In this document: one piece after another, positions 1 through 64,000 of the stretch | Layout of the letters: each line of letters opens with the position of its first letter | Position numbering within the stretch: position 1 is the first letter of the stretch | From: Methanosarcinaceae archaeon | GTDB lineage: Archaea; Halobacteriota; Methanosarcinia; Methanosarcinales; Methanosarcinaceae | Direction of reading: 5' to 3' | Assembly: GCA_030611265.1 (NCBI GenBank) | Contig: JAUWQD010000008.1 | Coordinates: 1-64,000, forward strand | Length of the DNA stretch: 64,000 bases | Program-made: the position numbers and the translations under genes | The notes under the pieces: model-generated | Told to the model about the DNA's origin: nothing | Database searches by the model: none | The model's input: the letters and a program-made list of their open reading frames with translations, nothing else

Positions 1-32
1 GCACTATATGTTTATAAAACATATACTACGAG
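1..32 (+). repeat. Partial copy of the 63-bp two-hairpin element (second hairpin)
   Basis: The window opens inside a copy of the interspersed element found whole at 26801, 40644, 46575 and 49975. Only the second hairpin is visible: TATATGTTT, a 3-nt loop, then AAACATATA, followed by the same CTACGAGAAA tail as the copy at 46575. The stem differs from other copies (AATT/AATT there, GTTT/AAAC here), yet both arms changed together. The first hairpin would lie left of the window. Confidence 0.7.
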
Positions 33-35
33 AAA

Positions 36-59
36 TACTGCGCCGACTGTGGCGCAGTA
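36..59 (-). terminator. Stem-loop downstream of the RPA operon
   Basis: A perfect GC-rich stem (ACTGCGCC, 6-nt loop, GGCGCAGT) lies 25 bp past the stop codon of the minus-strand RPA-associated gene. It is the likely end of the RPA operon transcript, although there is no clear U-tract on that strand. Confidence 0.5.
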
Positions 60-83
60 ATACTGTTCAAAATTCAAGTCTTC

Positions 84-650
84 TTACTGATATTCCTTAA
101 GTGATTCCAGAGCCTGTTTTACCATCATACGATAGTGTTCAGCATCAGGATTGTAGTGTTCAACAGCTTTTGCAGCATCGGGTCCATCACTCTTGAGCAA
201 ATTGAGGCGGTCCATTGTCTGCTTTGCTGTGTCCAGTACCCACAGATCACGGGTATTACCATCAACAATCTGGATTGATTCAGGACGCACTGATGTTAGA
301 ACATCTCCATCACCTGTTGTGTATGTGCTTGGCTTTCCAACGATTGCCACAAATGCAGGTGTTTCACATTCCACCAAGACCTGTGCAGCTTCTGGCTGAT
401 ACTGTCCTGCATATATCATAAATGAGCCGGTGGGGTCTGATACCCGTCCACGCCAATACTCTGAATCAGTACCGATATCTTCCTTCTCTGTAAGTGTTCC
501 TACGATGAACATGCGGTTCACTTTCGCACCGGTAGGCGTGAGCAAATACTGCGGAGCATACTGGTCGTCACCGTCTTTGAACGTCAGGTTAGATTCCCTG
601 AATTCCTGGGCAAAAACCCTTCTTGCAACTTCCCTGAAATATCCTGCCAT
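84..650 (-). CDS. RPA-associated OB-fold protein (COG3390)
   Basis: This 188-residue protein belongs to the archaeal RPA-associated family, an OB-fold partner encoded beside single-stranded-DNA-binding RPA and thought to act with it in replication and repair. The N-terminal part begins MAGYFREVARRVFAQEF and continues through VGTLTEKEDIG and YWRGRVSDPTGSF, typical of this family's OB fold. Its ATG directly follows the RPA stop codon (TAAATG), and the ribosome binding site GGAGGTGG lies in the end of the RPA gene, so the two are translationally coupled. Family assignment is by recognition of sequence and context. Confidence 0.85.
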   Translation of the reverse strand: MAGYFREVARRVFAQEFRESNLTFKDGDDQYAPQYLLTPTGAKVNRMFIVGTLTEKEDIGTDSEYWRGRVSDPTGSFMIYAGQYQPEAAQVLVECETPAFVAIVGKPSTYTTGDGDVLTSVRPESIQIVDGNTRDLWVLDTAKQTMDRLNLLKSDGPDAAKAVEHYNPDAEHYRMMVKQALESLKEYQ

Positions 651-1904
651 TTATGCCACCTCCACCTGTGCAAGCAGATCATCAAGCAATGCAGCATCCA
701 CCTGTGATTCCTGTTCAATTGAATCCACCAGTATATACCGATCCATCCTTGGTCCTGTGACAGTATAATACTTGCCGATCAGTTTAGCCTTGAACATATC
801 CAAAACTACCGCCTGATCAAGGGCATCAGCAGCCATAGCAATTGCATCATCAAGTGTTGCCCCACCCGTGTTTTCAGTTCGTTCGCGATTTAGAAGAGCC
901 TCTTGAGTGCTGACCCCATCATCCAAAACCGCTTTTATCCGTAGATCATATACACCATCTACTTTGCCATGCTCAGTGCATGCACCTTTTGTCAATGACC
1001 TGTTACATTCAGGACAGCGCTTTATAAGTCCTGAACCGGACTGAATGTCCACCAATACACCGGTAAAAGTAACATTTGATGTCCCCACCTCTATATCCTC
1101 ATCAATCTCCTCTATTGAACTGTTTTTGTTGAGATCAATGTTGATCCGACCGTTCCATTCCTTTGAAACCACATTACTAATCAAATAACATTTACCTTCT
1201 TCAACATCGGGCAGCTCTGCGCCCACCCATTTTGTAAATTTGATAGTTCCAGTCTCATCCCCGATCAAACCAACCTGTGAGATCGATTCATGTTCATTAT
1301 CCCATAATTGAACGATCTTACCTTTGACTGTGACCCATTTTCCGTCTTCGGAAATATCAGCTGTGTTTACCTGTGGTGACTCGGACCCAAGAGCCGATTG
1401 AACGGCATCTATATCCTCATCAATTTCTTCTATTGAACTGATCTTATTAAAATCGAGGTTTATCCGGCCATTCCATTCCTTTGAAACCACCTTATTTATC
1501 AAATAACACTTGCCTTCTTCAACATCAGGTAACTCTGCACCCATCCATTTTGTGAATTTGATAGTTCCAGTCTCATCCCCGATCAAACCGACCTGTGAGA
1601 TCGATTCATGATCATTGTCCCATATCTGTGTGACCTTGACCCTAACACTAACCCATTTTCCGTCTTCGATGATGTCTGCGACATTTACAAGCGGTGATTC
1701 ACCATAATCCTGACTTGTATAGAAGTCACTTCTGGCAATGTCATTTTCTTTCAAAAAGTAGTTAACAACACTTCTCTTGGCTTCATCCATCGGGACCTTG
1801 AATTTGTTGACAAGTTTGTCCAATCTCTCTTCAATATCCTCAACAGGGATCTCTGTACCAAGTTCTAAAAATCTGTCTTTTATGCTAATAGCTGTTTCTT
1901 TCAT
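651..1904 (-). CDS. Replication protein A (ssDNA-binding), with two near-identical OB folds and a zinc finger
   Basis: RPA homologue of 417 residues that coats single-stranded DNA. I place the start at the ATG at 1904, which has TTGAGGAA six bases upstream; an upstream in-frame ATG at 1985 would add 27 residues that do not look like RPA and would overlap the TATA box. An N-terminal helical region (about 1-65) is followed by OB fold 1 (about 72-172), OB fold 2 (about 184-280) and a C-terminal OB region with a Cys-rich zinc site (RCPECN, then C-x2-H) near residues 305-325. OB1 and OB2 share long identical stretches such as HESISQVGLIGDETGTIKF, at the DNA level too, so they arose by a recent internal duplication. 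The COG3390 partner follows immediately. Confidence 0.92.
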   Translation of the reverse strand: MKETAISIKDRFLELGTEIPVEDIEERLDKLVNKFKVPMDEAKRSVVNYFLKENDIARSDFYTSQDYGESPLVNVADIIEDGKWVSVRVKVTQIWDNDHESISQVGLIGDETGTIKFTKWMGAELPDVEEGKCYLINKVVSKEWNGRINLDFNKISSIEEIDEDIDAVQSALGSESPQVNTADISEDGKWVTVKGKIVQLWDNEHESISQVGLIGDETGTIKFTKWVGAELPDVEEGKCYLISNVVSKEWNGRINIDLNKNSSIEEIDEDIEVGTSNVTFTGVLVDIQSGSGLIKRCPECNRSLTKGACTEHGKVDGVYDLRIKAVLDDGVSTQEALLNRERTENTGGATLDDAIAMAADALDQAVVLDMFKAKLIGKYYTVTGPRMDRYILVDSIEQESQVDAALLDDLLAQVEVA

Positions 1905-1941
1905 TTTATTCCTCAAGCCTCTTGTTTGTGTTTTGTTTGAG

Positions 1942-1980
1942 AGGCAAACATCAATACGCACTATTTGTATATATAGATGA
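1942..1980 (-). promoter_or_regulatory. Probable TATA box of the RPA operon
   Basis: On the minus strand, CTATATATACAAATA lies about 65 bases upstream of the chosen RPA start. This is a good archaeal TATA element and predicts a short leader. It supports the downstream start at 1904. Confidence 0.5.
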
Positions 1981-2046
1981 GCCAAGCGGGGTGAAAGTAT
2001 TCAACTCGACAATCATCCATCATTTTCAAATTGCCATACCGGTCTA

Positions 2047-2093
2047 CCCACCTGCTTACCCACCTGCTTATCCGCCTGTTTATCCACTCATTT
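2047..2093. repeat. 12-bp tandem repeat at the antiporter 3' end
   Basis: Four consecutive 12-bp units, two perfect (CCCACCTGCTTA) and two decayed (TCCGCCTGTTTA, TCCACTCATTT), run into the last codon of the antiporter gene. It looks like a small minisatellite; no function is evident. Confidence 0.7.
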
Positions 2094-3923
2094 CAAGAGA
2101 ATATCCGAAACCACCTTTGCAGCATCTCCTTCCCCGATCACAGTGACCATATCATCAAACTCCAAAACCAGATTTCCGTGCGCGATGATCGATTGATCGC
2201 CTCTTCGGACCATCATCAGCAGACTCTTTTCAGGAAATGACAGTTCTTTAATGGCTTTTCCGACGACCTTTGGATTTGTAACCTTTACCTCCAAAATATC
2301 GCCTTCATCCCCTACTTCACACATAGAAAACATATTAGGTCTGCCCACCATATTGTCAAGAACCAATGCTGTAGTCATTGCAGGACTCATGGAGCGTATC
2401 TCCAGATCCCAGAATGCATGCATATTATCAATATTGTTCACCCTTGCAACCAGCTGTTCTTCCTTGAACCCGAACTTGCTCTTTGCGATCTGGCACACAA
2501 GGAGATTCGTATTATCCTGATCCGTAGTGGTCACGAGATACTTCGCATTTTCAATTCCTGCCTTTTTCAAGACATTGATATCACCTGCATCACCGTGCAC
2601 AGCCCGGATTCCCAGTTTCAACAACTTCTGGCAATTCTCATCCGATGTATCCACAACAACAACATTCTCACCGCGCTTCTCAAAACGTTCGGCCAATATT
2701 CGACCTACTTCGCCGCCTCCGACTATGATAATTTCCATGGGTATCACTCCTAATAAATTTGCAACATACTTTGAAAGGGTACCAGTCATAACTACCGTAA
2801 TGATCACTGTAAGGAATACGAGTCCAACAAGCATCTGCCCACCAGCGATTTCCAATAGATCGAGCTTGAGCGCGAAATACGTTGCAACCGATGCAGGAAC
2901 TACGCCCCTTGGGCCAATAAATGAAATAAAGAGTTTTTCCTCCGTACGAAGACGTGCACCCTTTGCTGAAACAAACACTGCGATCGGTCGAACCAGAACA
3001 ACTAGCAAAAGCACGACTGCGACTCCGCCGAGACCGATCTGTGCAATGTCATCAAACTTCAACATTGCTGCAAGAAGGATGAAGATCAGAGACAGCATCA
3101 TAAATACAAGATCTGACTTGAACTCCTTTATCGCTCGCTTGTATGGAGTCTTGGATGTGCCCATAATAATACCAAATAGTGCAACCGCCAGTATTCCTGA
3201 TTCATTTCCAAATGACTCCGATACAATATAGGTCGCAAGGACCAGTGCAAGTGTGATCAATCGGGCTGTTTGTTCTGTGAGCACAGGACCTTTTGTTAGG
3301 AATCTATCCAATGCCACACCACTGATCGCACCCATCAAAATACCGATGAATAAACGATATACGATAAATCCAATCGCTTCCATACCGGATAACTGCGACA
3401 CGATCCACTCAAACACCATTGCCGCCAATATTACACTTGCCGCATCATTTAGCACACCTTCAAGTTCCAACACCTTGCTCACTTTGTGATTTACACGCAA
3501 ACCCCTTACAATAGGAGTGATCACAGTTGGACCGGTCGCTGTAACCAGTGCCCCGAAAAGTGCTGCAAGTTCAAAATTTACTCCAAGAAACAGATAAGTG
3601 AGCAGCGTAGCACCAATAAAAGTGATCAATACTCCAATTGTCGTCAGTTTCAATACACTTTTTTGTATGGTTCTTATGTGTCTGAAATCAATGTGCAATC
3701 CACCGTCAAAAACAATAATCGCAACAGAAAATGAGACTATCGCAGTCAAACCATCCCCGAACACCGACGGGTCAAGAAGGTTGAACATCTCCGGCCCTAT
3801 AAGCACCCCTTCAATTAAAAGAAATACAATAACAGGAATCTTAAAATGAATACTAAGAGACCGTGCCAAAAGCCCCAGTATTAGCACAGACACGACCATT
3901 TGTAATAGATATATCGAATCCAC
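2088..3923 (-). CDS. Na+(K+)/H+ antiporter (CPA family) with C-terminal RCK/TrkA domains
   Basis: Integral membrane antiporter of 611 residues. About 12 hydrophobic segments fill residues 1-390. ATGPTVITP and the acidic EGVLNDAASV are the CPA1/NhaP-type ion-binding segments. The cytosolic part begins near residue 395 with EIIIVGGGEVGRILAERF, a Rossmann TrkA-N domain, followed by a TrkA-C domain to the end. RCK domains usually bind nucleotides and gate transport. A GTG at 3923 sits six bases after GGGGA and is preferred over a TTG two codons upstream. A TATA-like CTTATAAG lies about 50 bp upstream. Ion specificity (Na+ or K+) cannot be read from sequence. Confidence 0.88.
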   Translation of the reverse strand: MDSIYLLQMVVSVLILGLLARSLSIHFKIPVIVFLLIEGVLIGPEMFNLLDPSVFGDGLTAIVSFSVAIIVFDGGLHIDFRHIRTIQKSVLKLTTIGVLITFIGATLLTYLFLGVNFELAALFGALVTATGPTVITPIVRGLRVNHKVSKVLELEGVLNDAASVILAAMVFEWIVSQLSGMEAIGFIVYRLFIGILMGAISGVALDRFLTKGPVLTEQTARLITLALVLATYIVSESFGNESGILAVALFGIIMGTSKTPYKRAIKEFKSDLVFMMLSLIFILLAAMLKFDDIAQIGLGGVAVVLLLVVLVRPIAVFVSAKGARLRTEEKLFISFIGPRGVVPASVATYFALKLDLLEIAGGQMLVGLVFLTVIITVVMTGTLSKYVANLLGVIPMEIIIVGGGEVGRILAERFEKRGENVVVVDTSDENCQKLLKLGIRAVHGDAGDINVLKKAGIENAKYLVTTTDQDNTNLLVCQIAKSKFGFKEEQLVARVNNIDNMHAFWDLEIRSMSPAMTTALVLDNMVGRPNMFSMCEVGDEGDILEVKVTNPKVVGKAIKELSFPEKSLLMMVRRGDQSIIAHGNLVLEFDDMVTVIGEGDAAKVVSDILLK

Positions 3924-4060
3924 GATCAATCCCCGTTTTATGTATGTGTCATACGAACTTTTGCACTGGTTTAAAACTTATAAGGCTACCACATATCAAT
4001 GTTGGTGTAAGTATAAAATCGTATGCAACATAATTTAAATATTTAGCGAATTTCTACCAA

Positions 4061-4094
4061 CGAAAAAATTCTCACTCACGGTCAGATTGACACG
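4061..4094 (+). repeat. Decayed first hairpin of the two-hairpin element
   Basis: CGAAAAAATTCTC ... TCAGATTGACACG resembles hairpin 1 of the 63-bp element, but its stem no longer pairs well and the second hairpin is absent. It lies beside a broken transposase gene, in a stretch with no functional gene (3930-4609). Confidence 0.35.
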
Positions 4095-4106
4095 GACGTT
4101 GCAGTT

Positions 4107-4460
4107 TCAAAATCCATCTGCAAAGAACACGTATGTTAAAAAACCGCAGAGCATGCAAATAACGCAGAGTTGTAAATCGGTATGCAATACGCCTATAAAA
4201 CTTTGCTCCTTTGTTACGGTTTCAACAAAGTTCAGTTCATCAGATATGGAGAGTAAGGCTGCTGTTTTTCCATATTGGAAGGATTTTAGCTTGATGTGTG
4301 GCAATTCGGCCACTTTTTCTTTTAGTTCTACGATTTTTTTGCAGTTTCAAGGTACTTTTGCCATACTTGTTTTGGTTTGCCATCAACTCTTGCCATTTCA
4401 ACGGCATACCAATAGATATGACCTTTGATCGTCTTCTTTTTCAATGATACCAGTTTATGG
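4107..4460 (-). pseudogene. IS1634-like transposase, N-terminal remnant, frameshifted
   Basis: Reading the minus strand gives KKTIKGHIYWYAVEMARVDG and then KPKQVWQKYLETAKK in one frame. After a shift within the run of A's it continues as IVELKEKVAELPHIKLKSF and QYGKTAALLSISDELNFVE. This pattern (Tyr-rich start, 'YG..AALL.I.DEL..VE') matches the N-terminus of IS1634/IS4-type DDE transposases. The catalytic DDE part is missing and the sequence turns into unrelated DNA after about residue 100. It is a dead fragment. Confidence 0.65.
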
Positions 4461-4609
4461 TCAGGCTTACACCTTTGTATAAATATTACTCTAAAAATCA
4501 CATTTATAGGGGCAATATTCGAATTTAAAAAGTTAGGCTATACACTTTTAAATTCAAAGGTAAGCCTACTGCTTTCGATTTTTAGTAGAAAACAAGGGGA
4601 ATTTTACGT

Positions 4610-5734
4610 TTATTCGAATGGCAAGTTTAAGTTCGCATCCTTGATCGTTTTTATACCTTTGACCAACAGAATGTTATCAGAATCGATCAAACCTTTATTC
4701 ATCATGTGTTCCAACTGAGCATCAATAAGATTTTGGGGAATATTGAGTGTGTATGCAAAAATTTTGTTCTTATTGATACCAACATACATACAAGCAAGTA
4801 TTCGAATCTGTAGTTCTTCATTTTGGTTTAGCGCTATTTGCAGTACATTAACAGTTGATTTTTCAGCAGGTTCGATATAAATTGATATATCATCTTTTGT
4901 AGAAACGCTAAGAAGCACTGCACCCAATTTCCGTTCCTCAATAACAAGACTTTTAACATCCGCGATTGGAATGAATCGCCATAATGCATCAATTGCAACT
5001 CGTCCGACAAGGATTGAATCTTCATATACCCAACGTACTTTAACCATCCGTGCTGTCGACTTGATCATATCAACTTTATTCCATAACCTTGCGGTATTCT
5101 CAAATGCTTTATCGATATCCATACCCAGGTTTCCTTCACCTTTTCCTTTCAATTGCTCGACATATTCCAGACCGATCGGTGTAGGTGATGCATAATCATC
5201 AACTAATTTCCGTTTCTTCAGAACCATAAAAGCATGCTTTAACAGTACCCTATTTCGATCGAATATCGGAAACAGTATATCAGCATCATTTATTCCTGTT
5301 GCAAGCAGGCACAACAGACGTGTCTCATCCGGTTCAAGTTTTCCGAATGCGGTATCCACCGTAAAGCCAAGCAATGTGACCAGATAGTTTTTTATCTTTC
5401 GAACATTTTCCACTCTCCCTGCCAATATTATGGTGGATGTGATGTCCCCGGTACCAAACATTGACCCTTTTTTATAATCGATGACTAAATGGTTCGAATA
5501 TTTTGAGGATTTGAGGATTTGGTTGCGAACTAAACCGGTGAGGTTACGACCAATCATTTCAATTGATTTAAATGGTATTATCTCAAAACAATTTTCTGAA
5601 GGTAACCACACGTTAGTATCGGTGATCTGGATCGTTCCACGCATCCATTTTATACCAGTGAGACTTTGCCTGGTAAGTAGTTGGGGTACACTGATTACAT
5701 AGGTCATCTCTACTTCTAGTTTCACATCGTGCAA
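4610..5734 (-). CDS. CheF-like archaeal taxis adaptor (tentative)
   Basis: Soluble 374-residue protein without signal peptide or membrane segments. Its layout resembles CheF (COG2469), the archaeal adaptor between Che proteins and the archaellum: a beta-rich N-terminal module (WMRGTIQITDTNVWL ... IPFKSIEMIG) and winged-helix-like segments near residues 130-200 and at the C-terminus (TRLLCLLATGINDADILF; RILACMYVGINKNKI). The start is a TTG at 5734 preceded by GAGAGG at 8 bases. No che or archaellum genes are in the window; neighbours are surface proteins transcribed in the same direction. Another wHTH/PH-like archaeal family is possible, so the name is a hypothesis. Confidence 0.45.
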   Translation of the reverse strand: MHDVKLEVEMTYVISVPQLLTRQSLTGIKWMRGTIQITDTNVWLPSENCFEIIPFKSIEMIGRNLTGLVRNQILKSSKYSNHLVIDYKKGSMFGTGDITSTIILAGRVENVRKIKNYLVTLLGFTVDTAFGKLEPDETRLLCLLATGINDADILFPIFDRNRVLLKHAFMVLKKRKLVDDYASPTPIGLEYVEQLKGKGEGNLGMDIDKAFENTARLWNKVDMIKSTARMVKVRWVYEDSILVGRVAIDALWRFIPIADVKSLVIEERKLGAVLLSVSTKDDISIYIEPAEKSTVNVLQIALNQNEELQIRILACMYVGINKNKIFAYTLNIPQNLIDAQLEHMMNKGLIDSDNILLVKGIKTIKDANLNLPFE

Positions 5735-5822
5735 AACATCTACCTCTCACTTTTTATTCTTTCATCATTAATTCGGGTACAATCCCGTTTTAACATTCCG
5801 AGACCTGTGACGTTCCATCAGC

Positions 5823-7670
5823 TCATTTAAGTTCCACATAATAAACAATCCTATCATCAACTCCCTTATACGATCCGAAATTCGCTGGCACAATAAACTC
5901 ATAATCGTGTGCAGAACTGATGAACGCGGAGGTTGCACCTTTATTGATCCCGGTGATAAATACAATATCTTCGTTGTCTGCAGTATCATATTCATTATTT
6001 CCCGTATCATCGCTCGAATCCCACAGTATACCTGTAATAAAATCAGAAGAAGCGATGGCACCCTGATTATTCCGGTCAGTACTATTGACAAGAGGGACAT
6101 TTTCTACCGTATGCCCATAGATCGTAAATGTTGCTGTGGCTAATGCATATGTTCCGTCTGAACTGAATGCATCTGAAATGTTCACACCGGGCTGCATGTA
6201 CCAATTTTGACTTAGGTCAAAAAAATCGGTGGTTGCTGCACTGCCATCTATTTTTTTGCCAATGCCCCTGAGGGCTGACCAGTTTATGATGGAATCAATG
6301 TCTGTCATATACACATTTCCCTCGTTACCATTCCACGGCCAGACATTCAGGTCATAAGTGTCATCAGATAGTTCAATGTTTCCACTTACATTTCCATATA
6401 GGTTTCTCCACAGTGTGTAATTTATATGAATATTGGATAATCTAAGGCTCCCCTGACTATCTGCTGAAAAGTTCAATTCAATCGTTACGTTGTTTGAATT
6501 TTCATTGTAAGTATAATTTACACCAATTGCATTGACATCTGCTCGCGGGATCAGTGCATTCAAGGCATCTGTTAGCCCGGCATTTGAGTTATCCAATGTG
6601 ACTGTGCCGTTTGATGAACTGAAATTTATGGGCCCCCATTCAATGCCCCCGTTAGAACCTACATCCAGGTTAAGATATGTTAGTGTATCTGAAGTGTTTA
6701 TGTCAAATTTCATGTCTATAATATTTGCACTGCGGGGAACCTCTATTACAATTGTGCCGTTCGAACCTCCGCCTTCAGGAAACGTGATAGTTTGCTCTGT
6801 TGCATCGCTCGTTGTGCTTTTAAATGTGGTAATCTCATAGACCGATGCAGGGTCATCATAGAACCATACAGTAGATCCATTTCTTGTCCAATCTGTAATA
6901 ATTCTGGTAGACCCATCGTCATATCTCACAATAATTTCCCCAATTGTCCTATCTTCCGGCACAACAGCTGTTAGTCGATACCACGTACCATCTAATTTAT
7001 TGTTAAGATTTACAATTACACTGTCATTGAAATTATGTTGTGTGATGAAAGCATCGGGTGTGTCCCGGGTGATGTTGTATTGATCTAACACTGTTTTTAT
7101 GGTATCATTGCTGAGGAGTCGGTCAATATCATCAAGTTCAAATTCAATCTGTGAACAATTGTCACTGATATCGACCTCCATTTTGTTTTTGATCATTTGT
7201 AATGGTTGATCGGACATTTCATTATTTTTCATGTGTCCAAGTGGTTTGGTGTTTCTCCCATTGATGATGTTGACATGTGAAACGTTTATTTTATTTAGAT
7301 TGTCGGGGATTGGTGAAAGTGGATCTTGATTTTTAATGATGACATTTTTCTTTATGGGATCATAGGCTACAATGATCTGGTCACTCGTTTCGTTATTTGA
7401 CAATACCTTCTCAAATCGCCTCCTTGAACTATTCGATGCAGTCTTATTGTCAATTTGCAGTATATCGGTAGTAATTGGCACTGTTTCATTGGTTGAATTG
7501 ATGCCATCTACAGTTTCATTAAATCCTTGTTGTGATGCTGATAAATTCACCACTGGCATACCAATTGTTGAGTTACTCAATGTAGTGGATGCCTGAGCGC
7601 TGCTATCGTAAAATACAAATTGCAATATCATGAACATACAGAAAAATATGGTAACATGTTTTTTTGGCAT
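5823..7670 (-). CDS. Secreted surface protein sharing a C-terminal domain with the 227-aa protein at 9634
   Basis: 615-residue exported protein. The N-terminus has a basic start and a hydrophobic signal segment (VTIFFCMFMILQFVF) followed by an Ala-Ser-rich cleavage region. The body is rich in Asn, Ser, Thr and Asp with many N-x-S/T sequons, as in glycosylated archaeal S-layer-associated proteins. The last ~195 residues match the small protein at 9634: WRNLYGNVSGNIEL here, WAGFYGNVTGNISL there, then conserved Trp residues, a beta-rich stretch, 'HDYEFIVPANFG' and the ending YYVELK. No transmembrane anchor or PGF-CTERM is seen. Function unknown; an envelope or adhesion role is inferred. Confidence 0.75.
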   Translation of the reverse strand: MPKKHVTIFFCMFMILQFVFYDSSAQASTTLSNSTIGMPVVNLSASQQGFNETVDGINSTNETVPITTDILQIDNKTASNSSRRRFEKVLSNNETSDQIIVAYDPIKKNVIIKNQDPLSPIPDNLNKINVSHVNIINGRNTKPLGHMKNNEMSDQPLQMIKNKMEVDISDNCSQIEFELDDIDRLLSNDTIKTVLDQYNITRDTPDAFITQHNFNDSVIVNLNNKLDGTWYRLTAVVPEDRTIGEIIVRYDDGSTRIITDWTRNGSTVWFYDDPASVYEITTFKSTTSDATEQTITFPEGGGSNGTIVIEVPRSANIIDMKFDINTSDTLTYLNLDVGSNGGIEWGPINFSSSNGTVTLDNSNAGLTDALNALIPRADVNAIGVNYTYNENSNNVTIELNFSADSQGSLRLSNIHINYTLWRNLYGNVSGNIELSDDTYDLNVWPWNGNEGNVYMTDIDSIINWSALRGIGKKIDGSAATTDFFDLSQNWYMQPGVNISDAFSSDGTYALATATFTIYGHTVENVPLVNSTDRNNQGAIASSDFITGILWDSSDDTGNNEYDTADNEDIVFITGINKGATSAFISSAHDYEFIVPANFGSYKGVDDRIVYYVELK

Positions 7671-7823
7671 AGCAGTGCATCCTACATATATTTGTTAATT
7701 TAACATAAGCGGCATCGTCCAAATTTCCAGTGATTCCTAATACGCATACATTTACATCATGCAGAGTTGAATCACCGGATCTTGGTATTATGCCTACGAA
7801 AACTTATTTTCCACATACATGCA

Positions 7824-9554
7824 TCATTTCTTGTTCATGTGTTCCATGGACGCCGGACTTTTCGATGGAGTTGCTCTTATCCGTTCCCAGAGTGCATATT
7901 TTTTTACGAGTCCGATTGCAAATATCATAACTGTTAATACAACTACAGCGCCTGCAACCGGACCCTTCTTTCCTTCAATACCAAGAGGATAGGTACCCTC
8001 GAGTACTTTTATCATGACATTGTCACGTTTCCCATAATTTATGTGGACCAATGCATCTCGATTTTGTTCAAGATTCGTGTTGGATAATGTAGTGATAAAA
8101 ATGGCAACTGCCTCCCCGCCTACATCGATCAGTTCTGGCACATCCATGATCAATACTTTTTTCTCACCATAGATTGTCAGATCGATTCTTGTTTTTACGT
8201 ATACCGGCACATCACCAATATTTTGTATTAATACCTTGAGTTTATGTTCTTCAATATCATACACCACTTTCTTGACCACTATTGCGGATGTGTCAACTTC
8301 CTTGATTAAACCAATATCCATATTTTTTCTGAAAGCATGATCAAGTGATTTTGGAGCTTCTCCAAAATGTGTGGTAATTTCCATGCTAAGGGTCCGTGAG
8401 TCCGAAACATATTCATTCAGGTCGACCGGATAGGCAATTGGAATGGATCCACCGGATTCAACGAACACTACATCCTCATCACCGATTGTTGCAACATGTT
8501 CTTCGTCAGCGTATATGGCAATACTCGATTTAAGATATGTATCGACATCTGCTTTGTTTTCATATATCACTTCTAAGTCATTGGAAGCAATGTTATAGTT
8601 CACCGGCAGGATGTCAAGATCAAGTTCATTTTTTGGAATTTGGAATATGTCCAAAGCCGCAACACCGCCTGCGTTTCCAGCCCCTGCATTTCCCTGGGCG
8701 AATTTGATAAATATGAACATGCCGGTAGCATCTTTGAGCCTTTTGGCAGAACCTGTCAGTTCATTGCCAATAAGCACGCCTGTTGAAACATTGTTATCTT
8801 TCACGTACCGGATCACCTGGGGGGGAACATCATTTTCACCAATGAATATTACAGGTTCATCCCCTGCCATCAGGCTGCTTTCAATGGAATCCCCGTTTGT
8901 GAGCAAAACCTGTTTGGTAGGCTCGATCTGCATGTATTTTTCTACAATTGCAAGATTGTCGTCAAATTTGCTTCCGGTATTGATCACATCGGGCGTAAAT
9001 TCTTCGAGTTTTTGTCTAACTTCATAGTCAAGATGGCCATACAGGGTAAGATTTTCTGTGCCTGTGGTCTTTAAAAATGAATATATCCTGTTTATGTTCT
9101 CTTTATCTGCAAACAGGACAAATGATCTGCTCTTTATTGCATATGGTGCAACGGATACTGCATTATATCCATATGAACCATCAATGATAATAAAATTGGA
9201 TACCTCCGACATCCCTGCCAGTTCGAGGTTCGTGTCCGTCAGGTCTGTTGACTTGAGTACTGTTACTGTGTACCCATTCACTTCAAGCCTGTTCTTATAG
9301 TACATGGCATATGGAACGCGATCTGATTCTATCAGGTACACATCTGTCAGACGATTGTTCAACAGCGGTATGATGCCGGTACTGTATTCCTCACTCAAGA
9401 TGAACTTAGAAGGAACTTCACTAAGTTCAGCATACAGTATCCCTGAATACACATCCTGCCAGTTGGCAGAATTAATTATTACCTGATCCACCACTTCCGC
9501 TGATGATGTATTGACACTCAATATTAATAAAAAAATAATCAAGATCGTCCTCAT
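7824..9554 (-). CDS. Membrane-anchored extracellular protein with CARDB-like domain
   Basis: 576 residues with an N-terminal signal (TILIIFLLILSVNTSSAEV) and one C-terminal transmembrane helix (VAGAVVVLTVMIFAIGLV) followed by a short basic cytoplasmic tail, so most of the chain is outside. Residues about 90-300 resemble putative cell-wall-binding repeats (alternating beta-alpha segments such as FIIIDGSYGYNAVSVAPYA). Residues about 410-510 resemble a CARDB/Ig-like module (HKLKVLIQNIGDVPVYVKT). It lies between two secreted proteins in the same orientation. I infer a scaffold or anchor role; no enzyme motif was found. Confidence 0.7.
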   Translation of the reverse strand: MRTILIIFLLILSVNTSSAEVVDQVIINSANWQDVYSGILYAELSEVPSKFILSEEYSTGIIPLLNNRLTDVYLIESDRVPYAMYYKNRLEVNGYTVTVLKSTDLTDTNLELAGMSEVSNFIIIDGSYGYNAVSVAPYAIKSRSFVLFADKENINRIYSFLKTTGTENLTLYGHLDYEVRQKLEEFTPDVINTGSKFDDNLAIVEKYMQIEPTKQVLLTNGDSIESSLMAGDEPVIFIGENDVPPQVIRYVKDNNVSTGVLIGNELTGSAKRLKDATGMFIFIKFAQGNAGAGNAGGVAALDIFQIPKNELDLDILPVNYNIASNDLEVIYENKADVDTYLKSSIAIYADEEHVATIGDEDVVFVESGGSIPIAYPVDLNEYVSDSRTLSMEITTHFGEAPKSLDHAFRKNMDIGLIKEVDTSAIVVKKVVYDIEEHKLKVLIQNIGDVPVYVKTRIDLTIYGEKKVLIMDVPELIDVGGEAVAIFITTLSNTNLEQNRDALVHINYGKRDNVMIKVLEGTYPLGIEGKKGPVAGAVVVLTVMIFAIGLVKKYALWERIRATPSKSPASMEHMNKK

Positions 9555-9587
9555 GATCGTGAACCCCTTATAAAATCGTTAATAAAT

Positions 9588-9611
9588 AAAAAATGGGAGT
9601 GTTCAACTCCC
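9588..9611 (-). terminator. Hairpin with U-tract after the 227-aa surface protein
   Basis: On the minus strand GGGAGT, a 5-nt loop and ACTCCC are followed by ATTTTTTATTTATT, 22 bp beyond the stop of the gene ending at 9634. It is a good intrinsic-type terminator and suggests that this small protein gene can be transcribed separately from the 576-residue gene. Confidence 0.65.
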
Positions 9612-9633
9612 GCTATTCATTCTACAGTTTCCT

Positions 9634-10317
9634 TCAGGACAGTTCCACATAGAAGTAATATGTTTCTGTCGTGCCTGTCGGAACCATCATCTCAAAGTCA
9701 TGGGTCCCGCTGTTGAACGTGGTCCCATCGTTGATGATGTTTACGACAAACAGGAGGTCGTCTGTGTCTATTACAGTAGTATTGTCCTTGACAATGCCGG
9801 TTTTATAAGACGTACCAAGGGTGGCGACTGCAGGAGCACTTGTCATCGTCGTATCGCCGATGGTAAAGGTGTCGGAATCGGTGAACGCGGCTGTCGCATT
9901 ATCACTACCAGAGCTTGTGAAACTCCATGCAATGTCAACTTCTGTTGCCGAACCATTTTCCAGACTTGCCCAGGTAATTCCTGAACCATCCGTACTTGCT
10001 ATCACTTCACCTTCTGAAGCGGGTGTCCATTCCCACTGGTATAGGTCAGCTGACTCGCTGCCAAGACTTATGTTACCGGTCACGTTTCCGTAGAAACCTG
10101 CCCAGCGCTCGGTGTAGGTATCGGCCTCCAGGTTCACTTCAGTGATATTGCCGCCTTCTGTGGTGACTGCAGCGGAAGCAGTTGGGCCAGGATCAGTTGC
10201 AGTTCCCTCGGTTGCGGTCGTTGCACCCGGACTGGCACTTGCTGGCATAACTGCCATTGCAAACATGGATAGTACCATGAGTGCTGAAAGAATCGATATT
10301 TTTGTTTTAGTCCTCAT
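9634..10317 (-). CDS. Small secreted surface protein (227 aa)
   Basis: The N-terminus (MRTKTKISILSALMVLSMFA ... MPASASPG) is a classical Sec signal peptide with an A-x-A cleavage site. The mature ~200 residues are acidic and Thr/Ser/Ala-rich. The domain beginning WAGFYGNVTGNISL and ending in YYFYVELS is the same as the C-terminal domain of the 615-residue protein at 5823. With no membrane anchor it may be a released or matrix subunit. A terminator follows at 9588, so it may be made in larger amounts than its neighbours. Function is not recognised. Confidence 0.75.
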   Translation of the reverse strand: MRTKTKISILSALMVLSMFAMAVMPASASPGATTATEGTATDPGPTASAAVTTEGGNITEVNLEADTYTERWAGFYGNVTGNISLGSESADLYQWEWTPASEGEVIASTDGSGITWASLENGSATEVDIAWSFTSSGSDNATAAFTDSDTFTIGDTTMTSAPAVATLGTSYKTGIVKDNTTVIDTDDLLFVVNIINDGTTFNSGTHDFEMMVPTGTTETYYFYVELS

Positions 10318-10428
10318 ATTTATTCACTCCTTTGATTGGTGGCAAATGCACATATTTAGGTGCATTTGCTTATTTGTTACACATATGCAATTGCTACTAT
10401 ATAATATTGTCTATTGCATATTTTGAGA

Positions 10429-10640
10429 GTGCTCCGGGTGAAACCGGCAATATTGCAAGGGCGGCGTGCGCACTATTTGCTACAAAAAAGTGTGCAGGCG
10501 AGATAGGCCACGAGGGGAATGTGAGAAAACTATTGTGTGGGAACACGCGGCACCATATCACTAATGTCGGTGTCCTTCACCTGTCCGGTCAGATGCCTTG
10601 CCAGGCATTGCGCAACTGTTATGAAGTTGCGATAGCCTTA
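10429..10640 (+). mobile_element. Group II intron, 5' (domain I) fragment
   Basis: The sequence starts GTGCTCCGGGTGAAACCGGC, resembling the 5' end and first stem of chloroplast-like bacterial group II introns. It continues with further domain I signatures (AGGCGAGATAGGCCACGAGG, TGTGAGAAAACTATTGTGTG, GGGAACACGCGGCACCA). It is cut off near 10640; no domain V, reverse transcriptase or 3' end follows. It is a different class from the intron at 59.2-60.15 kb. An apparent reading frame across it is not a gene. Confidence 0.6.
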
Positions 10641-10667
10641 AATACATGTATGACATATTATCAATTG

Positions 10668-10730
10668 TGGGGCGAAACATCTGAAATCTGAGGCATATTT
10701 ATCCTCATATTAAGTTTTCGTTTCGCCCCA
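10668..10730. repeat. 63-bp inverted repeat (hairpin)
   Basis: Perfect 11-bp arms, TGGGGCGAAAC and GTTTCGCCCCA, enclose a second weaker stem (GAGG ... CCTC). It lies at the ragged end of the group II fragment, in a gene-free stretch. Confidence 0.6.
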
Positions 10731-10735
10731 TACTA

Positions 10736-10838
10736 GTTAGAGAGTCCAGACAACAAACCCATCCACAAAAAACAAGTAAATAATACACTTGTGTAAAATA
10801 ATACACTTGTGTATACCCTCTGGCCTCTCTGACTAATT
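10736..10838. repeat. MITE-like element with ~15-bp imperfect terminal inverted repeats
   Basis: Ends TTAGAGAGTCCAGA and (reverse complement) TTAGTCAGAGAGGCCAGA match over most of their length. Inside are two copies of ATAATACACTTGTGTA, itself palindromic (ACACTTGTGT). It looks like a small non-autonomous transposon or its remnant. Confidence 0.5.
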
Positions 10839-10889
10839 ATAGTTTGAGTTTGCAAATTAATTGTTCAATGCAAAACAAAATGAAATATG

Positions 10890-10976
10890 ATTGACAAGGG
10901 AAAGTAAGGCCGAAACATTCGAAGAATAACCTAACCTCCATCTAAATTGTTCCGATTGCTTTCCCAACTTGTCAAT
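10890..10976. repeat. MITE-like element, ~28-bp imperfect terminal inverted repeats
   Basis: The left end ATTGACAAGGGAAAG continues to CCGAAAC. The right end read on the other strand is ATTGACAAGTTGGGAAAG continuing to CGGAAC. The 87-bp element has no coding capacity and no copy elsewhere in the window. Confidence 0.5.
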
Positions 10977-11017
10977 GTTTGCGACAATTATAGTTAAGTA
11001 CCTAATATTTGATACTA

Positions 11018-11177
11018 ATATTTAGAGACTTTTTAATTCCTTCTGGTCATTTGAATTTTAACGAACCGCAGATGAGCGCAGATTTCGCATGCAGTATCCG
11101 CGTTTATCTGCGTTCATCCGCGGTTAACAGAACTGATTGATAAGTGTGACCAGAAAATAATAAAAAGTCTCAATATT
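11018..11177. repeat. Nested inverted repeats: outer GAGACTTTTTA arms, inner CCGCAGATGA palindrome
   Basis: Outer arms AATATTTAGAGACTTTTTA ... TTCTGGTCA are mirrored at 11147-11177. Inside, 11064-11125 is a long imperfect palindrome with arms AACCGCAGATGAGCGCAGAT and ATCTGCGTTCATCCGCGGTT. The TTTTTA..TTTTCTGG arm recurs at 18153 and (inverted) at 51511 beside CCGCAGAG or CCACAGAG sequences, so this is a repeat family rather than chance. Confidence 0.6.
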
Positions 11178-11231
11178 TAAACAACTTAATTTTCAGACGA
11201 TTTTTTTAGCAGATAAAAGCAAGGTAATTAT

Positions 11232-11296
11232 ACCACAGAGAAACACAGAGTCCGCAGATGATTCCGTTCTCTGTGTCCTCTGTGCACTCTGTGGTT
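11232..11296. repeat. ACCACAGAG-type inverted repeat
   Basis: ACCACAGAGAAACACAGAG and its complementary arm ending in CTCTGTGGT bracket 65 bp. Same family style as the repeats at 11451, 18153, 18671 and 51511. Confidence 0.55.
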
Positions 11297-11450
11297 TATT
11301 AATTATTACTGATTGTAAATAACATAGTATCAGTCAATATTGTTTAGTTTTTAACTATAATTACATTTTAATAATCTTTTACAGTAGTGCAATCGTCTCA
11401 TTAAAAATAACGTGACTTTTTTTTCTTTATTTGGAATGCATTGCAAAAAA

Positions 11451-11503
11451 TCAACCGCGGAGAACACTCACCTCCTGCGGAGTTGAGTGCCTCTGTGGTT
11501 GAT
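11451..11503. repeat. TCAACCGCGGAG-type inverted repeat
   Basis: TCAACCGCGGAGAACACTCA pairs with TGAGTGCCTCTGTGGTTGA across a short loop. Related to the 18671-18870 repeat, which shares the ACACTCAC and TTGAGTGCCT parts. Confidence 0.55.
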
Positions 11504-11677
11504 TTTCTTTGCCATGATCAATTCATCCGAATATAGGGATTTCTGAATAATGCTCAAGTATATAAAGAATGCCTAATATTTATTTTATATTGCTAGCATT
11601 ACTTTTTGCAATGCAAGTGACCATAAATATTTCATTCAGTACACGCATGACACTGCGTCATTGTCCAATTATTTTTC

Positions 11678-11813
11678 AGACACGGATTTCACCGATTAAC
11701 ACCGATTTGATGTTTGTCAAACATCAAACACTTCGCATCACAAACCCAATGGACTCTTCTGATATCGATTCCTAACAAGCTTGAATCCGTGTAAATCTGT
11801 GAAATCCGTGTCT
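11678..11813. repeat. Long inverted repeat with ACACGGATTTCAC arms
   Basis: AGACACGGATTTCACCGATT at the left is mirrored by ATCTGTGAAATCCGTGTCT at the right, and a second tier (AACACCGATT, AATCCGTGTA) lies inside. 136 bp, no gene. The remaining gene-free stretch 11820-12120 shows nothing further beyond an isolated AAAAAGTCTCAA, the same motif as the arms at 11018. Confidence 0.55.
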
Positions 11814-12121
11814 ATGTAATTATCGATTTTGATAAAATCCCTATCGAAATAACTAGTTTTTTGAGATAGTGCCAATACACAGTACAATCAACAACATGAA
11901 CCTCTAAAATAACCGAATAAAAAATTGTAAATTGGATATATGGGTAAAAAACACATAATCTAATATTGCAAAAGAAGTCCCATTTCAGAAATCCCTAGAA
12001 TATATTAAAAAGTCTCAACTTCGACAGAAATTTGACATATATCTTTCCGAACCATTTGTCCAAAAATTTCGAAAACCACAATCATCCGATATTATTCAAT
12101 ATTTAAGAAAAAGATTTGTTT

Positions 12122-12331
12122 TCAAAATATACCTGCGGAAAGTGAGGTTCTCCGCTTTGATGACGATTTACCACCATCTGGCGTGAACTTTACGGCATTA
12201 TGCAGCAGATTCAATAACACCTGTTTTGTTTTGATCTTATCAGTACAAACCTGTTTGACCTCCGGCCCGATAACCATCATGATCTCATGATGTTTCATAT
12301 TTGCAGCATGTTTTATTGCGGATACAGCAGT
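12122..12331 (-). pseudogene. Histidine-kinase HATPase remnant, in frame with the KaiC gene after an amber codon
   Basis: The minus strand, in the same frame as the KaiC-like gene and separated only by its TAG stop, reads TAVSAIKHAANMKHHE and on to KTKQVLLNLLHNAVKFTPDGG. That is the N-box region of a GHKL/HATPase domain of a histidine kinase. After GG the sequence loses similarity and ends at a TGA at 12122. The HisKA domain and the G boxes are missing. Most likely a kinase fragment left by deletion. If the organism reads UAG as pyrrolysine, a 69-residue extension is formally possible. Confidence 0.6.
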
Positions 12332-13759
12332 CTATATGACTCCTTTGACTGGAAATGGTCCTCCGATCTCAATGCCACCCCCATTTATCACGAATTCCCG
12401 TATTCTTTTATCGTGATCACTACCTTTCATTTTAACCACAGAGATCGCCTTTTTAATTTCAGAATCGACCTCAACACAATGGATTGATATCACAGAATCC
12501 ATTATAAACGATAAAATACCTTCTGTAGTTTTTGTATTTCCGAATATGTCCAAATTATCATATATAAAAATTGAGGTAATGCCATTCGATTTAAAATACT
12601 TCACGAAAAATTTTATTGATTCAAGAAGTTCGTCCTTATTAGGAAATTTATGAGTCAGCCCTGTAATACAATCCATAAAGATCCTGTCAACGTTTGCATT
12701 TTCAATCTCCATTCTAAGTATTTGGGCAACTTCACCAACACAGCAACTGGACTCTATGGAAATTAATTTTAAAAAACCCGCACCTACAAATGTCTCAAAA
12801 TCCCACCCAAATCCTGCGGCATACCTGATAATATCTGCAGCGGATTCTTCGGATGACACGATTATGCAGACGTTTCCACTTTTCAACCCTTCATTGATAA
12901 AATGCAAGCCGATGTTGCTTTTACCGGTTCCGCCATTCCCCGTAACAAGAGTCGTGGACGATTGGAAAAAGCCGCCCCCTGCCATATAATCCAGTTCACT
13001 GATGCCGATACTTATACGATCTATATTCATTTTCGTAAGTTTTTTGCTGCATGGCAGGAGCGGGAACACTGTAATTCCATCGTCTTTGATCGCAAATTGG
13101 TGCTTTCCCCGCAAATAGCGTACGCCGCGCATTTTAGTGACTTCGAGATAACGTTCTCTTTTATTACCAATCTCGCGGTCATCAAGTACTATGATCCCAT
13201 CAACAAGGTAGCTCCATAGTTCAGAATTCGCTGTACCGGAAGGGAATTCACTCGTCATTATAACAAGTGTGTTCCATTTCTTGATTTCTTGCAGGAATTT
13301 TAATATGAAATTTCTTTTTTCTACATCTTCCAATTTCCTTTCCTCAAAAGATTTAATCGTATGTTCCAAAATAGTGACCGGGTCAATTGCAACAATTGCC
13401 GGATTAAGCTGATGCAACTGCTCCTCAATGAATTCAAAAACTGCAAAATCACCTTTACTAAGTATATTGGAATTAATTCTAATGATCTGCATTTTTTGTT
13501 TCTCGCAGACATCAGGATCATAAAAACTATAGTTTGACATGTGCTCTTTGATCATCTGTGTTTGCTCAGAGATCATTGAAATGAATACACATGTTTCGTC
13601 ATTCTTGCGTGCAGCATTAAATAGGGATTGCATGCAGAATGTTGTTTTTCCAACACCTGCACCGCCGACAAGCAAAATGGTTGATGCTTTTTCAAATCCG
13701 CCTTCAAGAATTTCATCCAGTCCATGAATTCCGGTAGGGATGCGTTCACTTTTGCTCAT
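12332..13759 (-). CDS. Double-domain KaiC-like ATPase
   Basis: 475-residue RecA-superfamily protein with two KaiC modules. Module 1 (about 1-235) has IPTGIHGLDEILEGG and Walker A GGAGVGKTT. Module 2 (about 245-475) has ISIGISELDYMAGGG and a Walker A-like GNGGTGKSN. Walker B-like strands are IVAIDPV and RIFMDCI. The usual catalytic Glu pair after Walker B is poorly conserved. The start at 13759 (MSKSERIPTG) follows GGTGG by six bases. Archaeal KaiC-like proteins are regulatory switches that often work with kinases or taxis proteins; no KaiA/B is present. It ends in TAG, followed in frame by a kinase remnant. Confidence 0.85.
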   Translation of the reverse strand: MSKSERIPTGIHGLDEILEGGFEKASTILLVGGAGVGKTTFCMQSLFNAARKNDETCVFISMISEQTQMIKEHMSNYSFYDPDVCEKQKMQIIRINSNILSKGDFAVFEFIEEQLHQLNPAIVAIDPVTILEHTIKSFEERKLEDVEKRNFILKFLQEIKKWNTLVIMTSEFPSGTANSELWSYLVDGIIVLDDREIGNKRERYLEVTKMRGVRYLRGKHQFAIKDDGITVFPLLPCSKKLTKMNIDRISIGISELDYMAGGGFFQSSTTLVTGNGGTGKSNIGLHFINEGLKSGNVCIIVSSEESAADIIRYAAGFGWDFETFVGAGFLKLISIESSCCVGEVAQILRMEIENANVDRIFMDCITGLTHKFPNKDELLESIKFFVKYFKSNGITSIFIYDNLDIFGNTKTTEGILSFIMDSVISIHCVEVDSEIKKAISVVKMKGSDHDKRIREFVINGGGIEIGGPFPVKGVI

Positions 13760-13779
13760 AGATGCCACCTTCATTGTTT

Positions 13780-14169
13780 TCAGTCCTTGTTCATTAAGTT
13801 CTTCACACAAACATTTTCACCCATATTTGAGATCGCATCATTTATGGCGCGAATGTTATGATTAAGTATATCAAGATTGAGGTGTATGTAGTGGATCTCA
13901 ACACCATGTTCAGCATACATCTTACCAAGAAGATGTTGAATGTCAGCCAGAAGTTTTGATTGTATGTGTATCATTGACAGCAAAAGCTTAATTGTATTAT
14001 CAGTATTACTATGTTTGGCACTAAGCATCTGCACGGCACAATCATCAATGTTTTGAGTGATTTCCTGGAGATCCCTGACTACCGATTTGTATTTGATATC
14101 TGTTTCTGCGAGTAACTTGCGTCGATCTTCTGGTGACAAACCTTCCAGTTGATTGATTTTGATGTTCAT
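13780..14169 (-). CDS. Hypothetical helical protein between KaiC-like genes
   Basis: 129 residues, predicted almost wholly helical (LEGLSPEDRRKLL ... IQSKLLADIQHLLGKMYAEHG), no membrane segment and no recognised domain. It is the third gene of a same-strand run (15629 to 12332), ending 20 bp before the double KaiC start, so it is probably co-transcribed. A coiled-coil adaptor or dimeriser for the KaiC-like proteins is a guess from position only. Confidence 0.65.
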   Translation of the reverse strand: MNIKINQLEGLSPEDRRKLLAETDIKYKSVVRDLQEITQNIDDCAVQMLSAKHSNTDNTIKLLLSMIHIQSKLLADIQHLLGKMYAEHGVEIHYIHLNLDILNHNIRAINDAISNMGENVCVKNLMNKD

Positions 14170-14178
14170 TTTATCACC

Positions 14179-14910
14179 TCATACAAACAAGAACATTAAT
14201 GTAGCCATCATAAAAATATTCACAATCATCATGACAATTAGCAGTATGAACATAATGGGTGAATTCAGAGTGACAACATCCTTCCATGATGTATCCTTAA
14301 ATTCATTCCATGAAGTTGTGGGCTGTACCATTACATCACTTTCTTGCAAATGATAGACGCGGTCCATTGCAGCCTGTATTGAAATTTCCACTTCCTTACT
14401 TGAGCCCCCGGATACGCCAAGGTACATTATGGAATCTTTCTTGTTTGAGACCAGATTATTCAGGTTCCTGATGAAACGTATGATCCGTTCAATCATATCA
14501 TAGGACAACAAAGCGTTCAGATTATCAAAGATTATCAGGTTTTTACTGCCTTTGACCTTTAGCTGATCTACCGAGCGTAAAAGACAATTATATTCTGTAG
14601 GGGATGAACAATACAATGTATTCTCATATTTTTGTTCAAGCCCAAACATATTGCTCAGAATATCAATGTAATGTATTTTGTCAATGTTTATGGCAGATGC
14701 ACCGCAATCGCGGAGATGTACGGTAATATCCCCTGGTACTTTGTGGTAACATATCCAAATAATATTGTTTATTTCGGAATTGGATATCGCATTAACTGCA
14801 ACATTGTAGAGTTCTTTTTCAGTATTACTCACAGGTGCAGTAGCTATAAGGGTGCTACCTTGAAAGAATTCATTTTCAAAATCAGGGATATTTTTCATCA
14901 TCTCAATCAC
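14179..14910 (-). CDS. KaiC-like fold without P-loop, C-terminal membrane anchor
   Basis: 243 residues. The body follows the RecA/KaiC strand order (LIATAPVSNTEKELYNVAVNA; NNIIWICYHKVPGD; KNLIIFDNLNALLS as the Walker B strand), but the first loop has no GxxxxGK[ST], so nucleotide binding is unlikely. The last ~30 residues (NSPIMFILLIVMMIVNIFMM) form a transmembrane segment. Its ATG overlaps the stop of the preceding KaiC-like gene (ATGA), so the active and inactive proteins are translationally coupled and probably interact. Related to the plus-strand gene at 17345. Confidence 0.7.
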   Translation of the reverse strand: MIEMMKNIPDFENEFFQGSTLIATAPVSNTEKELYNVAVNAISNSEINNIIWICYHKVPGDITVHLRDCGASAINIDKIHYIDILSNMFGLEQKYENTLYCSSPTEYNCLLRSVDQLKVKGSKNLIIFDNLNALLSYDMIERIIRFIRNLNNLVSNKKDSIMYLGVSGGSSKEVEISIQAAMDRVYHLQESDVMVQPTTSWNEFKDTSWKDVVTLNSPIMFILLIVMMIVNIFMMATLMFLFV

Positions 14911-15629
14911 ATTTGTAGCATAACATGATACTTACTGTACACTTCGATTCCCGTGTCAGTGATATCGTATTGTCGAATTTCCCTCGAATGTTTCATCCAC
15001 CTCATTTTAATTATTCGAATAATGTGGATGAGTTCCGCCAGATCTTTTGATTGGACCCTTCGCAGTGAGATGATACCATCAGCAACAAATTCAATAGTCC
15101 CAAATGTGCTTTTGTTCGTATTTGTATCAGATTCGGCAGTTATTAATGCGTTCGATCCTTTTCCTTTGATCAGTTGAAACATGTTAAGTATCCTGGCCCT
15201 GCGTTCAATGTCATTTTTGCAGAGCATCAAGAATTCGGTAATTGAGTCCAATATGACCACGTCAGCCGTATGTGAATGTAAATATTCGGGCAGTTCATCC
15301 AGATATTTGGATGTAAGTGTAACTTCCGTGCCCAAACATATAATAGACACCGGTTCAAATGTTTTTACTATCAACATTTGATTCTCTATGTAGGGAGCAA
15401 AGTCCCAGCCAAACTTCAATGAATTGGTAACCAGTTCTTCCAGAGTGTGGGCCGCACTTATATATAGGCATTTTTTCCCTTGCAATAGGTTGGCGTGTAA
15501 GAACTGAAGCGACATTATGGTTTTTCCACTGCCGGTGGGACCAACAATTGATGTGATCGAAGCATCAGGCACTCCGCCGTGGAGCATTTCATCAAGTCCG
15601 TTTATTCCAGTCGTATTAATTGATCTCAT
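14907..15629 (-). CDS. Single-domain KaiC-like ATPase
   Basis: 240 residues. INTTGINGLDEMLHGGVP followed by Walker A GPTGSGKTIMSLQF, Walker B-like VVILDSITEFLML, and a C-terminal DTGIEVYSKY typical of KaiC/RadA-like archaeal ATPases. I place the start at the ATG at 15629, preceded by GTGATT; a GTG three codons upstream is possible. First gene of a cluster with the P-loop-less membrane protein (4-nt overlap), the helical protein and the double KaiC. Probably a signalling ATPase; partner and output are unknown. Confidence 0.85.
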   Translation of the reverse strand: MRSINTTGINGLDEMLHGGVPDASITSIVGPTGSGKTIMSLQFLHANLLQGKKCLYISAAHTLEELVTNSLKFGWDFAPYIENQMLIVKTFEPVSIICLGTEVTLTSKYLDELPEYLHSHTADVVILDSITEFLMLCKNDIERRARILNMFQLIKGKGSNALITAESDTNTNKSTFGTIEFVADGIISLRRVQSKDLAELIHIIRIIKMRWMKHSREIRQYDITDTGIEVYSKYHVMLQM

Positions 15630-15789
15630 GAAAATCACATTCCTTTTTTGGTCGCATTCTTCTGAATGATAAAATTATAGGTGTTGATGTCATCGAATAC
15701 TGTTGCCCGATAATGTATGTAGTATGCTCACTTGACAATTTCTTCGACAAACCAGTTAAAAATGAAATCTTGCATTTTTGGACTTCATT

Positions 15790-16068
15790 TCAAAGACGTT
15801 TGAAAGTAATTATTATTTCAGTTTCATTTACTTCAATCTGGAATGCTTCAAACCAACCGGATATTACCAGATTGTTTAATGTGTGTTTGAGCACATCGGT
15901 GGGTGGCACATTTCCATACACATGCATGTTTAACCAGTATTTCGAGGCTAATTTTATGGCATATGTATGAGATATCAGATATGCACCATACAATATATCG
16001 ACTATATCGATCAAAACGCCAATATTCCCAATGCTTGGATATCTTTGATGCACCACATTTTTGTTCAT
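15790..16068 (-). CDS. Hypothetical small protein (92 aa)
   Basis: 92 residues with moderately hydrophobic helices (IGVLIDIVDILYGAYLIS) and a C-terminal beta strand (EAFQIEVNETEIIITFKRL). No recognised family. It lies on the same strand as, and 160 bp upstream of, the KaiC-like cluster; nothing was seen in the gap. Confidence 0.5.
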   Translation of the reverse strand: MNKNVVHQRYPSIGNIGVLIDIVDILYGAYLISHTYAIKLASKYWLNMHVYGNVPPTDVLKHTLNNLVISGWFEAFQIEVNETEIIITFKRL

Positions 16069-16595
16069 GGCCCTCCCTTTAAATCATATTTTTTCAGTTT
16101 CAGTATTCATATATGGATTGTTTGTGTTAAGTTATATACTTTTCTATAAAGCGCAACAGTTGCATATATAAAAATGTGCGCATCATCGTCACTTAGCCAC
16201 CTTACCCCATTCTTGTGACCAATAAATCAACCATGTGACCCCGCAGCATGCATAATTTATTGTACTGATTCTTGGGCGGTGTCAACCGTGTGGAAAATAT
16301 TATATGCAACAGTTGCATAAATTCATAACATTGATATAGCAATAAGCCCCACATTTTACTAAATACTGATACTCGAAACGGCGTATGCAGGTTTCGACAA
16401 TCCACACTTATTTGTTTAAAAAGAGGGAGTATGTATATGTTGAAAATTTGTCCAAAATGCAATTCGGAATTGAAATTAAACAGTAATGGAATACAAGAGA
16501 TTTCCTTTTAACTTCAATTTTTCGCTTCACCCATTACAAATGCCTTTCTTTGGTACATTTTTCCCCTTTATCCCCTATTTTAGGCCAATCTAACC

Positions 16596-16856
16596 TCATA
16601 TTTTATCCATATTCTCCAAATTTTCTAATTCGGGATTGGACAATCTATGCCATTGCTGAAGTACAATCATTTTCAACATAACGATTGCATCATTGTTTGG
16701 TCTTCCACCCAATTCTGTTTTGTTATTGTACATTTCATTTATTATTGGACGAAATGGCTTCCAATCTATAAGCGATTCTATTTATGAGAGTTTATTTCCA
16801 AGACTTTCGAGGCGTTTATACTCTTCTCGTAGTGCAAAAGCGGTTAAGGATGACAT
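16596..16856 (-). pseudogene. IS5-family transposase, N-terminal remnant
   Basis: The minus strand reads MSSLTAFALREEYKRLESLG, then, after an in-frame TAA, LIDWKPFRPIINEMYNNK, TELGGRPNNDAIVMLKM and IVLQQWHRLSNPELENL. This is the N-terminal part of an IS5-like DDE transposase (the 'GGRPxxDxxxMlKxlvLQxwyxLSDpelE' region). It stops at 16596 and the catalytic core is gone. Rest of the gap 16070-17330: nothing firm apart from a palindrome near 16880-16905 (AAACTATA ... TATAGTTT). Confidence 0.8.
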
Positions 16857-17023
16857 GAACTTAAATATATTTATATAATATATAAACTATACCATATAGT
16901 TTATCGACGTGTTTATGTAGAGTTTAATCGAAATTATCACAAGTTTGTAATGTTTGTAATTATTGGACCAAAAAAGGCACGGTAAGACTTGATTCAATTA
17001 CAATCTTTTCTTGAGGTGAAAAT

Positions 17024-17143
17024 ATGCAAAAACATGAGCAAAAGTTATGCAGGAAATGTAAAATGCCGATTTAACGGCAGGTCCTGAGAACAAACACCAT
17101 TCATTACTGCCGAAACTGTGGGCGTATGACGTCTGTACAGTAA
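17024..17143 (+). pseudogene. Two-CxxC zinc-ribbon small gene interrupted by TAA
   Basis: An ATG with a strong Shine-Dalgarno (GAGGTGA) seven bases upstream opens MQKHEQKLCRKCKMPI, then a TAA. The same frame then continues RQVLRTNTIHYCRNCGRMT to a second stop at 17143. The two CxxC pairs would form one zinc ribbon only if the ochre codon were sense. Most likely a recently broken 39-codon gene; alternatively a 16-residue peptide is made. Confidence 0.4.
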
Positions 17144-17344
17144 AATGTGTGGCAAATAATACTCGACAAGATATAATTAGATCATGAGTAAAATAATCAT
17201 GTGAGGCAGTGATTGATCTACAGTTGAAAGGTAAACTGGAAATTAATTTGAACTATTATATAAAATAATAATAATATTTATATATGGTGACGAACATTTG
17301 ATTACACAATCCTTGTTAAAACACTTGTTGTGCCCATCCCGAAT

Positions 17345-18103
17345 ATGAAACACACGACTGAAATTATATTCGCCACTATGGTAAAAGAAAAACATACAAT
17401 CTTTGTCGCGCCAGACAATATTTTGCTGGAGAAGATAAAGTACTCCGGAATATTTAGGTTCCTCAGTAGTCCAGACACCAACTATATGGTAGTATGGATT
17501 TGCTTAAATCATTCGCCTGTGTCAATTCTTGAAAAGTTCAAGGATTTTGGCTGTAATATTGAACAATATGAAAAACAAATACTTTTCATAGATGCCGTGG
17601 GCAGCATTGACATAAATCACAATAAAAACGTTGTTAGTTATTTATCAGCAAAGGATTATACCAAACTGATTCTATGCACTTATAAATTATCGAATACCAA
17701 TACTTTGATCGTATTGGATGATCTCGATGCATTGCTATCTACTGCAAAACCGGATGTAATACAGAAGGTTTTAAAAAAGTGGGGTCAAAAACTTAAGGAA
17801 CGACGTGGCAGTTTCATAACGACCTTCACTAAAGGAATACTGGACGCACAGGATGAAAAACAAATTTTGAAGTTGTTTGATGTAGTATATAGTGTAGATA
17901 ATACACGCATGAAGAATGAAACAAACCCATCTGAAAGTTTAAGTTATGAATTACAAGGCAACCAGTTGATCCTAAAACCAAGTCCTGTTGAAGAATTCAC
18001 GAAATTCCATCTGCATGATCTGTTTACGATATCTCCAGATGAAATTGAGGCACTGAATCAACAAATATATCGTGAAGTGGAAAAATATAAAGAAATAGTA
18101 TAA
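17345..18103 (+). CDS. P-loop-less KaiC/RecA-fold protein (DUF7504-like)
   Basis: 252 residues from the ATG at 17345 (a GTG five codons upstream is possible; no clear Shine-Dalgarno for either). The pattern HTIFVAPDNILLEKI, YMVVWICLNHSPVSI, LIVLDDLDALLS follows the RecA-like strand order without a Walker A, like the minus-strand protein at 14179 but with no membrane tail. The C-terminus is helical and charged (EALNQQIYREVEKYKEIV). Likely regulatory rather than enzymatic. An AT-rich promoter-like stretch precedes it at 17250-17290. Confidence 0.65.
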   Translation: MKHTTEIIFATMVKEKHTIFVAPDNILLEKIKYSGIFRFLSSPDTNYMVVWICLNHSPVSILEKFKDFGCNIEQYEKQILFIDAVGSIDINHNKNVVSYLSAKDYTKLILCTYKLSNTNTLIVLDDLDALLSTAKPDVIQKVLKKWGQKLKERRGSFITTFTKGILDAQDEKQILKLFDVVYSVDNTRMKNETNPSESLSYELQGNQLILKPSPVEEFTKFHLHDLFTISPDEIEALNQQIYREVEKYKEIV

Positions 18104-18152
18104 ATTGAACAAATTATTCAGATTGACACGCGGAATTAAAAGTGTATTTGTT

Positions 18153-18245
18153 TTGAGAGAACCTTTTTATTATTTTCTGGACGATTCGGAAAACCGCAGA
18201 GAAAAATAACGACCCTTTGCGAACCTCTGTGCCTTCTGCGATTAA
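18153..18245. repeat. Interspersed inverted repeat (TTTTCTGG / CCGCAGAG family)
   Basis: TTTTTATTATTTTCTGG then ATTCGGAAAACCGCAGAG, with a mirrored CCTCTGTGCCTTCTGCG at the right. The same string with few changes occurs inverted at 51511 and in part at 11018, showing a dispersed family confined to non-coding DNA. 18246-18670 has no gene; a GGACACCGCCGAGGGTGTCC hairpin lies near 18400. Confidence 0.6.
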
Positions 18246-18670
18246 TCTTTTTTGGCTCATCGCTGTTTTGTGTGGGTGATTTCTTGTATCTCATCAGATT
18301 GTCAACTTCCTACTTTCATCGATTGCCTTAACTGATGCTTATTTGTCCATTCATTAGTACGCTACGCGCTGAACTGAAGCGTTCCGCTCTCGGACACCGC
18401 CGAGGGTGTCCTCCGCTCCACTGCCAATGAAATAACAGGATTGGCCACAGGTTTTTGTTCCGTCTGATTATTGTTTACGAGATTAACAGGCATGAATTTA
18501 CTGTAACGGAAGCCTTACCCACACGAAATAGCGAAGAGGCTCTTTTTTGCTATAACCCATTTATCCAGAATGGCACAGTCCCATTTTCCAGTTATTTTTC
18601 CGATACCGACTCTAATTAACATCCGTTTGAATTAGCATTTATCCGCCATCGATTGTTATAAAAACCAACC

Positions 18671-18870
18671 GCAGAGGACACTCACTTTCTACGGAATTGA
18701 GTGCCTGCTACGCCTGTAAGGCGTGCAGTACACGCACTTTCTACGAAATTGAGTGCCTGCTACGCCTGTAAGGCGTGCAGGTCACGGAGAACGCAGAGGG
18801 ATGAAAATAAATGAGTTGACAATTATGGTAAATAACTCTGCGCCCTCGGCGTACTCCGCGGTGAAATTTT
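18671..18870. repeat. Inverted repeat containing a 46-bp tandem duplication
   Basis: The outer arms are CCGCAGAGGACA (left) and CGGCGTACTCCGCGG (right). Inside, a 46-bp unit occurs twice, at 18683-18728 and 18735-18780, differing at one position. Each unit has a small hairpin, ACGCC TGTAA GGCGT. It extends the family seen at 11451. No gene. Confidence 0.7.
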
Positions 18871-18978
18871 GTTCCATATTCATTGGAATAACTGGATTTT
18901 GGAACCGTGCCATTCAGAATAAATTGAAAAGTCACTTTTGAGATTATGTAAATTAGTATAACTTGTAAAATATGCTGA

Positions 18979-19701
18979 TCAAATAATACTCTCTAAAAGT
19001 TTGCTTACTTCTACACAATATGTCGAATCTGGATTGGAATCCATGAGTATATTCCTTGACCATGTATTCGCCATAGTTTCATTATAAGACATAAGTTCAA
19101 GAACATCAAATCCAAGACGTTCTCCAAAATCCTGTATTATGCTCGCCATGCCTTTTATCTTATTTTCAGGAATCCTATTAAAAAGAACATGCGGCTTGCA
19201 ATTTAACTTATGTGCAACTTCGTTCATTACATAGGTGCCATCGATGTCCTGTTTATCAAGAGTGCTGACTACTATAACAAAGTCCGCAATATTCATTATC
19301 AGCAAACTTGATTTTAAAATCCCGGCACTGCAATCAAATAAAATATGATCGAAGTGACATTCATCTTCCAAATAGGCAATTAGTTGCAAAATATTCTCTT
19401 TTGCTTTCGCAGGACTGGTGAAAAAACGAATCACATCTTCTTCAGTTGCAGAAGACGGAATAAGGTAAAGTTCCTTGTTGCCAATATGATATAGCATATC
19501 CTTTTCGCTGCATTTTTTAGTAAAATAGTCCGTTAGGGTTTTATTGGGCTTTAAATTGAATAAAGAGTACAAACCAGGTCCTGCCAGATCCATATCTATC
19601 ATACACACTTTATATCCCTTGTTAACGAGATACGTAGCTGCATTTCCCACAAGATTCGTCTTGCCGGTTCCACCTTTATATGAATGAAAACTTAGTTTCA
19701 T
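18979..19701 (-). CDS. ParA/MinD-type P-loop ATPase
   Basis: 240 residues. MKLSFHSYKGGTGKTNLVGN is the deviant Walker A (KGGTGKT) of the ParA/MinD family. VCMIDMDLAGPGLYSLF is the switch region and HILFDCSAGI is Walker B. A C-terminal amphipathic MinD membrane helix is not obvious. Its start is 4 bp after the stop of the winged-helix gene at 19706, so the pair forms an operon. ParA-like ATPases paired with a DNA-binding protein usually position DNA or protein arrays; here the partner is ArsR-like rather than ParB-like. Confidence 0.85.
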   Translation of the reverse strand: MKLSFHSYKGGTGKTNLVGNAATYLVNKGYKVCMIDMDLAGPGLYSLFNLKPNKTLTDYFTKKCSEKDMLYHIGNKELYLIPSSATEEDVIRFFTSPAKAKENILQLIAYLEDECHFDHILFDCSAGILKSSLLIMNIADFVIVVSTLDKQDIDGTYVMNEVAHKLNCKPHVLFNRIPENKIKGMASIIQDFGERLGFDVLELMSYNETMANTWSRNILMDSNPDSTYCVEVSKLLESII

Positions 19702-19705
19702 TATT

Positions 19706-20134
19706 TTACTCCAATAATTCCTCTATTTTATTATCAAATAATTCAATAGTTTGATCTGATATTGACGATTTGATCTGATTTTGTTTTTTGAAAACATAAT
19801 AGATCAATTTTCCATCCCTATATTTGTCAAGCCAACCGGCACGCGTCAATTCATTTAGATATTTGTTTTCAATTGACCTGTGGCGTCCTGTTTTTTTGCT
19901 GACATCATCAGCCGTACATTCCCCTTCTTTGGAAACTACAAGCAATGTTTTTCTTATGGAGTCTGGCACTGATATATACAGTGCCATCTGATTTTCAATA
20001 TCAAGTGGTGCCGATGATTCGATATTTTCAATTCTGCTTAAAATTGACTCTGTTTGTTTTTCAAGCAATTTGACTTTTTTTTGCAAAATCTGTATGTCAG
20101 TTAGCTCATTCATGTTGTTTTTAGCACCAGTCAT
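19706..20134 (-). CDS. Coiled-coil winged-helix protein paired with ParA
   Basis: 142 residues: an N-terminal coiled coil (ILQKKVKLLEKQTESILSRI, about 15-40), then a winged helix (about 55-125: IRKTLLVVSKEGECTADDV, SKKTGRHRSIENKYLNELTR, AGWLDKYRDGKLIYYV). It resembles ArsR/MarR-like archaeal DNA-binding domains. The ParA-like gene follows 4 bp downstream. A TATA-like AAATATTTAAATC lies about 22-34 bp upstream of the ATG, suggesting a near-leaderless transcript. Probably the DNA- or cargo-binding partner of the ATPase. Confidence 0.7.
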   Translation of the reverse strand: MTGAKNNMNELTDIQILQKKVKLLEKQTESILSRIENIESSAPLDIENQMALYISVPDSIRKTLLVVSKEGECTADDVSKKTGRHRSIENKYLNELTRAGWLDKYRDGKLIYYVFKKQNQIKSSISDQTIELFDNKIEELLE

Positions 20135-20342
20135 ACATTTTGATGCACATTTGATTTAAATATTTCCTTTGTTGCGCAGATGTTTGAGAGTAGGCAATTA
20201 ACTTCAAATGTGCACACATCTAATTGACAAGTCATCCGAAACATAGTGCTAAACCATGTACTGCCCCACACAATAAACTTTACACACACAACATTCTGCA
20301 AGAGTTTAAGGTTTAAATGCCATAAGCATATTTAGGTACATC

Positions 20343-21293
20343 ATGTTTCTTTCAACTGCGATATTATTTGCAGCAAGTCTTTTGCTGATAACTAAAGGTG
20401 CAGACTGGTTCATCGAATCTGCTGTTTCTATTTCTGAAAAAAGTGGCATACCAAAAATCATCATCGGTGCAACAATTGTCAGTTTTGCAACCACTGCACC
20501 TGAATTTGCAATTTCTGCAATTGCGGCATACATGAACCATACTGAAATGACAATTGGCAATGCAGTAGGTTCTGCAATATGCAACACAGGACTCGTACTG
20601 GGGTCCATAATCATTATAAAAGCAATTCCGGTTCATCCTGACACTTTCCTACGTAAAGGCGCATTCATGCTCCTATCCGGCGCAGTCCTGATATTGGCAA
20701 CACTTGATGGCATGTTATCACGTTTTGACGGAATGCTCCTATTTCTAATATTCATAGGATTCCTTTACTACAATTATCGATTACAGAATGCGATCTTTAG
20801 TGATAAACCAAATCTAAAACCTGACAGGTCACAGATGGTCGGACTCAAAAAAAATATCGCTTTTTTTGTGCTAGGAGCACTGTGTGTAGTGATTGGAAGC
20901 CGAATACTAATCGACACAGGGATCACAATCGCAAGGACATACGGAGTTTCGGAAATGATCATTGGACTGACACTGCTCGCACTCGGTGCAGCTCTGCCTG
21001 AACTCATAACTGCAATTTCAGCAACCATGAAAGGTCATCAGGACCTCTCAATCGGAAATATACTTGGTGCAAATACAATGGACATCGCACTCATACTAGG
21101 AGTTTCATCCCAGATTCGCCCGCTTCCGATAATACCACAATCAATCAATTATGATTTCCCTGTGATGATGTTCATCATGGTCATTTTAATATTGTTCGGG
21201 ATAACAAAAAAGCGGTTTGAACGATGGGAAGGTGCGGTCATCTTGTGTTCATATCTCGCTTATGTAGCAGGACTGTTTTTGTGGTATAATTGA
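20343..21293 (+). CDS. Ca2+/cation exchanger (CaCA family, YrbG/CaxA-like)
   Basis: 316 residues, about 10 transmembrane segments in two inverted halves. The two alpha repeats are visible: IIGATIVSFATTAPEFA with GNAVGSAICNTGLVLG near residues 40-85, and IIGLTLLALGAALPEL with GNILGANTMDIALILG near 200-250. The acidic residues in 'APE' and 'LPE' bind the cation. A TATA-like GGTTTAAATG lies about 30 bp upstream of the ATG, suggesting a leaderless transcript, divergent from the ParA pair. Confidence 0.9.
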   Translation: MFLSTAILFAASLLLITKGADWFIESAVSISEKSGIPKIIIGATIVSFATTAPEFAISAIAAYMNHTEMTIGNAVGSAICNTGLVLGSIIIIKAIPVHPDTFLRKGAFMLLSGAVLILATLDGMLSRFDGMLLFLIFIGFLYYNYRLQNAIFSDKPNLKPDRSQMVGLKKNIAFFVLGALCVVIGSRILIDTGITIARTYGVSEMIIGLTLLALGAALPELITAISATMKGHQDLSIGNILGANTMDIALILGVSSQIRPLPIIPQSINYDFPVMMFIMVILILFGITKKRFERWEGAVILCSYLAYVAGLFLWYN

Positions 21294-21417
21294 AATAATC
21301 AATCGAACCGCCATTCTTACCGCAAGTCTTAAACTTCGAACCTTCGATATTAGTATGTAAGGGAGTTATATTTTAAGTAATACTGGTAAGTGCGCCTAAT
21401 TCAAGGGGGAAGATATC

Positions 21418-23703
21418 ACGGATACTATTGAATCTGAAAAGAATACATACATCAAACTGAAGGTTGCCGAAGCAGATCAAAGAGATGTTGGAAAAGGAAT
21501 TGTCCGAATTGATGAATCCTACAGAAAGCAACTTAGGCTTAATGTGTTTGATGTCGTCGAATTGAAAGGGGAACGTACAACATCTGCGATTGTGGGGCGT
21601 GCATACCCTTCCGATGCCAGTCTTGACATCGTGCGTATGGACGGGCTCATACGCTCAAATGCAAAGACCGGTATTGGGGAATATGTTGAAGTCATAAAAG
21701 CTGATTGGAAAGAAGCAAAACACGTGACTCTTGCCCCCGTTACCAAAGGCATGCGCATATATGCACCGGGTGACGCACTTAGAGCCGCCTTTATGAACAG
21801 GACAGTCTCAAAAGGAGATTTTATTTCCACGACAAGTGTACGCAGACCAAGGGAAAGTTTTGGCACCGGACTGATGTTCGAGGACTTCTTCCAGGACTTT
21901 TTCGGACCCTCATTCGGACTTGGTGAGATCAAAATGCAGGTGGTCTCAACATCGCCTACCGGAATTATCAAGATCACGGAGATGACAGAAGTTGAACTCC
22001 TGCCCGAAGCCGTGGAACTCCCACCGGAACAAACCATCCCGAGCGTGATGTATGAAGACCTTGGAGGCATTAAACCGGCTATATCAAAGGTCAGGGAGAT
22101 AATAGAACTCCCATTGAAACACCCTGAACTCTTTGACAGGCTCGGGATCGATGCACCAAAAGGTGTCTTGTTACATGGTCCTCCGGGTACGGGAAAAACC
22201 ATGCTTGCAAGGGCAGTTGCAAATGAGTCTGATGTCCATTTCATATCCATAAACGGCCCCGAGATCATGTCCAAGTTCTATGGTGAATCCGAACAGCATA
22301 TCCGCGATATATTCGACGAGGCTGAGAAGAATGCCCCTGCAATCATTTTCATTGATGAGATCGATTCGATCGCACCGAAAAGAGCAGAAGTTACGGGAGA
22401 AGTTGAGCGCAGGGTGGTTGCGCAGCTTCTCTCAATGATGGACGGGCTCAAAGAGCGCAAGAATGTGATCGTCATAGGGGCGACCAACCGTCCCGAAGCA
22501 CTCGATATGGCACTGAGGCGTCCGGGCAGGTTTGACCGCGAGATCGAATTGCGTGTTCCCGACACTGAAGGAAGGCTTGAGATATTCCAGATACATACAC
22601 GCGGCATGCCATTATCGGATGATACCGATCTTCAGGAACTGGCACAGATCACATACGGTTTTGTGGGTGCGGATATCGCGGCATTGTGCCGTGAAGCAGC
22701 CATGAGTGCACTAAGAACAGTGCTGCCGGAAATTGATCTTGAGGCTCCGGAGATACCAAAGGAAATACTTGATAAATTGCAGGTCACAAGAGATAATTTC
22801 AACAATGCGATGAAGGATGTGCGACCATCTGCCATGCGCGAGATCATGATCGAGATACCAAATGTCACCTGGGATGACATCGGCGGGCTTGAGGATGTGA
22901 AGTGCCTGCTCAAAGAGGCTGTTGAATGGCCGCTTCAGAATCCGGAATCATTCAAGCGGATCGGTGTGGAAGCACCCAAAGGCGCGCTCCTATACGGACC
23001 GCCGGGGACAGGAAAGACCATGCTTGCAAAGGCGATAGCACATGAATCGGGCGCGAATTTCATTACCGCCAAGGGAAGCGACCTGCTGTCAAAATGGTAT
23101 GGTGAATCTGAAAAGCGCATTGCAGAGGTTTTTATGCGTGCACGGCAGGTATCGCCTTCGATCATTTTCCTTGATGAACTGGATGCGCTTGCCCCAATAC
23201 GCGGCGCCGCTGTGGGAGAACCACAGGTGACTGAGCGTATTGTGAACCAGCTTCTTTCGGAAATGGACGGGCTTGAGGAGCTCATAGGTGTTGTGGTGAT
23301 CGGCGCCACTAATCGCCCTGATATCATTGATCCTGCACTTATCCGCCCGGGCAGATTCGATGAACTTATACTTGTGCCAATCCCTGATGAGAAAACGCGA
23401 CACAAGATATTTGAGGTACACACGAAAAAAATGGTTGTCGCGGATGATGTAGATATTGATGCACTTGTCAAGCTGACCGATCATTTTACAGGTGCGGATA
23501 TTGCAGCGGTCTGCAAAAAGGCGGGAAGGTTTGCACTGCGCGAGGATATGGGGGCAGAGAGGGTTTATCACAAGCATTTTTTGATAGCGGTTGATGAGAC
23601 CGGACCTTCTGTGACAGAGGACACCATGAAATTCTACGAAGCAATCAAGGGAAGTCTAAGGACAAAACGATCAAAGGAGATCGAGAGTCCTGTTTATGCA
23701 TAG
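21418..23703 (+). CDS. Cdc48/VAT AAA+ ATPase, paralogue 1, apparently with an ACG start
   Basis: About 761 residues. Unfolds proteins for degradation. An N-terminal double-psi-barrel domain ([21 protein letters not shown] onward) is followed by AAA domain D1 (Walker A GPPGTGKT, Walker [18 protein letters not shown]) and D2 ([21 protein letters not shown]). No ATG, GTG or TTG exists in frame between the upstream stop at 21397 and a GTG at 21544. Starting at 21544 would delete half of the N domain. A strong Shine-Dalgarno AGGGGGA at 21404 lies 7 bases before an in-frame ACG at 21418, which I take as the start. A second copy is at 53657. Confidence 0.88.
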
Positions 23704-23845
23704 GTGTGTTGCGAGGATATGACATGCGCGCGCGTTTGCTGCCGCATTGTTAGACTAAGTCCTGACGGCGGATTTCTGATTCGCTTATACTCCCACGCCT
23801 GCGTTTGTGCATACCCCATACTTGCAAAGCAACATACGAAAACCA

Positions 23846-23860
23846 ATTAAATTATATAAT
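23846..23860 (+). promoter_or_regulatory. TATA box of the HTH-CBS gene, probably leaderless
   Basis: AAATTATATAATATAATTA ends about 20-30 bases before the ATG at 23881, and no Shine-Dalgarno is present. This spacing is typical of leaderless archaeal mRNAs. Confidence 0.45.
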
Positions 23861-23880
23861 ATAATTACTATCAGTAATAT

Positions 23881-24438
23881 ATGCACCTTCCAACACCCGG
23901 TGACCTTAAACAGAGACGTACCGAACTTGGTCTTACCCAAAGCGGACTGGCAAAACGTGCAGGAGTCAGTCAGCCTTTGATCGCACGTATAGAATCCGGT
24001 GACGTTGATCCAAGACTATCCACACTACGAAAGATATTTGATGCTTTTGAGGCTACAGAGAAAGAACATATATTAGTGAAAGATATCATGCATTCGCCCG
24101 TGATCCATGCAACACCTGACATATCGGTAAACGAAGCGGTGCGGCTTATGGAAGAACACGGGTTTTCACAAGTTCCGGTCATCAATAATGGCGTTCCGGT
24201 CGGGTGCATATCAGACGACCTTATCGTAAGGTCAATGGCGGATAAAAAGACAGATGCGATATCCCAGATGAAAGTGTATGACATGATGGGAGAATCATTC
24301 CTTACTGTATCCCCTAAAACAGACATCGGTGTAGTATCACACATGCTTGAGAGAAATCCTGCGGTACTGGTACTGGACAAAGGACAGGTTGTTGGTGTTG
24401 TGACAAAGCAAGATGTGATAAGTTTGTTGCATGGCTAA
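23881..24438 (+). CDS. XRE-type HTH regulator with a CBS domain pair (COG3620)
   Basis: 185 residues. Residues 1-60 form an XRE helix-turn-helix (LKQRRTELGLTQSGLAKRAG, VSQPLIARIESG). Residues 65-185 are two CBS motifs (VKDIMHSPVIHATPDISVNEA; VYDMMGESFLTVSPKTDIG) that bind adenine nucleotides or SAM in related proteins. It is a ligand-sensing transcription factor of a family common in Euryarchaeota. Target genes are unknown; the aminotransferase and flavin genes lie downstream with their own promoters. Confidence 0.88.
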   Translation: MHLPTPGDLKQRRTELGLTQSGLAKRAGVSQPLIARIESGDVDPRLSTLRKIFDAFEATEKEHILVKDIMHSPVIHATPDISVNEAVRLMEEHGFSQVPVINNGVPVGCISDDLIVRSMADKKTDAISQMKVYDMMGESFLTVSPKTDIGVVSHMLERNPAVLVLDKGQVVGVVTKQDVISLLHG

Positions 24439-24607
24439 CCCATGCTTGAAGTTCAACCAAATCTTACTTGGCACTCTAACTACAATTATATAGTAGATTT
24501 GCATTACTGAGTGCAAACTGAATTTGAATTCTGATTTATGTGTCAGAGTAATATCATTTCAATATAATCATATAACATGCGATCATCATAAAATTGGGAG
24601 AATAGTT

Positions 24608-25762
24608 ATGGATTTGGAAGATACATTATTAATGATGCCCGGTCCTGTACCGGTAGCGCCCCGAACACTGCGGGCGATGGCAAAACCGATGATAAACCAC
24701 AGGGGTGCAGCCTTTTCTGAAATATATGATAACTGCCGCGAGATTCTTGCAGACGTTTTCAACACACGAAACGACATATTTGTTGTGAGTGGGTCGGGCA
24801 GTGCATCAATGGAAGCAGCTATTGGCTGTACCATCAATAAAGATGATAAGGTCGTTGCGATCGAGAACGGGAAGTTTGGAGAGCGGTTCAAGGACATTGC
24901 CGGTCGATATGGAAACGTTGTGCCACTAGAATTTGAATGGGGCGCGGGTATTGATCTTGGAATTGTCGAGGAGAAACTCTCAGAAGGCGCAAAGGCGATC
25001 ACAATGGTGCATAACGAAACTTCGGCGGGCATCATGAATCCTGCAAAGGAGGTTGGGAAACTTGCAAAGAAATATGATGCTTTGTTCATCATGGACGGTG
25101 TGACATCCATTGGCGGAGATGTTGTCAAGGTCGATGATTGGGGTGTTGACATTGCAGTTGTGGGTTCCCAGAAATGTGTCGCAGCACCACCTGGACTTTC
25201 GATGATATCGGTCAGTGAACGTGCGTTTGAAGTAATGGATGATGTTGACCAGATGCCGTACTATCTTGACCTTAAAGCGTACAAGAAGAGTGCTGACAAG
25301 GAAAGCACACAGACGCCTTATACACCTGCAGTCCCATTGTTCTTTGCATTGCAGGATGCACTCAATATTGTAAAAGATGAGGGAATGGCTACAAGGATAA
25401 TCCGCCACCAAACCGGTGCGGAATCGATCCGTGCAGCAACCGCGGCTATGGGAATCGAGATGTTCCCCACATTGAACGAAAACAGCAGTTATTCAAATAC
25501 TGTTTCCGCAATGAAAGCACCGGAAGATCTCAGCAGCAATGATATTAAGAAAGACATGCTTGAGCGTGGGATCGTGATCGCAGGTGGTCAGGCAAGACTC
25601 AACGGCAAGATCTTCAGGATTGGAAGCATGGGTAACTGCACACCACGTGATATACTTACCACGATACAGGCACTTGAGACCGTACTTCAAAAACGCGGAG
25701 TCGTATCGGATTATGGTGCAGGCATCCAGGCAGCGACTGATGTTTTAGATAAACTTCTGTGA
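24608..25762 (+). CDS. Class V aminotransferase (serine-pyruvate / alanine-glyoxylate type)
   Basis: 384-residue PLP enzyme. MMPGPVPVAPRTLRAMAKPM is the typical N-terminus, HNETSAGIMNP the substrate loop, FIMDGVTSIGGD the cofactor-binding Asp, and VVGSQKCVAAPPGL holds the Schiff-base lysine. The ATG at 24608 with GGGAG nine bases upstream is the start; an in-frame ATG 84 bases earlier precedes the likely TATA (ATATAATCATATAAC) and is rejected. The natural substrate (serine, alanine or phosphonate-like compounds) cannot be told from sequence. Confidence 0.88.
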   Translation: MDLEDTLLMMPGPVPVAPRTLRAMAKPMINHRGAAFSEIYDNCREILADVFNTRNDIFVVSGSGSASMEAAIGCTINKDDKVVAIENGKFGERFKDIAGRYGNVVPLEFEWGAGIDLGIVEEKLSEGAKAITMVHNETSAGIMNPAKEVGKLAKKYDALFIMDGVTSIGGDVVKVDDWGVDIAVVGSQKCVAAPPGLSMISVSERAFEVMDDVDQMPYYLDLKAYKKSADKESTQTPYTPAVPLFFALQDALNIVKDEGMATRIIRHQTGAESIRAATAAMGIEMFPTLNENSSYSNTVSAMKAPEDLSSNDIKKDMLERGIVIAGGQARLNGKIFRIGSMGNCTPRDILTTIQALETVLQKRGVVSDYGAGIQAATDVLDKLL

Positions 25763-25774
25763 GTGTCAGTATAA

Positions 25775-26263
<489 letters not shown>

Positions 26264-26369
26264 ATTTAAAAAAAATCCGAATATTGGAATGAACATCATC
26301 TTAAAATACTTTCATACAAGTTATACATAAAGAGCATTTAAATTGATAAACCTATAATGGAGATAATAA

Positions 26370-26774
26370 ATGGCGATCAATCTAGGATTTGTTGTGGCTG
26401 AGTTTAACAGGGATCTTACATACCAGATGGAACTTCTCGGGATCGAGCATGCGAAATTTTTGGGAGCGGAAGTCACAGAAACGATTCTTGTCCCGGGTGT
26501 TTTCGATATGCCACTTGCGATCAAGAAACTGTGCGAAAAGGATGATATCGACGCGGTCATCACGATTGGAATAGTGATTGAAGGTGCAACAAAACACGAT
26601 GAGATAGTTGTACAGCAAGCTTCACGAAAGATCATGGACCTCGCACTTGAGTATGAAAAACCTGTAACACTCGGAATTGCAGGACCCGGCATGACCCGAA
26701 TGGAAGCACACCAGCGCGTGGATTACGCAAAGCGTGCTGTTGAGGCGGCGGTCAAAATGGTCCAGCGCCTTTGA
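26370..26774 (+). CDS. ribH: 6,7-dimethyl-8-ribityllumazine synthase
   Basis: 134 residues, the usual archaeal length. Makes the riboflavin synthase substrate from ArP and a four-carbon sugar phosphate. [45 protein letters not shown] (with the catalytic His) and [18 protein letters not shown] are diagnostic. TGGAG lies seven bases before the ATG, and a TATA-like CATTTAAATTG 35 bp upstream suggests a promoter of its own besides that of ribC. Confidence 0.93.
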
Positions 26775-26800
26775 ACTGTTACTATTTAACTAAAAACACA

Positions 26801-26863
26801 CGAGAAAATTCTCCCTTCGGTCGAATTAACTCGAACTATATAATTCTATAAATTATATACTAT
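26801..26863 (+). repeat. 63-bp two-hairpin element, copy A
   Basis: Hairpin 1: CGAG-aa-AATTC, 11-nt loop, GAATT-aa-CTCG. Hairpin 2: TATATAATT, short loop, AATTATATA. It lies between ribH and the aspartate aminotransferase gene. Nearly identical to copy B at 40644; copies C (46575) and D (49975, inverted) have different but still complementary stem bases. Its second hairpin is AT-rich enough to act as a TATA source for the gene at 26888. Confidence 0.85.
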
Positions 26864-26887
26864 AAAAAACGGAAAAAGTTGATAATC

Positions 26888-28030
26888 ATGGCATCTTCAA
26901 GACTCAAACGTGTGGAAGAATCGGCAACGATCAAGATCGCAAATATTGCAAACAAACTGAAACAGGATGGTGTTGACGTAATCAGTTTCAGTCTTGGCGA
27001 ACCTGATTTTGACACACCAAAACATATCTGCGATGCTGCAGCAGACGCAATGTATCGTGGAGAAACACACTATGCCCCATCTACCGGCATTCCTGAACTT
27101 AGGAGCGCCATTGCCGATAAATTGCGCACAGAGAACAAACTGGATGTTTCCGAATCGAATGTTCTGGTCACCCCGGGTGCCAAGCAGGCAATATTCGAGA
27201 TCATGATGTCGGTCCTTGATGACGGCGATGAAGCAATACTGTTCGACCCTGCATGGGTATCTTACGACCCGTGTATCAAATTCGCAGGCGCAGATAGCGT
27301 GTGGGTGCCAACTGATCCTGATAATGGATTCGCACCGGATGATATTTCAGAGAGCATCACCAGCAAGACACGCATGATCGTTGTGAACAGCCCGTCTAAT
27401 CCTACCGGCGGTGTGTTTGGAAAAGACATCCAAAAGCAGATCGCAGACCTTGCTATTGACCATGACCTGCTTGTACTTTCCGACGAGATATACGAAAAAA
27501 TAGTATATGATACAGAACACTTTAGTATAGGCGCGATGGATGGAATGCATGAGCGCACGATTACTGTGAACGGTTTTTCAAAAGCGTATGCAATGACCGG
27601 ATGGCGTCTTGGTTATGTGACCGCAGCACCCGATATTTTCAAAGGTCTGCTAAAGATCCATTCACATTCTGTAAGCAGTGCAACTACTTTTGCGCAGTAT
27701 GGCGGAGTTGCAGCACTTACAGGTCCACAGGAACCTGTTGAAGAGATGGTGAAGGAGTTTAAGGTCAGACGCGACATCCTGATAGACGGTCTGAACTCAC
27801 TTGGTATCAAGTGTAAAAAACCTGAAGGTGCATTCTATGCATTTGCTGATGTCAGCGAATATGGCAACGGTGATGATATTACCGAGAAATTTCTGGCAGA
27901 TGCACATGTTGCTGTTACGCCGGGTTCTGCTTTTGGTCCAAGCGGCAAGGACTTCGTCAGGATATCTTATGCGACCTCACAAGAGAGAATCCGAGAGGCG
28001 CTTGATAGGGTAGAAAACGCGCTGATGTGA
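26888..28030 (+). CDS. Aspartate/aromatic aminotransferase, class I
   Basis: 380 residues. ISFSLGEPDFDTPKHI at the N-terminus, VNSPSNPTGGVF (the NPTG substrate loop), LVLSDEIYEKIVYD (Asp that binds the pyridine nitrogen) and TVNGFSKAYAMTGWRLGYV (PLP lysine) define a class I aminotransferase of the AspC type. The ATG at 26888 is chosen over an upstream TTG. The two-hairpin element precedes it by 25 bp. It probably transaminates aspartate or aromatic amino acids; specificity is not settled by these motifs. Confidence 0.9.
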   Translation: MASSRLKRVEESATIKIANIANKLKQDGVDVISFSLGEPDFDTPKHICDAAADAMYRGETHYAPSTGIPELRSAIADKLRTENKLDVSESNVLVTPGAKQAIFEIMMSVLDDGDEAILFDPAWVSYDPCIKFAGADSVWVPTDPDNGFAPDDISESITSKTRMIVVNSPSNPTGGVFGKDIQKQIADLAIDHDLLVLSDEIYEKIVYDTEHFSIGAMDGMHERTITVNGFSKAYAMTGWRLGYVTAAPDIFKGLLKIHSHSVSSATTFAQYGGVAALTGPQEPVEEMVKEFKVRRDILIDGLNSLGIKCKKPEGAFYAFADVSEYGNGDDITEKFLADAHVAVTPGSAFGPSGKDFVRISYATSQERIREALDRVENALM

Positions 28031-28044
28031 GTGATAAATCACTC
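28029..28044 (+). terminator. Stem-loop between convergent aminotransferase and ribL genes
   Basis: GAGTGAT / ATCACTC overlaps the last base of the aminotransferase stop codon and is followed by GC-rich CCGCGCG ... GCGCGCG. Probably ends the plus-strand transcript before the convergent ribL gene. Confidence 0.4.
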
Positions 28045-28112
28045 CGCGCGATGGTTTTTTGCGCGCGCGTTCTGATGAGCCGCGTGCATATGATCTATTA
28101 ACAAGGCGCCTG

Positions 28113-28532
28113 TTATGAATATCGCTCAAGAACTTTTTTTATGATCCTGCCACTGCTGCACAGTTCACAGGTTTTAGATTTATCAATACGCACAACTTTT
28201 GCATCAAATCCGTGTTCCTTCAGGTTCGCTTCAAGTTCTCCTGTGTCGTAGGTTTGGTCATACCCAATCGCGACAATATCGGGTTTGATCTCTTTTAGCG
28301 GTTCGAACATGTCGGTCTCGCTTCCAAGAATTGCCTTGTCAACGATCTTTAGTGCATTTACCATGATAAGACGCTGCTCTTCAGGAATTATCGGTTTAGG
28401 CTTATGTTTTATCATCGAATCACGTGCTACGATCACATATAACTCGTCTCCAAGTGAACGTGCTTCGGTCAAGTATAATACATGTCCCGGATGCAGTAGA
28501 TCAAATGTTCCTGTTGCGAGAACTCTTGTCAA
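28113..28532 (-). CDS. ribL: FAD synthetase (archaeal FMN adenylyltransferase)
   Basis: 139 residues; nucleotidyltransferase fold. RVLATGTFDLLHPGHVLYL holds the HxGH signature, and the C-terminal KTCELCSSGRIIKKVLER has the Cys pair and the 'SSxRI' motif of RibL-type archaeal FAD synthetases (rather than glycerol-3-phosphate cytidylyltransferase). It converts FMN and ATP to FAD, completing the local flavin set with ribC and ribH. Confidence 0.88.
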   Translation of the reverse strand: MTRVLATGTFDLLHPGHVLYLTEARSLGDELYVIVARDSMIKHKPKPIIPEEQRLIMVNALKIVDKAILGSETDMFEPLKEIKPDIVAIGYDQTYDTGELEANLKEHGFDAKVVRIDKSKTCELCSSGRIIKKVLERYS

Positions 28533-28785
28533 AATATCACCTATTAATAGAATGGTGGTGCTAGATATGCGACAAACTTAATAACATTACTGAATTTTTA
28601 CTACCAATCGATATGTTTTACATATAAACCAGCCAATATACAGTGAGGAAAAACAATTGAAGTGAATACTTATCCGGTATCAACATTGCTGGAATACAGC
28701 ACCATGTCAGAGATATAATTTTAAGTCGAACAATATTGAATTGTTTAAAAATAGTACAAAACCACCCAAACTCCGCAAGAGATAA

Positions 28786-28929
28786 GTGGTTCATATCGCG
28801 ATTTACAAAAACCGCAACGTCTCACTCGACGTCGCGATGATATTCCTGTACCGACTTGATGCCGATACGACCTTCTACTGTGATTATTGTCACACGTATC
28901 CTTACAAGAACAAGGAATCCTTCCACTGA
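28786..28929 (+). CDS. Possible 47-residue protein overlapping the Cgi121 start
   Basis: A GTG-initiated frame reads VVHIAIYKNRNVSLDVAMIF, a helix and a CxxC segment (FYCDYCHTY), and ends FH. Its TGA overlaps the Cgi121 ATG (TGATG), the usual sign of translational coupling. A TAA lies directly before the GTG, so it may be the surviving end of a longer, lost gene. No family recognised. Upstream 28533-28785 shows no other gene. Confidence 0.35.
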   Translation: MVHIAIYKNRNVSLDVAMIFLYRLDADTTFYCDYCHTYPYKNKESFH

Positions 28930-29486
28930 TGAGTACAACCGACATCCTTATTCGATCACATTCTAATCTGCATGACATGGATACAAGGATTGTAAGTGGA
29001 TTGGTTCACATCGAAGACCTGCGTGAGTTTTTAAAGACATTGAACAAAATATCATCTGCAAACAATGTCACAATCCAAGCACTGGATGCTGACAAAATCG
29101 CAGGTGAACGACACATACGTTTTGCTGTCAAAAAAGCGGCTGATGCGATGGAAGCACACACGAACGTGGCAAATGACCTTGGTGTTGAGATCATGCGCTA
29201 CGCAGCAGGTGAGCGACAGATCGAGAAAGCATTTTCTATGGGGTTACATAATGGTGAAAACAGAGCGGTTTTTGTGTTAGATGGTGAAGAACAGTCACTT
29301 TTATTGGCATCCAATGCTCTTTTAGATCTTATTGATGAAAAACCGCTACTCGATTATTCTTCATCCAAGCGGGAATCGATCATTTCACAATTCAACATCA
29401 CGGAATCCGAAATAGAGGCTGTGGGCGAGGATAAGATTCCTGAGCTTGTTATCGAGCGTGTGGCTCTTGTTGATGTGTTGAAATGA
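28929..29486 (+). CDS. cgi121: KEOPS complex subunit Cgi121
   Basis: 185 residues. HIRFAVKKAADAMEAHTNVA, GVEIMRYAAGERQIEKAFSM, GLHNGENRAVFVLDG are characteristic of Cgi121/TPRKB, which binds tRNA CCA ends and activates Bud32 in the KEOPS complex that installs t6A at tRNA A37. The other KEOPS genes are not in the window. The ATG at 28929 overlaps the stop of a short upstream frame. The methylthiotransferase that acts on t6A is 1.2 kb downstream. Confidence 0.85.
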   Translation: MSTTDILIRSHSNLHDMDTRIVSGLVHIEDLREFLKTLNKISSANNVTIQALDADKIAGERHIRFAVKKAADAMEAHTNVANDLGVEIMRYAAGERQIEKAFSMGLHNGENRAVFVLDGEEQSLLLASNALLDLIDEKPLLDYSSSKRESIISQFNITESEIEAVGEDKIPELVIERVALVDVLK

Positions 29487-29564
29487 TATGAAAATGATTG
29501 GGTATGGAAATGATTAATACATTTGCGACCCATTGAATTGGTTACGAGAAAAGAGATGATTATT

Positions 29565-30656
29565 ATGACTCACCCAAAAACTGCTGAAAACATGATGAAC
29601 GGTGCCGGACCTATTGAACAGGCATTGCTTCCTAGATTGGTACACATAACAGAAGCTGCTGCAATTGCTGCAGCATACCAGATGGGGCGTGGGGACAAGA
29701 TGTTTGCAGACCATGTCGCTGTTGAGGCTATGCGCAGGATGCTTAACAATCTTGATATGAGAGGCGTCATCAAAATCGGGGAAGGCGAGCGTGATGAAGC
29801 TCCTATGCTCTATATTGGAGAAGAGGTAGGAACCGGAAAGGGTGACATTGTGGTGGATATTGCAGTAGACCCGCTGGAAGGTACGAATCTTACGGCTGAC
29901 GGAGTCCCGGGATCAATTGCAGTCATGGCGATGGCAGAACCTGGCGGGCTTTTCCATGGTCCTGATGTCTATATGGACAAGATCGTTGTGGGCGGTGATG
30001 TGGTTCGTTATGAGAAAGAACATCCTGATGAGCGTATCGATCTTGATGCTCCTGTTGCTCATAATCTGGAAATTGTGGCAAAGGCACTTAACAGGAATAT
30101 CGATGAATTGGTAGTTGTCATTCTTGATCGGGAGCGGCACAAAAAAAGAATCGAAGAAATTCGTGCATCGGGTGCACGGGTTAGATTGGTCTCGGATGGG
30201 GACCTGATGCCGGGAATTGCAACTGCAATACGAGGGTCTGGTACACATGTTGTCATGGGTGCTGGCGGTTCGGGCGAGGCCGTGTTGACGGCAGCCGCAA
30301 TGAAGGTACTTGGCGGAAAGATACTTGCAAGACTTGTGCTCCCGAATGTGGCAAATGGCGAATCTGAAGAGAAGATAGCAGAAGAGAAAAAAGAGAAGAT
30401 GCCAAGGCTGGCTACAATGGGTATTACTGAAGACAGTATCAATGATGTGATGGATACCAACAAACTTGTGCCCGGCAATGATGTGATATTCGCAGCAACT
30501 GGAATTACCCCGGGTCAGTTATTAAGAGAAGTTAATCTCTTTGGCGGCGGAGATGCGAGGGTTCACAGTGTATCCATGGGCAGTTCGGGTGTTGTGAAAT
30601 TCACAGATACCTTATACGTGAGCAATAAGGAAGAAACACCGATTCGCTTTATGTGA
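29565..30656 (+). CDS. glpX: Fructose-1,6-bisphosphatase class II (GlpX-type)
   Basis: 363 residues. GVIKIGEGERDEAPMLYIGE, VVDIAVDPLEGTNLTADG and GSGGSGEAVLTAAAMK-like stretches are the metal and phosphate sites of GlpX-type FBPases. It hydrolyses fructose-1,6-bisphosphate in gluconeogenesis. Many archaea use the bifunctional FBP aldolase/phosphatase instead, so a GlpX in this setting may reflect ancient transfer from bacteria; that is inference. The start is the ATG at 29565 after GAGATGATT; an in-frame TTG 14 codons upstream is less likely. Confidence 0.9.
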   Translation: MTHPKTAENMMNGAGPIEQALLPRLVHITEAAAIAAAYQMGRGDKMFADHVAVEAMRRMLNNLDMRGVIKIGEGERDEAPMLYIGEEVGTGKGDIVVDIAVDPLEGTNLTADGVPGSIAVMAMAEPGGLFHGPDVYMDKIVVGGDVVRYEKEHPDERIDLDAPVAHNLEIVAKALNRNIDELVVVILDRERHKKRIEEIRASGARVRLVSDGDLMPGIATAIRGSGTHVVMGAGGSGEAVLTAAAMKVLGGKILARLVLPNVANGESEEKIAEEKKEKMPRLATMGITEDSINDVMDTNKLVPGNDVIFAATGITPGQLLREVNLFGGGDARVHSVSMGSSGVVKFTDTLYVSNKEETPIRFM

Positions 30657-30703
30657 GATTGCAATTATGATTGCAATCGCATAATTGTTTTTATTTTAAT
30701 TTT

Positions 30704-32005
30704 ATGAAAGTACACGTTGCTACATATGGCTGTTCAGCCAATCAAGCCTCAGCGGAGATCATGATTGAGTCCATCAAGCAGATGGGTCATGAGCTGGTTG
30801 GTGAAAAGGATGCTGAAGTTGTTGTTTTGAATTCCTGTACTGTGAAATACACGACCGAGCAGAAGATCCTTCATAAGATTCGGGAGAACGGTAAAAAAGG
30901 GGTTGAGGTTGTTGTTGCCGGCTGTATGCCACAGGTTCAGTTAGACGATATCCTGAAAAACAACCCCAGAGCACATATACTTGGTGTCAATTCGATATCA
31001 AGGGTGGGTGATGTGTTGGATGGCATCGAAAAATCCTGTGTGAGTGGTGACTTGATGGCGGGTGAACGGATTGAGATATTCTCATCTGAGCCGGAAGGAT
31101 TTTTGAACACCGGGAGGGCTCGGTTCAATCCAAATATCCATATCTGCCAGATTTCACAAGGTTGCAATTACAAGTGTGCTTACTGTATCGTGAAACTTGC
31201 ACGCGGTCGCCTGAGGTCATTTGACCCTAAAGAAATAGTTCGTGACATCGAAACTGCGGTCAATGAGGGATGTCGGGAGATATGGCTCACGTCACAGGAT
31301 AATGGACAATATGGTATGGATATTGGCATACGGCTGCCGGAACTTTTGAAAATGGTAACTGCCATTCCGGGAGATTTCAAGGTTCGTGTCGGTATGATGA
31401 ATCCATTTTCAGTGATGCCGATCCTTGATGACTTTGTGGATGCGTTTGATAACGACAAGATATACAAATTTGTGCATCTTCCAATCCAGTCGGCATCAGA
31501 TGATGTATTAAAGTGCATGAACCGCTTTCATTCGATAAAGGATGTTGACGATATTATCACGGGATTCAGGAGTAAGTTCTATGACCTTACGCTGTTTACC
31601 GATATCATTGTAGGTTTCCCCGGGGAGAAGGATGAGGATTTTGAAAGAACAGTTGAATGGGTTAAAAAATACAAGCCCGACAAGGTCAACACATCTCGTT
31701 ATACCCCTCGCCCGCATACGAAAGCATGGGGATATCGCAATATTGATTCAAGGATTGTTGTAAACCGTTCCAATGAATTGCACCGCGTGTGTGAGGAGAT
31801 CAAACTCGATGCAAAAAAGCGCATGATCGGATGGAAGGGTGCGGTCTTTGTTTCGAAAAAGGCTAAATTTGAGGGCTTTATGGCACGAACGGATTCGTAT
31901 AAACCGGTGGTCATAAAGGATAATACACTCTCACCCGGGCAGATGTGTGAAGTTGAAATAACTGATGCAACCGCGGGTTATTTTTTGGGGCAGAGTGTTG
32001 GATAG
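30704..32005 (+). CDS. tRNA t6A37 methylthiotransferase (MtaB/CDKAL1-like radical SAM enzyme)
   Basis: 433 residues. An N-terminal UPF0004 domain (HVATYGCSANQASAEIM, VLNSCTVKYTTEQK, VAGCMPQ) with three Cys for one [4Fe-4S] cluster is followed by a radical SAM domain (GCNYKCAYCIVKLARG, LHLPIQSASDDVLKCMNR) and a C-terminal TRAM domain (VFVSKKAKFEGFMARTD ... QMCEVEI). It makes ms2t6A from t6A, so Cgi121 just upstream belongs to the preceding step. The first ATG of the frame lies 33 bases upstream; the ATG at 30704 (MKVHVATYGC) fits the family. Confidence 0.9.
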   Translation: MKVHVATYGCSANQASAEIMIESIKQMGHELVGEKDAEVVVLNSCTVKYTTEQKILHKIRENGKKGVEVVVAGCMPQVQLDDILKNNPRAHILGVNSISRVGDVLDGIEKSCVSGDLMAGERIEIFSSEPEGFLNTGRARFNPNIHICQISQGCNYKCAYCIVKLARGRLRSFDPKEIVRDIETAVNEGCREIWLTSQDNGQYGMDIGIRLPELLKMVTAIPGDFKVRVGMMNPFSVMPILDDFVDAFDNDKIYKFVHLPIQSASDDVLKCMNRFHSIKDVDDIITGFRSKFYDLTLFTDIIVGFPGEKDEDFERTVEWVKKYKPDKVNTSRYTPRPHTKAWGYRNIDSRIVVNRSNELHRVCEEIKLDAKKRMIGWKGAVFVSKKAKFEGFMARTDSYKPVVIKDNTLSPGQMCEVEITDATAGYFLGQSVG

Positions 32006-32098
32006 TATTGATTTTGTAGTAGTTTAGCTGGTCGGGTGTGTGGAGACATTTTCACATTGTGTATTTTTGCAATATGTCACAAAGCTAATATATTTATG

Positions 32099-32117
32099 CT
32101 ATACACTTAATGTATAG
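32099..32117 (+). promoter_or_regulatory. Palindromic operator-like site at the transcription start of the 131-aa protein gene
   Basis: CTATACA-CTTAA-TGTATAG is a perfect 7-5-7 palindrome ending two bases before the ATG. TATA-like AATATATTTATG lies just upstream. The same region before the paralogue at 32735 (TTACAC..TGTATAAC) keeps the right arm. A repressor at this site would block a leaderless transcript. Confidence 0.45.
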
Positions 32118-32119
32118 TT

Positions 32120-32515
32120 ATGTCTTCACAAAAATATAATCTTATTTATGTACTTTTGATAGTTGTAACAATATTTGCAGTAGCAGTAGTTGATGCAAAT
32201 AATTATTCCAACAATGAACAATCAATTTCGGAATCAAAACCGGTTGATTATCAAACCCCGGCGCCATGTGGTCAGTCGTCAGGAGGTTGTCCGGTCAGCT
32301 CTGACAATACTGGAGGTTGCTGTGCTACCGGTGATGCAGGGTCATCACTTGATGCTGTAGAAAATGCAGCACTTGCATATTATGTAGATACATATGGCGA
32401 TTCCGACGTTTCCATCAAGGTCAATGATTATGGCTGCCATCAGGAGATAGAAGTCATAAAGGACGGCAATGTCATAATGATGTTGGGATATAACGGTGAA
32501 GTCTACGAATTATAG
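32120..32515 (+). CDS. Small secreted/anchored protein, Cys-rich insert (paralogue 1)
   Basis: 131 residues. An N-terminal signal anchor (LIYVLLIVVTIFAVAVVDA) is followed by a Cys-rich linker (PCGQSSGGCPV ... GGCCATG) and a C-terminal ~60-residue domain (ALAYYVDTYGDSDVSIKV, GCHQEIEVIKDG) of unknown function. The downstream paralogue lacks the linker. The Cys cluster could bind metal or form disulfides outside the cell. Confidence 0.7.
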   Translation: MSSQKYNLIYVLLIVVTIFAVAVVDANNYSNNEQSISESKPVDYQTPAPCGQSSGGCPVSSDNTGGCCATGDAGSSLDAVENAALAYYVDTYGDSDVSIKVNDYGCHQEIEVIKDGNVIMMLGYNGEVYEL

Positions 32516-32600
32516 TAATATTTGTATAAACGTTCACAGAGGGAATGTTCATTCCACTTCCCTCTTCTTTTTTACTTTGCTAACCACTTTTCGAAGGCAT
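32516..32600. repeat. Duplicated 3' flank, including a vestige of the CLC gene end
   Basis: TATTTGTATAAACGTTCAC and TTCCACTTCCCTCTTCTTTT recur at 33014-33085 in the same order. In the second copy the latter part encodes the C-terminus of the CLC channel on the minus strand; here the matching sequence has no gene behind it. So the duplication that made the two small genes included the end of the CLC gene. The remaining gap to 32734 holds the paralogue's promoter. Confidence 0.75.
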
Positions 32601-32734
32601 ACATTTGATGACGTACCCGGGGGAATGTTAGTATGGGGCTGTATAATTTTATTGGCACAAATGTTAGATTGACGCCATCGTTTTGTTTCGTCATTGAAGA
32701 CAATTTATTTATATTACACGCTTAATGTATAACT

Positions 32735-33013
32735 ATGTCATCTAGAAAAATGAATGTCGTATTTGTACTTTTGATAATTGTGGCTATATTTGCAGTCGTA
32801 ATCATTGATGCAAATAGATATTCTGACACCGAACCATCACTTGATGATTTAAAAAAAGAGGCGCTTGCATATTATGTGGACAAATATGGTGACTCCGACG
32901 TTACCATAAATGCCATTGATTATGACTGCCATGTGGAGCTGGAAGTTATAAAAGATGGCAATGTCGTAATGACATTGGAATACTCGAATGGTGAGTTATT
33001 CGAAGTATTGTGA
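32735..33013 (+). CDS. Small secreted/anchored protein (paralogue 2)
   Basis: 92 residues; the N-terminal anchor VVFVLLIIVAIFAVVIIDA is followed directly by the conserved domain (EALAYYVDKYGDSDVTINAI, DCHVELEVIKDGNVVMTLEY). About two thirds of residues match paralogue 1 outside its Cys-rich linker. It converges on the CLC gene with a 30-bp gap. Function unknown. Confidence 0.7.
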   Translation: MSSRKMNVVFVLLIIVAIFAVVIIDANRYSDTEPSLDDLKKEALAYYVDKYGDSDVTINAIDYDCHVELEVIKDGNVVMTLEYSNGELFEVL

Positions 33014-33043
33014 TATTTGTATAAACGTTCACGTAGGGAACTA

Positions 33044-34783
33044 TTATTCCACTTCCCTCTTCTTTTGAACTTTACTAACCACTTTCTTGTTGTAAGAATT
33101 GACAACATCACTGCGGGTTATCATTCCCAGAAGTTCGGTATCATCAAATCTTGATACAACAGGCAATCGTCCTATATCCTGCATTGCAAGCCGTTCAAGT
33201 ACCGTGTTAAGCGATTCGTCGGGATATGCCACTATCAGATCATGACTTGCGATGTCCCCGATCATTTTGTCAAGTTCGCCGTATTTGACCTTTTCCCGAA
33301 CATCTTCAAGTGTTACGATACCACACAGTTTGCCTTTTTGGTCAAGAACAGGAAATCCTGCATGACGGCTTGATTGCATCAGGGATACAAGAGTACCTAC
33401 ATTCTTGTTATCGGAGACCGTCTGAACGTGCTGTTTCATGGCATCCCGTACAAGCATTGACTCCATAACATCGACCTCATGTCCTTTCCGGATCGTAAAA
33501 CCACGACGGCGCAGACCTTCTGTGAACAGTGATTCGGAATGGAGCGAACTGGATGTCACGTTACTGACCACACATGCGAACATGAGTGGCAGCATGAGAT
33601 TGTAATCCATTGTCAACTCAAACAGGATCAGCATTGCAGTCAAAGGTGCGCGTGCAGTTCCGGCAAGTACGGCACCCATGCCGACAAGTGCATACGCACC
33701 CGGTTGGGCGGTTATAGCAGGAAATGCAGCGTGAACCACTGTGCCGAATGCACCGCCAAGCATTGCGCCCGAAAAGAGGGCGGGTACAATTGAACCGCCT
33801 GCGCCCCCAGATCCCACTGTCAGTGAAAATGCTATTATTTTGAGAAAAATAAGTATTACCAGAATATCCAGTGCCAACTTGTTTGCCAGTGCATCCGTGA
33901 TAATATCATATCCCACTCCGAATATCTGTGGATAAAAAAATCCGATGAGGCCGACACCAAGCCCACCAATTGCGGGTTTAAACATTGGATGAATTGGAAT
34001 CTTTTCGAAACCATCATGAAACAAGTACATCGATCGGATGAGCAATGCCGAGACAATTCCTGCCAGCAGTCCTAATATGAGATACAACACTGATTCGAAT
34101 AATGGATTGACAAGACCGTAATAGGACACTTGTATGTGCCTGACCCCGAATACAAGGTTTGCTACAATGGTGCCAAAAACGGCAGATATGACGATCGGTA
34201 TGAATGTTTTTGTTTCCAGTTCACCAAAGATGACCTCCACCACGAAAACAACACCCGCAAGAGGTGCATTGAACGCCGCTGCAATTCCGGCAGATGCACC
34301 GCATCCAAGCATGATCCTCAAACGGTTGCCTGATATGTTAAAGATCTGTGCAATCAGGGAACCGATACCTGCACCGGCAAGTATTCCAGGCGCTTCTTTA
34401 CCGGCAGAACCGCCTGAACCGATTGTAATTACGGAAGCCAGTACTTCCAAAAATGCATTTTTCGTTCGCAGTTTGCCGGCATGCAGGGTAGATGCCTCGA
34501 TAACCTCTTCAATATCGCAGCGTCTTGCTTTTACAAATGAATGGGCAAGTATTCCTACAAGTAGCCCGCCAATTGCAGGAATAAAAATGACATAATAATT
34601 AGGTGAGTCGGATATTGTTCCAAAGAACAGTTTGTTGCTTTGAAGTATCAACCGATCGTACAATACAATTGCAAGACCGGTGAGTATCCCAATCAGTACC
34701 GCAAGGGAATTGGATATGGTGGATTCAGTGAGTATTCTATTTTTAATGTTATATGTTCGATTGTTTACGATTTTTCCCTGCAA
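33044..34783 (-). CDS. CLC-family chloride channel/transporter with CBS pair
   Basis: 579 residues. About 10-12 membrane helices with selectivity-filter motifs GSGGSAGKEAPGI (the normal form is GSGGSxGREGP; the gating Glu is kept), GGAGGSIVPALFSG and the conserved central Tyr region. Two C-terminal CBS domains (about 440-570: LVRDAMKQHVQTVSDNKN; GDIASHDLIVAYPDESLN) likely sense adenine nucleotides. CLCs with this Glu are usually Cl-/H+ exchangers, so exchange rather than a passive channel is favoured by inference. Confidence 0.9.
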   Translation of the reverse strand: MQGKIVNNRTYNIKNRILTESTISNSLAVLIGILTGLAIVLYDRLILQSNKLFFGTISDSPNYYVIFIPAIGGLLVGILAHSFVKARRCDIEEVIEASTLHAGKLRTKNAFLEVLASVITIGSGGSAGKEAPGILAGAGIGSLIAQIFNISGNRLRIMLGCGASAGIAAAFNAPLAGVVFVVEVIFGELETKTFIPIVISAVFGTIVANLVFGVRHIQVSYYGLVNPLFESVLYLILGLLAGIVSALLIRSMYLFHDGFEKIPIHPMFKPAIGGLGVGLIGFFYPQIFGVGYDIITDALANKLALDILVILIFLKIIAFSLTVGSGGAGGSIVPALFSGAMLGGAFGTVVHAAFPAITAQPGAYALVGMGAVLAGTARAPLTAMLILFELTMDYNLMLPLMFACVVSNVTSSSLHSESLFTEGLRRRGFTIRKGHEVDVMESMLVRDAMKQHVQTVSDNKNVGTLVSLMQSSRHAGFPVLDQKGKLCGIVTLEDVREKVKYGELDKMIGDIASHDLIVAYPDESLNTVLERLAMQDIGRLPVVSRFDDTELLGMITRSDVVNSYNKKVVSKVQKKREVE

Positions 34784-35261
34784 ATATGGTCATCTCGGGG
34801 TCATCTAAGGTCACTTAGAGTAATCTCTGCTCAAAAATAATTTAAGGAAAATAACGATACATTATAGATATAACTTTTGAAACAAAGGTGTGTTAGAAAG
34901 TTTATGGGTGGTGCGGCAACAGGTGCAAAAATAGTGAAATAGCTTGCTTTGTCATAGGATGTACTGTAGTACTTATCCTGAATAAGGAACAATAATCATA
35001 AACAATCGTTATAAATAACAGTTACATTTATATATTACTACATCATGTCGTTAAATGGCAAGCGGTTCAGATTAACAATAATCTGTGAGTCAAGCTGGTG
35101 GTGCGGCATGATTTTGCTGATTACGATTGGGTGATAAGGTCGTAGTAAAGCTATATGCTTGTTGGGGGTTATTACGGGGACACATATGATTTATGTGTCC
35201 GCCTTCCATTTATTTTTTCATCATACATAAAAAAGATTGGGCACACCGCCCACATCCAATT
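34784..35261. other. Gene-free stretch with a possible small transcript
   Basis: No convincing gene. TGGTGGTGCGGCA occurs at about 34907 and 35095. A TATA-like TATATATTACT at about 35025 precedes a segment with a small hairpin (CAGATTAACAATAATCTG) and TGATAAGG. It could give a small RNA, but no family was recognised. The CLC promoter lies near 34830-34870. Confidence 0.25.
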
Positions 35262-35822
35262 TCATTTTCTCATCTCAAGAACATCGCAAACATTCTCGAT
35301 CGTATCCTTTACCGTGATCATACCTTCTTCATCATCAGCCGCAGGTTTTTTCACGATCCCTCCAAAGTGTCCGCCATCGCCTGTAATGACCATGCCGTGT
35401 ATGTGCATCCAGTCCTGAACAACCTGTATCGTCTTTTCCTGACCGCCGTTTCTGGAACCGCCAACAGCCATTGCCGCACCCAACTTGTGCTTGAGTTGGA
35501 ATCCCTGACGTCTCAGGAGTACGCTTCTGTCAAACAATGCCTTTACCTGTGCAGTGACACTTCCAAAATAGACCGGTGTTGCCACGATGATCGCATCGGC
35601 ATCGGTCAATTTAGAATACACCTCTTCCATATCATCATTGATCGAGCATTTCTCACCACGACCGCATGCACCGCATGCCGTACACGGTGCGATCTTTGCC
35701 GATGACAAAAATACGCTGTCGGTCTCGAAACCTCTTGCTTTTGCAGCATTTAGCACAGTATCGATCAAATGTTCGTTATTCCCGCCTGCTGTGGGGCTTC
35801 CTGATATTCCTAAAATCTTCAT
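35262..35822 (-). CDS. Iron-sulfur flavoprotein / NADPH-dependent FMN reductase family
   Basis: 186 residues. MKILGISGSPTAGGNNEHLI is the FMN-phosphate loop of the flavodoxin-like fold, PCTACGACGRGEKC the compact cysteine motif that binds a [4Fe-4S] cluster in methanogen Isf proteins, and ATPVYFGSVTAQVKALFDR the flavin-edge loop. Isf proteins accept electrons from ferredoxin or reduce O2/H2O2; here the partner is unknown. The start MKILGIS at 35822 is preferred over a codon six residues upstream. Confidence 0.87.
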   Translation of the reverse strand: MKILGISGSPTAGGNNEHLIDTVLNAAKARGFETDSVFLSSAKIAPCTACGACGRGEKCSINDDMEEVYSKLTDADAIIVATPVYFGSVTAQVKALFDRSVLLRRQGFQLKHKLGAAMAVGGSRNGGQEKTIQVVQDWMHIHGMVITGDGGHFGGIVKKPAADDEEGMITVKDTIENVCDVLEMRK

Positions 35823-35873
35823 AAAAATCACCGACCACAATATGGATTATATGGATATTAGTTTTTGGATAGA

Positions 35874-35966
35874 GAGGTGCTTTGCACCTCTCGTTAGGGA
35901 TGTATGTAATACATCCCGATGGGGAGGTGTTCTACACATCTTGATGGTGGAAGTATATAATACTTT
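35874..35966. repeat. Array of four 17-nt palindromes with covarying stems
   Basis: Units at 35874, 35899, 35924 and 35950: GAGGTGC-ttt-GCACCTC; GATGTAT-gta-ATACATC; GAGGTGT-tct-ACACATC; GAAGTAT-ata-ATACTTT. All are 7-3-7, spaced 25, 25 and 26 bp, with linkers close to CGATGGG. Stem bases change on both arms together. The array lies between the flavoprotein promoter and the acetyl-CoA synthetase gene. Confidence 0.8.
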
Positions 35967-36044
35967 TACGATGGGGAACTTGCAATTCTTAAATTTACGT
36001 ACCCTAAATTTATCTACAATTGCATCTTAATCTAATGTGAAAAG

Positions 36045-36076
36045 GGGATACAGTGAAAACGGGATACAGTGAAAAC
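36045..36076 (+). repeat. 16-bp direct repeat before the acetyl-CoA synthetase start
   Basis: GGGATACAGTGAAAAC occurs twice in tandem, preceded by a partial third unit (ATGTGAAAAG). It ends 17 bp upstream of the ATG at 36093, so it lies in the leader or at the promoter. Confidence 0.7.
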
Positions 36077-36092
36077 GGGGTAATCTATAATC

Positions 36093-38189
36093 ATGCTTAA
36101 AGAGTTGTTCTATCCTGAATCGGTCGCAGTCATAGGAGCCTCGCGAACCAAAGGAAAGGTCGGGCGCGCGGTACTTGAGAATTTGCTCAATGATTTCAAA
36201 GGCAGCGTCATTCCCATAAATCCCAAATCCGATGAGATATTGGGACTGCCATGTTATCCAACAATTCTGGACGTTCCTGATAATATCAAGGTTGACCTTG
36301 CAGTGATAGTCGTACCTGCCCGTTTTGTTCCCGGAATGATAAACGAATGCGGTCGTGCAGGTGTCAAAAATGTCATCGTCATTTCAGCAGGATTCAAAGA
36401 ATCAGGTGTGGAAGGTGCAAAACTTGAGCGGGAATGTGTCGCGATCGCAACAAAATACGGCATGCGGATGCTTGGTCCGAATTGCCTTGGTCTTATAGAT
36501 ACAACTTCAAACCTGAATGCATCCTTTGCCGCGTCCATGGCGCATAGCGGGAATATTGCACTGATGTCGCAATCGGGTGCTATCTGTACTGCAACACTTG
36601 ACTGGGCAGATGCAAATGAAGTGGGATTCTCAAAATTTGTCAGCCTTGGCAACAAGGCAGACCTTACAGAAAATGACCTTCTTTTGGAATTTGCGGATGA
36701 TGATTCAACAGCCGTGATCACGGCATATCTTGAAGGTATCAAGGACGGACCGCAATTTATGGATATTGCGCGCCGTGTCTCAAAGATAAAGCCTATCATC
36801 GTGCTAAAATCAGGCAGGACCGCTGTCGGTTCGCGGGCAGTGTCCTCGCACACGGGTACACTTGCAGGTTCAGATGAAGCCTACAATGCAGCATTCAGCC
36901 AGAGCGGAGTCATCCGTGCCGATTCTGTGGAAGATATGCTGGATTATGCGCGCGCATTTTCCTCCCAGCCAATTCCACGCAGCAAGAACATTGCGATACT
37001 TACAAACGCAGGCGGACTTGGAATATTGACAGCAGATGCATGTTCAACGGCAGGACTATCTCTTGCATCCTTTGAAGAAAACACGATACTTCGCCTTCGT
37101 GAACGCCTGCCGCCTGCCGCCAATTTCTACAATCCTGTGGATGTACTCGGGGATGCGAGCGCAGAATTGTACGGGTATGCGCTTGAAGTATTACTTGACG
37201 ACAAGGGTGTAGATGGCATAATTCTTTTAACGTCACCACAGGCAATGACTGCTGTGGATGAGATTGCAACAATCGTTGCAGAAAAGTCAGATTTATCCAA
37301 AAAACCGATTCTGTGCAGTTTTGTCGGAGGCACAATGATTGCAGAAGGGGAGCGAATACTTAACAGCCGCCAGATACCTAATTATTCATTCCCTGAGCGT
37401 GCGGTTGCCAGTATGCGCACGTTGTGTGCCTATTCTGAAATAAGGGGACAGACATACAACTCGCCGCTGTCCATTGGATCTGACAAAGAGATGGCGGCTG
37501 AAATCCTTGAAAATGCTGCTAAACGAAATCAACGAACACTTGGTCTTGAATCATTCGATATACTAAAAGCATACAACATCCCCGTGGTTGCGACAGAGAT
37601 CACAAAAACCCTTCCGCAGACCATTGAAGCATGTGAGAAGATTGGGTATCCTGTGGTTATGAAGATCGTTTCTCCTGATATATCACACAAATCTGATGTA
37701 GGAGGTATACGATTAAACCTAAAGAACGCGGATGATGTTGAGAGGGCATACCACACCATGATGTCGGATGTCAGGCGGTACATGCCGGATGCACACATAG
37801 CAGGCGTTCAGGTGCAGAAGATGGTGGCAGGTGGCAAGGAAGTCATAATTGGGATGAATCTGGATGTTCAATTTGGTCCGCTTTTGATGTTTGGGCTTGG
37901 CGGAACGTATGTAGAGTTCTTGAAGGATGTGTCCTTTGCTGTGGCACCTATCAACAAGGACGATGCAAAGCACATGGTAGCATCCATCAAGACATATCCA
38001 CTGCTTGCGGGTGTGCGGGGAGAGGAACCTTCGGATATCGATTCGATCGTTGATACTCTTACAAAGGTATCGCAGATGGTTGTTGATTTCCCACAGATAC
38101 TTGAATTTGAGATCAATCCGCTGATGGTTTTGCCTGATGGTCAGGGGTGTGTTGCTATGGATATCAGGCTGACGCGGGGGGATGAATAG
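36093..38189 (+). CDS. acd: ADP-forming acetyl-CoA synthetase, fused alpha-beta
   Basis: 698 residues. A CoA-binding domain (about 8-100: SVAVIGASRTKGKVGRAVL) is followed by two succinyl-CoA-synthetase-like domains (150-450; SSHTGTLAGSDEAYNAAF carries the phospho-histidine) and an ATP-grasp domain (about 470-690: GYPVVMKIVSPDISHKSDVG). It interconverts acetyl-CoA + ADP + Pi with acetate + ATP, as in archaea that make or use acetate without Ack/Pta. The DRTGG protein follows 80 bp downstream. Other acyl-CoA substrates are possible. Confidence 0.9.
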   Translation: MLKELFYPESVAVIGASRTKGKVGRAVLENLLNDFKGSVIPINPKSDEILGLPCYPTILDVPDNIKVDLAVIVVPARFVPGMINECGRAGVKNVIVISAGFKESGVEGAKLERECVAIATKYGMRMLGPNCLGLIDTTSNLNASFAASMAHSGNIALMSQSGAICTATLDWADANEVGFSKFVSLGNKADLTENDLLLEFADDDSTAVITAYLEGIKDGPQFMDIARRVSKIKPIIVLKSGRTAVGSRAVSSHTGTLAGSDEAYNAAFSQSGVIRADSVEDMLDYARAFSSQPIPRSKNIAILTNAGGLGILTADACSTAGLSLASFEENTILRLRERLPPAANFYNPVDVLGDASAELYGYALEVLLDDKGVDGIILLTSPQAMTAVDEIATIVAEKSDLSKKPILCSFVGGTMIAEGERILNSRQIPNYSFPERAVASMRTLCAYSEIRGQTYNSPLSIGSDKEMAAEILENAAKRNQRTLGLESFDILKAYNIPVVATEITKTLPQTIEACEKIGYPVVMKIVSPDISHKSDVGGIRLNLKNADDVERAYHTMMSDVRRYMPDAHIAGVQVQKMVAGGKEVIIGMNLDVQFGPLLMFGLGGTYVEFLKDVSFAVAPINKDDAKHMVASIKTYPLLAGVRGEEPSDIDSIVDTLTKVSQMVVDFPQILEFEINPLMVLPDGQGCVAMDIRLTRGDE

Positions 38190-38268
38190 AAATGTTGAAT
38201 AGGAACGAACCTAATTATATCATTCTAATGATTGAACTGATACGTAATCAGAATACTGGAGGGAAACT

Positions 38269-39336
38269 GTGGCATCTATATTGATAAGTTCATCTGAGAA
38301 ATATTCCGGAAAGAGTGCTGTATGCATCGGGCTTGGGACCATACTGAAAAGAAAGGGATATACTGTTGGATACATGAAACCGATCGGGAACCTGCTGGTT
38401 GATATAAATGGCGTGCTTGCAGACGAAGATGCAGAAGAGATGCGCAGAATATTCGGGCTGACTGACCCTATCAAAGATATTACTCCAATCCTTTTGACAG
38501 AGAATCTCACCCATGATGCGCTCGTGGGAGTTGAGAAGGAACTTGATAAGACATTGAATGATGCATATTCCAATGTTTCAGAGGGAAAAGACGTGGTGCT
38601 TATTGAAGGTGCAGGAGGCATTGGCGGCGGTGCGATGTATAATCTATCCGACCCGGAGGTTGCTTCAAAATTAAACACACATATTCTACTGATCACCAGA
38701 TACGATTCTGTGTTTGCTGTTGACCGCATCCTTTGTGATTTTAAGACGATCGATGATCTGGACATGATCGTCGGAGTGATATTGAATGAGGTGCCGGATA
38801 GTGAATATGAAAAGGTGACTGAACTTGTGGTTCCGTTTTTGGAAAACAGGGGCATTACCGTGTTTGGTGTTATACCGCAGGATGCGACTCTTCGTTCGGT
38901 GACTATATCCGATATAATCGAGGATCTGCATGGTGAAGTTCTTGCAGGTGCAGACCATCTTGATAATCTGGTCGAGCACTATTTTGTTGGGGCTATGGAA
39001 GTGAATTCCGCGATCAAATACTTCAGGCGTGCACCCAACAGTGCGGTAATCACAGGCGGCGACCGTTCCGACATCCAGTTGGCAGCCATCGAGGCAAAGG
39101 TTCGATGTCTAATCCTGACAGGTAACCTGCGTCCAAGTGAGGCTGTACTTGGTAGTGCGGAGCATGCGGATATTCCTGTCATACTTGTGCGGGGAGACAC
39201 GATGGGCACGATCGAGAGAGTTGAACATCTGATCGGACGGGCGCGGATAAAGCAGGATATGAAACTTAACAGGATCGTGGAACTTATCGAGAACAACGTT
39301 GATGTGGATACAATTGCCAAAACGATTGGATTGTGA
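38269..39336 (+). CDS. BioD-like/DRTGG protein (COG0857)
   Basis: 355 residues. An N-terminal P-loop domain (ILISSSEKYSGKSAVCIGLG; VVLIEGAGGIGGGAMYN) related to dethiobiotin synthetase is joined to a DRTGG domain (about 220-340: NSAVITGGDRSDIQLAAI). This equals the N-terminal part of large phosphotransacetylases without the catalytic PTA domain, and in archaea stands alone, often near acetyl-CoA genes. Its role is probably regulatory and is not established. The start is a GTG at 38269 after GGAGGG; the P-loop is SSSEKYSGKS. Confidence 0.82.
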   Translation: MASILISSSEKYSGKSAVCIGLGTILKRKGYTVGYMKPIGNLLVDINGVLADEDAEEMRRIFGLTDPIKDITPILLTENLTHDALVGVEKELDKTLNDAYSNVSEGKDVVLIEGAGGIGGGAMYNLSDPEVASKLNTHILLITRYDSVFAVDRILCDFKTIDDLDMIVGVILNEVPDSEYEKVTELVVPFLENRGITVFGVIPQDATLRSVTISDIIEDLHGEVLAGADHLDNLVEHYFVGAMEVNSAIKYFRRAPNSAVITGGDRSDIQLAAIEAKVRCLILTGNLRPSEAVLGSAEHADIPVILVRGDTMGTIERVEHLIGRARIKQDMKLNRIVELIENNVDVDTIAKTIGL

Positions 39337-39423
39337 CCTTATATTCAAAAGTAAAACCACATACATAAATATAATACCAGACAATATCGAGTATATTTTG
39401 TAAGACAAGTTGTTCTGAGGGAT

Positions 39424-40686
39424 ATGTTGATTACCAAGGATTTTCTCACAATTGATGATTTTGACATAGGTGATGCGACAATTCTTGTTCGTGTTGATTT
39501 GAATTCTCCTATGGACCCTGATGGCAATATTCTTGATGATATGAGGATAAGAAGTCATCTGGTCACATTAAAGGATCTTGAAAATGCGAAAGTTGTCTTG
39601 CTCGCTCACCAGAGCAGACCCGGAAAAAACGATTTCACTACTATGAGGGCACATGCTTTGCGCATGTCAGCTTATCTTGGACGTGAAGTCAGGTATGTTG
39701 ATGATATTTTTGGATCGCATGCAAGGTCAAGCATATCGTCGATGAAGAAAGGGGATGTCATCCTTCTTGAAAATGTGAGGTTCTATTCAGAAGAGATGCT
39801 GAAAAGAACAGCATCAGAACACGCTGAGACTCATATGGTTAAACAGCTTTCGCCACTTTTTGACATATTTTTAAATGATGCATTTGCAGTGTCACACAGG
39901 GCACAGTTGTCGATACTTGGCTTTACCGAAACTCTTCCAAGCGGTGCGGGAAGGGTTATGGAAAAAGAGATCATCTCACTTGACAGGGGTGTTAAAGAAG
40001 GTGGAAGCCCGTGTATTTTTGTACTTGGTGGAGCTAAGGTGGATGATTCACTCAAGGTCGCTGAAAATGTGTTGTCAAATAGCAATGCGGATAGAGTGCT
40101 GCTGACAGGTATTGTTGGTAATGTGATGCTTGCGGCATCGGATGTGGATATTGGTAAAATTAATATGGATTTTATTGAATCGCAAGGTTACCTTGATCTG
40201 ATCGAGCAAGGAAAAGGTCTTATTGAGAAGTATGATGGGAAGATCGGGTTGCCGGTTGATGTCGCATTGAATGATAACGGCACACGAATTGAAGTACCTG
40301 TAAATGAACTTTCGAAGAATGATCTTCCTGTTAATGACATTGGACTCGAGACCATTGTTGCATTCACGAAAGAGATCGAAAATGCAAAAACGGTTGTTTT
40401 GAACGGCCCTGCAGGCGTTTCCGAGATAGATGAATTTGCACTTGGTACACATGAGATCATCAGATCTGCAGCAAAGTCTGAGTTTTCCATTATTGGAGGT
40501 GGGCACATATCCGCAGAGGTCATTAATATGGGACTTGAGAACCAATTTTCTCATTTGAGTACTGGCGGTGGAGCGTGTATTGATTATCTTGCAGGGGAAA
40601 AACTTCCCGGCATTGAAGCATTGAAGTATGTTGCAGCACGACACGAGAAAATTCTCCCTTCGGTCGAATTAACTCGCACTATATAA
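39424..40686 (+). CDS. pgk: Phosphoglycerate kinase, C-terminus encoded by a repeat
   Basis: 420 residues. ILVRVDLNSPMD at the N-terminus, LLAHQSRPG, DVILLENVRFYSEEM, FVLGGAKVDDSLKV, VVLNGPAGVSEIDEF and SIIGGGHISAEVI are the substrate- and nucleotide-binding motifs. It acts in gluconeogenesis and glycolysis between 3-phosphoglycerate and 1,3-bisphosphoglycerate. The last ~14 codons (HEKILPSVELTRTI) lie wholly inside copy B of the two-hairpin element at 40644, which also supplies the stop codon. The family's catalytic core is complete without them. Confidence 0.92.
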   Translation: MLITKDFLTIDDFDIGDATILVRVDLNSPMDPDGNILDDMRIRSHLVTLKDLENAKVVLLAHQSRPGKNDFTTMRAHALRMSAYLGREVRYVDDIFGSHARSSISSMKKGDVILLENVRFYSEEMLKRTASEHAETHMVKQLSPLFDIFLNDAFAVSHRAQLSILGFTETLPSGAGRVMEKEIISLDRGVKEGGSPCIFVLGGAKVDDSLKVAENVLSNSNADRVLLTGIVGNVMLAASDVDIGKINMDFIESQGYLDLIEQGKGLIEKYDGKIGLPVDVALNDNGTRIEVPVNELSKNDLPVNDIGLETIVAFTKEIENAKTVVLNGPAGVSEIDEFALGTHEIIRSAAKSEFSIIGGGHISAEVINMGLENQFSHLSTGGGACIDYLAGEKLPGIEALKYVAARHEKILPSVELTRTI

Positions 40687-40706
40687 TTCTATAAATTATA
40701 TACTAT
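40644..40706 (+). repeat. 63-bp two-hairpin element, copy B, inside the pgk 3' end
   Basis: Same sequence as copy A (26801) apart from one base. It provides the last codons and stop of phosphoglycerate kinase, so the insertion replaced the old end of the reading frame. It also puts a TATA-rich palindrome 70 bp upstream of the AMMECR1 gene. Confidence 0.85.
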
Positions 40707-40774
40707 GAAAAATCGCTACACTGATACTCTGGCAATGCATATTACATAGTATTATATGAGAATGTGGGAAAATT

Positions 40775-41380
40775 ATGATGCTTACAAATAATGATGGTGA
40801 TATGGCAGTTCACCTGGCACGAAACACGATAGAGGTTTTTTTGGATAAGGGCACAGTTCCCAAATTATCTGATATTGGCCTGTCTGATATTTTTAATGAA
40901 AAGCGCGGCGTGTTTGTCACACTTACAAAACAAGGCATACTGCGAGGTTGTATTGGTTATCCGTATCCTGATTCGCCACTTGGAAGTGCAATAATCGATT
41001 CTGCAATATCTGCAGCGACGAGAGATCCACGATTCCCATTGGTTCAAAGTCGTGAAATGGATGACATTGTAGTAGAGGTTACTGTTCTGACACAACCTGA
41101 ACTCATCAATGTGCAGCCAAATGAACTGCCGGAGATAATCGAGATTGGCAGGCATGGTTTGATCGTCAAGGAAGGTTACAATCAGGGATTGCTGCTTCCA
41201 CAGGTAGCACCGGAAAACAATTTCGATGAGGTTGAGTTACTGGATCATACATGCTTGAAAGCCGGATTGCCTCCTGACGCATGGCGCAGGGGTGCGCAGG
41301 TGTACTGGTTCGAGGGTCAGATATTCAAGGAGACTGTGCCGCGTGGGGATGTGGTTGAAGAGATTTTTGGGGAATATTGA
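40775..41380 (+). CDS. AMMECR1-domain protein
   Basis: 201 residues, full-length AMMECR1 family member. The invariant LRGCIG appears as GILRGCIGYPYP, with VEVTVLTQPELI and LLLPQVAPEN further on. Widely conserved in archaea and eukaryotes; proposed to be an RNA-associated or nucleotide-modifying enzyme, not proven. It follows pgk on the same strand, 88 bp away. Confidence 0.9.
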   Translation: MMLTNNDGDMAVHLARNTIEVFLDKGTVPKLSDIGLSDIFNEKRGVFVTLTKQGILRGCIGYPYPDSPLGSAIIDSAISAATRDPRFPLVQSREMDDIVVEVTVLTQPELINVQPNELPEIIEIGRHGLIVKEGYNQGLLLPQVAPENNFDEVELLDHTCLKAGLPPDAWRRGAQVYWFEGQIFKETVPRGDVVEEIFGEY

Positions 41381-41403
41381 CAAAAACCCGGCAAACAATC
41401 AGG

Positions 41404-41456
41404 GTTTCACAACCGTTTAAATATGAATGAACGGTTCACAAAGATTTAAATATGAG
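41404..41456 (+). repeat. Two-unit direct repeat (TTTAAATATGA)
   Basis: TTCACAACCGTTTAAATATGA and TTCACAAAGATTTAAATATGA stand side by side after the AMMECR1 gene. Each contains a TATA-like element; the region up to 41730 has no gene. Confidence 0.5.
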
Positions 41457-41736
41457 TATAGCATGTAGTCATCTGCCAGAATGTGCATGGCAATCTACTA
41501 AAATGAGCGGGTAGGGGAGTGGGGATTTCCTTCACCTGTTTTTAGTAACAATTGGCTGGATTATCAGGGTATGCTGTAAACACAGGCATTAACAGGCATA
41601 CAAACTCGATGCCATTGATGAAACTTAAAGCCAGAAGAGCTTCAAAACAACATCAACATTAAACTTTTTGACACCCCAATCCCGAAAATCTTATATCATA
41701 CGTTTACTATAATAACTCTAAAATTATAATGCAATA

Positions 41737-41835
41737 AGAGAAAATGCTCGCTGACGCTCGCATTTACATGGAAACCCTGGACTCATGTCCAAGGAGTCCG
41801 ACAGAGTCGGACTGACATAAAGTTATACTTTATGT
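41737..41835. repeat. Hairpin cluster: hairpin 1 of the two-hairpin element followed by 7-3-7-type palindromes
   Basis: AATGC-loop-GCATT (41743-41764), with loop TCGCTGACGCTC, is hairpin 1 of the interspersed element with a fourth stem variant. After it come TGGAC/GTCCA (41778-41791), GTCCGAC-aga-GTCGGAC (41796-41812) and ACATAAAGT-tat-ACTTTATGT (41815-41835), the last ending ACGATAG. The 7-3-7 design matches the array at 35874. No gene in 41381-42044. Confidence 0.65.
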
Positions 41836-42044
41836 ACGATAGATCCTTCAAGACTTCATAAAAAAAATAGAATGCGGAAATAGTGGAATTGTTTAGACTG
41901 ACAATGACTTACCACATCAACCTGCTTAGTCAGACAACATTATAGCAATATTATTGTACTTGATCGGTCTACTTCCATAACTGTTTCTGCTGTAAATTAA
42001 ACTTAAGCAGTTGCCTACAACCCGGCGAATAATTGGAGCGAGTG

Positions 42045-43484
42045 ATGTCTGAGCCAACAGAAAAATACAAAATTGTGGTAGTGGCTATCCTTTTAGCTGC
42101 AGCTGCAAGTCTTATTTATTATTTTCACACAGTACGTGGAACCGGTGTCCTTTTTACCCATTTATTTTATATCCCGATCATATTCGCAACCCTTTGGTGG
42201 AAAAGAAAAGGCTTGATCGTTCCTATTTTTTTAGCCTTAATGCTAAATCTTAGCTACATTTATTTTAGAGGGGATGTGGTGACCTATAACGACCAGATTC
42301 GATCTCTAATGTTTATAGTCATTGGTTTCATGGTTGCTGAGTTGAGCGGGAAAATTGCAACGGGAGAAAAGGAGCTGAGAAAATCTCATGAGGAGCTGCA
42401 AGCCACTTCATCATACGCCCGCGATCTTATCGAGGCAAGTCTCGACCCCCTCGTCACCATTGGCCATGACGGCAAGATTACAGACGTGAATAAGGCTTTT
42501 GAACTGGCGACTGGCATTTCTCGTGAAAATCTTATAGGTAGCGATTTCTTAGACTACTTCACTGAAACCGAGAAAGCCATAGAAGGATATCAGCAGACGT
42601 TCTCTCAAGGGTTTATCAGGGATTATCCGCTCTCTATTCGTCACACATCGGGCCGCATAACAGACGTGATATTTAATGCAACTGTATACAAAAATGATGC
42701 GGAAGAAATACAGGGTGCCTTTGCTGCTGCCCGTGATATCACCGATCGCAAAAAAAGCGAAGAAAGAATCAAAAAACTGAATGAGGACCTGCAGCAGCGT
42801 GCTGTAGAACTTGCAGCCATCAATGAAGAGTTGGAGGCGTTCAACTATTCAGTTTCACATGACCTTCGCTCGCCCCTGCGCAGTATCGACGGGTTCAGCC
42901 AGGCACTGCTGGAAGACTACACCGACAGGCTAGATGCAGAGGGCAAAGATTACCTTACGCGTGTACGCGCCGCCAGCCAGAAGATGGGGCGGCTCATCGA
43001 TGATCTGCTAAATCTTTCACGTATGACGCGCACTGGGATGCGGCGTGAGGTTGTAGATTTGAGTGCCCTGGCGAAAGCCGCTGCAGCCGAACTTCAGAAT
43101 AGGGAGCCAGAACGCCAGGTAGAATTCGTTATAGCAGAAGGGATAGAGGTAAATGGAGATAAGAGGCTGCTTATGGTGGTACTGGAGAACCTGCTTGGCA
43201 ATGCCTGGAAATTCACTGAAAAGCATCCAAGGGCAAGAATAGAATGTGGGGTTACACAGGTTAACGGTAAATCGGCATATTTTGTACGCGACGACGGCGC
43301 CGGTTTTGATATGGCTTATGCCGATAAACTATTCGGTGCCTTCCAGCGGCTGCACGGTACTACTGAGTTCCCCGGCACCGGGATCGGGTTGGCCACGGTA
43401 CAGCGCATCATTCACCGACACGGCGGCCGGGTGTGGGCAGAAGGGGCAGTAGAGCAGGGCGCAACATTCTACTTTACACTATGA
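42045..43484 (+). CDS. Membrane sensor histidine kinase (TM-PAS-HisKA-HATPase)
   Basis: 479 residues. About four transmembrane helices (residues 10-105) are followed by a coiled coil, a PAS domain (about 125-240: [20 protein letters not shown]), HisKA ([19 protein letters not shown], His near 275) and HATPase ([39 protein letters not shown]). GGAG lies 10 bases before the ATG at 42045. Together with the Rcp1-like receiver directly downstream it resembles the kinase/receiver pairs of phytochrome-like systems, though no chromophore domain is present. Confidence 0.9.
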
Positions 43485-43507
43485 TCTTTAACTATACTAA
43501 GGAGGAC

Positions 43508-43981
43508 ATGAATAATATGCAAACAGGTAAAAAAAACAACCAAATAATCCTGCTGGTAGAAGATAATCCGGACGACGTAGAACTGACGTTACGTGCACTC
43601 AAGAAAAACAATATCTTGAACGAAGTAGTGTTGGCGAACGATGGCGTCGAAGCGCTGGATTATTTCTTTGCCAGAGGAGCATACGAAGGCCGCAACACCA
43701 ATGATATCCCGCAGGTGGTCCTGCTGGATTTGAAGCTACCCAAAGTGGATGGGTTGGAAGTGCTGCGGCAAATACGAAACTACGGCCCGACGAAACTACT
43801 TCCCGTGGTCGTTCTCACCTCGTCCAGGGAAGAACAGGATTTAATAGCCAGCTACAAACTGGGCGCAAACAGCTATATTCGCAAGCCAGTGGATTTCACT
43901 AAATTTATAGAAGCAGTGAAACAGCTGGGGCTGTACTGGCTCGTTTTGAACGAACCTCCGGTAATAGAAAGTGGAATTTAA
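43508..43981 (+). CDS. Stand-alone response regulator (Rcp1-like)
   Basis: 157 residues, a single receiver domain with no output domain. IILLVEDNPDDVELTLRALK (acidic pair), VVLLDLKLPKVDGLEVLRQI (phospho-Asp in LLDLK), VVVLTSS and the IRKPVDF lysine are present. AAGGAGG precedes the ATG at 43508. Its stop and the next ATG are adjacent (TAAATG), so it is coupled to the hybrid kinase at 43982. It probably shuttles phosphoryl groups between the two kinases. Confidence 0.9.
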   Translation: MNNMQTGKKNNQIILLVEDNPDDVELTLRALKKNNILNEVVLANDGVEALDYFFARGAYEGRNTNDIPQVVLLDLKLPKVDGLEVLRQIRNYGPTKLLPVVVLTSSREEQDLIASYKLGANSYIRKPVDFTKFIEAVKQLGLYWLVLNEPPVIESGI

Positions 43982-45499
43982 ATGGGCATATCACTTCGAG
44001 TATTGATTGTTGAGGATTCAGAAGACGACGCTATTCTGCTGCTGCGTGAACTCAGGAGAGGCGGCTGTGACCCGATATTTGAACGGGTAGATACACCAGC
44101 AGCTATGGCCAACGCTCTTGATAAGCGGACGTGGGATATTATAATTGCCGATTATTCCATGCCTAACTTCAGTGCGCCTGAAGCACTGAAGCTGATGCAG
44201 AAAAGCGGACTGGACCTGCCGTTTATTATCGTATCAGGTAAGATAGGCGAGGATATAGCGGTAGCTGCCATGAAAGCAGGTGTACATGATTACATCATGA
44301 AAAACAATCTGGCCCGTTTGGTTCCTGTCATTAACAGGGAACTCCAGGAGGCAAAGGTAAGACGGGAACATAAACAGGCGGAAAGGGCGCTACAGGAAAG
44401 CGAAGCGAAAAACCGGGCTTTACTGGATGCTATACCGGATATGATGTTCCGGATCAGCAAAGACTGCACCATTCTGGACTTTAAGGCGGCAAAAAACCTC
44501 GACTCGCTGGCTCCGGATGATTTTTTAAATATGAAATTGAATGAGCTTTTGCCGGCAGAAGTAGTTCAGCAGGCTGTATACTTCACAGGGCAAACTCTGC
44601 AAACCGGTGAGACCCAGATATTCGAGTTCCAGCTTGAAGAGAAAGGCAAATTGAATGTTTACGAGGCAAGGTTTGTGGTTAGCGGACAAGACGAAGTCCT
44701 TGCCATTGTACGCGATATCACGGAGCGTAAGCAGGCTGAGATATTACGCCTTGAAAATGAGCAACTTGCGTATGCAAGCAAAGCCAAAAGCGAGTTTTTA
44801 GCTACTGTGAGCCACGAACTTCGCACTCCTCTTACCTCAATCATCGGTTTTTCATTACTCCTGAAGGAGAAAAAACACGGAGAATTGAACGAAAAACAGG
44901 AGTCCTATGTGGAGAATATTCTAATAGGCAGCAGTCACCTGCTTCACCTTATTAGCGATATTCTCGATACGACCAAAATAGAAGCAGGGAAATTAGAACT
45001 GACCATTGTAAAGATACCAGTGCCTGAAGTCCTGAACGAAACAATTAACCTCATAAAAGAAAATGCTGAAACACACAATGTAATCCTTAAAAGTGAAATC
45101 GATCCTCAACTGGACGTTATAGAGGGCGACCAGCAGAGATTAAAGCAGATACTCTTAAACCTGCTCAACAACGCAGTGAAATTCAGCAAGAAAGAAGGAG
45201 GAACAGTAACCTTAACCGCTAAAAAAGAAGGTGATATGGCACAATTCTCGGTTTCGGATTCAGGCATAGGGATCAGGGAAGATGATATGGGAAAACTATT
45301 CAATATGTTCCAGCAGGTTGATACAGGGAATACCAGACAATACGGCGGCACCGGGTTGGGTCTTGCCATTTCAAAACAACTCGTGGAGTTGCATGGGGGG
45401 AGAATTATAGTTGAAAGCGAATATGGAAAAGGCAGCACTTTTACTTTTTTACTACCGATTGAAGCCATACAGCCCACAAGCACAGAAACATTAAAGTAG
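43982..45499 (+). CDS. Receiver-PAS-histidine kinase
   Basis: 505 residues, soluble. An N-terminal receiver (RVLIVEDSEDDAILLLREL; phospho-Asp in IIIADYSM) is followed by a PAS domain (about 135-250: LLDAIPDMMFRISKDC), HisKA (LATVSHELRTPLTSIIGF) and HATPase (ILLNLLNNAVKFSKKEGG; DSGIGIREDDM; GGTGLGLAISKQL). With a receiver before the kinase it can be switched by an upstream kinase such as the one at 42045. ATG directly after the regulator's stop. Confidence 0.9.
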   Translation: MGISLRVLIVEDSEDDAILLLRELRRGGCDPIFERVDTPAAMANALDKRTWDIIIADYSMPNFSAPEALKLMQKSGLDLPFIIVSGKIGEDIAVAAMKAGVHDYIMKNNLARLVPVINRELQEAKVRREHKQAERALQESEAKNRALLDAIPDMMFRISKDCTILDFKAAKNLDSLAPDDFLNMKLNELLPAEVVQQAVYFTGQTLQTGETQIFEFQLEEKGKLNVYEARFVVSGQDEVLAIVRDITERKQAEILRLENEQLAYASKAKSEFLATVSHELRTPLTSIIGFSLLLKEKKHGELNEKQESYVENILIGSSHLLHLISDILDTTKIEAGKLELTIVKIPVPEVLNETINLIKENAETHNVILKSEIDPQLDVIEGDQQRLKQILLNLLNNAVKFSKKEGGTVTLTAKKEGDMAQFSVSDSGIGIREDDMGKLFNMFQQVDTGNTRQYGGTGLGLAISKQLVELHGGRIIVESEYGKGSTFTFLLPIEAIQPTSTETLK

Positions 45500-45545
45500 A
45501 ACATGATTGAATAATCAATCCATTCAAATTTGAACGTGATTTTAA

Positions 45546-46118
45546 ATGGACATGCACTGGCGAGAAAAAGAATTACATTATGCACTGCAAGAAGGGAAGT
45601 TGACAACCAGCGAGTTAGTACAACGGGTAAATATGAGCAAGGTAACTGCTTTGAAGTATCTGGAAACACTTAAAGAAAAAGGTTTGGTTGATTTTGAAGA
45701 GATTGGTCCTACAAAGATCTGGTTCTTGCAAACAGAAGGGAAAACAACTAAAAAAGCAATCAAGGTGCTGGTTGCAGATGATGATAAAAATATAATAGAC
45801 ATTATCAGGGATTCCCTCAACCCTGATATTTTTGAGGTGGTTGAAGCCTTAAATGGAAAAGAAGCATTAGGAATGGTCTTTGCAGAATCACCTGATATTT
45901 TGATTTTAGACATCATGATGCCTGGTATGGATGGTTATGAAGTGTGTGAAGAACTACGGAAACAAAATGCTACAAAAGATTTACCTATTATAATATTGTC
46001 TGCTAAAACGAGTGTGGAAGATAAACTTAAGGCAATGGATATTGGTATAAGTGATTATATTGGAAAGCCTTTTGACATAAGAGAGTTGGAAGCAAGAATA
46101 CAAATGGCACTGAAGTAA
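45546..46118 (+). CDS. Winged-helix/receiver protein, inverted domain order
   Basis: 190 residues. Residues 1-65 form a small winged helix (LTTSELVQRVNMSKVTALKYL, LKEKGLVDFEEIG) and residues 70-190 a receiver (IKVLVADDDKNIIDIIRDSL, LILDIMMPGMDGYEVCE, YIGKPFDIRELEARIQ). Most bacterial OmpR-type regulators have receiver first, DNA-binding last; here the order is reversed. It closes the two-component cluster, 46 bp after the kinase, and is the only DNA-binding candidate in it. Confidence 0.85.
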   Translation: MDMHWREKELHYALQEGKLTTSELVQRVNMSKVTALKYLETLKEKGLVDFEEIGPTKIWFLQTEGKTTKKAIKVLVADDDKNIIDIIRDSLNPDIFEVVEALNGKEALGMVFAESPDILILDIMMPGMDGYEVCEELRKQNATKDLPIIILSAKTSVEDKLKAMDIGISDYIGKPFDIRELEARIQMALK

Positions 46119-46180
46119 AGTTCAAGTATTCGAAATTGTTCTACTTTAACACAATTTTAAAAATCTAAAAATCAATAGTT

Positions 46181-46228
46181 GTGCCCATTTATTGTATCCT
46201 TATGGTATATTATACAATAAAAGGGCAC
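46181..46228. terminator. Long stem-loop after the two-component operon
   Basis: GTGCCCATTTATTGTAT and ATACAATAAAAGGGCAC pair over about 16 bp around a short loop, 60 bp past the last stop codon of the cluster. Probable terminator; it could also be the relic of a transposon end. Confidence 0.5.
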
Positions 46229-46270
46229 GATAACCCCACTCATATCCAACCCAATTCACATTTTATTAGA

Positions 46271-46386
46271 TATAGAGGCTGTCCAACAATCCAAAATCAC
46301 AGATAAAAGAAGGACAAATATGGCTTTAAATCAATAAATAAGGTTTTATTTTATCGTCCACAGCAATTATTAGACAGCCTCTATAG
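46271..46386. mobile_element. ~115-bp MITE-like element with GAGGCTGTC ends
   Basis: Left end TATAGAGGCTGTCCAACAAT and right end (reverse complement) TATAGAGGCTGTCTAATAAT match over 18 of 20 bases. The core terminal repeat starts GAGGCTGTC and is flanked on both sides by TATA, a likely 4-bp target duplication. The interior has no coding capacity. It looks like a deletion derivative of a DDE-type insertion sequence. Confidence 0.7.
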
Positions 46387-46574
46387 AGTAAGTAGTACCA
46401 TATCGTACAAGTATTTAAAATTATCTATGCGAATCGTTCAACTTTAAACGAAATGTATAACCACGTGGGATGAACTCCTGTTATGATATTCTGGTTCATG
46501 TGCTATTTTCAACACTCTTTTATATGGCGAATTTGTAGTATTTTGTGGATCTACCACATAAGAGAATAATAAAA

Positions 46575-46641
46575 CGAGAAAATCTTCGCTGACGCTCAGA
46601 TTGACTCGCACTATATAATTCTATAAATTATATACTACGAG
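46575..46641 (+). repeat. 63-bp two-hairpin element, copy C, at the MFS pseudogene start
   Basis: Hairpin 1: CGAG-aa-AATCT, 12-nt loop, AGATT-ga-CTCG; hairpin 2 as in copy A. It is bounded by ACGAGAAA on both sides (46574 and 46637). Flanks match the intact MFS gene's upstream region at 57165-57270, where no element is present (AATAAAATGAAAAACAGCAG), so this is an insertion that removed the start codon. Confidence 0.85.
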
Positions 46642-47247
46642 AAACAGCAGCATAAACAGTGCAGTGAAACCGAATGTATCCGATGGTATCAGTAGGAAAC
46701 TGCATATTCTTTCACGGTCTCGTTTTTTTGAGATATGTGGACAGGGATGCTGGTCACCCTGACACACCTGTCCACTCCGGCTACAAGAGGCAAGGCTGTT
46801 GGCATATATTCTACAATTCGTGGATTGGGTTTGGTTCGGGTCCTGTTATTGGCGGTGCGGTTGCTACGTATTATAGTTTTAATACTGCCTTTTTACCTGT
46901 GCGCCGCATTTGGACTTATGAGTTTCATATTGGTCAATCTTCTTGTGAAAGAAACACACAGCACCTGTGTTGAGAAGGTTGTGGATGAGGACGTGAAAAA
47001 CGGCAAGGGGTCTATACTGGTTCTTTCAGGTGCTATGTTTATGATGATGGTCGGCATCATGATGATCGTTGCACTCCTGCCCGAATATGAGATTCGACTT
47101 GGAGCACCGGAATTTTCGTTGGGCGTAGCGTTATCTGCACATATGCTTACTCGTTTGATATTTCAAACGCCGATCGATGCATTGTCAGAGGATAGGCAGG
47201 AAAAAGTTGATCGTCGGAGGTCTGCTATTAAGCGCCCCTCTTCCGAT
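46642..47247 (+). pseudogene. Broken copy of the MFS transporter gene (source-like paralogue at 57250)
   Basis: The sequence aligns with 57253-58155 at high identity (for example CACCTGTCCACTCCGGCTAC and AGGCAAGGCTGTTGGCATAT are shared) but lacks about 300 bp near the N-terminus, has several frameshifts, and stops aligning after the SDKIGRKK-equivalent region. Its start codon has been displaced by the two-hairpin element. The last part runs in frame into argC, giving a misleading fused reading frame; argC has its own start at 47305. Confidence 0.88.
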
Positions 47248-47304
47248 CAAAACCGAACTCGACTAATAACAACTTTAATTAATATTGGAACTATACATTG
47301 TGGC

Positions 47305-48327
47305 ATGAGCGATATGATAAACGTAGGAATTATCGGCGGGTCTGGATACACAGGCGGGGAATTGATGCGCCTGTTACTGAGGCATCCATATGTTAACATC
47401 GAGGCAGCGACATCAAGGCGTCTGGCAGGTAAGGATGTGTGCGATACGCATACACACCTGCGCAGGTTTTTGGATATGCAATTCGAGGATTTGAGTCCTG
47501 ATGAGATAAAAAACCGCTGCGATGTTGTGTTCGTCGCTGTTCCGCACGGAACTTCGATGAATATTGTGCCGCAGTTACTTGATGGCAATACTAAGGTCAT
47601 TGACTTGAGCGCAGATTATCGCCTAAAGACCGATGTGTTCGAGAAGGTGTATGAGATCAAACACACAAACCCGATAGATGCAGTCTTTGGTCTTGTTGAA
47701 CTGCACCCCGATGTTGCGGATGAGATGTTCATCTCAAATCCGGGTTGCTACCCCACAGGGGCGATTCTCTCGGCAGCACCGCTTGTGGCTGCGGGTCTGG
47801 TCGATGCCGCAATATTTGATTCAAAGTCCGGCATTTCAGGTGCGGGCATCAACCCAAGCGTGACTTCGCACTATCCGAACATGGCTGAGAATATACAGCC
47901 TTACAAGTTAACAACACACCGCCACCGTGTCGAGATTTTCCAGGAACTTAACCACCTGGATAATTCACTTACGAACATCAGTTTCACACCCCATGTGATC
48001 CCATCGGTTCGTGGAATATTGACTACGGCGCACATTTTCACAAAATCCACCCTCTCGGCAGATGAGGTCAAGCGAATCTACACGGATTTCTACAAGGACA
48101 AGCCATTCATGCGCGTGATAGATGGAATCCCAACGCTGAGCGCGGTCAGGGGCTCGAACTTCTGTGACATCGGTTTCGAGGTTGACGAGCAGAACAACCG
48201 TGTTGTTGTTATCTCTGCAATCGACAATCTGGTGAAAGGCGCGTCCGGGCAGGCTATTCAGAACATGAATTTGATGTGTGGATTTGAGGAGGCAGAGGGG
48301 TTGTGGGTGGCTGGGGTTGCGCCTTGA
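47305..48327 (+). CDS. argC: N-acetyl-gamma-glutamyl-phosphate reductase
   Basis: 340 residues. INVGIIGGSGYTGGELMRLL is the NADP site, VFVAVPHGTSMNIVPQL and ISNPGCYPTGAILSAAPLV (catalytic Cys) the signature, and HRHRVEIFQEL and FTPHVIPSVRGILTTAH the C-terminal motifs. It makes N-acetylglutamate semialdehyde in arginine biosynthesis. The start is the ATG at 47305 (MSDMINVGII); upstream in-frame codons belong to the MFS pseudogene. Only 57 bp separate the pseudogene from the start, so the promoter may be inside former MFS DNA. Confidence 0.93.
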   Translation: MSDMINVGIIGGSGYTGGELMRLLLRHPYVNIEAATSRRLAGKDVCDTHTHLRRFLDMQFEDLSPDEIKNRCDVVFVAVPHGTSMNIVPQLLDGNTKVIDLSADYRLKTDVFEKVYEIKHTNPIDAVFGLVELHPDVADEMFISNPGCYPTGAILSAAPLVAAGLVDAAIFDSKSGISGAGINPSVTSHYPNMAENIQPYKLTTHRHRVEIFQELNHLDNSLTNISFTPHVIPSVRGILTTAHIFTKSTLSADEVKRIYTDFYKDKPFMRVIDGIPTLSAVRGSNFCDIGFEVDEQNNRVVVISAIDNLVKGASGQAIQNMNLMCGFEEAEGLWVAGVAP

Positions 48328-48367
48328 TTGATTTTGTGGGATTTTTGAATAAATAACAGGAGTTATA

Positions 48368-48398
48368 GCATACATTTTCAATTGTTGAAAATATATGC
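48368..48398. repeat. Stem-loop downstream of argC
   Basis: GCATACATTTTCAA and TTGAAAATATATGC pair almost fully over a 3-nt loop. Possible argC terminator. Confidence 0.4.
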
Positions 48399-48462
48399 GA
48401 ATAACAAAAATTATGGGTGCATTTCAATTAGATTACATAGTAGATAAACTTTTTAAAAGTTC

Positions 48463-48738
48463 ATGGAATCTCTACCAAATATATATGAGTTGAATGCAAA
48501 TGCAATGATTGATGCGAATGTTGTTTATCACATTAATGTAGCGAGAAAATCATTTAATCATGAGCTTTATTCAGTTACAATATTTCATTGCGCGATTGCT
48601 CTTGAAGAACAATTGAGTGCAATTTACGAAATTGTAACAAATCGTGATGAAGGCAAATTATACTACCAAAAAGGGTTGGAAAGTATGAACCTAGATCGTC
48701 TCATTAAATGGGCTAATCACACGACGTACATTTTATAA
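48463..48738 (+). CDS. Small HEPN-like protein (tentative)
   Basis: 91 residues, helical. AMIDANVVYHINVARKSFNH and SVTIFHCAIALEEQLSAIYE resemble the two-helix core of HEPN proteins, which pair with nucleotidyltransferases or act as RNases, but the catalytic Rx4-6H is not evident. It lies 25 bp before the HicBA pair, suggesting a small defence or toxin-antitoxin group. Naming is weak. Confidence 0.45.
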   Translation: MESLPNIYELNANAMIDANVVYHINVARKSFNHELYSVTIFHCAIALEEQLSAIYEIVTNRDEGKLYYQKGLESMNLDRLIKWANHTTYIL

Positions 48739-48763
48739 ACATAAACAGAATAGGTATTAAACA

Positions 48764-49036
48764 ATGGTCGTTCAATTTATTCTTACTGATTATGTAAATC
48801 AGCTATTGGCACATGCTGTCTATGACAAGTTGGATGATGGTACATATTCGGGACGAATTCCACAATGTGTTGGGGTAGTTTCATTTGGAACAACATTGCG
48901 TGAATGCGAGGATGAACTTCACTCTACTCTGGAAGATTGGATTTTGTTGGGGCTTAAGTTAGGTCATCCATTGCCTGTAATTGCAGAGATAAATCTTAAT
49001 CAGGAGCCTTCGTGTGAGCCAGTGGAAGCCATGTAA
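48764..49036 (+). CDS. hicB: HicB-type antitoxin
   Basis: 90 residues. DKLDDGTYSGRIPQCVGVVS followed by CEDELHSTLEDWILLGLKLG is the HicB partial RNase-H fold that neutralises HicA. No C-terminal DNA-binding domain is visible. The HicA start overlaps its end by 23 bases. Confidence 0.8.
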   Translation: MVVQFILTDYVNQLLAHAVYDKLDDGTYSGRIPQCVGVVSFGTTLRECEDELHSTLEDWILLGLKLGHPLPVIAEINLNQEPSCEPVEAM

Positions 49037-49243
49037 ACGACGAGATTTTATAAAGAGACTCCACAAGTTTGGCTTTGTAGGTCCATATTCTGGCACCCGT
49101 CATCAATTTTTAGTCTTTGAAAATCATCGTATGACAATTCCTTCAAATGCCGAATATTCCGTCCACAACTTAGAATGATGATTCGGGAAATTGAAAACAT
49201 TTTAAATCGAAAGATCAAGTTGGATGAGTGGAATCAACTGTAA
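49014..49243 (+). pseudogene. HicA-type toxin, frameshifted near its end
   Basis: A GTG at 49014 opens VSQWKPCKRRDFIKRLHKFG, FVGPYSGTRHQFLVFENH and RMTIPSNAEYSVHNLE, then stops at 49178. HicA proteins have the catalytic His in 'G.RH' and continue with 'PQLRMMIREIENIL...'. That continuation is present in the next frame from about 49166 (LRMMIREIENILNRKI ... to 49243). One inserted base near 49160-49166 truncates the helix. A 54-residue shortened toxin or an inactive pseudogene are both possible. Confidence 0.75.
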
Positions 49244-49273
49244 TGAATGGGATTCCCCAAAATCATATTATGC

Positions 49274-49288
49274 TTAGCCGAAGGCTAA
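49274..49288. terminator. Stem-loop between HicA and marC (convergent)
   Basis: TTAGCC-gaa-GGCTAA lies between two convergent transcripts and may serve both. Confidence 0.5.
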
Positions 49289-49293
49289 ACTCA

Positions 49294-49935
49294 TCAAACC
49301 AACACCACCATAAAATTCACCACCGCTTCCTCAATCCCTGTTATCATGAACTGGATCGCTATGGCTGCAAGTAGAAGTCCCATGATCCTTACTATGACCA
49401 TCGTGCCTGTATGGCCAAGGGAGTCAAAGACCTTTTCGGATCTGGACAAGATGAAATATGAAAGCAGGTAAACCAGACCGATAACGGCAAAGAGGATGGC
49501 TTGATCTGTAATTCCGCTTGCCGTATTGAAGAGGACGATTCCCGTGGTAATGGCACCCGGTCCTGTGAGTAAAGGTACTGCAAGAGGTGTCACTACAAGA
49601 TCCTCACTTCGCATTGACTCTTCCTCTTCCGCTGCGCTGGTTTTAGTTCCCGGCCTTCTGCCCAAAAGCATCTCTATGGCAATGATGAGTAATATGATAC
49701 CCCCGGCTATCCTGAAAGAGTACATCTCTATACCAAGGAAGTGAAAAATCGTATTTCCAGCAAGGGTAAAGATTACCAGAACAACAGCCGCCACAATTAC
49801 TGCTTTTTTCACCATATTTTGGCGGGTCTTTTGATCGAAGTCGCTGAGAAAAGCCCTAAAAAGAGGCACGTTCACTATGGGGTCAACTATTATGAAAAAT
49901 GTAATGAATGAGGATAATGCAAAGTTCAGACCCAT
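49294..49935 (-). CDS. MarC/UPF0056-family membrane protein
   Basis: 213 residues, about six transmembrane helices. FFIIVDPIVNVPLFRAFLSD and VTPLAVPLLTGPGAITTGIV are typical of the family, whose transport substrate is unknown. An inverted two-hairpin element lies 40 bp upstream (49975-50037), with its AT-rich hairpin nearest the gene, and may contribute to the promoter. Confidence 0.87.
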   Translation of the reverse strand: MGLNFALSSFITFFIIVDPIVNVPLFRAFLSDFDQKTRQNMVKKAVIVAAVVLVIFTLAGNTIFHFLGIEMYSFRIAGGIILLIIAIEMLLGRRPGTKTSAAEEEESMRSEDLVVTPLAVPLLTGPGAITTGIVLFNTASGITDQAILFAVIGLVYLLSYFILSRSEKVFDSLGHTGTMVIVRIMGLLLAAIAIQFMITGIEEAVVNFMVVLV

Positions 49936-49974
49936 GATGGTATTTCTGCATAGATATGTTTATAGTTTGTCATT

Positions 49975-50037
49975 GCTGTATATAATTTATAGACTTATAT
50001 AGTTCAAGTTAATCCGAGCATAGCGAGGATTTTCTCG
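49975..50037 (-). repeat. 63-bp two-hairpin element, copy D (inverted)
   Basis: Read on the minus strand: CGAG-aa-AATCC, 11-nt loop (TCGCTATGCTC), GGATT-aa-CTTG, then TATATAAGT, a short loop and AATTATATA. The inner stem is the third variant with both arms changed; the outer stem keeps a G-T pair. Confidence 0.85.
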
Positions 50038-50111
50038 ATTATGTTTTCAATTATGAATTATGCCTGAATCAGGGGCAAAATATAATACCAATCATAGTAA
50101 TCTGCCAGACT

Positions 50112-50336
50112 ATGGACGATACAAAAAAAGGTCAAGTTAAAAAGCTCTACAAAAATTCTGCACCAATTATTACAATCATCGGAATCATAGTCACAGCCCT
50201 GCTTTTCAAAGGACTCTTGATGTTTGCCGACCAAGGCGATCTGTTCATGGTCATCCTTATGGCAGTGGGAATATCGGCTGTTGCATTTGTTTTGACAAAA
50301 GTAATAAGGTTAAGTTTAATCTCAGAAATGAAATGA
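50112..50336 (+). CDS. Small two-TM membrane protein, unknown
   Basis: 74 residues: a basic N-terminus (MDDTKKGQVKKLYKNSAP), two hydrophobic helices (IITIIGIIVTALLFKGLLMF; MVILMAVGISAVAFVL) and a short basic tail. Family not recognised. It converges on the topoisomerase gene with a 4-bp gap. Confidence 0.55.
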   Translation: MDDTKKGQVKKLYKNSAPIITIIGIIVTALLFKGLLMFADQGDLFMVILMAVGISAVAFVLTKVIRLSLISEMK

Positions 50337-50340
50337 AGGA

Positions 50341-51462
50341 TCAAATGATCCCCATATCAGTCAACCTTTCCGGCAGGTATTTGTCTGTTACAAAATCCAG
50401 ACCCTTGCCTGCGAAAGCTTGCTGTTCTGCCTTTTTCTTGATGTCAAGCTGGAGCTTGATCTGCTCTTTCCAGTAGTCAGACTCAAACCTTGGGTCTGAA
50501 AGTTCGCTTCGTAGAGCTGCCACGTCCTTGTCAGTCAACTTGTCGGTTGAGAGTTCATACTCAACAATATCAGATGGCTGTACGCCAATAAACTGTGCGC
50601 CCGGGGTTGCCATGTATTCCGATAGGTGTGCACTCTTAATTGCACCGTATGCGACCGATGCAAAGATACGATACGACCATGGGTCACCATCAGTAAATAC
50701 CGTGACAGGTATGCCAAGTTCCTCATTCATACGCTTTATCATGCGTCTGGTAGAACGTGCAGGCTGACCTTTGAGGTGAACAAGGATGGCATTGTATTTT
50801 TCGTCAAAACCGTTCTCTATAAGACGTGCATACATACCACCAGTCTCAATCGCAATAATGAACTTTGCATCATGGTCAAGGAACTCGATGTTCTCAACAT
50901 TGAATGGGATCTGATACCCACTTTCACCAATATCTTCCTGACAGTGAATGGTGCGGGAGCCGCGCTTTGTTTGCTCGCGTATCCTTATTGGACCAAACAT
51001 CGTAGCACCGTCCTCTTCAGGTCGCATGTGGAAATATTCCCTTTGCAGGCCTGTGATGATCTCAAGGTCTTCGATAAGCCTGTCACTCTCAGGCTGCTCA
51101 CGGAACTTGGCTATGTCCCAGTTCTCTGATATGTAATACAACTCCCTGAGCGTCGAGCCGCGATCCTGTTGAAGATGGTTCTTTATGATAAAATCAACCA
51201 CATGTGTGCTCTTTAACAACTGGAACGCACCCTTTACAGTCTTTGCACTTCTCTCACTCTCACGGTCGCCATATACCCACACATTGCTTTTATCATCATA
51301 GCGGATATTCTCTTTAGTACGGCTTGGAAGGCTGACATTTGGCACAACTTCGTCAAGGAACTGGTTGTATAATTTCTCGGTCAAACCCATAAGTCGGTTC
51401 TTTGCAAGAGCATTTTGCTGTTTTTTATGATCTTTTTGATCAATTGATTCGTTATCGCTCAT
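50341..51462 (-). CDS. top6A: DNA topoisomerase VI subunit A (Spo11-like)
   Basis: 373 residues. A winged-helix CAP domain with the active-site tyrosine ([14 protein letters not shown]) is followed by a TOPRIM domain ([32 protein letters not shown] with the Asp-x-Asp-like metal site). It makes the transient double-strand break for type IIB supercoil relaxation. Subunit B is normally encoded directly upstream; here an HsdR-N-like gene is upstream, so top6B must be elsewhere. Confidence 0.93.
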
Positions 51463-51510
51463 CTAAACAACTTCCATTTTGTTTTGTGCATATTATCATA
51501 AAAGCCATTG

Positions 51511-51590
51511 CTTTTTTTCTCTGTGTCCCTCTGTGGTTTTCCGAACCATTCCAGAAGATAATAATAAATCTCACTTTTTAAACAGGCACG
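51511..51590 (-). repeat. Interspersed repeat (TTTTCTGG / CCACAGAG family), inverted copy
   Basis: On the minus strand GAGATTTATTATTATCTTCTGG is followed by a few bases and GGTTCGGAAAACCACAGAG. It matches the copy at 18153 in order and spacing. It lies between top6A and the HsdR-N-like gene. Confidence 0.6.
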
Positions 51591-51685
51591 ACTTTTAACA
51601 CAAAGCCGATTACACATTAAACCGTTTTTTAAAATTGTACAAAGGCAAGGGTGAGATGTACCCCTATCTTCACATATCCAAGAGT

Positions 51686-52771
51686 TTAGCCTTCTGCCTT
51701 ATCAAACCATTCCACAACATTCTTGAATTTATGTGCAAGTGGATATATCTCGTTCAGGTTATTGATAGGATTTTTCACTTCATTTTTAACATTGTTTTCA
51801 TCATCGAATACACCAACATACTTTTGTTTGCTGTTAAAATGCATGCGACATATTGGTTTACGGTTATTGTTATCTAATAATATTCCACAATATCGTTTGG
51901 TGCCACGTGCCACAATTCTACTTGGGTCAATAATCTCACTAAGAATTGCTTTTATGATGTAGTATCCTTCCAATTCTTCCTCAGTGAGAACTATTCCGTC
52001 ATCTATGATAGACTCTATTGAAGTGTCAACCGCATCGATTTCAGATACATTTTTCTCATCTGCCATGGCGAATTTTAACCGTTCATTGATTCGCTCGTTT
52101 ATGAATTGATTAAATGCGTTTTTTGTAATTGGGATGAAGCTTTGTTTAACGTTCTGAGTTAAAACTTTTCCAGTATATACCTGACTGGCAAAAAATTTAA
52201 CAAAATTCTCCGAAGGCGACATCATTTCTTTCAAAAGAATGTGCTTGATTTCCTTGGCGTATTTTAGTTCGCTGGCCACTGTGGCCAGTTCATCGACGTT
52301 GAATTCTTCTTTTTTGAATCGTTTGAGTTCTTCTACAGAAGATTCTTTGATGTTTAGTAAATCGACTTCAAGAAACGGTTTCTCGTCCATCTTATTGGCA
52401 GACTCCAAATCCGAATAAAACCTATAGATGATTCCATTAGTTAGAATCCCAACTTTAGCGTCACTTACATGGAAATACCTCAACAATTGAGATGCGTGTT
52501 CTTTGTCAAGGTCGGCGTCAATGCTTTTGCATTCAATTAACATGATAGGTTTGCCATTTTTGAATATGGCATAATCAACCTTTTCACCTTTTTTTGTTCC
52601 CACATCTGCCGTAAATTCCGGCGTAACTTCGGTCGGATCAAACACGTTGTATCCCAATATGTTAATAAGGGGCATTATCAAAGCATTTTTCGTGGCTTCT
52701 TCTGTGGTTATATTTTCAGCCATATCTGGTATTTTTGATGCCAGCAATTTAATTTCATCAATAAAATCCAT
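51686..52771 (-). CDS. Type I restriction HsdR N-terminal-like nuclease domain protein
   Basis: 361 residues. The N-terminal ~170 residues are a PD-(D/E)xK nuclease-like domain as in HsdR (KVDYAIFKNGKPIMLIECKS, with D and ExK in place; HASQLLRYFHVSDAKVGILT). The rest has no recognised helicase or translocase motif; a small beta domain ends the chain (RYCGILLDNNNRKPICRMHF). No hsdM or hsdS is nearby. Stand-alone proteins of this type are common in archaea; a defence or nucleic-acid repair role is inferred. Confidence 0.8.
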   Translation of the reverse strand: MDFIDEIKLLASKIPDMAENITTEEATKNALIMPLINILGYNVFDPTEVTPEFTADVGTKKGEKVDYAIFKNGKPIMLIECKSIDADLDKEHASQLLRYFHVSDAKVGILTNGIIYRFYSDLESANKMDEKPFLEVDLLNIKESSVEELKRFKKEEFNVDELATVASELKYAKEIKHILLKEMMSPSENFVKFFASQVYTGKVLTQNVKQSFIPITKNAFNQFINERINERLKFAMADEKNVSEIDAVDTSIESIIDDGIVLTEEELEGYYIIKAILSEIIDPSRIVARGTKRYCGILLDNNNRKPICRMHFNSKQKYVGVFDDENNVKNEVKNPINNLNEIYPLAHKFKNVVEWFDKAEG

Positions 52772-53050
52772 TATCTAAAATCTCCTTTCATTTAATCCCC
52801 ACTTTGCATAATTCAGTAATCGTCAATTCTTGCATATGTACACACGATTAACAGACAGTGAATATTTCTTATAACAATTTTTATATTATTGCAGTTAAAT
52901 CTTTCGGTTTTCTGGGGCTGTAAAATACTTTGGTGTTGTGATACATGAAGGTTGGTGCGTCAATAAACATAATAGCAATATCTGCGTTCATTTGCGTGCA
53001 TCTGCGGTTCATTTTAATTGACCGCCGATATTTCAGACAACACCGTTTAT
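52772..53050. other. Gene-free stretch with CCGCAGAT-type repeat fragment
   Basis: A fragment near 52980-53012 (ATCTGCGTTCATTTGCGTGC then ATCTGCGGTTCA) belongs to the repeat style at 11064. No gene or RNA was recognised. The promoter of the HsdR-N-like gene should lie near 52790-52850. Confidence 0.45.
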
Positions 53051-53096
53051 AGTTAAAAACCAAACAATGCTGACTAACATTGTATGGTTTCTAACT
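53051..53096 (-). terminator. Long stem-loop after hsp20
   Basis: GTTAGAAACCATACAATG pairs with CATTGTTTGGTTTTTAAC on the minus strand, directly after the hsp20 stop at 53102. Likely terminator of the wHTH-cdc48-hsp20 operon. Confidence 0.6.
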
Positions 53097-53101
53097 GTAA
53101 T

Positions 53102-53632
53102 CTACTCGATCTGGATCGAGGTCTTTTTCTCGGAATCCCGTCGCTCAAAGATGACCTCAAGTACACCGTTGAGATAGGTCGCCTTTGCACTGTCCGGGTC
53201 AATCTTGACAGGCAGTTCAATGTATTCGGAATACTTTCGTTCACCATGTGTTGCTTTAAGTTCAACTGCTGAATCGGTTGCATCCAATTGTATGTCTTCT
53301 TTCTCGATACCGGGCATTTCAGCAACCACATGTACACTATCTTCGATATCAAAGACATCGACAAGCGGTTTTCTCTCTCCTATGTACATTTGGTTTCCTT
53401 CTGTTTTTCCGCTTACTGCTTCAGGAGGTAAATTACCAAATTCACGAATCTCCGGCTCTTCACCCCGACGCTGGCTCACTGAGAATCCATACACGAAAGG
53501 CTGTTTTGAAAGTTCATCCATGCTAATTCCCATTTCATTTAACATGTGATCTATCACACTTTCGACATCTTCAAAGGGGTTTGCCCCGAAGATATCATCG
53601 AACAAACTTTTTCTTCGTCTTTTGTCTGCCAT
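53102..53632 (-). CDS. Small heat-shock protein (Hsp20/alpha-crystallin)
   Basis: 176 residues. The alpha-crystallin domain (about 85-176) has RKPLVDVFDIEDSVHVVAEM, PGIEKEDIQLDATDSAVEL and the conserved A-x-x-x-G-V-L (ATYLNGVLEVIF). An ATP-independent holdase. It is the last gene of an operon with cdc48, 24 bp after it, so holdase and unfoldase are made together. Confidence 0.93.
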   Translation of the reverse strand: MADKRRRKSLFDDIFGANPFEDVESVIDHMLNEMGISMDELSKQPFVYGFSVSQRRGEEPEIREFGNLPPEAVSGKTEGNQMYIGERKPLVDVFDIEDSVHVVAEMPGIEKEDIQLDATDSAVELKATHGERKYSEYIELPVKIDPDSAKATYLNGVLEVIFERRDSEKKTSIQIE

Positions 53633-53656
53633 AATGTATCACCTCTTGATGTCTGT

Positions 53657-55909
53657 TTAACTAATGTAATCTGTTGTGGAACCTATTCTATGTTCATCTG
53701 CACCTTCTTCTTGCGGTTCATAATCGTTAGCCGCATATCTTGCAAATGTCTCTGCACTTTGCTCATATAGGTTTAGCGCACTTCTCGATGTTGTGGGTTT
53801 AACACGCGACACTGCATGTTTGAAATGGTCTTTAGTCAGTTGTATTCCTTCCACCATCTTTAACATTTCCGCTTTATCTACATTGGGTTTGATCACCTCA
53901 CGCATTGCAAGCATAGCAGCCTCACGGCAGATCGCCTCGATATCTGCACCAACGTATCCATCGGTTATACCTGCAAGTTCGGACAATTTAACCTCATCCG
54001 CGATCGGTTTACCCTCAAGATGGATTGCAAATATCTTCTCGCGGCTTTCCTTATTTGGCACTGTGATGTAGATCAGCCGATCAAACCTGCCGGGGCGCAG
54101 GAGCGCGGGGTCGACCATGTCCGGTCGGTTGGTTGCGGCTACGATCACAACGTCCTTGAGTTCTTCGATCCCGTCCAGTTCAGTAAGTATCTGGCTGACA
54201 ACGCGCTCTGTGACATGCGAGTCGGAACTTGTACCGCGGTGCGGTGCGATCGAGTCGATCTCGTCAAAGAATATCACGGTCGGTGCAGCCTGTTTTGCCT
54301 TGCGGAATGTTTCCCGGACGGCACGCTCTGATTCACCCACGTACTTGCTCAACATTTCCGGCCCTTTTATGCTGATAAAGTTTGCTTCGCTCTCGCTTGC
54401 AACGGCTTTTGCGAGCATTGTTTTACCAGTGCCGGGTGGTCCGAATAGCATGATCCCGCGTGGGGGCTTGGTGTTGATGGCGCTGAACAGTTCAGGGTAC
54501 TTGAGCGGCCATTCAACTGCTTCGATAAGTTCCTGTTTAGACATATCCAGCCCGCCGATATCGTCCCACTTGACATGCGCCACTTCTACGAACACTTCAC
54601 GCATAGCCGAGGGTTCAATGTTCTTCAATGCTTCATCGAAATCCTCTTTTGTGACCTCTAGTTTGTCCATGACTTCTTGAGGGATCTCATCCTCAATGTT
54701 TATTGAGGGAAGCATTCTTCGAAGTGCATGCATTGCTGCTTCCTTACACAGCGATGAGAGGTCAGCACCTACAAATCCGTGCGTGATATCTGCAAGTTCT
54801 TCAAGGTCCAGATCATTTTCAAGCGGCATTCCGCGGGTGTGGACATGGAGAATCTGCAACCTTCCATTGCGGTCTGGGATGCCGATCTCGATCTCCCTGT
54901 CAAACCTGCCGCCGCGCCGCAGGGCTTCATCGATCGAATTCGGGCGGTTGGTTGCAGCGATAACGACAACCTCGCCTCTGGATTGCAATCCATCCATGAG
55001 TGAGAGCAGTTGTGCAACAACTCTGCGCTCAACTTCACCGGTAACTTCTCCGCGTTTTGGTGCGATCGAGTCGATCTCGTCGATGAATATGATCGATGGA
55101 GCATCACGTTGTGCTTCTTCAAACATCTCGCGCAGTTTCTCTTCACTTTCACCGTAGTATTTTGATACGATCTCCGGACCGCTGATGGATATAAAGTTCG
55201 CATCGGTCTCGGATGCAACCGCTTTTGCGATCATGGTCTTTCCTGTTCCGGGCGGTCCGTGCAGGAGAACTCCTTTTGGCGGCTCGACGCCGAGTTTCTG
55301 GAACAGTTCAGGATGACGCAGGGGTAGTTCGATCATCTCGCGCACAAGTCCGATCTCACGTTTGAGCCCGCCGATGTCTTCGTATGATAGGTGTTCGGTC
55401 GTTATGCCTTCTCCAACTGGTTTTTCCTTGAGCACGATCTCGGTGTTACGTGAAACAATAACAGGTCCGGAGGGGGTTGTTGACATGACAATGAACGATA
55501 GGGGGTTGTTGACGGTCTCAACGCGTATGTTTTGGCCGCGGTCTATCGGCCGTCCTTCAAGTATCCTCAGGATGTATCGCGTACCACCAACCAGTCTGAC
55601 CGGTTTTGTGGGTGCCAGTGTTATCCGTTTTGCTTCTTTTGCATCTACCTTTTTGATTTTCACTTTGTCATCCAGACCAACTTTGGCATTGTTGCGGATG
55701 TTACCATCAATTCGTATGATGCTTTTTCCTGAATCATCGGGATATCCGGGCCAGACGATGCCGTATGCTTTTTCTTTACTTTTGATTTCGATGATGTCAC
55801 CGCTTGCAACACCTACATTTTCCATCAAGTCTTTGTCAAGTCTGGCAATGCCCCTGCCAGCGTCCCGGTGGTATGCTTCGGCTACCCGTACAACAATTTC
55901 TCCACTCAT
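53657..55909 (-). CDS. Cdc48/VAT AAA+ ATPase, paralogue 2
   Basis: 750 residues with normal start. The N domain ([20 protein letters not shown]) is followed by D1 ([26 protein letters not shown]), D2 ([24 protein letters not shown], second-region-of-homology arginines) and an acidic tail ending [11 protein letters not shown]. It unfolds proteins for the proteasome. The ArsR-like gene overlaps its start (ATGA). It is closer in form to the archaeal VAT norm than the copy at 21418, and its regulation (with Hsp20) suggests a stress role. Confidence 0.94.
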
Positions 55910-56604
55910 TGTTTATCGCCTGTTTCATTTTCAGATTCAAGTATTTTCCAGTATCGTTGATTATCCCTTATCGTATATTCAATGAGCCCTCTTTTAGCCA
56001 TCGTTAATACTTGCGCACTGATGAGGCTCGGATGTATTGAAAAGTTGTAGGACAGCGATGCTATGCCATGTTCGTTTTTGAGCAGTGCATATAGTATCTC
56101 TGCCTGAAGAGGATTGTCTGCAACTTTATCTATCGCATCCATGCAGACGTCCATGAGTTCGGAATATTCGACTTGCAATTCCTGTTGTTTGCGTGCAAGT
56201 TCTTCTTGTTTGTTTTTCGTGTTCCGTATTTCGCGGTTCAGTTCTGCAAGTATTGATGCAGCGTGTGCTTTTTGCACTTCGATCGTTTCATCGTTATCTT
56301 GTTTTAAGTGACATCTTGTGTTAATTGGAGCCGTATGCACAGATACGGCATAAGAATGAGGTGATACTGCTACTTCAATGCGCATGTTGTCTGCGATATT
56401 GAAGTATTTGCGTCTTTGGTCATCCACGCGGCATTCTATGAGTCCTGTTTCCTCAAGCATGCCCAGATGATTTATAATTGCTTTTGGACCAACCCCGAGT
56501 CGTCCTGATATTTCACTGACATAACATGGGCGGTTGGACAGGAGTTGGAGGATCTTTCTCCTGTTCTCGTTGCCCAGTATGTCAAGCATTTGTGCTGATT
56601 CCAT
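55906..56604 (-). CDS. ArsR-type winged-helix regulator of the cdc48-hsp20 operon
   Basis: 232 residues from the ATG at 56604 (an upstream ATG adds 4). Residues 5-75 form a winged helix ([40 protein letters not shown]). About 125-155 is a coiled coil ([20 protein letters not shown]). The C-terminal part holds a second wHTH ([20 protein letters not shown]). Its stop overlaps the cdc48 ATG. Probably an autoregulated repressor for the stress operon, comparable in role to archaeal heat-shock regulators such as Phr; this is inference. Confidence 0.8.
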
Positions 56605-56652
56605 ATTTTTCCTCAATTAACTTGTTACATGTCAGTCCGACTTTGTGGTGTT

Positions 56653-56780
56653 CCTTGGGGGAGGACCCAAGGTTAAACAAGTAAATCCAAGCGTTAGCAA
56701 GGGTTTATTTGTGAAGGGGGAAGATATACACAGAGAGTTAGTAACCAAGGAGGTATGTCATTTGGGTACTAACCTCTAGT
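56653..56780. repeat. Run of three stem-loops upstream of the stress operon
   Basis: CCTTGGG/CCCAAGG (56653-56672), CAAGTAAATCC/GGGTTTATTTG (56678-56711, built like hairpin 1 of the two-hairpin element) and GAGTTAGTAACC/GGTACTAACCTC (about 56735-56776). They lie 50-170 bp upstream of the operon start on the minus strand. They may be regulatory or repeat-derived. Confidence 0.45.
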
Positions 56781-56923
56781 TAGTGGTCATATTATATAAA
56801 ATAGTAGGTCGGATTGTGTTTGATTGATGCGGAGCAATTTGCGGGTGGCAAGTTGTTGTCATGGAAGTGGTGGGGCGATTATCAGTGTAAAATAAAATTT
56901 AATCCGTGCAAACCGACATGCAT

Positions 56924-56946
56924 GCAAGCAAGCAAGCAAGCAAGCA
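56924..56946. repeat. GCAA tetranucleotide microsatellite
   Basis: Five to six uninterrupted GCAA units. The surrounding region 56790-57249 has no gene; the promoter of the MFS gene is near 57200. Confidence 0.8.
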
Positions 56947-57249
56947 TGTGAAAATCAGATTTTCGCCTCAACACCAAACTTTTTGACAGTCTCGCCATAT
57001 AACAATAAATTTATAAAGAAAGCGATTTCAAGTATATTCTGGATGAAAATAAATTATTCGTAGTTGGTGATGATTAATTGAATAACAATTCAAATGAAGC
57101 GGTGATTTATAATATCATCAATAATCAATATCAAATAAGTGCATTGGATAAACACCAGTTAAGATATTATGGTTCATACGCGATTGTTAACACTCTTTAA
57201 TGGCGAATTTCTATTAATCTCTGAACACATCACATAAGAGTAAAATAAA

Positions 57250-58503
57250 ATGAAAAACAGCAGCATTCACAGTACAATGAAACCACAAGTGCCTGATGGT
57301 ATTAGCAGGGAACTATACATATTATCATTATCGCGATTTTTTGAGGACATGGGAACCGGGATGCTGGTTACCCTTATTCCGCTGTACATTGTTAATCTGC
57401 ATACATCGATTTTGCCGGATATTCCGCTTATTCTAAAAGCCGGTATTGTGATGACAGTTTTTGGTCTGTTCAATGCAATCGCACAACCTGTCATGGGCAA
57501 GTTGTCAGATAGACTTGACCGGAGAAAGCCTTTCATCATCTTTGGATTGGTCGGCTACACTGTTCTTTCGCTTATGTACGCACACGTTACAAGTTATGAG
57601 CAGTTGCTTGTTCTTAGGGTCATGCAGGGAATAACGGTTGGCGCAACCATACCTGCAATAATTGCGATGGTGACGCACCTGTCCACTCCGGCTACAAGAG
57701 GCAAGGCTGTTGGCATATATTCTACAATTCGTGGATTGGGTTTTGGTCTGGGTCCGGTTCTTGGCGGTGCAGTTGCAACGTATTATAGCTTTAATACCGC
57801 TTTTTACCTGTGTGCCGCTTTTGGTCTTGTGAGTTTCATATTGGTCAATCTTCTTGTTAAAGAGACACACAGCACTTGTGTTGAGAAGGTTGTGGATGAA
57901 GATGTTAAGAGTGGTAAAGGGTCGATACTTGTCCTTGCAGGTGCTATGTTCATGATGATGGTCGGTATCATGATGATCGTTGCACTCCTGCCTGAATATG
58001 AAATTCGACTCGAGGCATCGGAATTTTCGTTGGGGGTAGCGTTATCTGCATATATGCTTGCTCGTTTGATATTTCAAACACCGATCGGTGCATTGTCAGA
58101 TAAGATAGGCAGGAAAAAGTTGATCGTCGGGGGCTTGATATTAAGCGCCCCTCTTGTGATTGGTACCGGTTATGTGACAAGTATCGAACAGTTGATACTG
58201 CTTCGTGCGTTGCAGGGATTCACGATCGCAGCCATCGACACTCCTGTAATTGCACTGGCGGGCGACTTGTCGGGTGGAGCGATGGTCGGCTCAAAATTGA
58301 GTATGATCACTACAGCCTATGCAGGCGGGATGGCAATAGGTCCTATATTTGGCGGACTGCTTGCAGGATATGTTACTTTTGAGACACCGTTCTATGTCTG
58401 TGCGGCTCTGATGGTGGTTGCTGCTGCAATTGTATGGAAGAAGGTGGATGAACCTGCACATCACAAGGATATTGCGGATTTTGAATGCGGTGAGATCGTT
58501 TGA
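57250..58503 (+). CDS. Major facilitator superfamily transporter (intact copy)
   Basis: 417 residues, 12 transmembrane helices. GKLSDRLDRRKPF (loop 2-3 motif A) and GALSDKIGRKKLIVGG (its repeat in the second half) mark an MFS exporter or permease. The substrate is unknown; multidrug-type exporters have similar motifs. The ATG at 57250 has no strong Shine-Dalgarno. A partial, broken copy is at 46642. Its stop abuts the convergent deoxyribosyltransferase stop with no spacer. Confidence 0.9.
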   Translation: MKNSSIHSTMKPQVPDGISRELYILSLSRFFEDMGTGMLVTLIPLYIVNLHTSILPDIPLILKAGIVMTVFGLFNAIAQPVMGKLSDRLDRRKPFIIFGLVGYTVLSLMYAHVTSYEQLLVLRVMQGITVGATIPAIIAMVTHLSTPATRGKAVGIYSTIRGLGFGLGPVLGGAVATYYSFNTAFYLCAAFGLVSFILVNLLVKETHSTCVEKVVDEDVKSGKGSILVLAGAMFMMMVGIMMIVALLPEYEIRLEASEFSLGVALSAYMLARLIFQTPIGALSDKIGRKKLIVGGLILSAPLVIGTGYVTSIEQLILLRALQGFTIAAIDTPVIALAGDLSGGAMVGSKLSMITTAYAGGMAIGPIFGGLLAGYVTFETPFYVCAALMVVAAAIVWKKVDEPAHHKDIADFECGEIV

Positions 58504-58932
58504 TCAACGATGCTGTTCAAGGGCATCCATGAGTCCGCTAACATCGGTTGCGAGTGCGTCTACCGATACTTCTACCATGAGATTCACGATACCTTCTGAG
58601 CCGAGTGTCCTGAAATCTGTTTTGAGGGCAAGGACTGTTTTGTTGTTGGCAAACGCATAACCAAGTTCCCACGCAGTGCCGGAGTCAACGTCGCTGCCTC
58701 CGTCAAGGATTGCAACGATGAGGTTGGAATTGTCAATCGCTTTATGATTTTTATTGAAAATGTAACTCTGTTTTTCATCATGCCGCATGTCTATGGTGTC
58801 ATTGGAATCTTCCTGTGGCAGGAACACAGAGAAACCGCGTTCAACAATTTGGTCGCGAAGTTTGCGGTTAAATTCCTGTTCCGCCTCCGAGAATAGAGGT
58901 GCGGCGAGGTAAATTGTTTTTTTTCCGGTCAT
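58504..58932 (-). CDS. Nucleoside 2-deoxyribosyltransferase family
   Basis: 142 residues. KTIYLAAPLFSEAEQEFNRK, VAILDGGSDVDSGTAWELGY (catalytic Glu in 'GTAWELG') are the family motifs. It cleaves or transfers deoxyribose between bases, or hydrolyses deoxynucleoside monophosphates. It ends directly against the MFS gene. Confidence 0.88.
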   Translation of the reverse strand: MTGKKTIYLAAPLFSEAEQEFNRKLRDQIVERGFSVFLPQEDSNDTIDMRHDEKQSYIFNKNHKAIDNSNLIVAILDGGSDVDSGTAWELGYAFANNKTVLALKTDFRTLGSEGIVNLMVEVSVDALATDVSGLMDALEQHR

Positions 58933-58950
58933 TTTTTTATATCACCTGTT

Positions 58951-59192
58951 TTGTTTTGGCAATATAATGACGTTTTACTTAATAATGCTAATCCGAGTAG
59001 GTTGAAAGTAATAGTCATATCCAATCTTTGTAGCCAATTTAACTTTATCACCGATTTTCGTCAGCCGTTTATGTTTCACCAAAAAATCCACCAATTATAT
59101 TTTGATGTTGTTCAGACCATTGTTCAATTATGTGACATAAACACTTGGTCAAACGTTGCGACGGCACCACAACCGCAGCAGAGCTGCGTTAT
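58951..59192. other. Non-coding stretch before the group II intron copies
   Basis: Some weak reading on the minus strand (CHIIEQWSEQHQNIIGGFFG near 59060-59130, then stop) might be the end of a lost gene into which the intron inserted. No family was recognised. Confidence 0.25.
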
Positions 59193-59431
59193 GACAAGAA
59201 GTTATATCACAAATTGCCTCACGGCTACCCCCTTCATTCGGGGTAATACTACTGTGGGATGCGTCAATGGTAACGTTGGGGTGTTAAGTTCACAGGATAA
59301 CGTGAAAAAACCCGAAAGTCCAATTCGGTTTAACTGCAAGGATAAGGAAACTATGAAGAGTGTAATGCGAACCATCGTAAGAATCGTGACTGCGAATAAG
59401 CGTAACTGGACTGCCACGCTTAAACCACTGT
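59193..59431 (+). mobile_element. Truncated 5' copy of a group II intron, with its 5' exon
   Basis: A 27-bp exon-like segment (59193-59219, starts GACAAGAAGTTATATCAC) is followed by about 210 bp that match the first part of the intact-looking copy at 59461: CTACCCCCTTCATTCGGGGT, GTCAATGGTAACGTTGGGGT, TCACAGGATAACGTG, GCGAATAAGCG. It ends at 59431 where the exon-like segment begins again. Its first bases are decayed (CGGCTAC for GTGCTAC). Confidence 0.7.
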
Positions 59432-59460
59432 GACAAGAAGTTACATCATAAATTGCCTTT

Positions 59461-60148
59461 GTGCTACTCCATCTATTTGGGGTAATCCTACTATGATATG
59501 CGTTGGTGGTAACGCCAAGGTGTAGAGCTCATAGGACAATATGGAAATGTTGGAAGTCTGATCCATCCAATCTGTTAGGATAAGAATACCATGAAGAAAC
59601 ACATGTTGAATCACCGTAAGAGTCGTTAGCGTGAATAAGCGAAATGAGACTGATACGCTTAACCAAAAGGCACAAAATCGGGTTATAATGGCTTGGTTAA
59701 CATTATAATAAATGGACAAATGGTTTTTGGCTTATAGGTGGCTTCTAAAGTATTCAAGATTATTTATGATGTAGAACTTAGTAAGCCCTATGCATTCCCT
59801 CAAGGTAGGAATCTAGCAATAGACAACAATGATGCAGAGGGAAAAGCAAAGGTCAATTTGTAATGAATTGAATCGAAGTTCAAAATTTGCCTTAGTCTGA
59901 AAGGATGCTAACTTACTCTACGGTGTTCTATTGTATGAACGGAGGTATGACCTATGAATGTAAGAAAGTCAACATATCTTCAAACAAAGCGACGATTGCA
60001 TAAAATATTGTAGTTGAAAAAAAAACTAATGCCACTGAATTAATAAACTGCTGCCCGAAAGGGTTATGAAAGGCTTGAGCCGTATGCGGTGAAAGTTGCA
60101 TGTACGGTTCTTAGAAGAGGGAGAGCGAGTAATCGCTCTTCTTTATTC
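59461..60148 (+). mobile_element. Group II intron without intact reverse transcriptase
   Basis: The 5' end GTGCTACTCCATC follows a copy of the 27-bp exon segment (59432-59458). Domain I signatures run to about 59660. Domain V is complete and exact in length at 60077-60110 (GAGCCGTATGCGG tgaa ... TACGGTTC, 34 nt), followed by a domain VI stem (GAGAGCGA gtaa TCGCTCTTC) ending near 60148. A reverse transcriptase start survives at 59954 (GGAGGTATGACCT ATG; MNVRKSTYLQTKRRLHKIL, stop at 60013). The rest of that gene is deleted, so the element cannot move by itself. Confidence 0.82.
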
Positions 60149-60203
60149 TGCGGGAATGGTGATTAAGATAAAATGAGAAAGAAATTGTGCAATAAACACA
60201 ATC

Positions 60204-61001
60204 TCATCTCAATTCAATAGTACCTTGTGGGCACTTTTCAACACAGGCACCGCATCCTGTGCACTTCTCCTGATCGATCTCTGCCAGAAACTTAGTGACC
60301 GTTATAGCTTCCTCAGGACAGGCTTTTACACACAATTTACAACCGATACACCCAATTGTGCATGCTGCCTTAACGGCTTTACCTTTGTCATGAGAGCGAC
60401 ATTGTACATGCACCTTTTCAGACGCTGTTGCAAGCACAAGTATATCGTTTGGGCATGCATCCACACATAAGCCGCAGCTTTTGCAGAGGTGAGGATTGAG
60501 TTCAGGGAGCCGTTTATCATTAATTATGAGAGCACTAAACGGACATACCCGTACACATGTGCCCCGGCCCATACAGCCGAAACTGCATCCTTTCTCACCA
60601 TCGGAGAGCATCATCACTGCATTACAATCTTCTATGCCTTCGTAATCGAACCTATCCACGCAGTTCACACCGCCGTTGCAGCGCGCATACGGATACGCCT
60701 TTTCTGACTCAGAGACATCCTGACCCATAATACCGCCAATCGCTTTTACTGCACCAAAACCACCTACCGGACATCCGTCGATCGGTGCATTCTCATTGAC
60801 AACTTTATCTGCAAAATCAGCACATCCTGCAAAACCGCACGCACCGCAATTTGCACCAGGCAGGACCTCCACCACCTCTTCAACCAGGGGATTGGCTTCC
60901 ACCTTGAATATCTTGGATGCTGCCATCAACATGACTCCTACAGTAAGTCCAAGACCTCCTAAAACTGCCATTGATTGTATAATTAAAGTATCAGCAGTCA
61001 T
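60204..61001 (-). CDS. rnfB: Rnf complex subunit B (Fe-S electron-transfer protein)
   Basis: 265 residues. One N-terminal transmembrane helix (MAVLGGLGLTVGVMLMAASK) is followed by a [4Fe-4S] motif CGACGFAGCADFADKV, then several ferredoxin-type CxxCxxCxxxCP sets in the C-terminal half (CMGRGTCVRVCP, CKSCGLCVDACP, CIGCKLCVKACP, CTGCGACVEKCP). It takes electrons from ferredoxin into the membrane complex. Last gene of the operon; its start overlaps rnfA (ATGA). The group II intron ends about 55 bp beyond its stop. Confidence 0.95.
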   Translation of the reverse strand: MTADTLIIQSMAVLGGLGLTVGVMLMAASKIFKVEANPLVEEVVEVLPGANCGACGFAGCADFADKVVNENAPIDGCPVGGFGAVKAIGGIMGQDVSESEKAYPYARCNGGVNCVDRFDYEGIEDCNAVMMLSDGEKGCSFGCMGRGTCVRVCPFSALIINDKRLPELNPHLCKSCGLCVDACPNDILVLATASEKVHVQCRSHDKGKAVKAACTIGCIGCKLCVKACPEEAITVTKFLAEIDQEKCTGCGACVEKCPQGTIELR

Positions 61002-61585
61002 AGGGGAATCACCTTGAAATAGTTAACAAAAGCCATTGACAACATCGTTGCGACCAGAAACGCATGTGGAAGTCCCTGTATGGCACCCGGGACATTGACA
61101 TATTCTGCTCGTTCCCGGATCGATGCCATCATCAACATAGCGATCATATAACCAAGACCGGCTGCTATAGCGAATACAACACTGTATATAAACGGATATT
61201 CGTTCATCACATTCAGCATTACAACTCCCAGTACCGCACAGTTCGTTGTGATCAGGGGCAGGAATATTCCCAGTGACCGGTACAGTGGTGTTACGTGTTT
61301 CCTGAGTACGAACTCCACCAGCTGCACAAGAGACGCGATTACCACAATGAAGCAGATGAGGGTTAAGAATTCAAGCTTCAAAGGAACCAGAATAAAAGTA
61401 TAAATCGCAAATGATGCAACCGCCGCCATGGTCATAACAAATATGACCGCTCCTGACATCCCGGTTGCACTCTTTAGATCCTTTGTAACACCAACGAATG
61501 AACACAGGCCAAGGAATTGTATCAAAAGGAAGTTCTTAACAAACACACCATTGATCAATACTGCCAATAAGGATTCTTCTACCAC
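60998..61585 (-). CDS. rnfA: Rnf complex subunit A (membrane)
   Basis: 195 residues, six transmembrane helices. LINGVFVKNFLLIQFLGLCS FVG region near the start is typical, with the conserved membrane cysteines (GLCS; NCAVLG) that hold the intramembrane [2Fe-2S] between RnfA and RnfE. The GTG at 61585 (VEESLLAVL) with GAGGTGATT upstream is preferred over a TTG six codons earlier. It follows the rnfE stop directly (TAAAGTG). Confidence 0.93.
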   Translation of the reverse strand: MVEESLLAVLINGVFVKNFLLIQFLGLCSFVGVTKDLKSATGMSGAVIFVMTMAAVASFAIYTFILVPLKLEFLTLICFIVVIASLVQLVEFVLRKHVTPLYRSLGIFLPLITTNCAVLGVVMLNVMNEYPFIYSVVFAIAAGLGYMIAMLMMASIRERAEYVNVPGAIQGLPHAFLVATMLSMAFVNYFKVIPL

Positions 61586-61586
61586 T

Positions 61587-62201
61587 TTAATCACCTCTTG
61601 CAAGTTTCTTTGCTTTGCGGTAATTTACAATCGCCATCAATATTGCTATTGTCAAAAATGCACCAGGTGGCATTATCATAAAGGTTGCAGGATTTATTGG
61701 AACAGTTATCAATGTATGCCCGAATGGCGCGATTGCACCGGTTCCGAGAAGTTCCCTGATACCACCCATGAGCACCAGCACAAGTAAGAATCCTGTAGCA
61801 CTGCCAAGTGCATCAATTAATGAATAAAAGACATTGTTCTTGTTCGCATAAGCTTCAGCACGTCCGATAATGATGCAGTTGACCACTATCAACGGAATGA
61901 ACACGCCCAGCTGCGTGTACATATCAGGCGTAAATGCTTCCATTGACATATCAACAATTGTCACAAACGTAGCTATTATTATAATAAATATCGGAAGTCT
62001 GACCGCTGCCGGTATCTGTTTTCGAAGTGCTGAAACTATCATATTCGAACAGATCAGTACAAACGCAGCACCTGCTGCCATCCCTATGCCATTTTCAACT
62101 GATGTTGTAACTGCCAGTAATGGACACAGACCCAGTACAAGTCCGAATACAGGATTGTCTGTCGTAATCCCACGTATATATTCGTCTACTATTTTACTCA
62201 T
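61587..62201 (-). CDS. rnfE: Rnf complex subunit E (membrane)
   Basis: 204 residues, six transmembrane helices, homologous to RnfA. GLVLGLCPLLAVTTSVENGI and VNCIIIGRAEAYANKNNV carry the matching cysteines. With RnfA it forms the Na+/electron-coupling core. 4 bp after rnfG. Confidence 0.94.
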   Translation of the reverse strand: MSKIVDEYIRGITTDNPVFGLVLGLCPLLAVTTSVENGIGMAAGAAFVLICSNMIVSALRKQIPAAVRLPIFIIIIATFVTIVDMSMEAFTPDMYTQLGVFIPLIVVNCIIIGRAEAYANKNNVFYSLIDALGSATGFLLVLVLMGGIRELLGTGAIAPFGHTLITVPINPATFMIMPPGAFLTIAILMAIVNYRKAKKLARGD

Positions 62202-62205
62202 AAGA

Positions 62206-62772
62206 TCACACCTGCTTCTTTAAATCATCAACCTGTCCACGCAATGCATCTATCACAGCCTGTGACGAGATTGTAGCACCGGTGATAGTATTAATCTTTC
62301 CACCATCGCTGGTAAGCATTAGATTTTCCATTCCCACGTCCTTAAACTGGTTCGTGAATTCGATATCAACAATCTTTGCACCCAGCCCGGGTGTTTCGGA
62401 ATGCTTCATAATCGTTATTCCGGTTATTCTGGTGAATTGCGCATCCACTCCTCCTGCAACCTGTATCATCCCCTGGGATCCAACCTGATCCCTGAAAAAC
62501 GCATATCCAACTGTGTTACCGGACGCATCCAGTGCACGGTAATACAGTATTTCCAGATCACCTTCTTCATTGATCACCTGATTCCCATACACGCTTTCAA
62601 AATCCACTGCTTCCGGAACAATCTTTAATAAAGCTTCCTTCTGTGCAATATCATAGTTCTTTTTCAACTGCTCCTGTGTCGGACCGTAAGTCACACCTAA
62701 TAAAGCAGCCGCAATGACTGAGATCAGCACCATTTTTCCAATAATAACTACGATATTTTCGTCCTTACTCAT
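62206..62772 (-). CDS. rnfG: Rnf complex subunit G (covalent FMN)
   Basis: 188 residues with an N-terminal transmembrane helix (IIGKMVLISVIAAALLGV) and an extracytoplasmic FMN-binding domain. The flavinylation motif is in INTITGATISSQAVIDAL (Thr of TGAT). HSETPGLGAKIVDIEF is the conserved surrounding region. FMN attachment normally needs ApbE, not seen here. Its ATG overlaps rnfD by 4 bases. Confidence 0.93.
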   Translation of the reverse strand: MSKDENIVVIIGKMVLISVIAAALLGVTYGPTQEQLKKNYDIAQKEALLKIVPEAVDFESVYGNQVINEEGDLEILYYRALDASGNTVGYAFFRDQVGSQGMIQVAGGVDAQFTRITGITIMKHSETPGLGAKIVDIEFTNQFKDVGMENLMLTSDGGKINTITGATISSQAVIDALRGQVDDLKKQV

Positions 62773-63623
62773 TTGCCATCACCTCCGAAAGGCTTTGGCA
62801 ATGTCTTAATTTCAATATACGGTGCAATGCAGTTTGCAAGCATGAGTGCGTAGAACGTCCCTGTCACATAACTTGCATAATATCCATACAGAACTGTCAG
62901 GACACCGCAGACGATTCCATAAATAATACGTCCTTTTTTAGTAATCGGTATCGTTGCAGAATCAGTTGCAATAAACAACACCCCGAACAGGTAAGCACCT
63001 GTGATCACATAGGAAAGATCATCCTTTAACAAAAAGACCAGCAGCAATGTTGTTATAAGATAACTGAGTGGTACTCTCCATTCAATATATCTCATTAATA
63101 TAAGTACAACACCACCAATCAATGCAATCGGAGACACACCAACCAAAAACCCCGCTCCATTTTCCAGAATAAGATCAGTTAATGCTATAATATGAGGTGT
63201 TGACTTCGTGGTCATAATTGATGTCCATGAAAGATTCAGGAATACCCACGATACCAAAACCGGATTGAACATATAAGAACCAATGCCTCCATATGCATGT
63301 TTCACTATCGCGATAGCAAAGAACGAGCCTATAACCGCGATCCAGATCGGGGCATCATACGGAAGGACCAGTGCAAGCATCAATCCTATCAAAACTGCAT
63401 GTCCATCAGCTATAGTAATTTCCTGATTGAACACTTTTTGGATCCCGGCTTCAGTTGCAACTGCTGTTATTACGCTTGCAAGAAGTATTCCAAGTGCGGG
63501 GAATCCAAAGAAATAAATGGCAACCAGACTCACCGGTACAAGAGCAAGTACTTTGCCCCACATTATCTTATTAACAGTTATGCCTTTTACCTTATGGGGT
63601 GGAGCTGAAATCGTCAGGGTCAT
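62769..63623 (-). CDS. rnfD: Rnf complex subunit D (membrane, FMN)
   Basis: 284 residues, about 8-10 transmembrane helices. GGIGSYMFNPVLVSWVFLNL and FGVLFIATDSATIPITKKGR (the site of covalent FMN is the Thr in 'TDSAT') are typical. It forms the Na+ pathway together with RnfG. Directly follows rnfC. Confidence 0.94.
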   Translation of the reverse strand: MTLTISAPPHKVKGITVNKIMWGKVLALVPVSLVAIYFFGFPALGILLASVITAVATEAGIQKVFNQEITIADGHAVLIGLMLALVLPYDAPIWIAVIGSFFAIAIVKHAYGGIGSYMFNPVLVSWVFLNLSWTSIMTTKSTPHIIALTDLILENGAGFLVGVSPIALIGGVVLILMRYIEWRVPLSYLITTLLLVFLLKDDLSYVITGAYLFGVLFIATDSATIPITKKGRIIYGIVCGVLTVLYGYYASYVTGTFYALMLANCIAPYIEIKTLPKPFGGDGK

Positions 63624-64000
63624 TTAGATACCTCCTTCACAAGATGCGCACCCGAGTGTCAGATTCGACGATTCTTTTTCTGCCATGTCAACATACGTTC
63701 TTTCAATCGCGACCTTTGCATACTTGATTAGCTGCAACAGCGGTATCTTCGAAGGACACTCCACTGCACAAAGACCACATTCTACACAATTCATAACATG
63801 CATCAACCGACAATCATCGAATTTACCCTGATCTGCTAAAATTGCTATACGTGTAGGGAGTATATCAACAGGACACACATCAACACATCGGGCACAATGG
63901 ATGCATGGTACGGGTTGGACAGACAAAATCTCAGAGGGAGACTGTATAAGAATCCCGGCAGTCTGCTTTACAACTGGTACTTCATCTGTGTACTGGGCAA
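63624..64000 (-). CDS. rnfC: Rnf complex subunit C, C-terminal part (runs off the window)
   Basis: The C-terminal 125 codons of RnfC. Two ferredoxin-type [4Fe-4S] motifs are visible: CIHCARCVDVCPVDILP and CVECGLCAVECPSKIPLLQL. The frame stays open to the window edge (AQYTDEVPVVKQTAGILIQS). The N-terminal SLBB/FMN domains lie outside. First visible gene of rnfCDGEAB; MmcA-type cytochrome, if present, would be further right. Confidence 0.94.
   Translation of the reverse strand, partial: AQYTDEVPVVKQTAGILIQSPSEILSVQPVPCIHCARCVDVCPVDILPTRIAILADQGKFDDCRLMHVMNCVECGLCAVECPSKIPLLQLIKYAKVAIERTYVDMAEKESSNLTLGCASCEGGI

Follow-up and report, generated by a model that had tools for sequence, protein, structure and literature searches.

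Introduction

Transposable elements of the IS605 type have a published signature: they lack terminal inverted repeats, carry subterminal hairpins, insert without duplication and keep a T-rich target on one side (PMC3119063, PMC5934647). The closest described systems to the element reported here are the IS605-type PATEs of Haloquadratum walsbyi, archaeal elements of non-coding length that have near-terminal palindromes and no terminal inverted repeats, and that occur as strain-specific, precise insertions without target duplication; versions consisting of the termini only are as short as 52 bp (PMC3119063). The SMRs of Haloquadratum (80-110 bp) also insert without duplication and have no known mobiliser (PMC3119063). 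In IS608 and ISDra2, members of the IS200/IS605 family with Y1 HUH enzymes, subterminal hairpins are combined with insertion 3' of a one-flank T-rich target without duplication, and in IS608 the foot of the hairpin holds a few bases complementary to the cleavage site (PMC5934647). REP and REPIN sequences, associated with TnpA-REP (RAYT), are short palindromes that occur in large numbers between genes, are tagged at the foot of the hairpin and are thought to be moved in trans by a Y1 enzyme (PMC8266576, PMC3733652).

Here we describe an interspersed element of 60-62 bp (individual copies 55-65 nt) from the genomes of ANME archaea. These archaea consume sea-floor methane and cannot be grown in pure culture, and to our knowledge little is known about the agents that reshape their genomes. 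The element constitutes a new and real family of miniature mobile element, of a kind that is already known. As in PATEs, there are no terminal inverted repeats, the palindromes lie close to the termini, no duplication is made, the target lies on one flank and the unit is too short to encode a transposase; it differs from them in packing two non-identical hairpins into about 60 bp, in having an end that copies the target motif, and in its direct arrays, covarying stems and ANME hosts. The terminal inverted repeats that SMRs possess (PMC3119063) are missing, as is the combination of inverted repeats and target duplication that defines classical MITEs. A previous sequence-only reading of the locus had noted that no named family is known to have this design. 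No Rfam covariance model matches the element and literature searches found no description of it, so the absence of a name stands, but the design itself is not unprecedented, since it resembles that of the published PATEs.

Results

Copies in the window and their effect on genes

The window, the whole stretch of 64,000 nucleotides analysed here, is contig C42 of a 2.86-Mb genome (G000) of the ANME-3 genus. On the forward strand the unit reads A-CGAGAA-AATTC-TC-CC-loop-GG-TC-GAATT-AA-CTCG-nnn-TATATAATT-CTATA-AATTATATA-CT. The forward copies placed by the sequence-only reading at 26801, 40644 and 46575, and an inverted one, were all found as described, and the analysis bore out both a partial copy with an AATGC/GCATT stem and, in a copy cut by the contig start, a hairpin 2 of the GTTT/AAAC type. 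The features are the following.

46575..46636, + strand: full copy, subtype AATCT/AGATT, covariance model score 84.3 bits; the counterparts in G001 and at the 57250 paralogue are empty
46574: A common to the 46575 copy and its target, directly 5' of the copy
46575..46608, + strand: hairpin 1 of the 46575 copy, CGAG / AA / AATCT / TC / GC-loop-GC / TC / AGATT / GA / CTCG
46612..46634, + strand: hairpin 2 of the 46575 copy, TATATAATT-CTATA-AATTATATA
46637..46645, + strand: target-side right flank of the 46575 copy, ACGAGAAAC, against ATGAAAAAC in empty sites
57250..57258, + strand: empty paralogous target ATGAAAAAC, which is the start of an intact MFS gene
40644..40704, + strand: full copy, AATTC/GAATT, within the 3' end of the phosphoglycerate kinase gene; target ATGAAAAAT from 40705
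26801..26861, + strand: full copy, AATTC/GAATT, with the lumazine synthase gene on one side and an aminotransferase gene on the other; target ATAAAAAAC from 26862
49977..50037, - strand: full copy, AATCC/GGATT, more decayed than the other three full copies
41738..41771, + strand: partial copy, hairpin 1 only (AATGC/GCATT)
2..27, + strand: hairpin 2 of the GTTT/AAAC type, from the copy cut by the contig start, followed by target-like ACGAGAAA
4061..4100, + strand: decayed partial copy (hairpin 1), weak and of low confidence (E = 1.5e-5 in a search of the loci examined)

The copy in the phosphoglycerate kinase gene is present also in G005 and missing from G001 and G002. The corresponding open reading frame (39424-40686) terminates within the element (40644-40686), so that its last residues are element-derived, while in G001 and G002 it ends uninterrupted. 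The element is polymorphic between closely related ANME-3 genomes and alters gene ends, in this gene and in that of an MFS transporter.

The 46575 copy, put forward as the example by the sequence-only reading, is present but slightly atypical, because it is followed on the right by ACGAGAAAC, in place of the ATGAAAAAC seen at every empty site. Both of the differences match the element's own left end, and the change also destroys the MFS start codon; this flank may perhaps be the scar of a lost array unit. Downstream, the window holds a decayed MFS gene (46640-48327) with a lost start codon and an internal deletion, the frame of which continues into an argC-like semialdehyde dehydrogenase domain to form a fused open reading frame of 530 codons; its intact paralogue lies at 57250-58503.

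Two hairpins maintained by compensatory change

The ends of the element (ACGAG... and ...TATACT) are not inverted repeats of each other, and a hairpin lies near each terminus. Among 41 distinct ANME-3 copies, standard pairs occupy 97.4% of cells, compared with 88.1% after shuffling, and two-sided changes are seen at 10 of the 20 pairs. The covariation score amounts to 0.262; shuffled alignments give 0.094 (none of 500 attains the observed score), and controls in which the structure was slid along do not exceed 0.038. The covariation of stems that had been noticed in the few copies of the window extends genome-wide, far beyond shuffles, and it recurs in 56 more divergent copies, in which hairpin 1 shows 95.8% pairing with two-sided changes at 7 of 11 pairs; the second pair is GC in 24 and AU in 22 of these copies, and the inner stem has CG in 23, GC in 18 and AU in 8.

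The 11-12 nt loop originally assigned to hairpin 1 is not unstructured, as it contains a further 2-bp stem that itself covaries (CC/GG, GC/GC, AC/GT). Between the stems of hairpin 1, over 90% of copies retain an internal loop of TC opposite TC (GA opposite GA in the complementary strand). Hairpin 2 varies by swaps of the whole stem (TATATAATT, TATATATTT, TATATGTTT, TACATAAAG and TACATGAT). Folded as single-stranded DNA, both strands of two intact copies gave z scores between -4.1 and -4.9. Both hairpins are maintained through compensatory change. Since the copies covary as RNA does, they will mislead searches for non-coding RNA; they will also break assemblies.

Precise insertion without target-site duplication

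Comparison of flanks across 1.82 Mb of the element's own genome and approximately 1 Mb of relatives yielded 81 matches between sites, of which about 30 are both distinct and clean. The clean pairs mostly reveal exact insertion: no target-site duplication is seen, and no more than one A is shared. In one pair (junctions marked by a caret), the filled site L119:3796 reads GGATAATTACA-element-ATGAAAAAGG and the empty site C51:63200 in G000 reads GGGTAATTAC^ATGAAAAAGG, with flanks 97% and 95% identical over 400 bp on each side. Likewise, CCTGCTA-element-ATTAAAAATTAG at L160:6469 corresponds to CCTGCT^ATTAAAAATTAG at C27:8154, and a dimer in L206 to an empty site at window position 60165.

The unfilled paralogous site that the sequence-only reading had pointed to at 57250 does exist, and a better one, an orthologue, was identified in G001 (L245:3091; flank identity 93% and 86%), where the 46575 locus is empty and reads AATAAA^ATGAAAAACAG. 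This rules out mere drift between paralogues as the source of the difference between 46575 and 57250. In G002, a copy at the 46575-type locus stands immediately before the same ATGAAAAAC. Between G005 and G000 (mean flank identity 93%), seven sites are filled in both and seven in G005 only. Polymorphism of filled and empty sites, set beforehand as one of two tests of the proposal (the other being paired substitutions beyond chance), is frequent among relatives. Insertion is exact, makes no target-site duplication and places the element directly 5' of an A-rich target that lies on one side only.

A one-flank target that the element itself carries

Alignment of 202 array-terminal copies gives the right-flank consensus A-Y-R-A-R-A-A-A-A, with conservation ending sharply past position 9, whereas nothing is conserved on the left flank of these copies except an A at position -1 (69%). 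The motif A[CT][AG]A[AG]AAA occurs exactly at 107 of the 202 right flanks and with at most one mismatch at 148, whereas among left flanks 6 of 202 match, and at shifted positions the rate is 1.0%. The target is therefore AYRARAAAA on the strand that has hairpin 1 first, or TTTTYTYRT on the opposite strand, and because the motif is already found in many empty sites, it is a target and not a tail.

The element's own left end (ACGAGAAA; ACGAGAAAA) has the same motif as the target. Existing copies are consequently targets themselves, which accounts for head-to-tail arrays of mixed subtypes. In the part of its own genome examined, 121 arrays comprise 93 single copies, 27 doubles and one quadruple, and 27 of 28 arrays are oriented head-to-tail. 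Neighbours within arrays are mostly of different subtypes, so arrays grow by insertion, and local tandem duplication is rejected as their origin. A right flank of AC[GA]AGAAA with no recognisable element behind it was found in 49 of 300 copies; the copy at 46575 has a flank of this kind.

Only 6 of 109 arrays lie inside open reading frames of at least 100 codons, although such frames make up 81% of the sequence examined; such an intergenic distribution is typical of mobile repeats on which purifying selection acts. Gene context (co-directional, divergent or convergent) is as predicted by intergenic length. In the G000 arrays, copies between co-directional genes run 35 along the genes to 12 against them; the target motif is itself biased only slightly in the direction of genes (54%), which explains this orientation bias only in part (p = 0.005); the remainder counts against the mode of movement proposed below.

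Copy number and distribution

A single-copy query gave 51 matches. With a covariance model built from 41 copies, at least 150 were scored in the element's own genome, which is a floor because scoring extended to 150 candidates. Of 151 profile matches, 129 are full-length, with no pattern of 5' truncation. All seven genomes of the ANME-3 genus carry the element, with 29-152 copies among the matches listed per genome, a number capped near 150, and most of the ANME-3 genomes examined have well over 100.

Within the class, 34 of 238 genomes carry the element, and they fall into 10 of 39 genera. Besides the ANME-3 genus and two of its sister genera, carriers are found in family f3 (three genera, up to 90 copies), in f2 and f5 with few copies, and in one genus of another order. 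Named carriers include 'ANME-2 cluster archaeon', and none of the plain methanogen relatives listed by name has a copy. Many of the copy-free relatives of other genera in the search tables are nearly complete genomes. This patchy presence across several families and one further order suggests exchange between them. A virus collection, searched with the exact hairpin-1 pattern, gave no match, nor did phage and plasmid collections. The archaeal element also occurs on a contig assigned to 'Candidatus Desulfaltia' (L112; JAUSPN010000095.1). That contig was probably mis-binned; its metagenome of origin (E21) also yielded an ANME-3 bin.

Proposed mode of movement

The subterminal hairpins, the T-rich target on one flank, the lack of duplication and a tetranucleotide at the hairpin foot that is complementary to the cleavage site lead us to propose that the element moves as single-stranded DNA, with an HUH enzyme acting in trans. 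The element is thus probably a very short non-autonomous ANME transposable element, 60-62 bp long, mobilised as single-stranded DNA by an IS200/IS605-like transposase. The observed precision of insertion, target, polarity and structure would accord with a transposing strand of the form 5'-TTTTYTYRT^AGTA-hairpin 2-GTG-CGAG-TT-hairpin 1 core-TT-CTCGT^-3' (carets marking putative cleavage), in which hairpin 2 would be the left-end hairpin and the inner part of hairpin 1 the right-end hairpin, with CTCGT as the right cleavage site and CGAG at the hairpin foot as a guide-like sequence. An HUH tyrosine transposase of the IS200/IS605 type, supplied in trans, would act on single-stranded DNA and cut the TTTTCTCGT strand, at the 3' end, through a covalent tyrosine link; the excised element would form a circle and enter its new site 3' of TTTTYTYRT.

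The sequence CGAGTTAA, located between the two hairpins, can pair with the right end of the element and, if G-T pairs are allowed, with the target TTTTYTYRT. If it served as a guide, the guide variants CGAG and CAAG should each shift the target base that faces them, and copies with a CAAG guide should avoid G at target position 3. Among G plus A at this position, G makes up 24% in such copies versus 43%, with p between 0.035 and 0.19 depending on filtering; since this amounts to no more than a weak trend in the predicted direction, we make no claim of guiding by base pairing. The predicted left cleavage site lies 2-3 nt from the left hairpin, and in IS608 this spacing is far longer. The element departs from IS608 and ISDra2 in a left hairpin that would abut the cleavage site and in having no internal transposase gene, and it offers a single candidate guide between the hairpins, in contrast to IS608, in which each end has its own guide.

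The palindromes of PATEs occur also in haloarchaeal IS605-type transposons (PMC3119063), but a search of 30 genomes for Y1_Tnp found no autonomous parent with the ends of our element. The intact Y1 transposases read in ANME-3 and f3 genomes belong to ordinary IS200-like elements, with left ends ACTTTCAC... and right ends resembling ...GGGGTATAGTGACT, and those resident elements whose ends are readable differ from our element and were rejected as the parent. No Y1 match was found in G006 (83% complete, about 150 copies) or in G030, which has many copies, and only Y1 fragments in G123 (99% complete, 90 copies). Y2_Tnp (IS91-type) was discarded as a mobiliser, being patchy and missing from several element-rich genomes. 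Isolated half-copies did not reveal a transposase gene bounded by hairpin 2 and hairpin 1, and a larger parent suggested by isolated left ends joined to GAGTTCGTATATACTCC was rejected, because GAGTTCGTATATACTCC belongs to a different dispersed repeat. The mobiliser that is missing here should be a concrete entity that can be found, and the element's shortness, covarying stems, exact junctions and self-targeting make it a natural data set on how single-strand transposons choose their targets. A bolder version, in which CGAGTTAA would be one shared guide for left end, right end and target, every copy would be a target, and an enzyme unlike recognisable IS200 transposases, shared among seep archaea, would mobilise the element in trans, we regard as doubtful.

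Alternative explanations

Rather than a PATE-like IS605 derivative, the element could be an analogue of REP or REPIN sequences spread by a domesticated TnpA-REP (RAYT), with an (R)TAG tag at the foot of hairpin 2 comparable to the GTAG of REPs. On the reverse strand RTAG does precede hairpin 2, as GTAG in arrays and as ATAG or GTAG at single sites; REP transposases use their tag as a cleavage guide, and high copy number, palindromes and intergenic placement suit a REP-like system. REPs, however, are single, GTAG-tagged palindromes of 20-40 nt, usually in inverted pairs (BIME/REPIN) beside a RAYT gene, whereas the element has two different hairpins in fixed order, a strong insertion target and arrays that are direct in 27 of 28 cases, and the R of its tag is part of the target or of the neighbouring copy. 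Among the Y1 loci examined, neither a Y1 gene flanked by copies nor a RAYT gene flanked by repeats was found; full copies near a Y1 match were seen only at L034, where they stand to one side of a Y1 remnant at a distance of about 1 kb and do not flank an intact gene. We consider such an origin unlikely.

Movement by a tyrosine recombinase acting on a folded strand, in the manner of integron cassettes, would have circles inserted at AYRARAAA and give ordered arrays without duplication. Direct arrays, precise junctions, structured DNA and an element end that shares the target motif are all consistent with it, but reading of the copies revealed no attC-type core boxes (RYYYAAC/GTTRRRY), and no cassette open reading frame or integron platform was seen by eye in the stretches read, which makes this mechanism distinctly unlikely.

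Covarying stems and an orientation that follows gene direction would also be expected if the element were a functional RNA or regulatory element (a terminator, processing site or small RNA), its stems kept for RNA function and its mobility secondary. The stems would be equally required by a single-strand transposon, gene context follows intergenic length and Rfam offers no match. Positions, moreover, turn over between species even with flanks that are 93% identical (seven filled against seven empty), and an RNA gene or terminator is rejected on this ground; the broader functional-RNA reading is quite improbable. It is highly improbable that a small structured RNA was retrotransposed into T-rich sites with the aid of a group II intron reverse transcriptase. 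The element's 3' end is indeed followed by an A-run, and the window has a group II intron at 59.2-60.2 kb, but the A-run is present beforehand at empty sites, and so is target and not poly-A tail (for which reason the poly-A version is rejected), there are no target duplications, and most matches are full-length without 5' truncation.

Association with other repeats

The group II intron region of the window (59226-60151) consists of two D1-D4 regions (59226-59386 and 59465-59614) followed by a single domain match (60075-60151). In G005, an element dimer is inserted 14 bp beyond this intron region, and window position 60165 is its empty counterpart.

A second dispersed repeat lies at 46270-46386 of the window. 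It is about 116 bp long, has terminal inverted repeats of the GAGGCTGTCC...GGACAGCCTC type and is present in many copies in the genus. In relatives it is often inserted within hairpin 2 of the element (L163, L135, L214, L154, L190 and L107), so that one MITE uses the other as its target. In G000 (C76:9953, C95:54467 and C99:9376) and at L194:4275 and L184:90, the element's left end, consisting of hairpin 2 and GTGCGAGTT, is fused at one and the same position to CGTATATACTCCTTTTTTGCAAGAGC..., which represents a third family of dispersed repeats; the fusion may be a composite element or a preferred junction.
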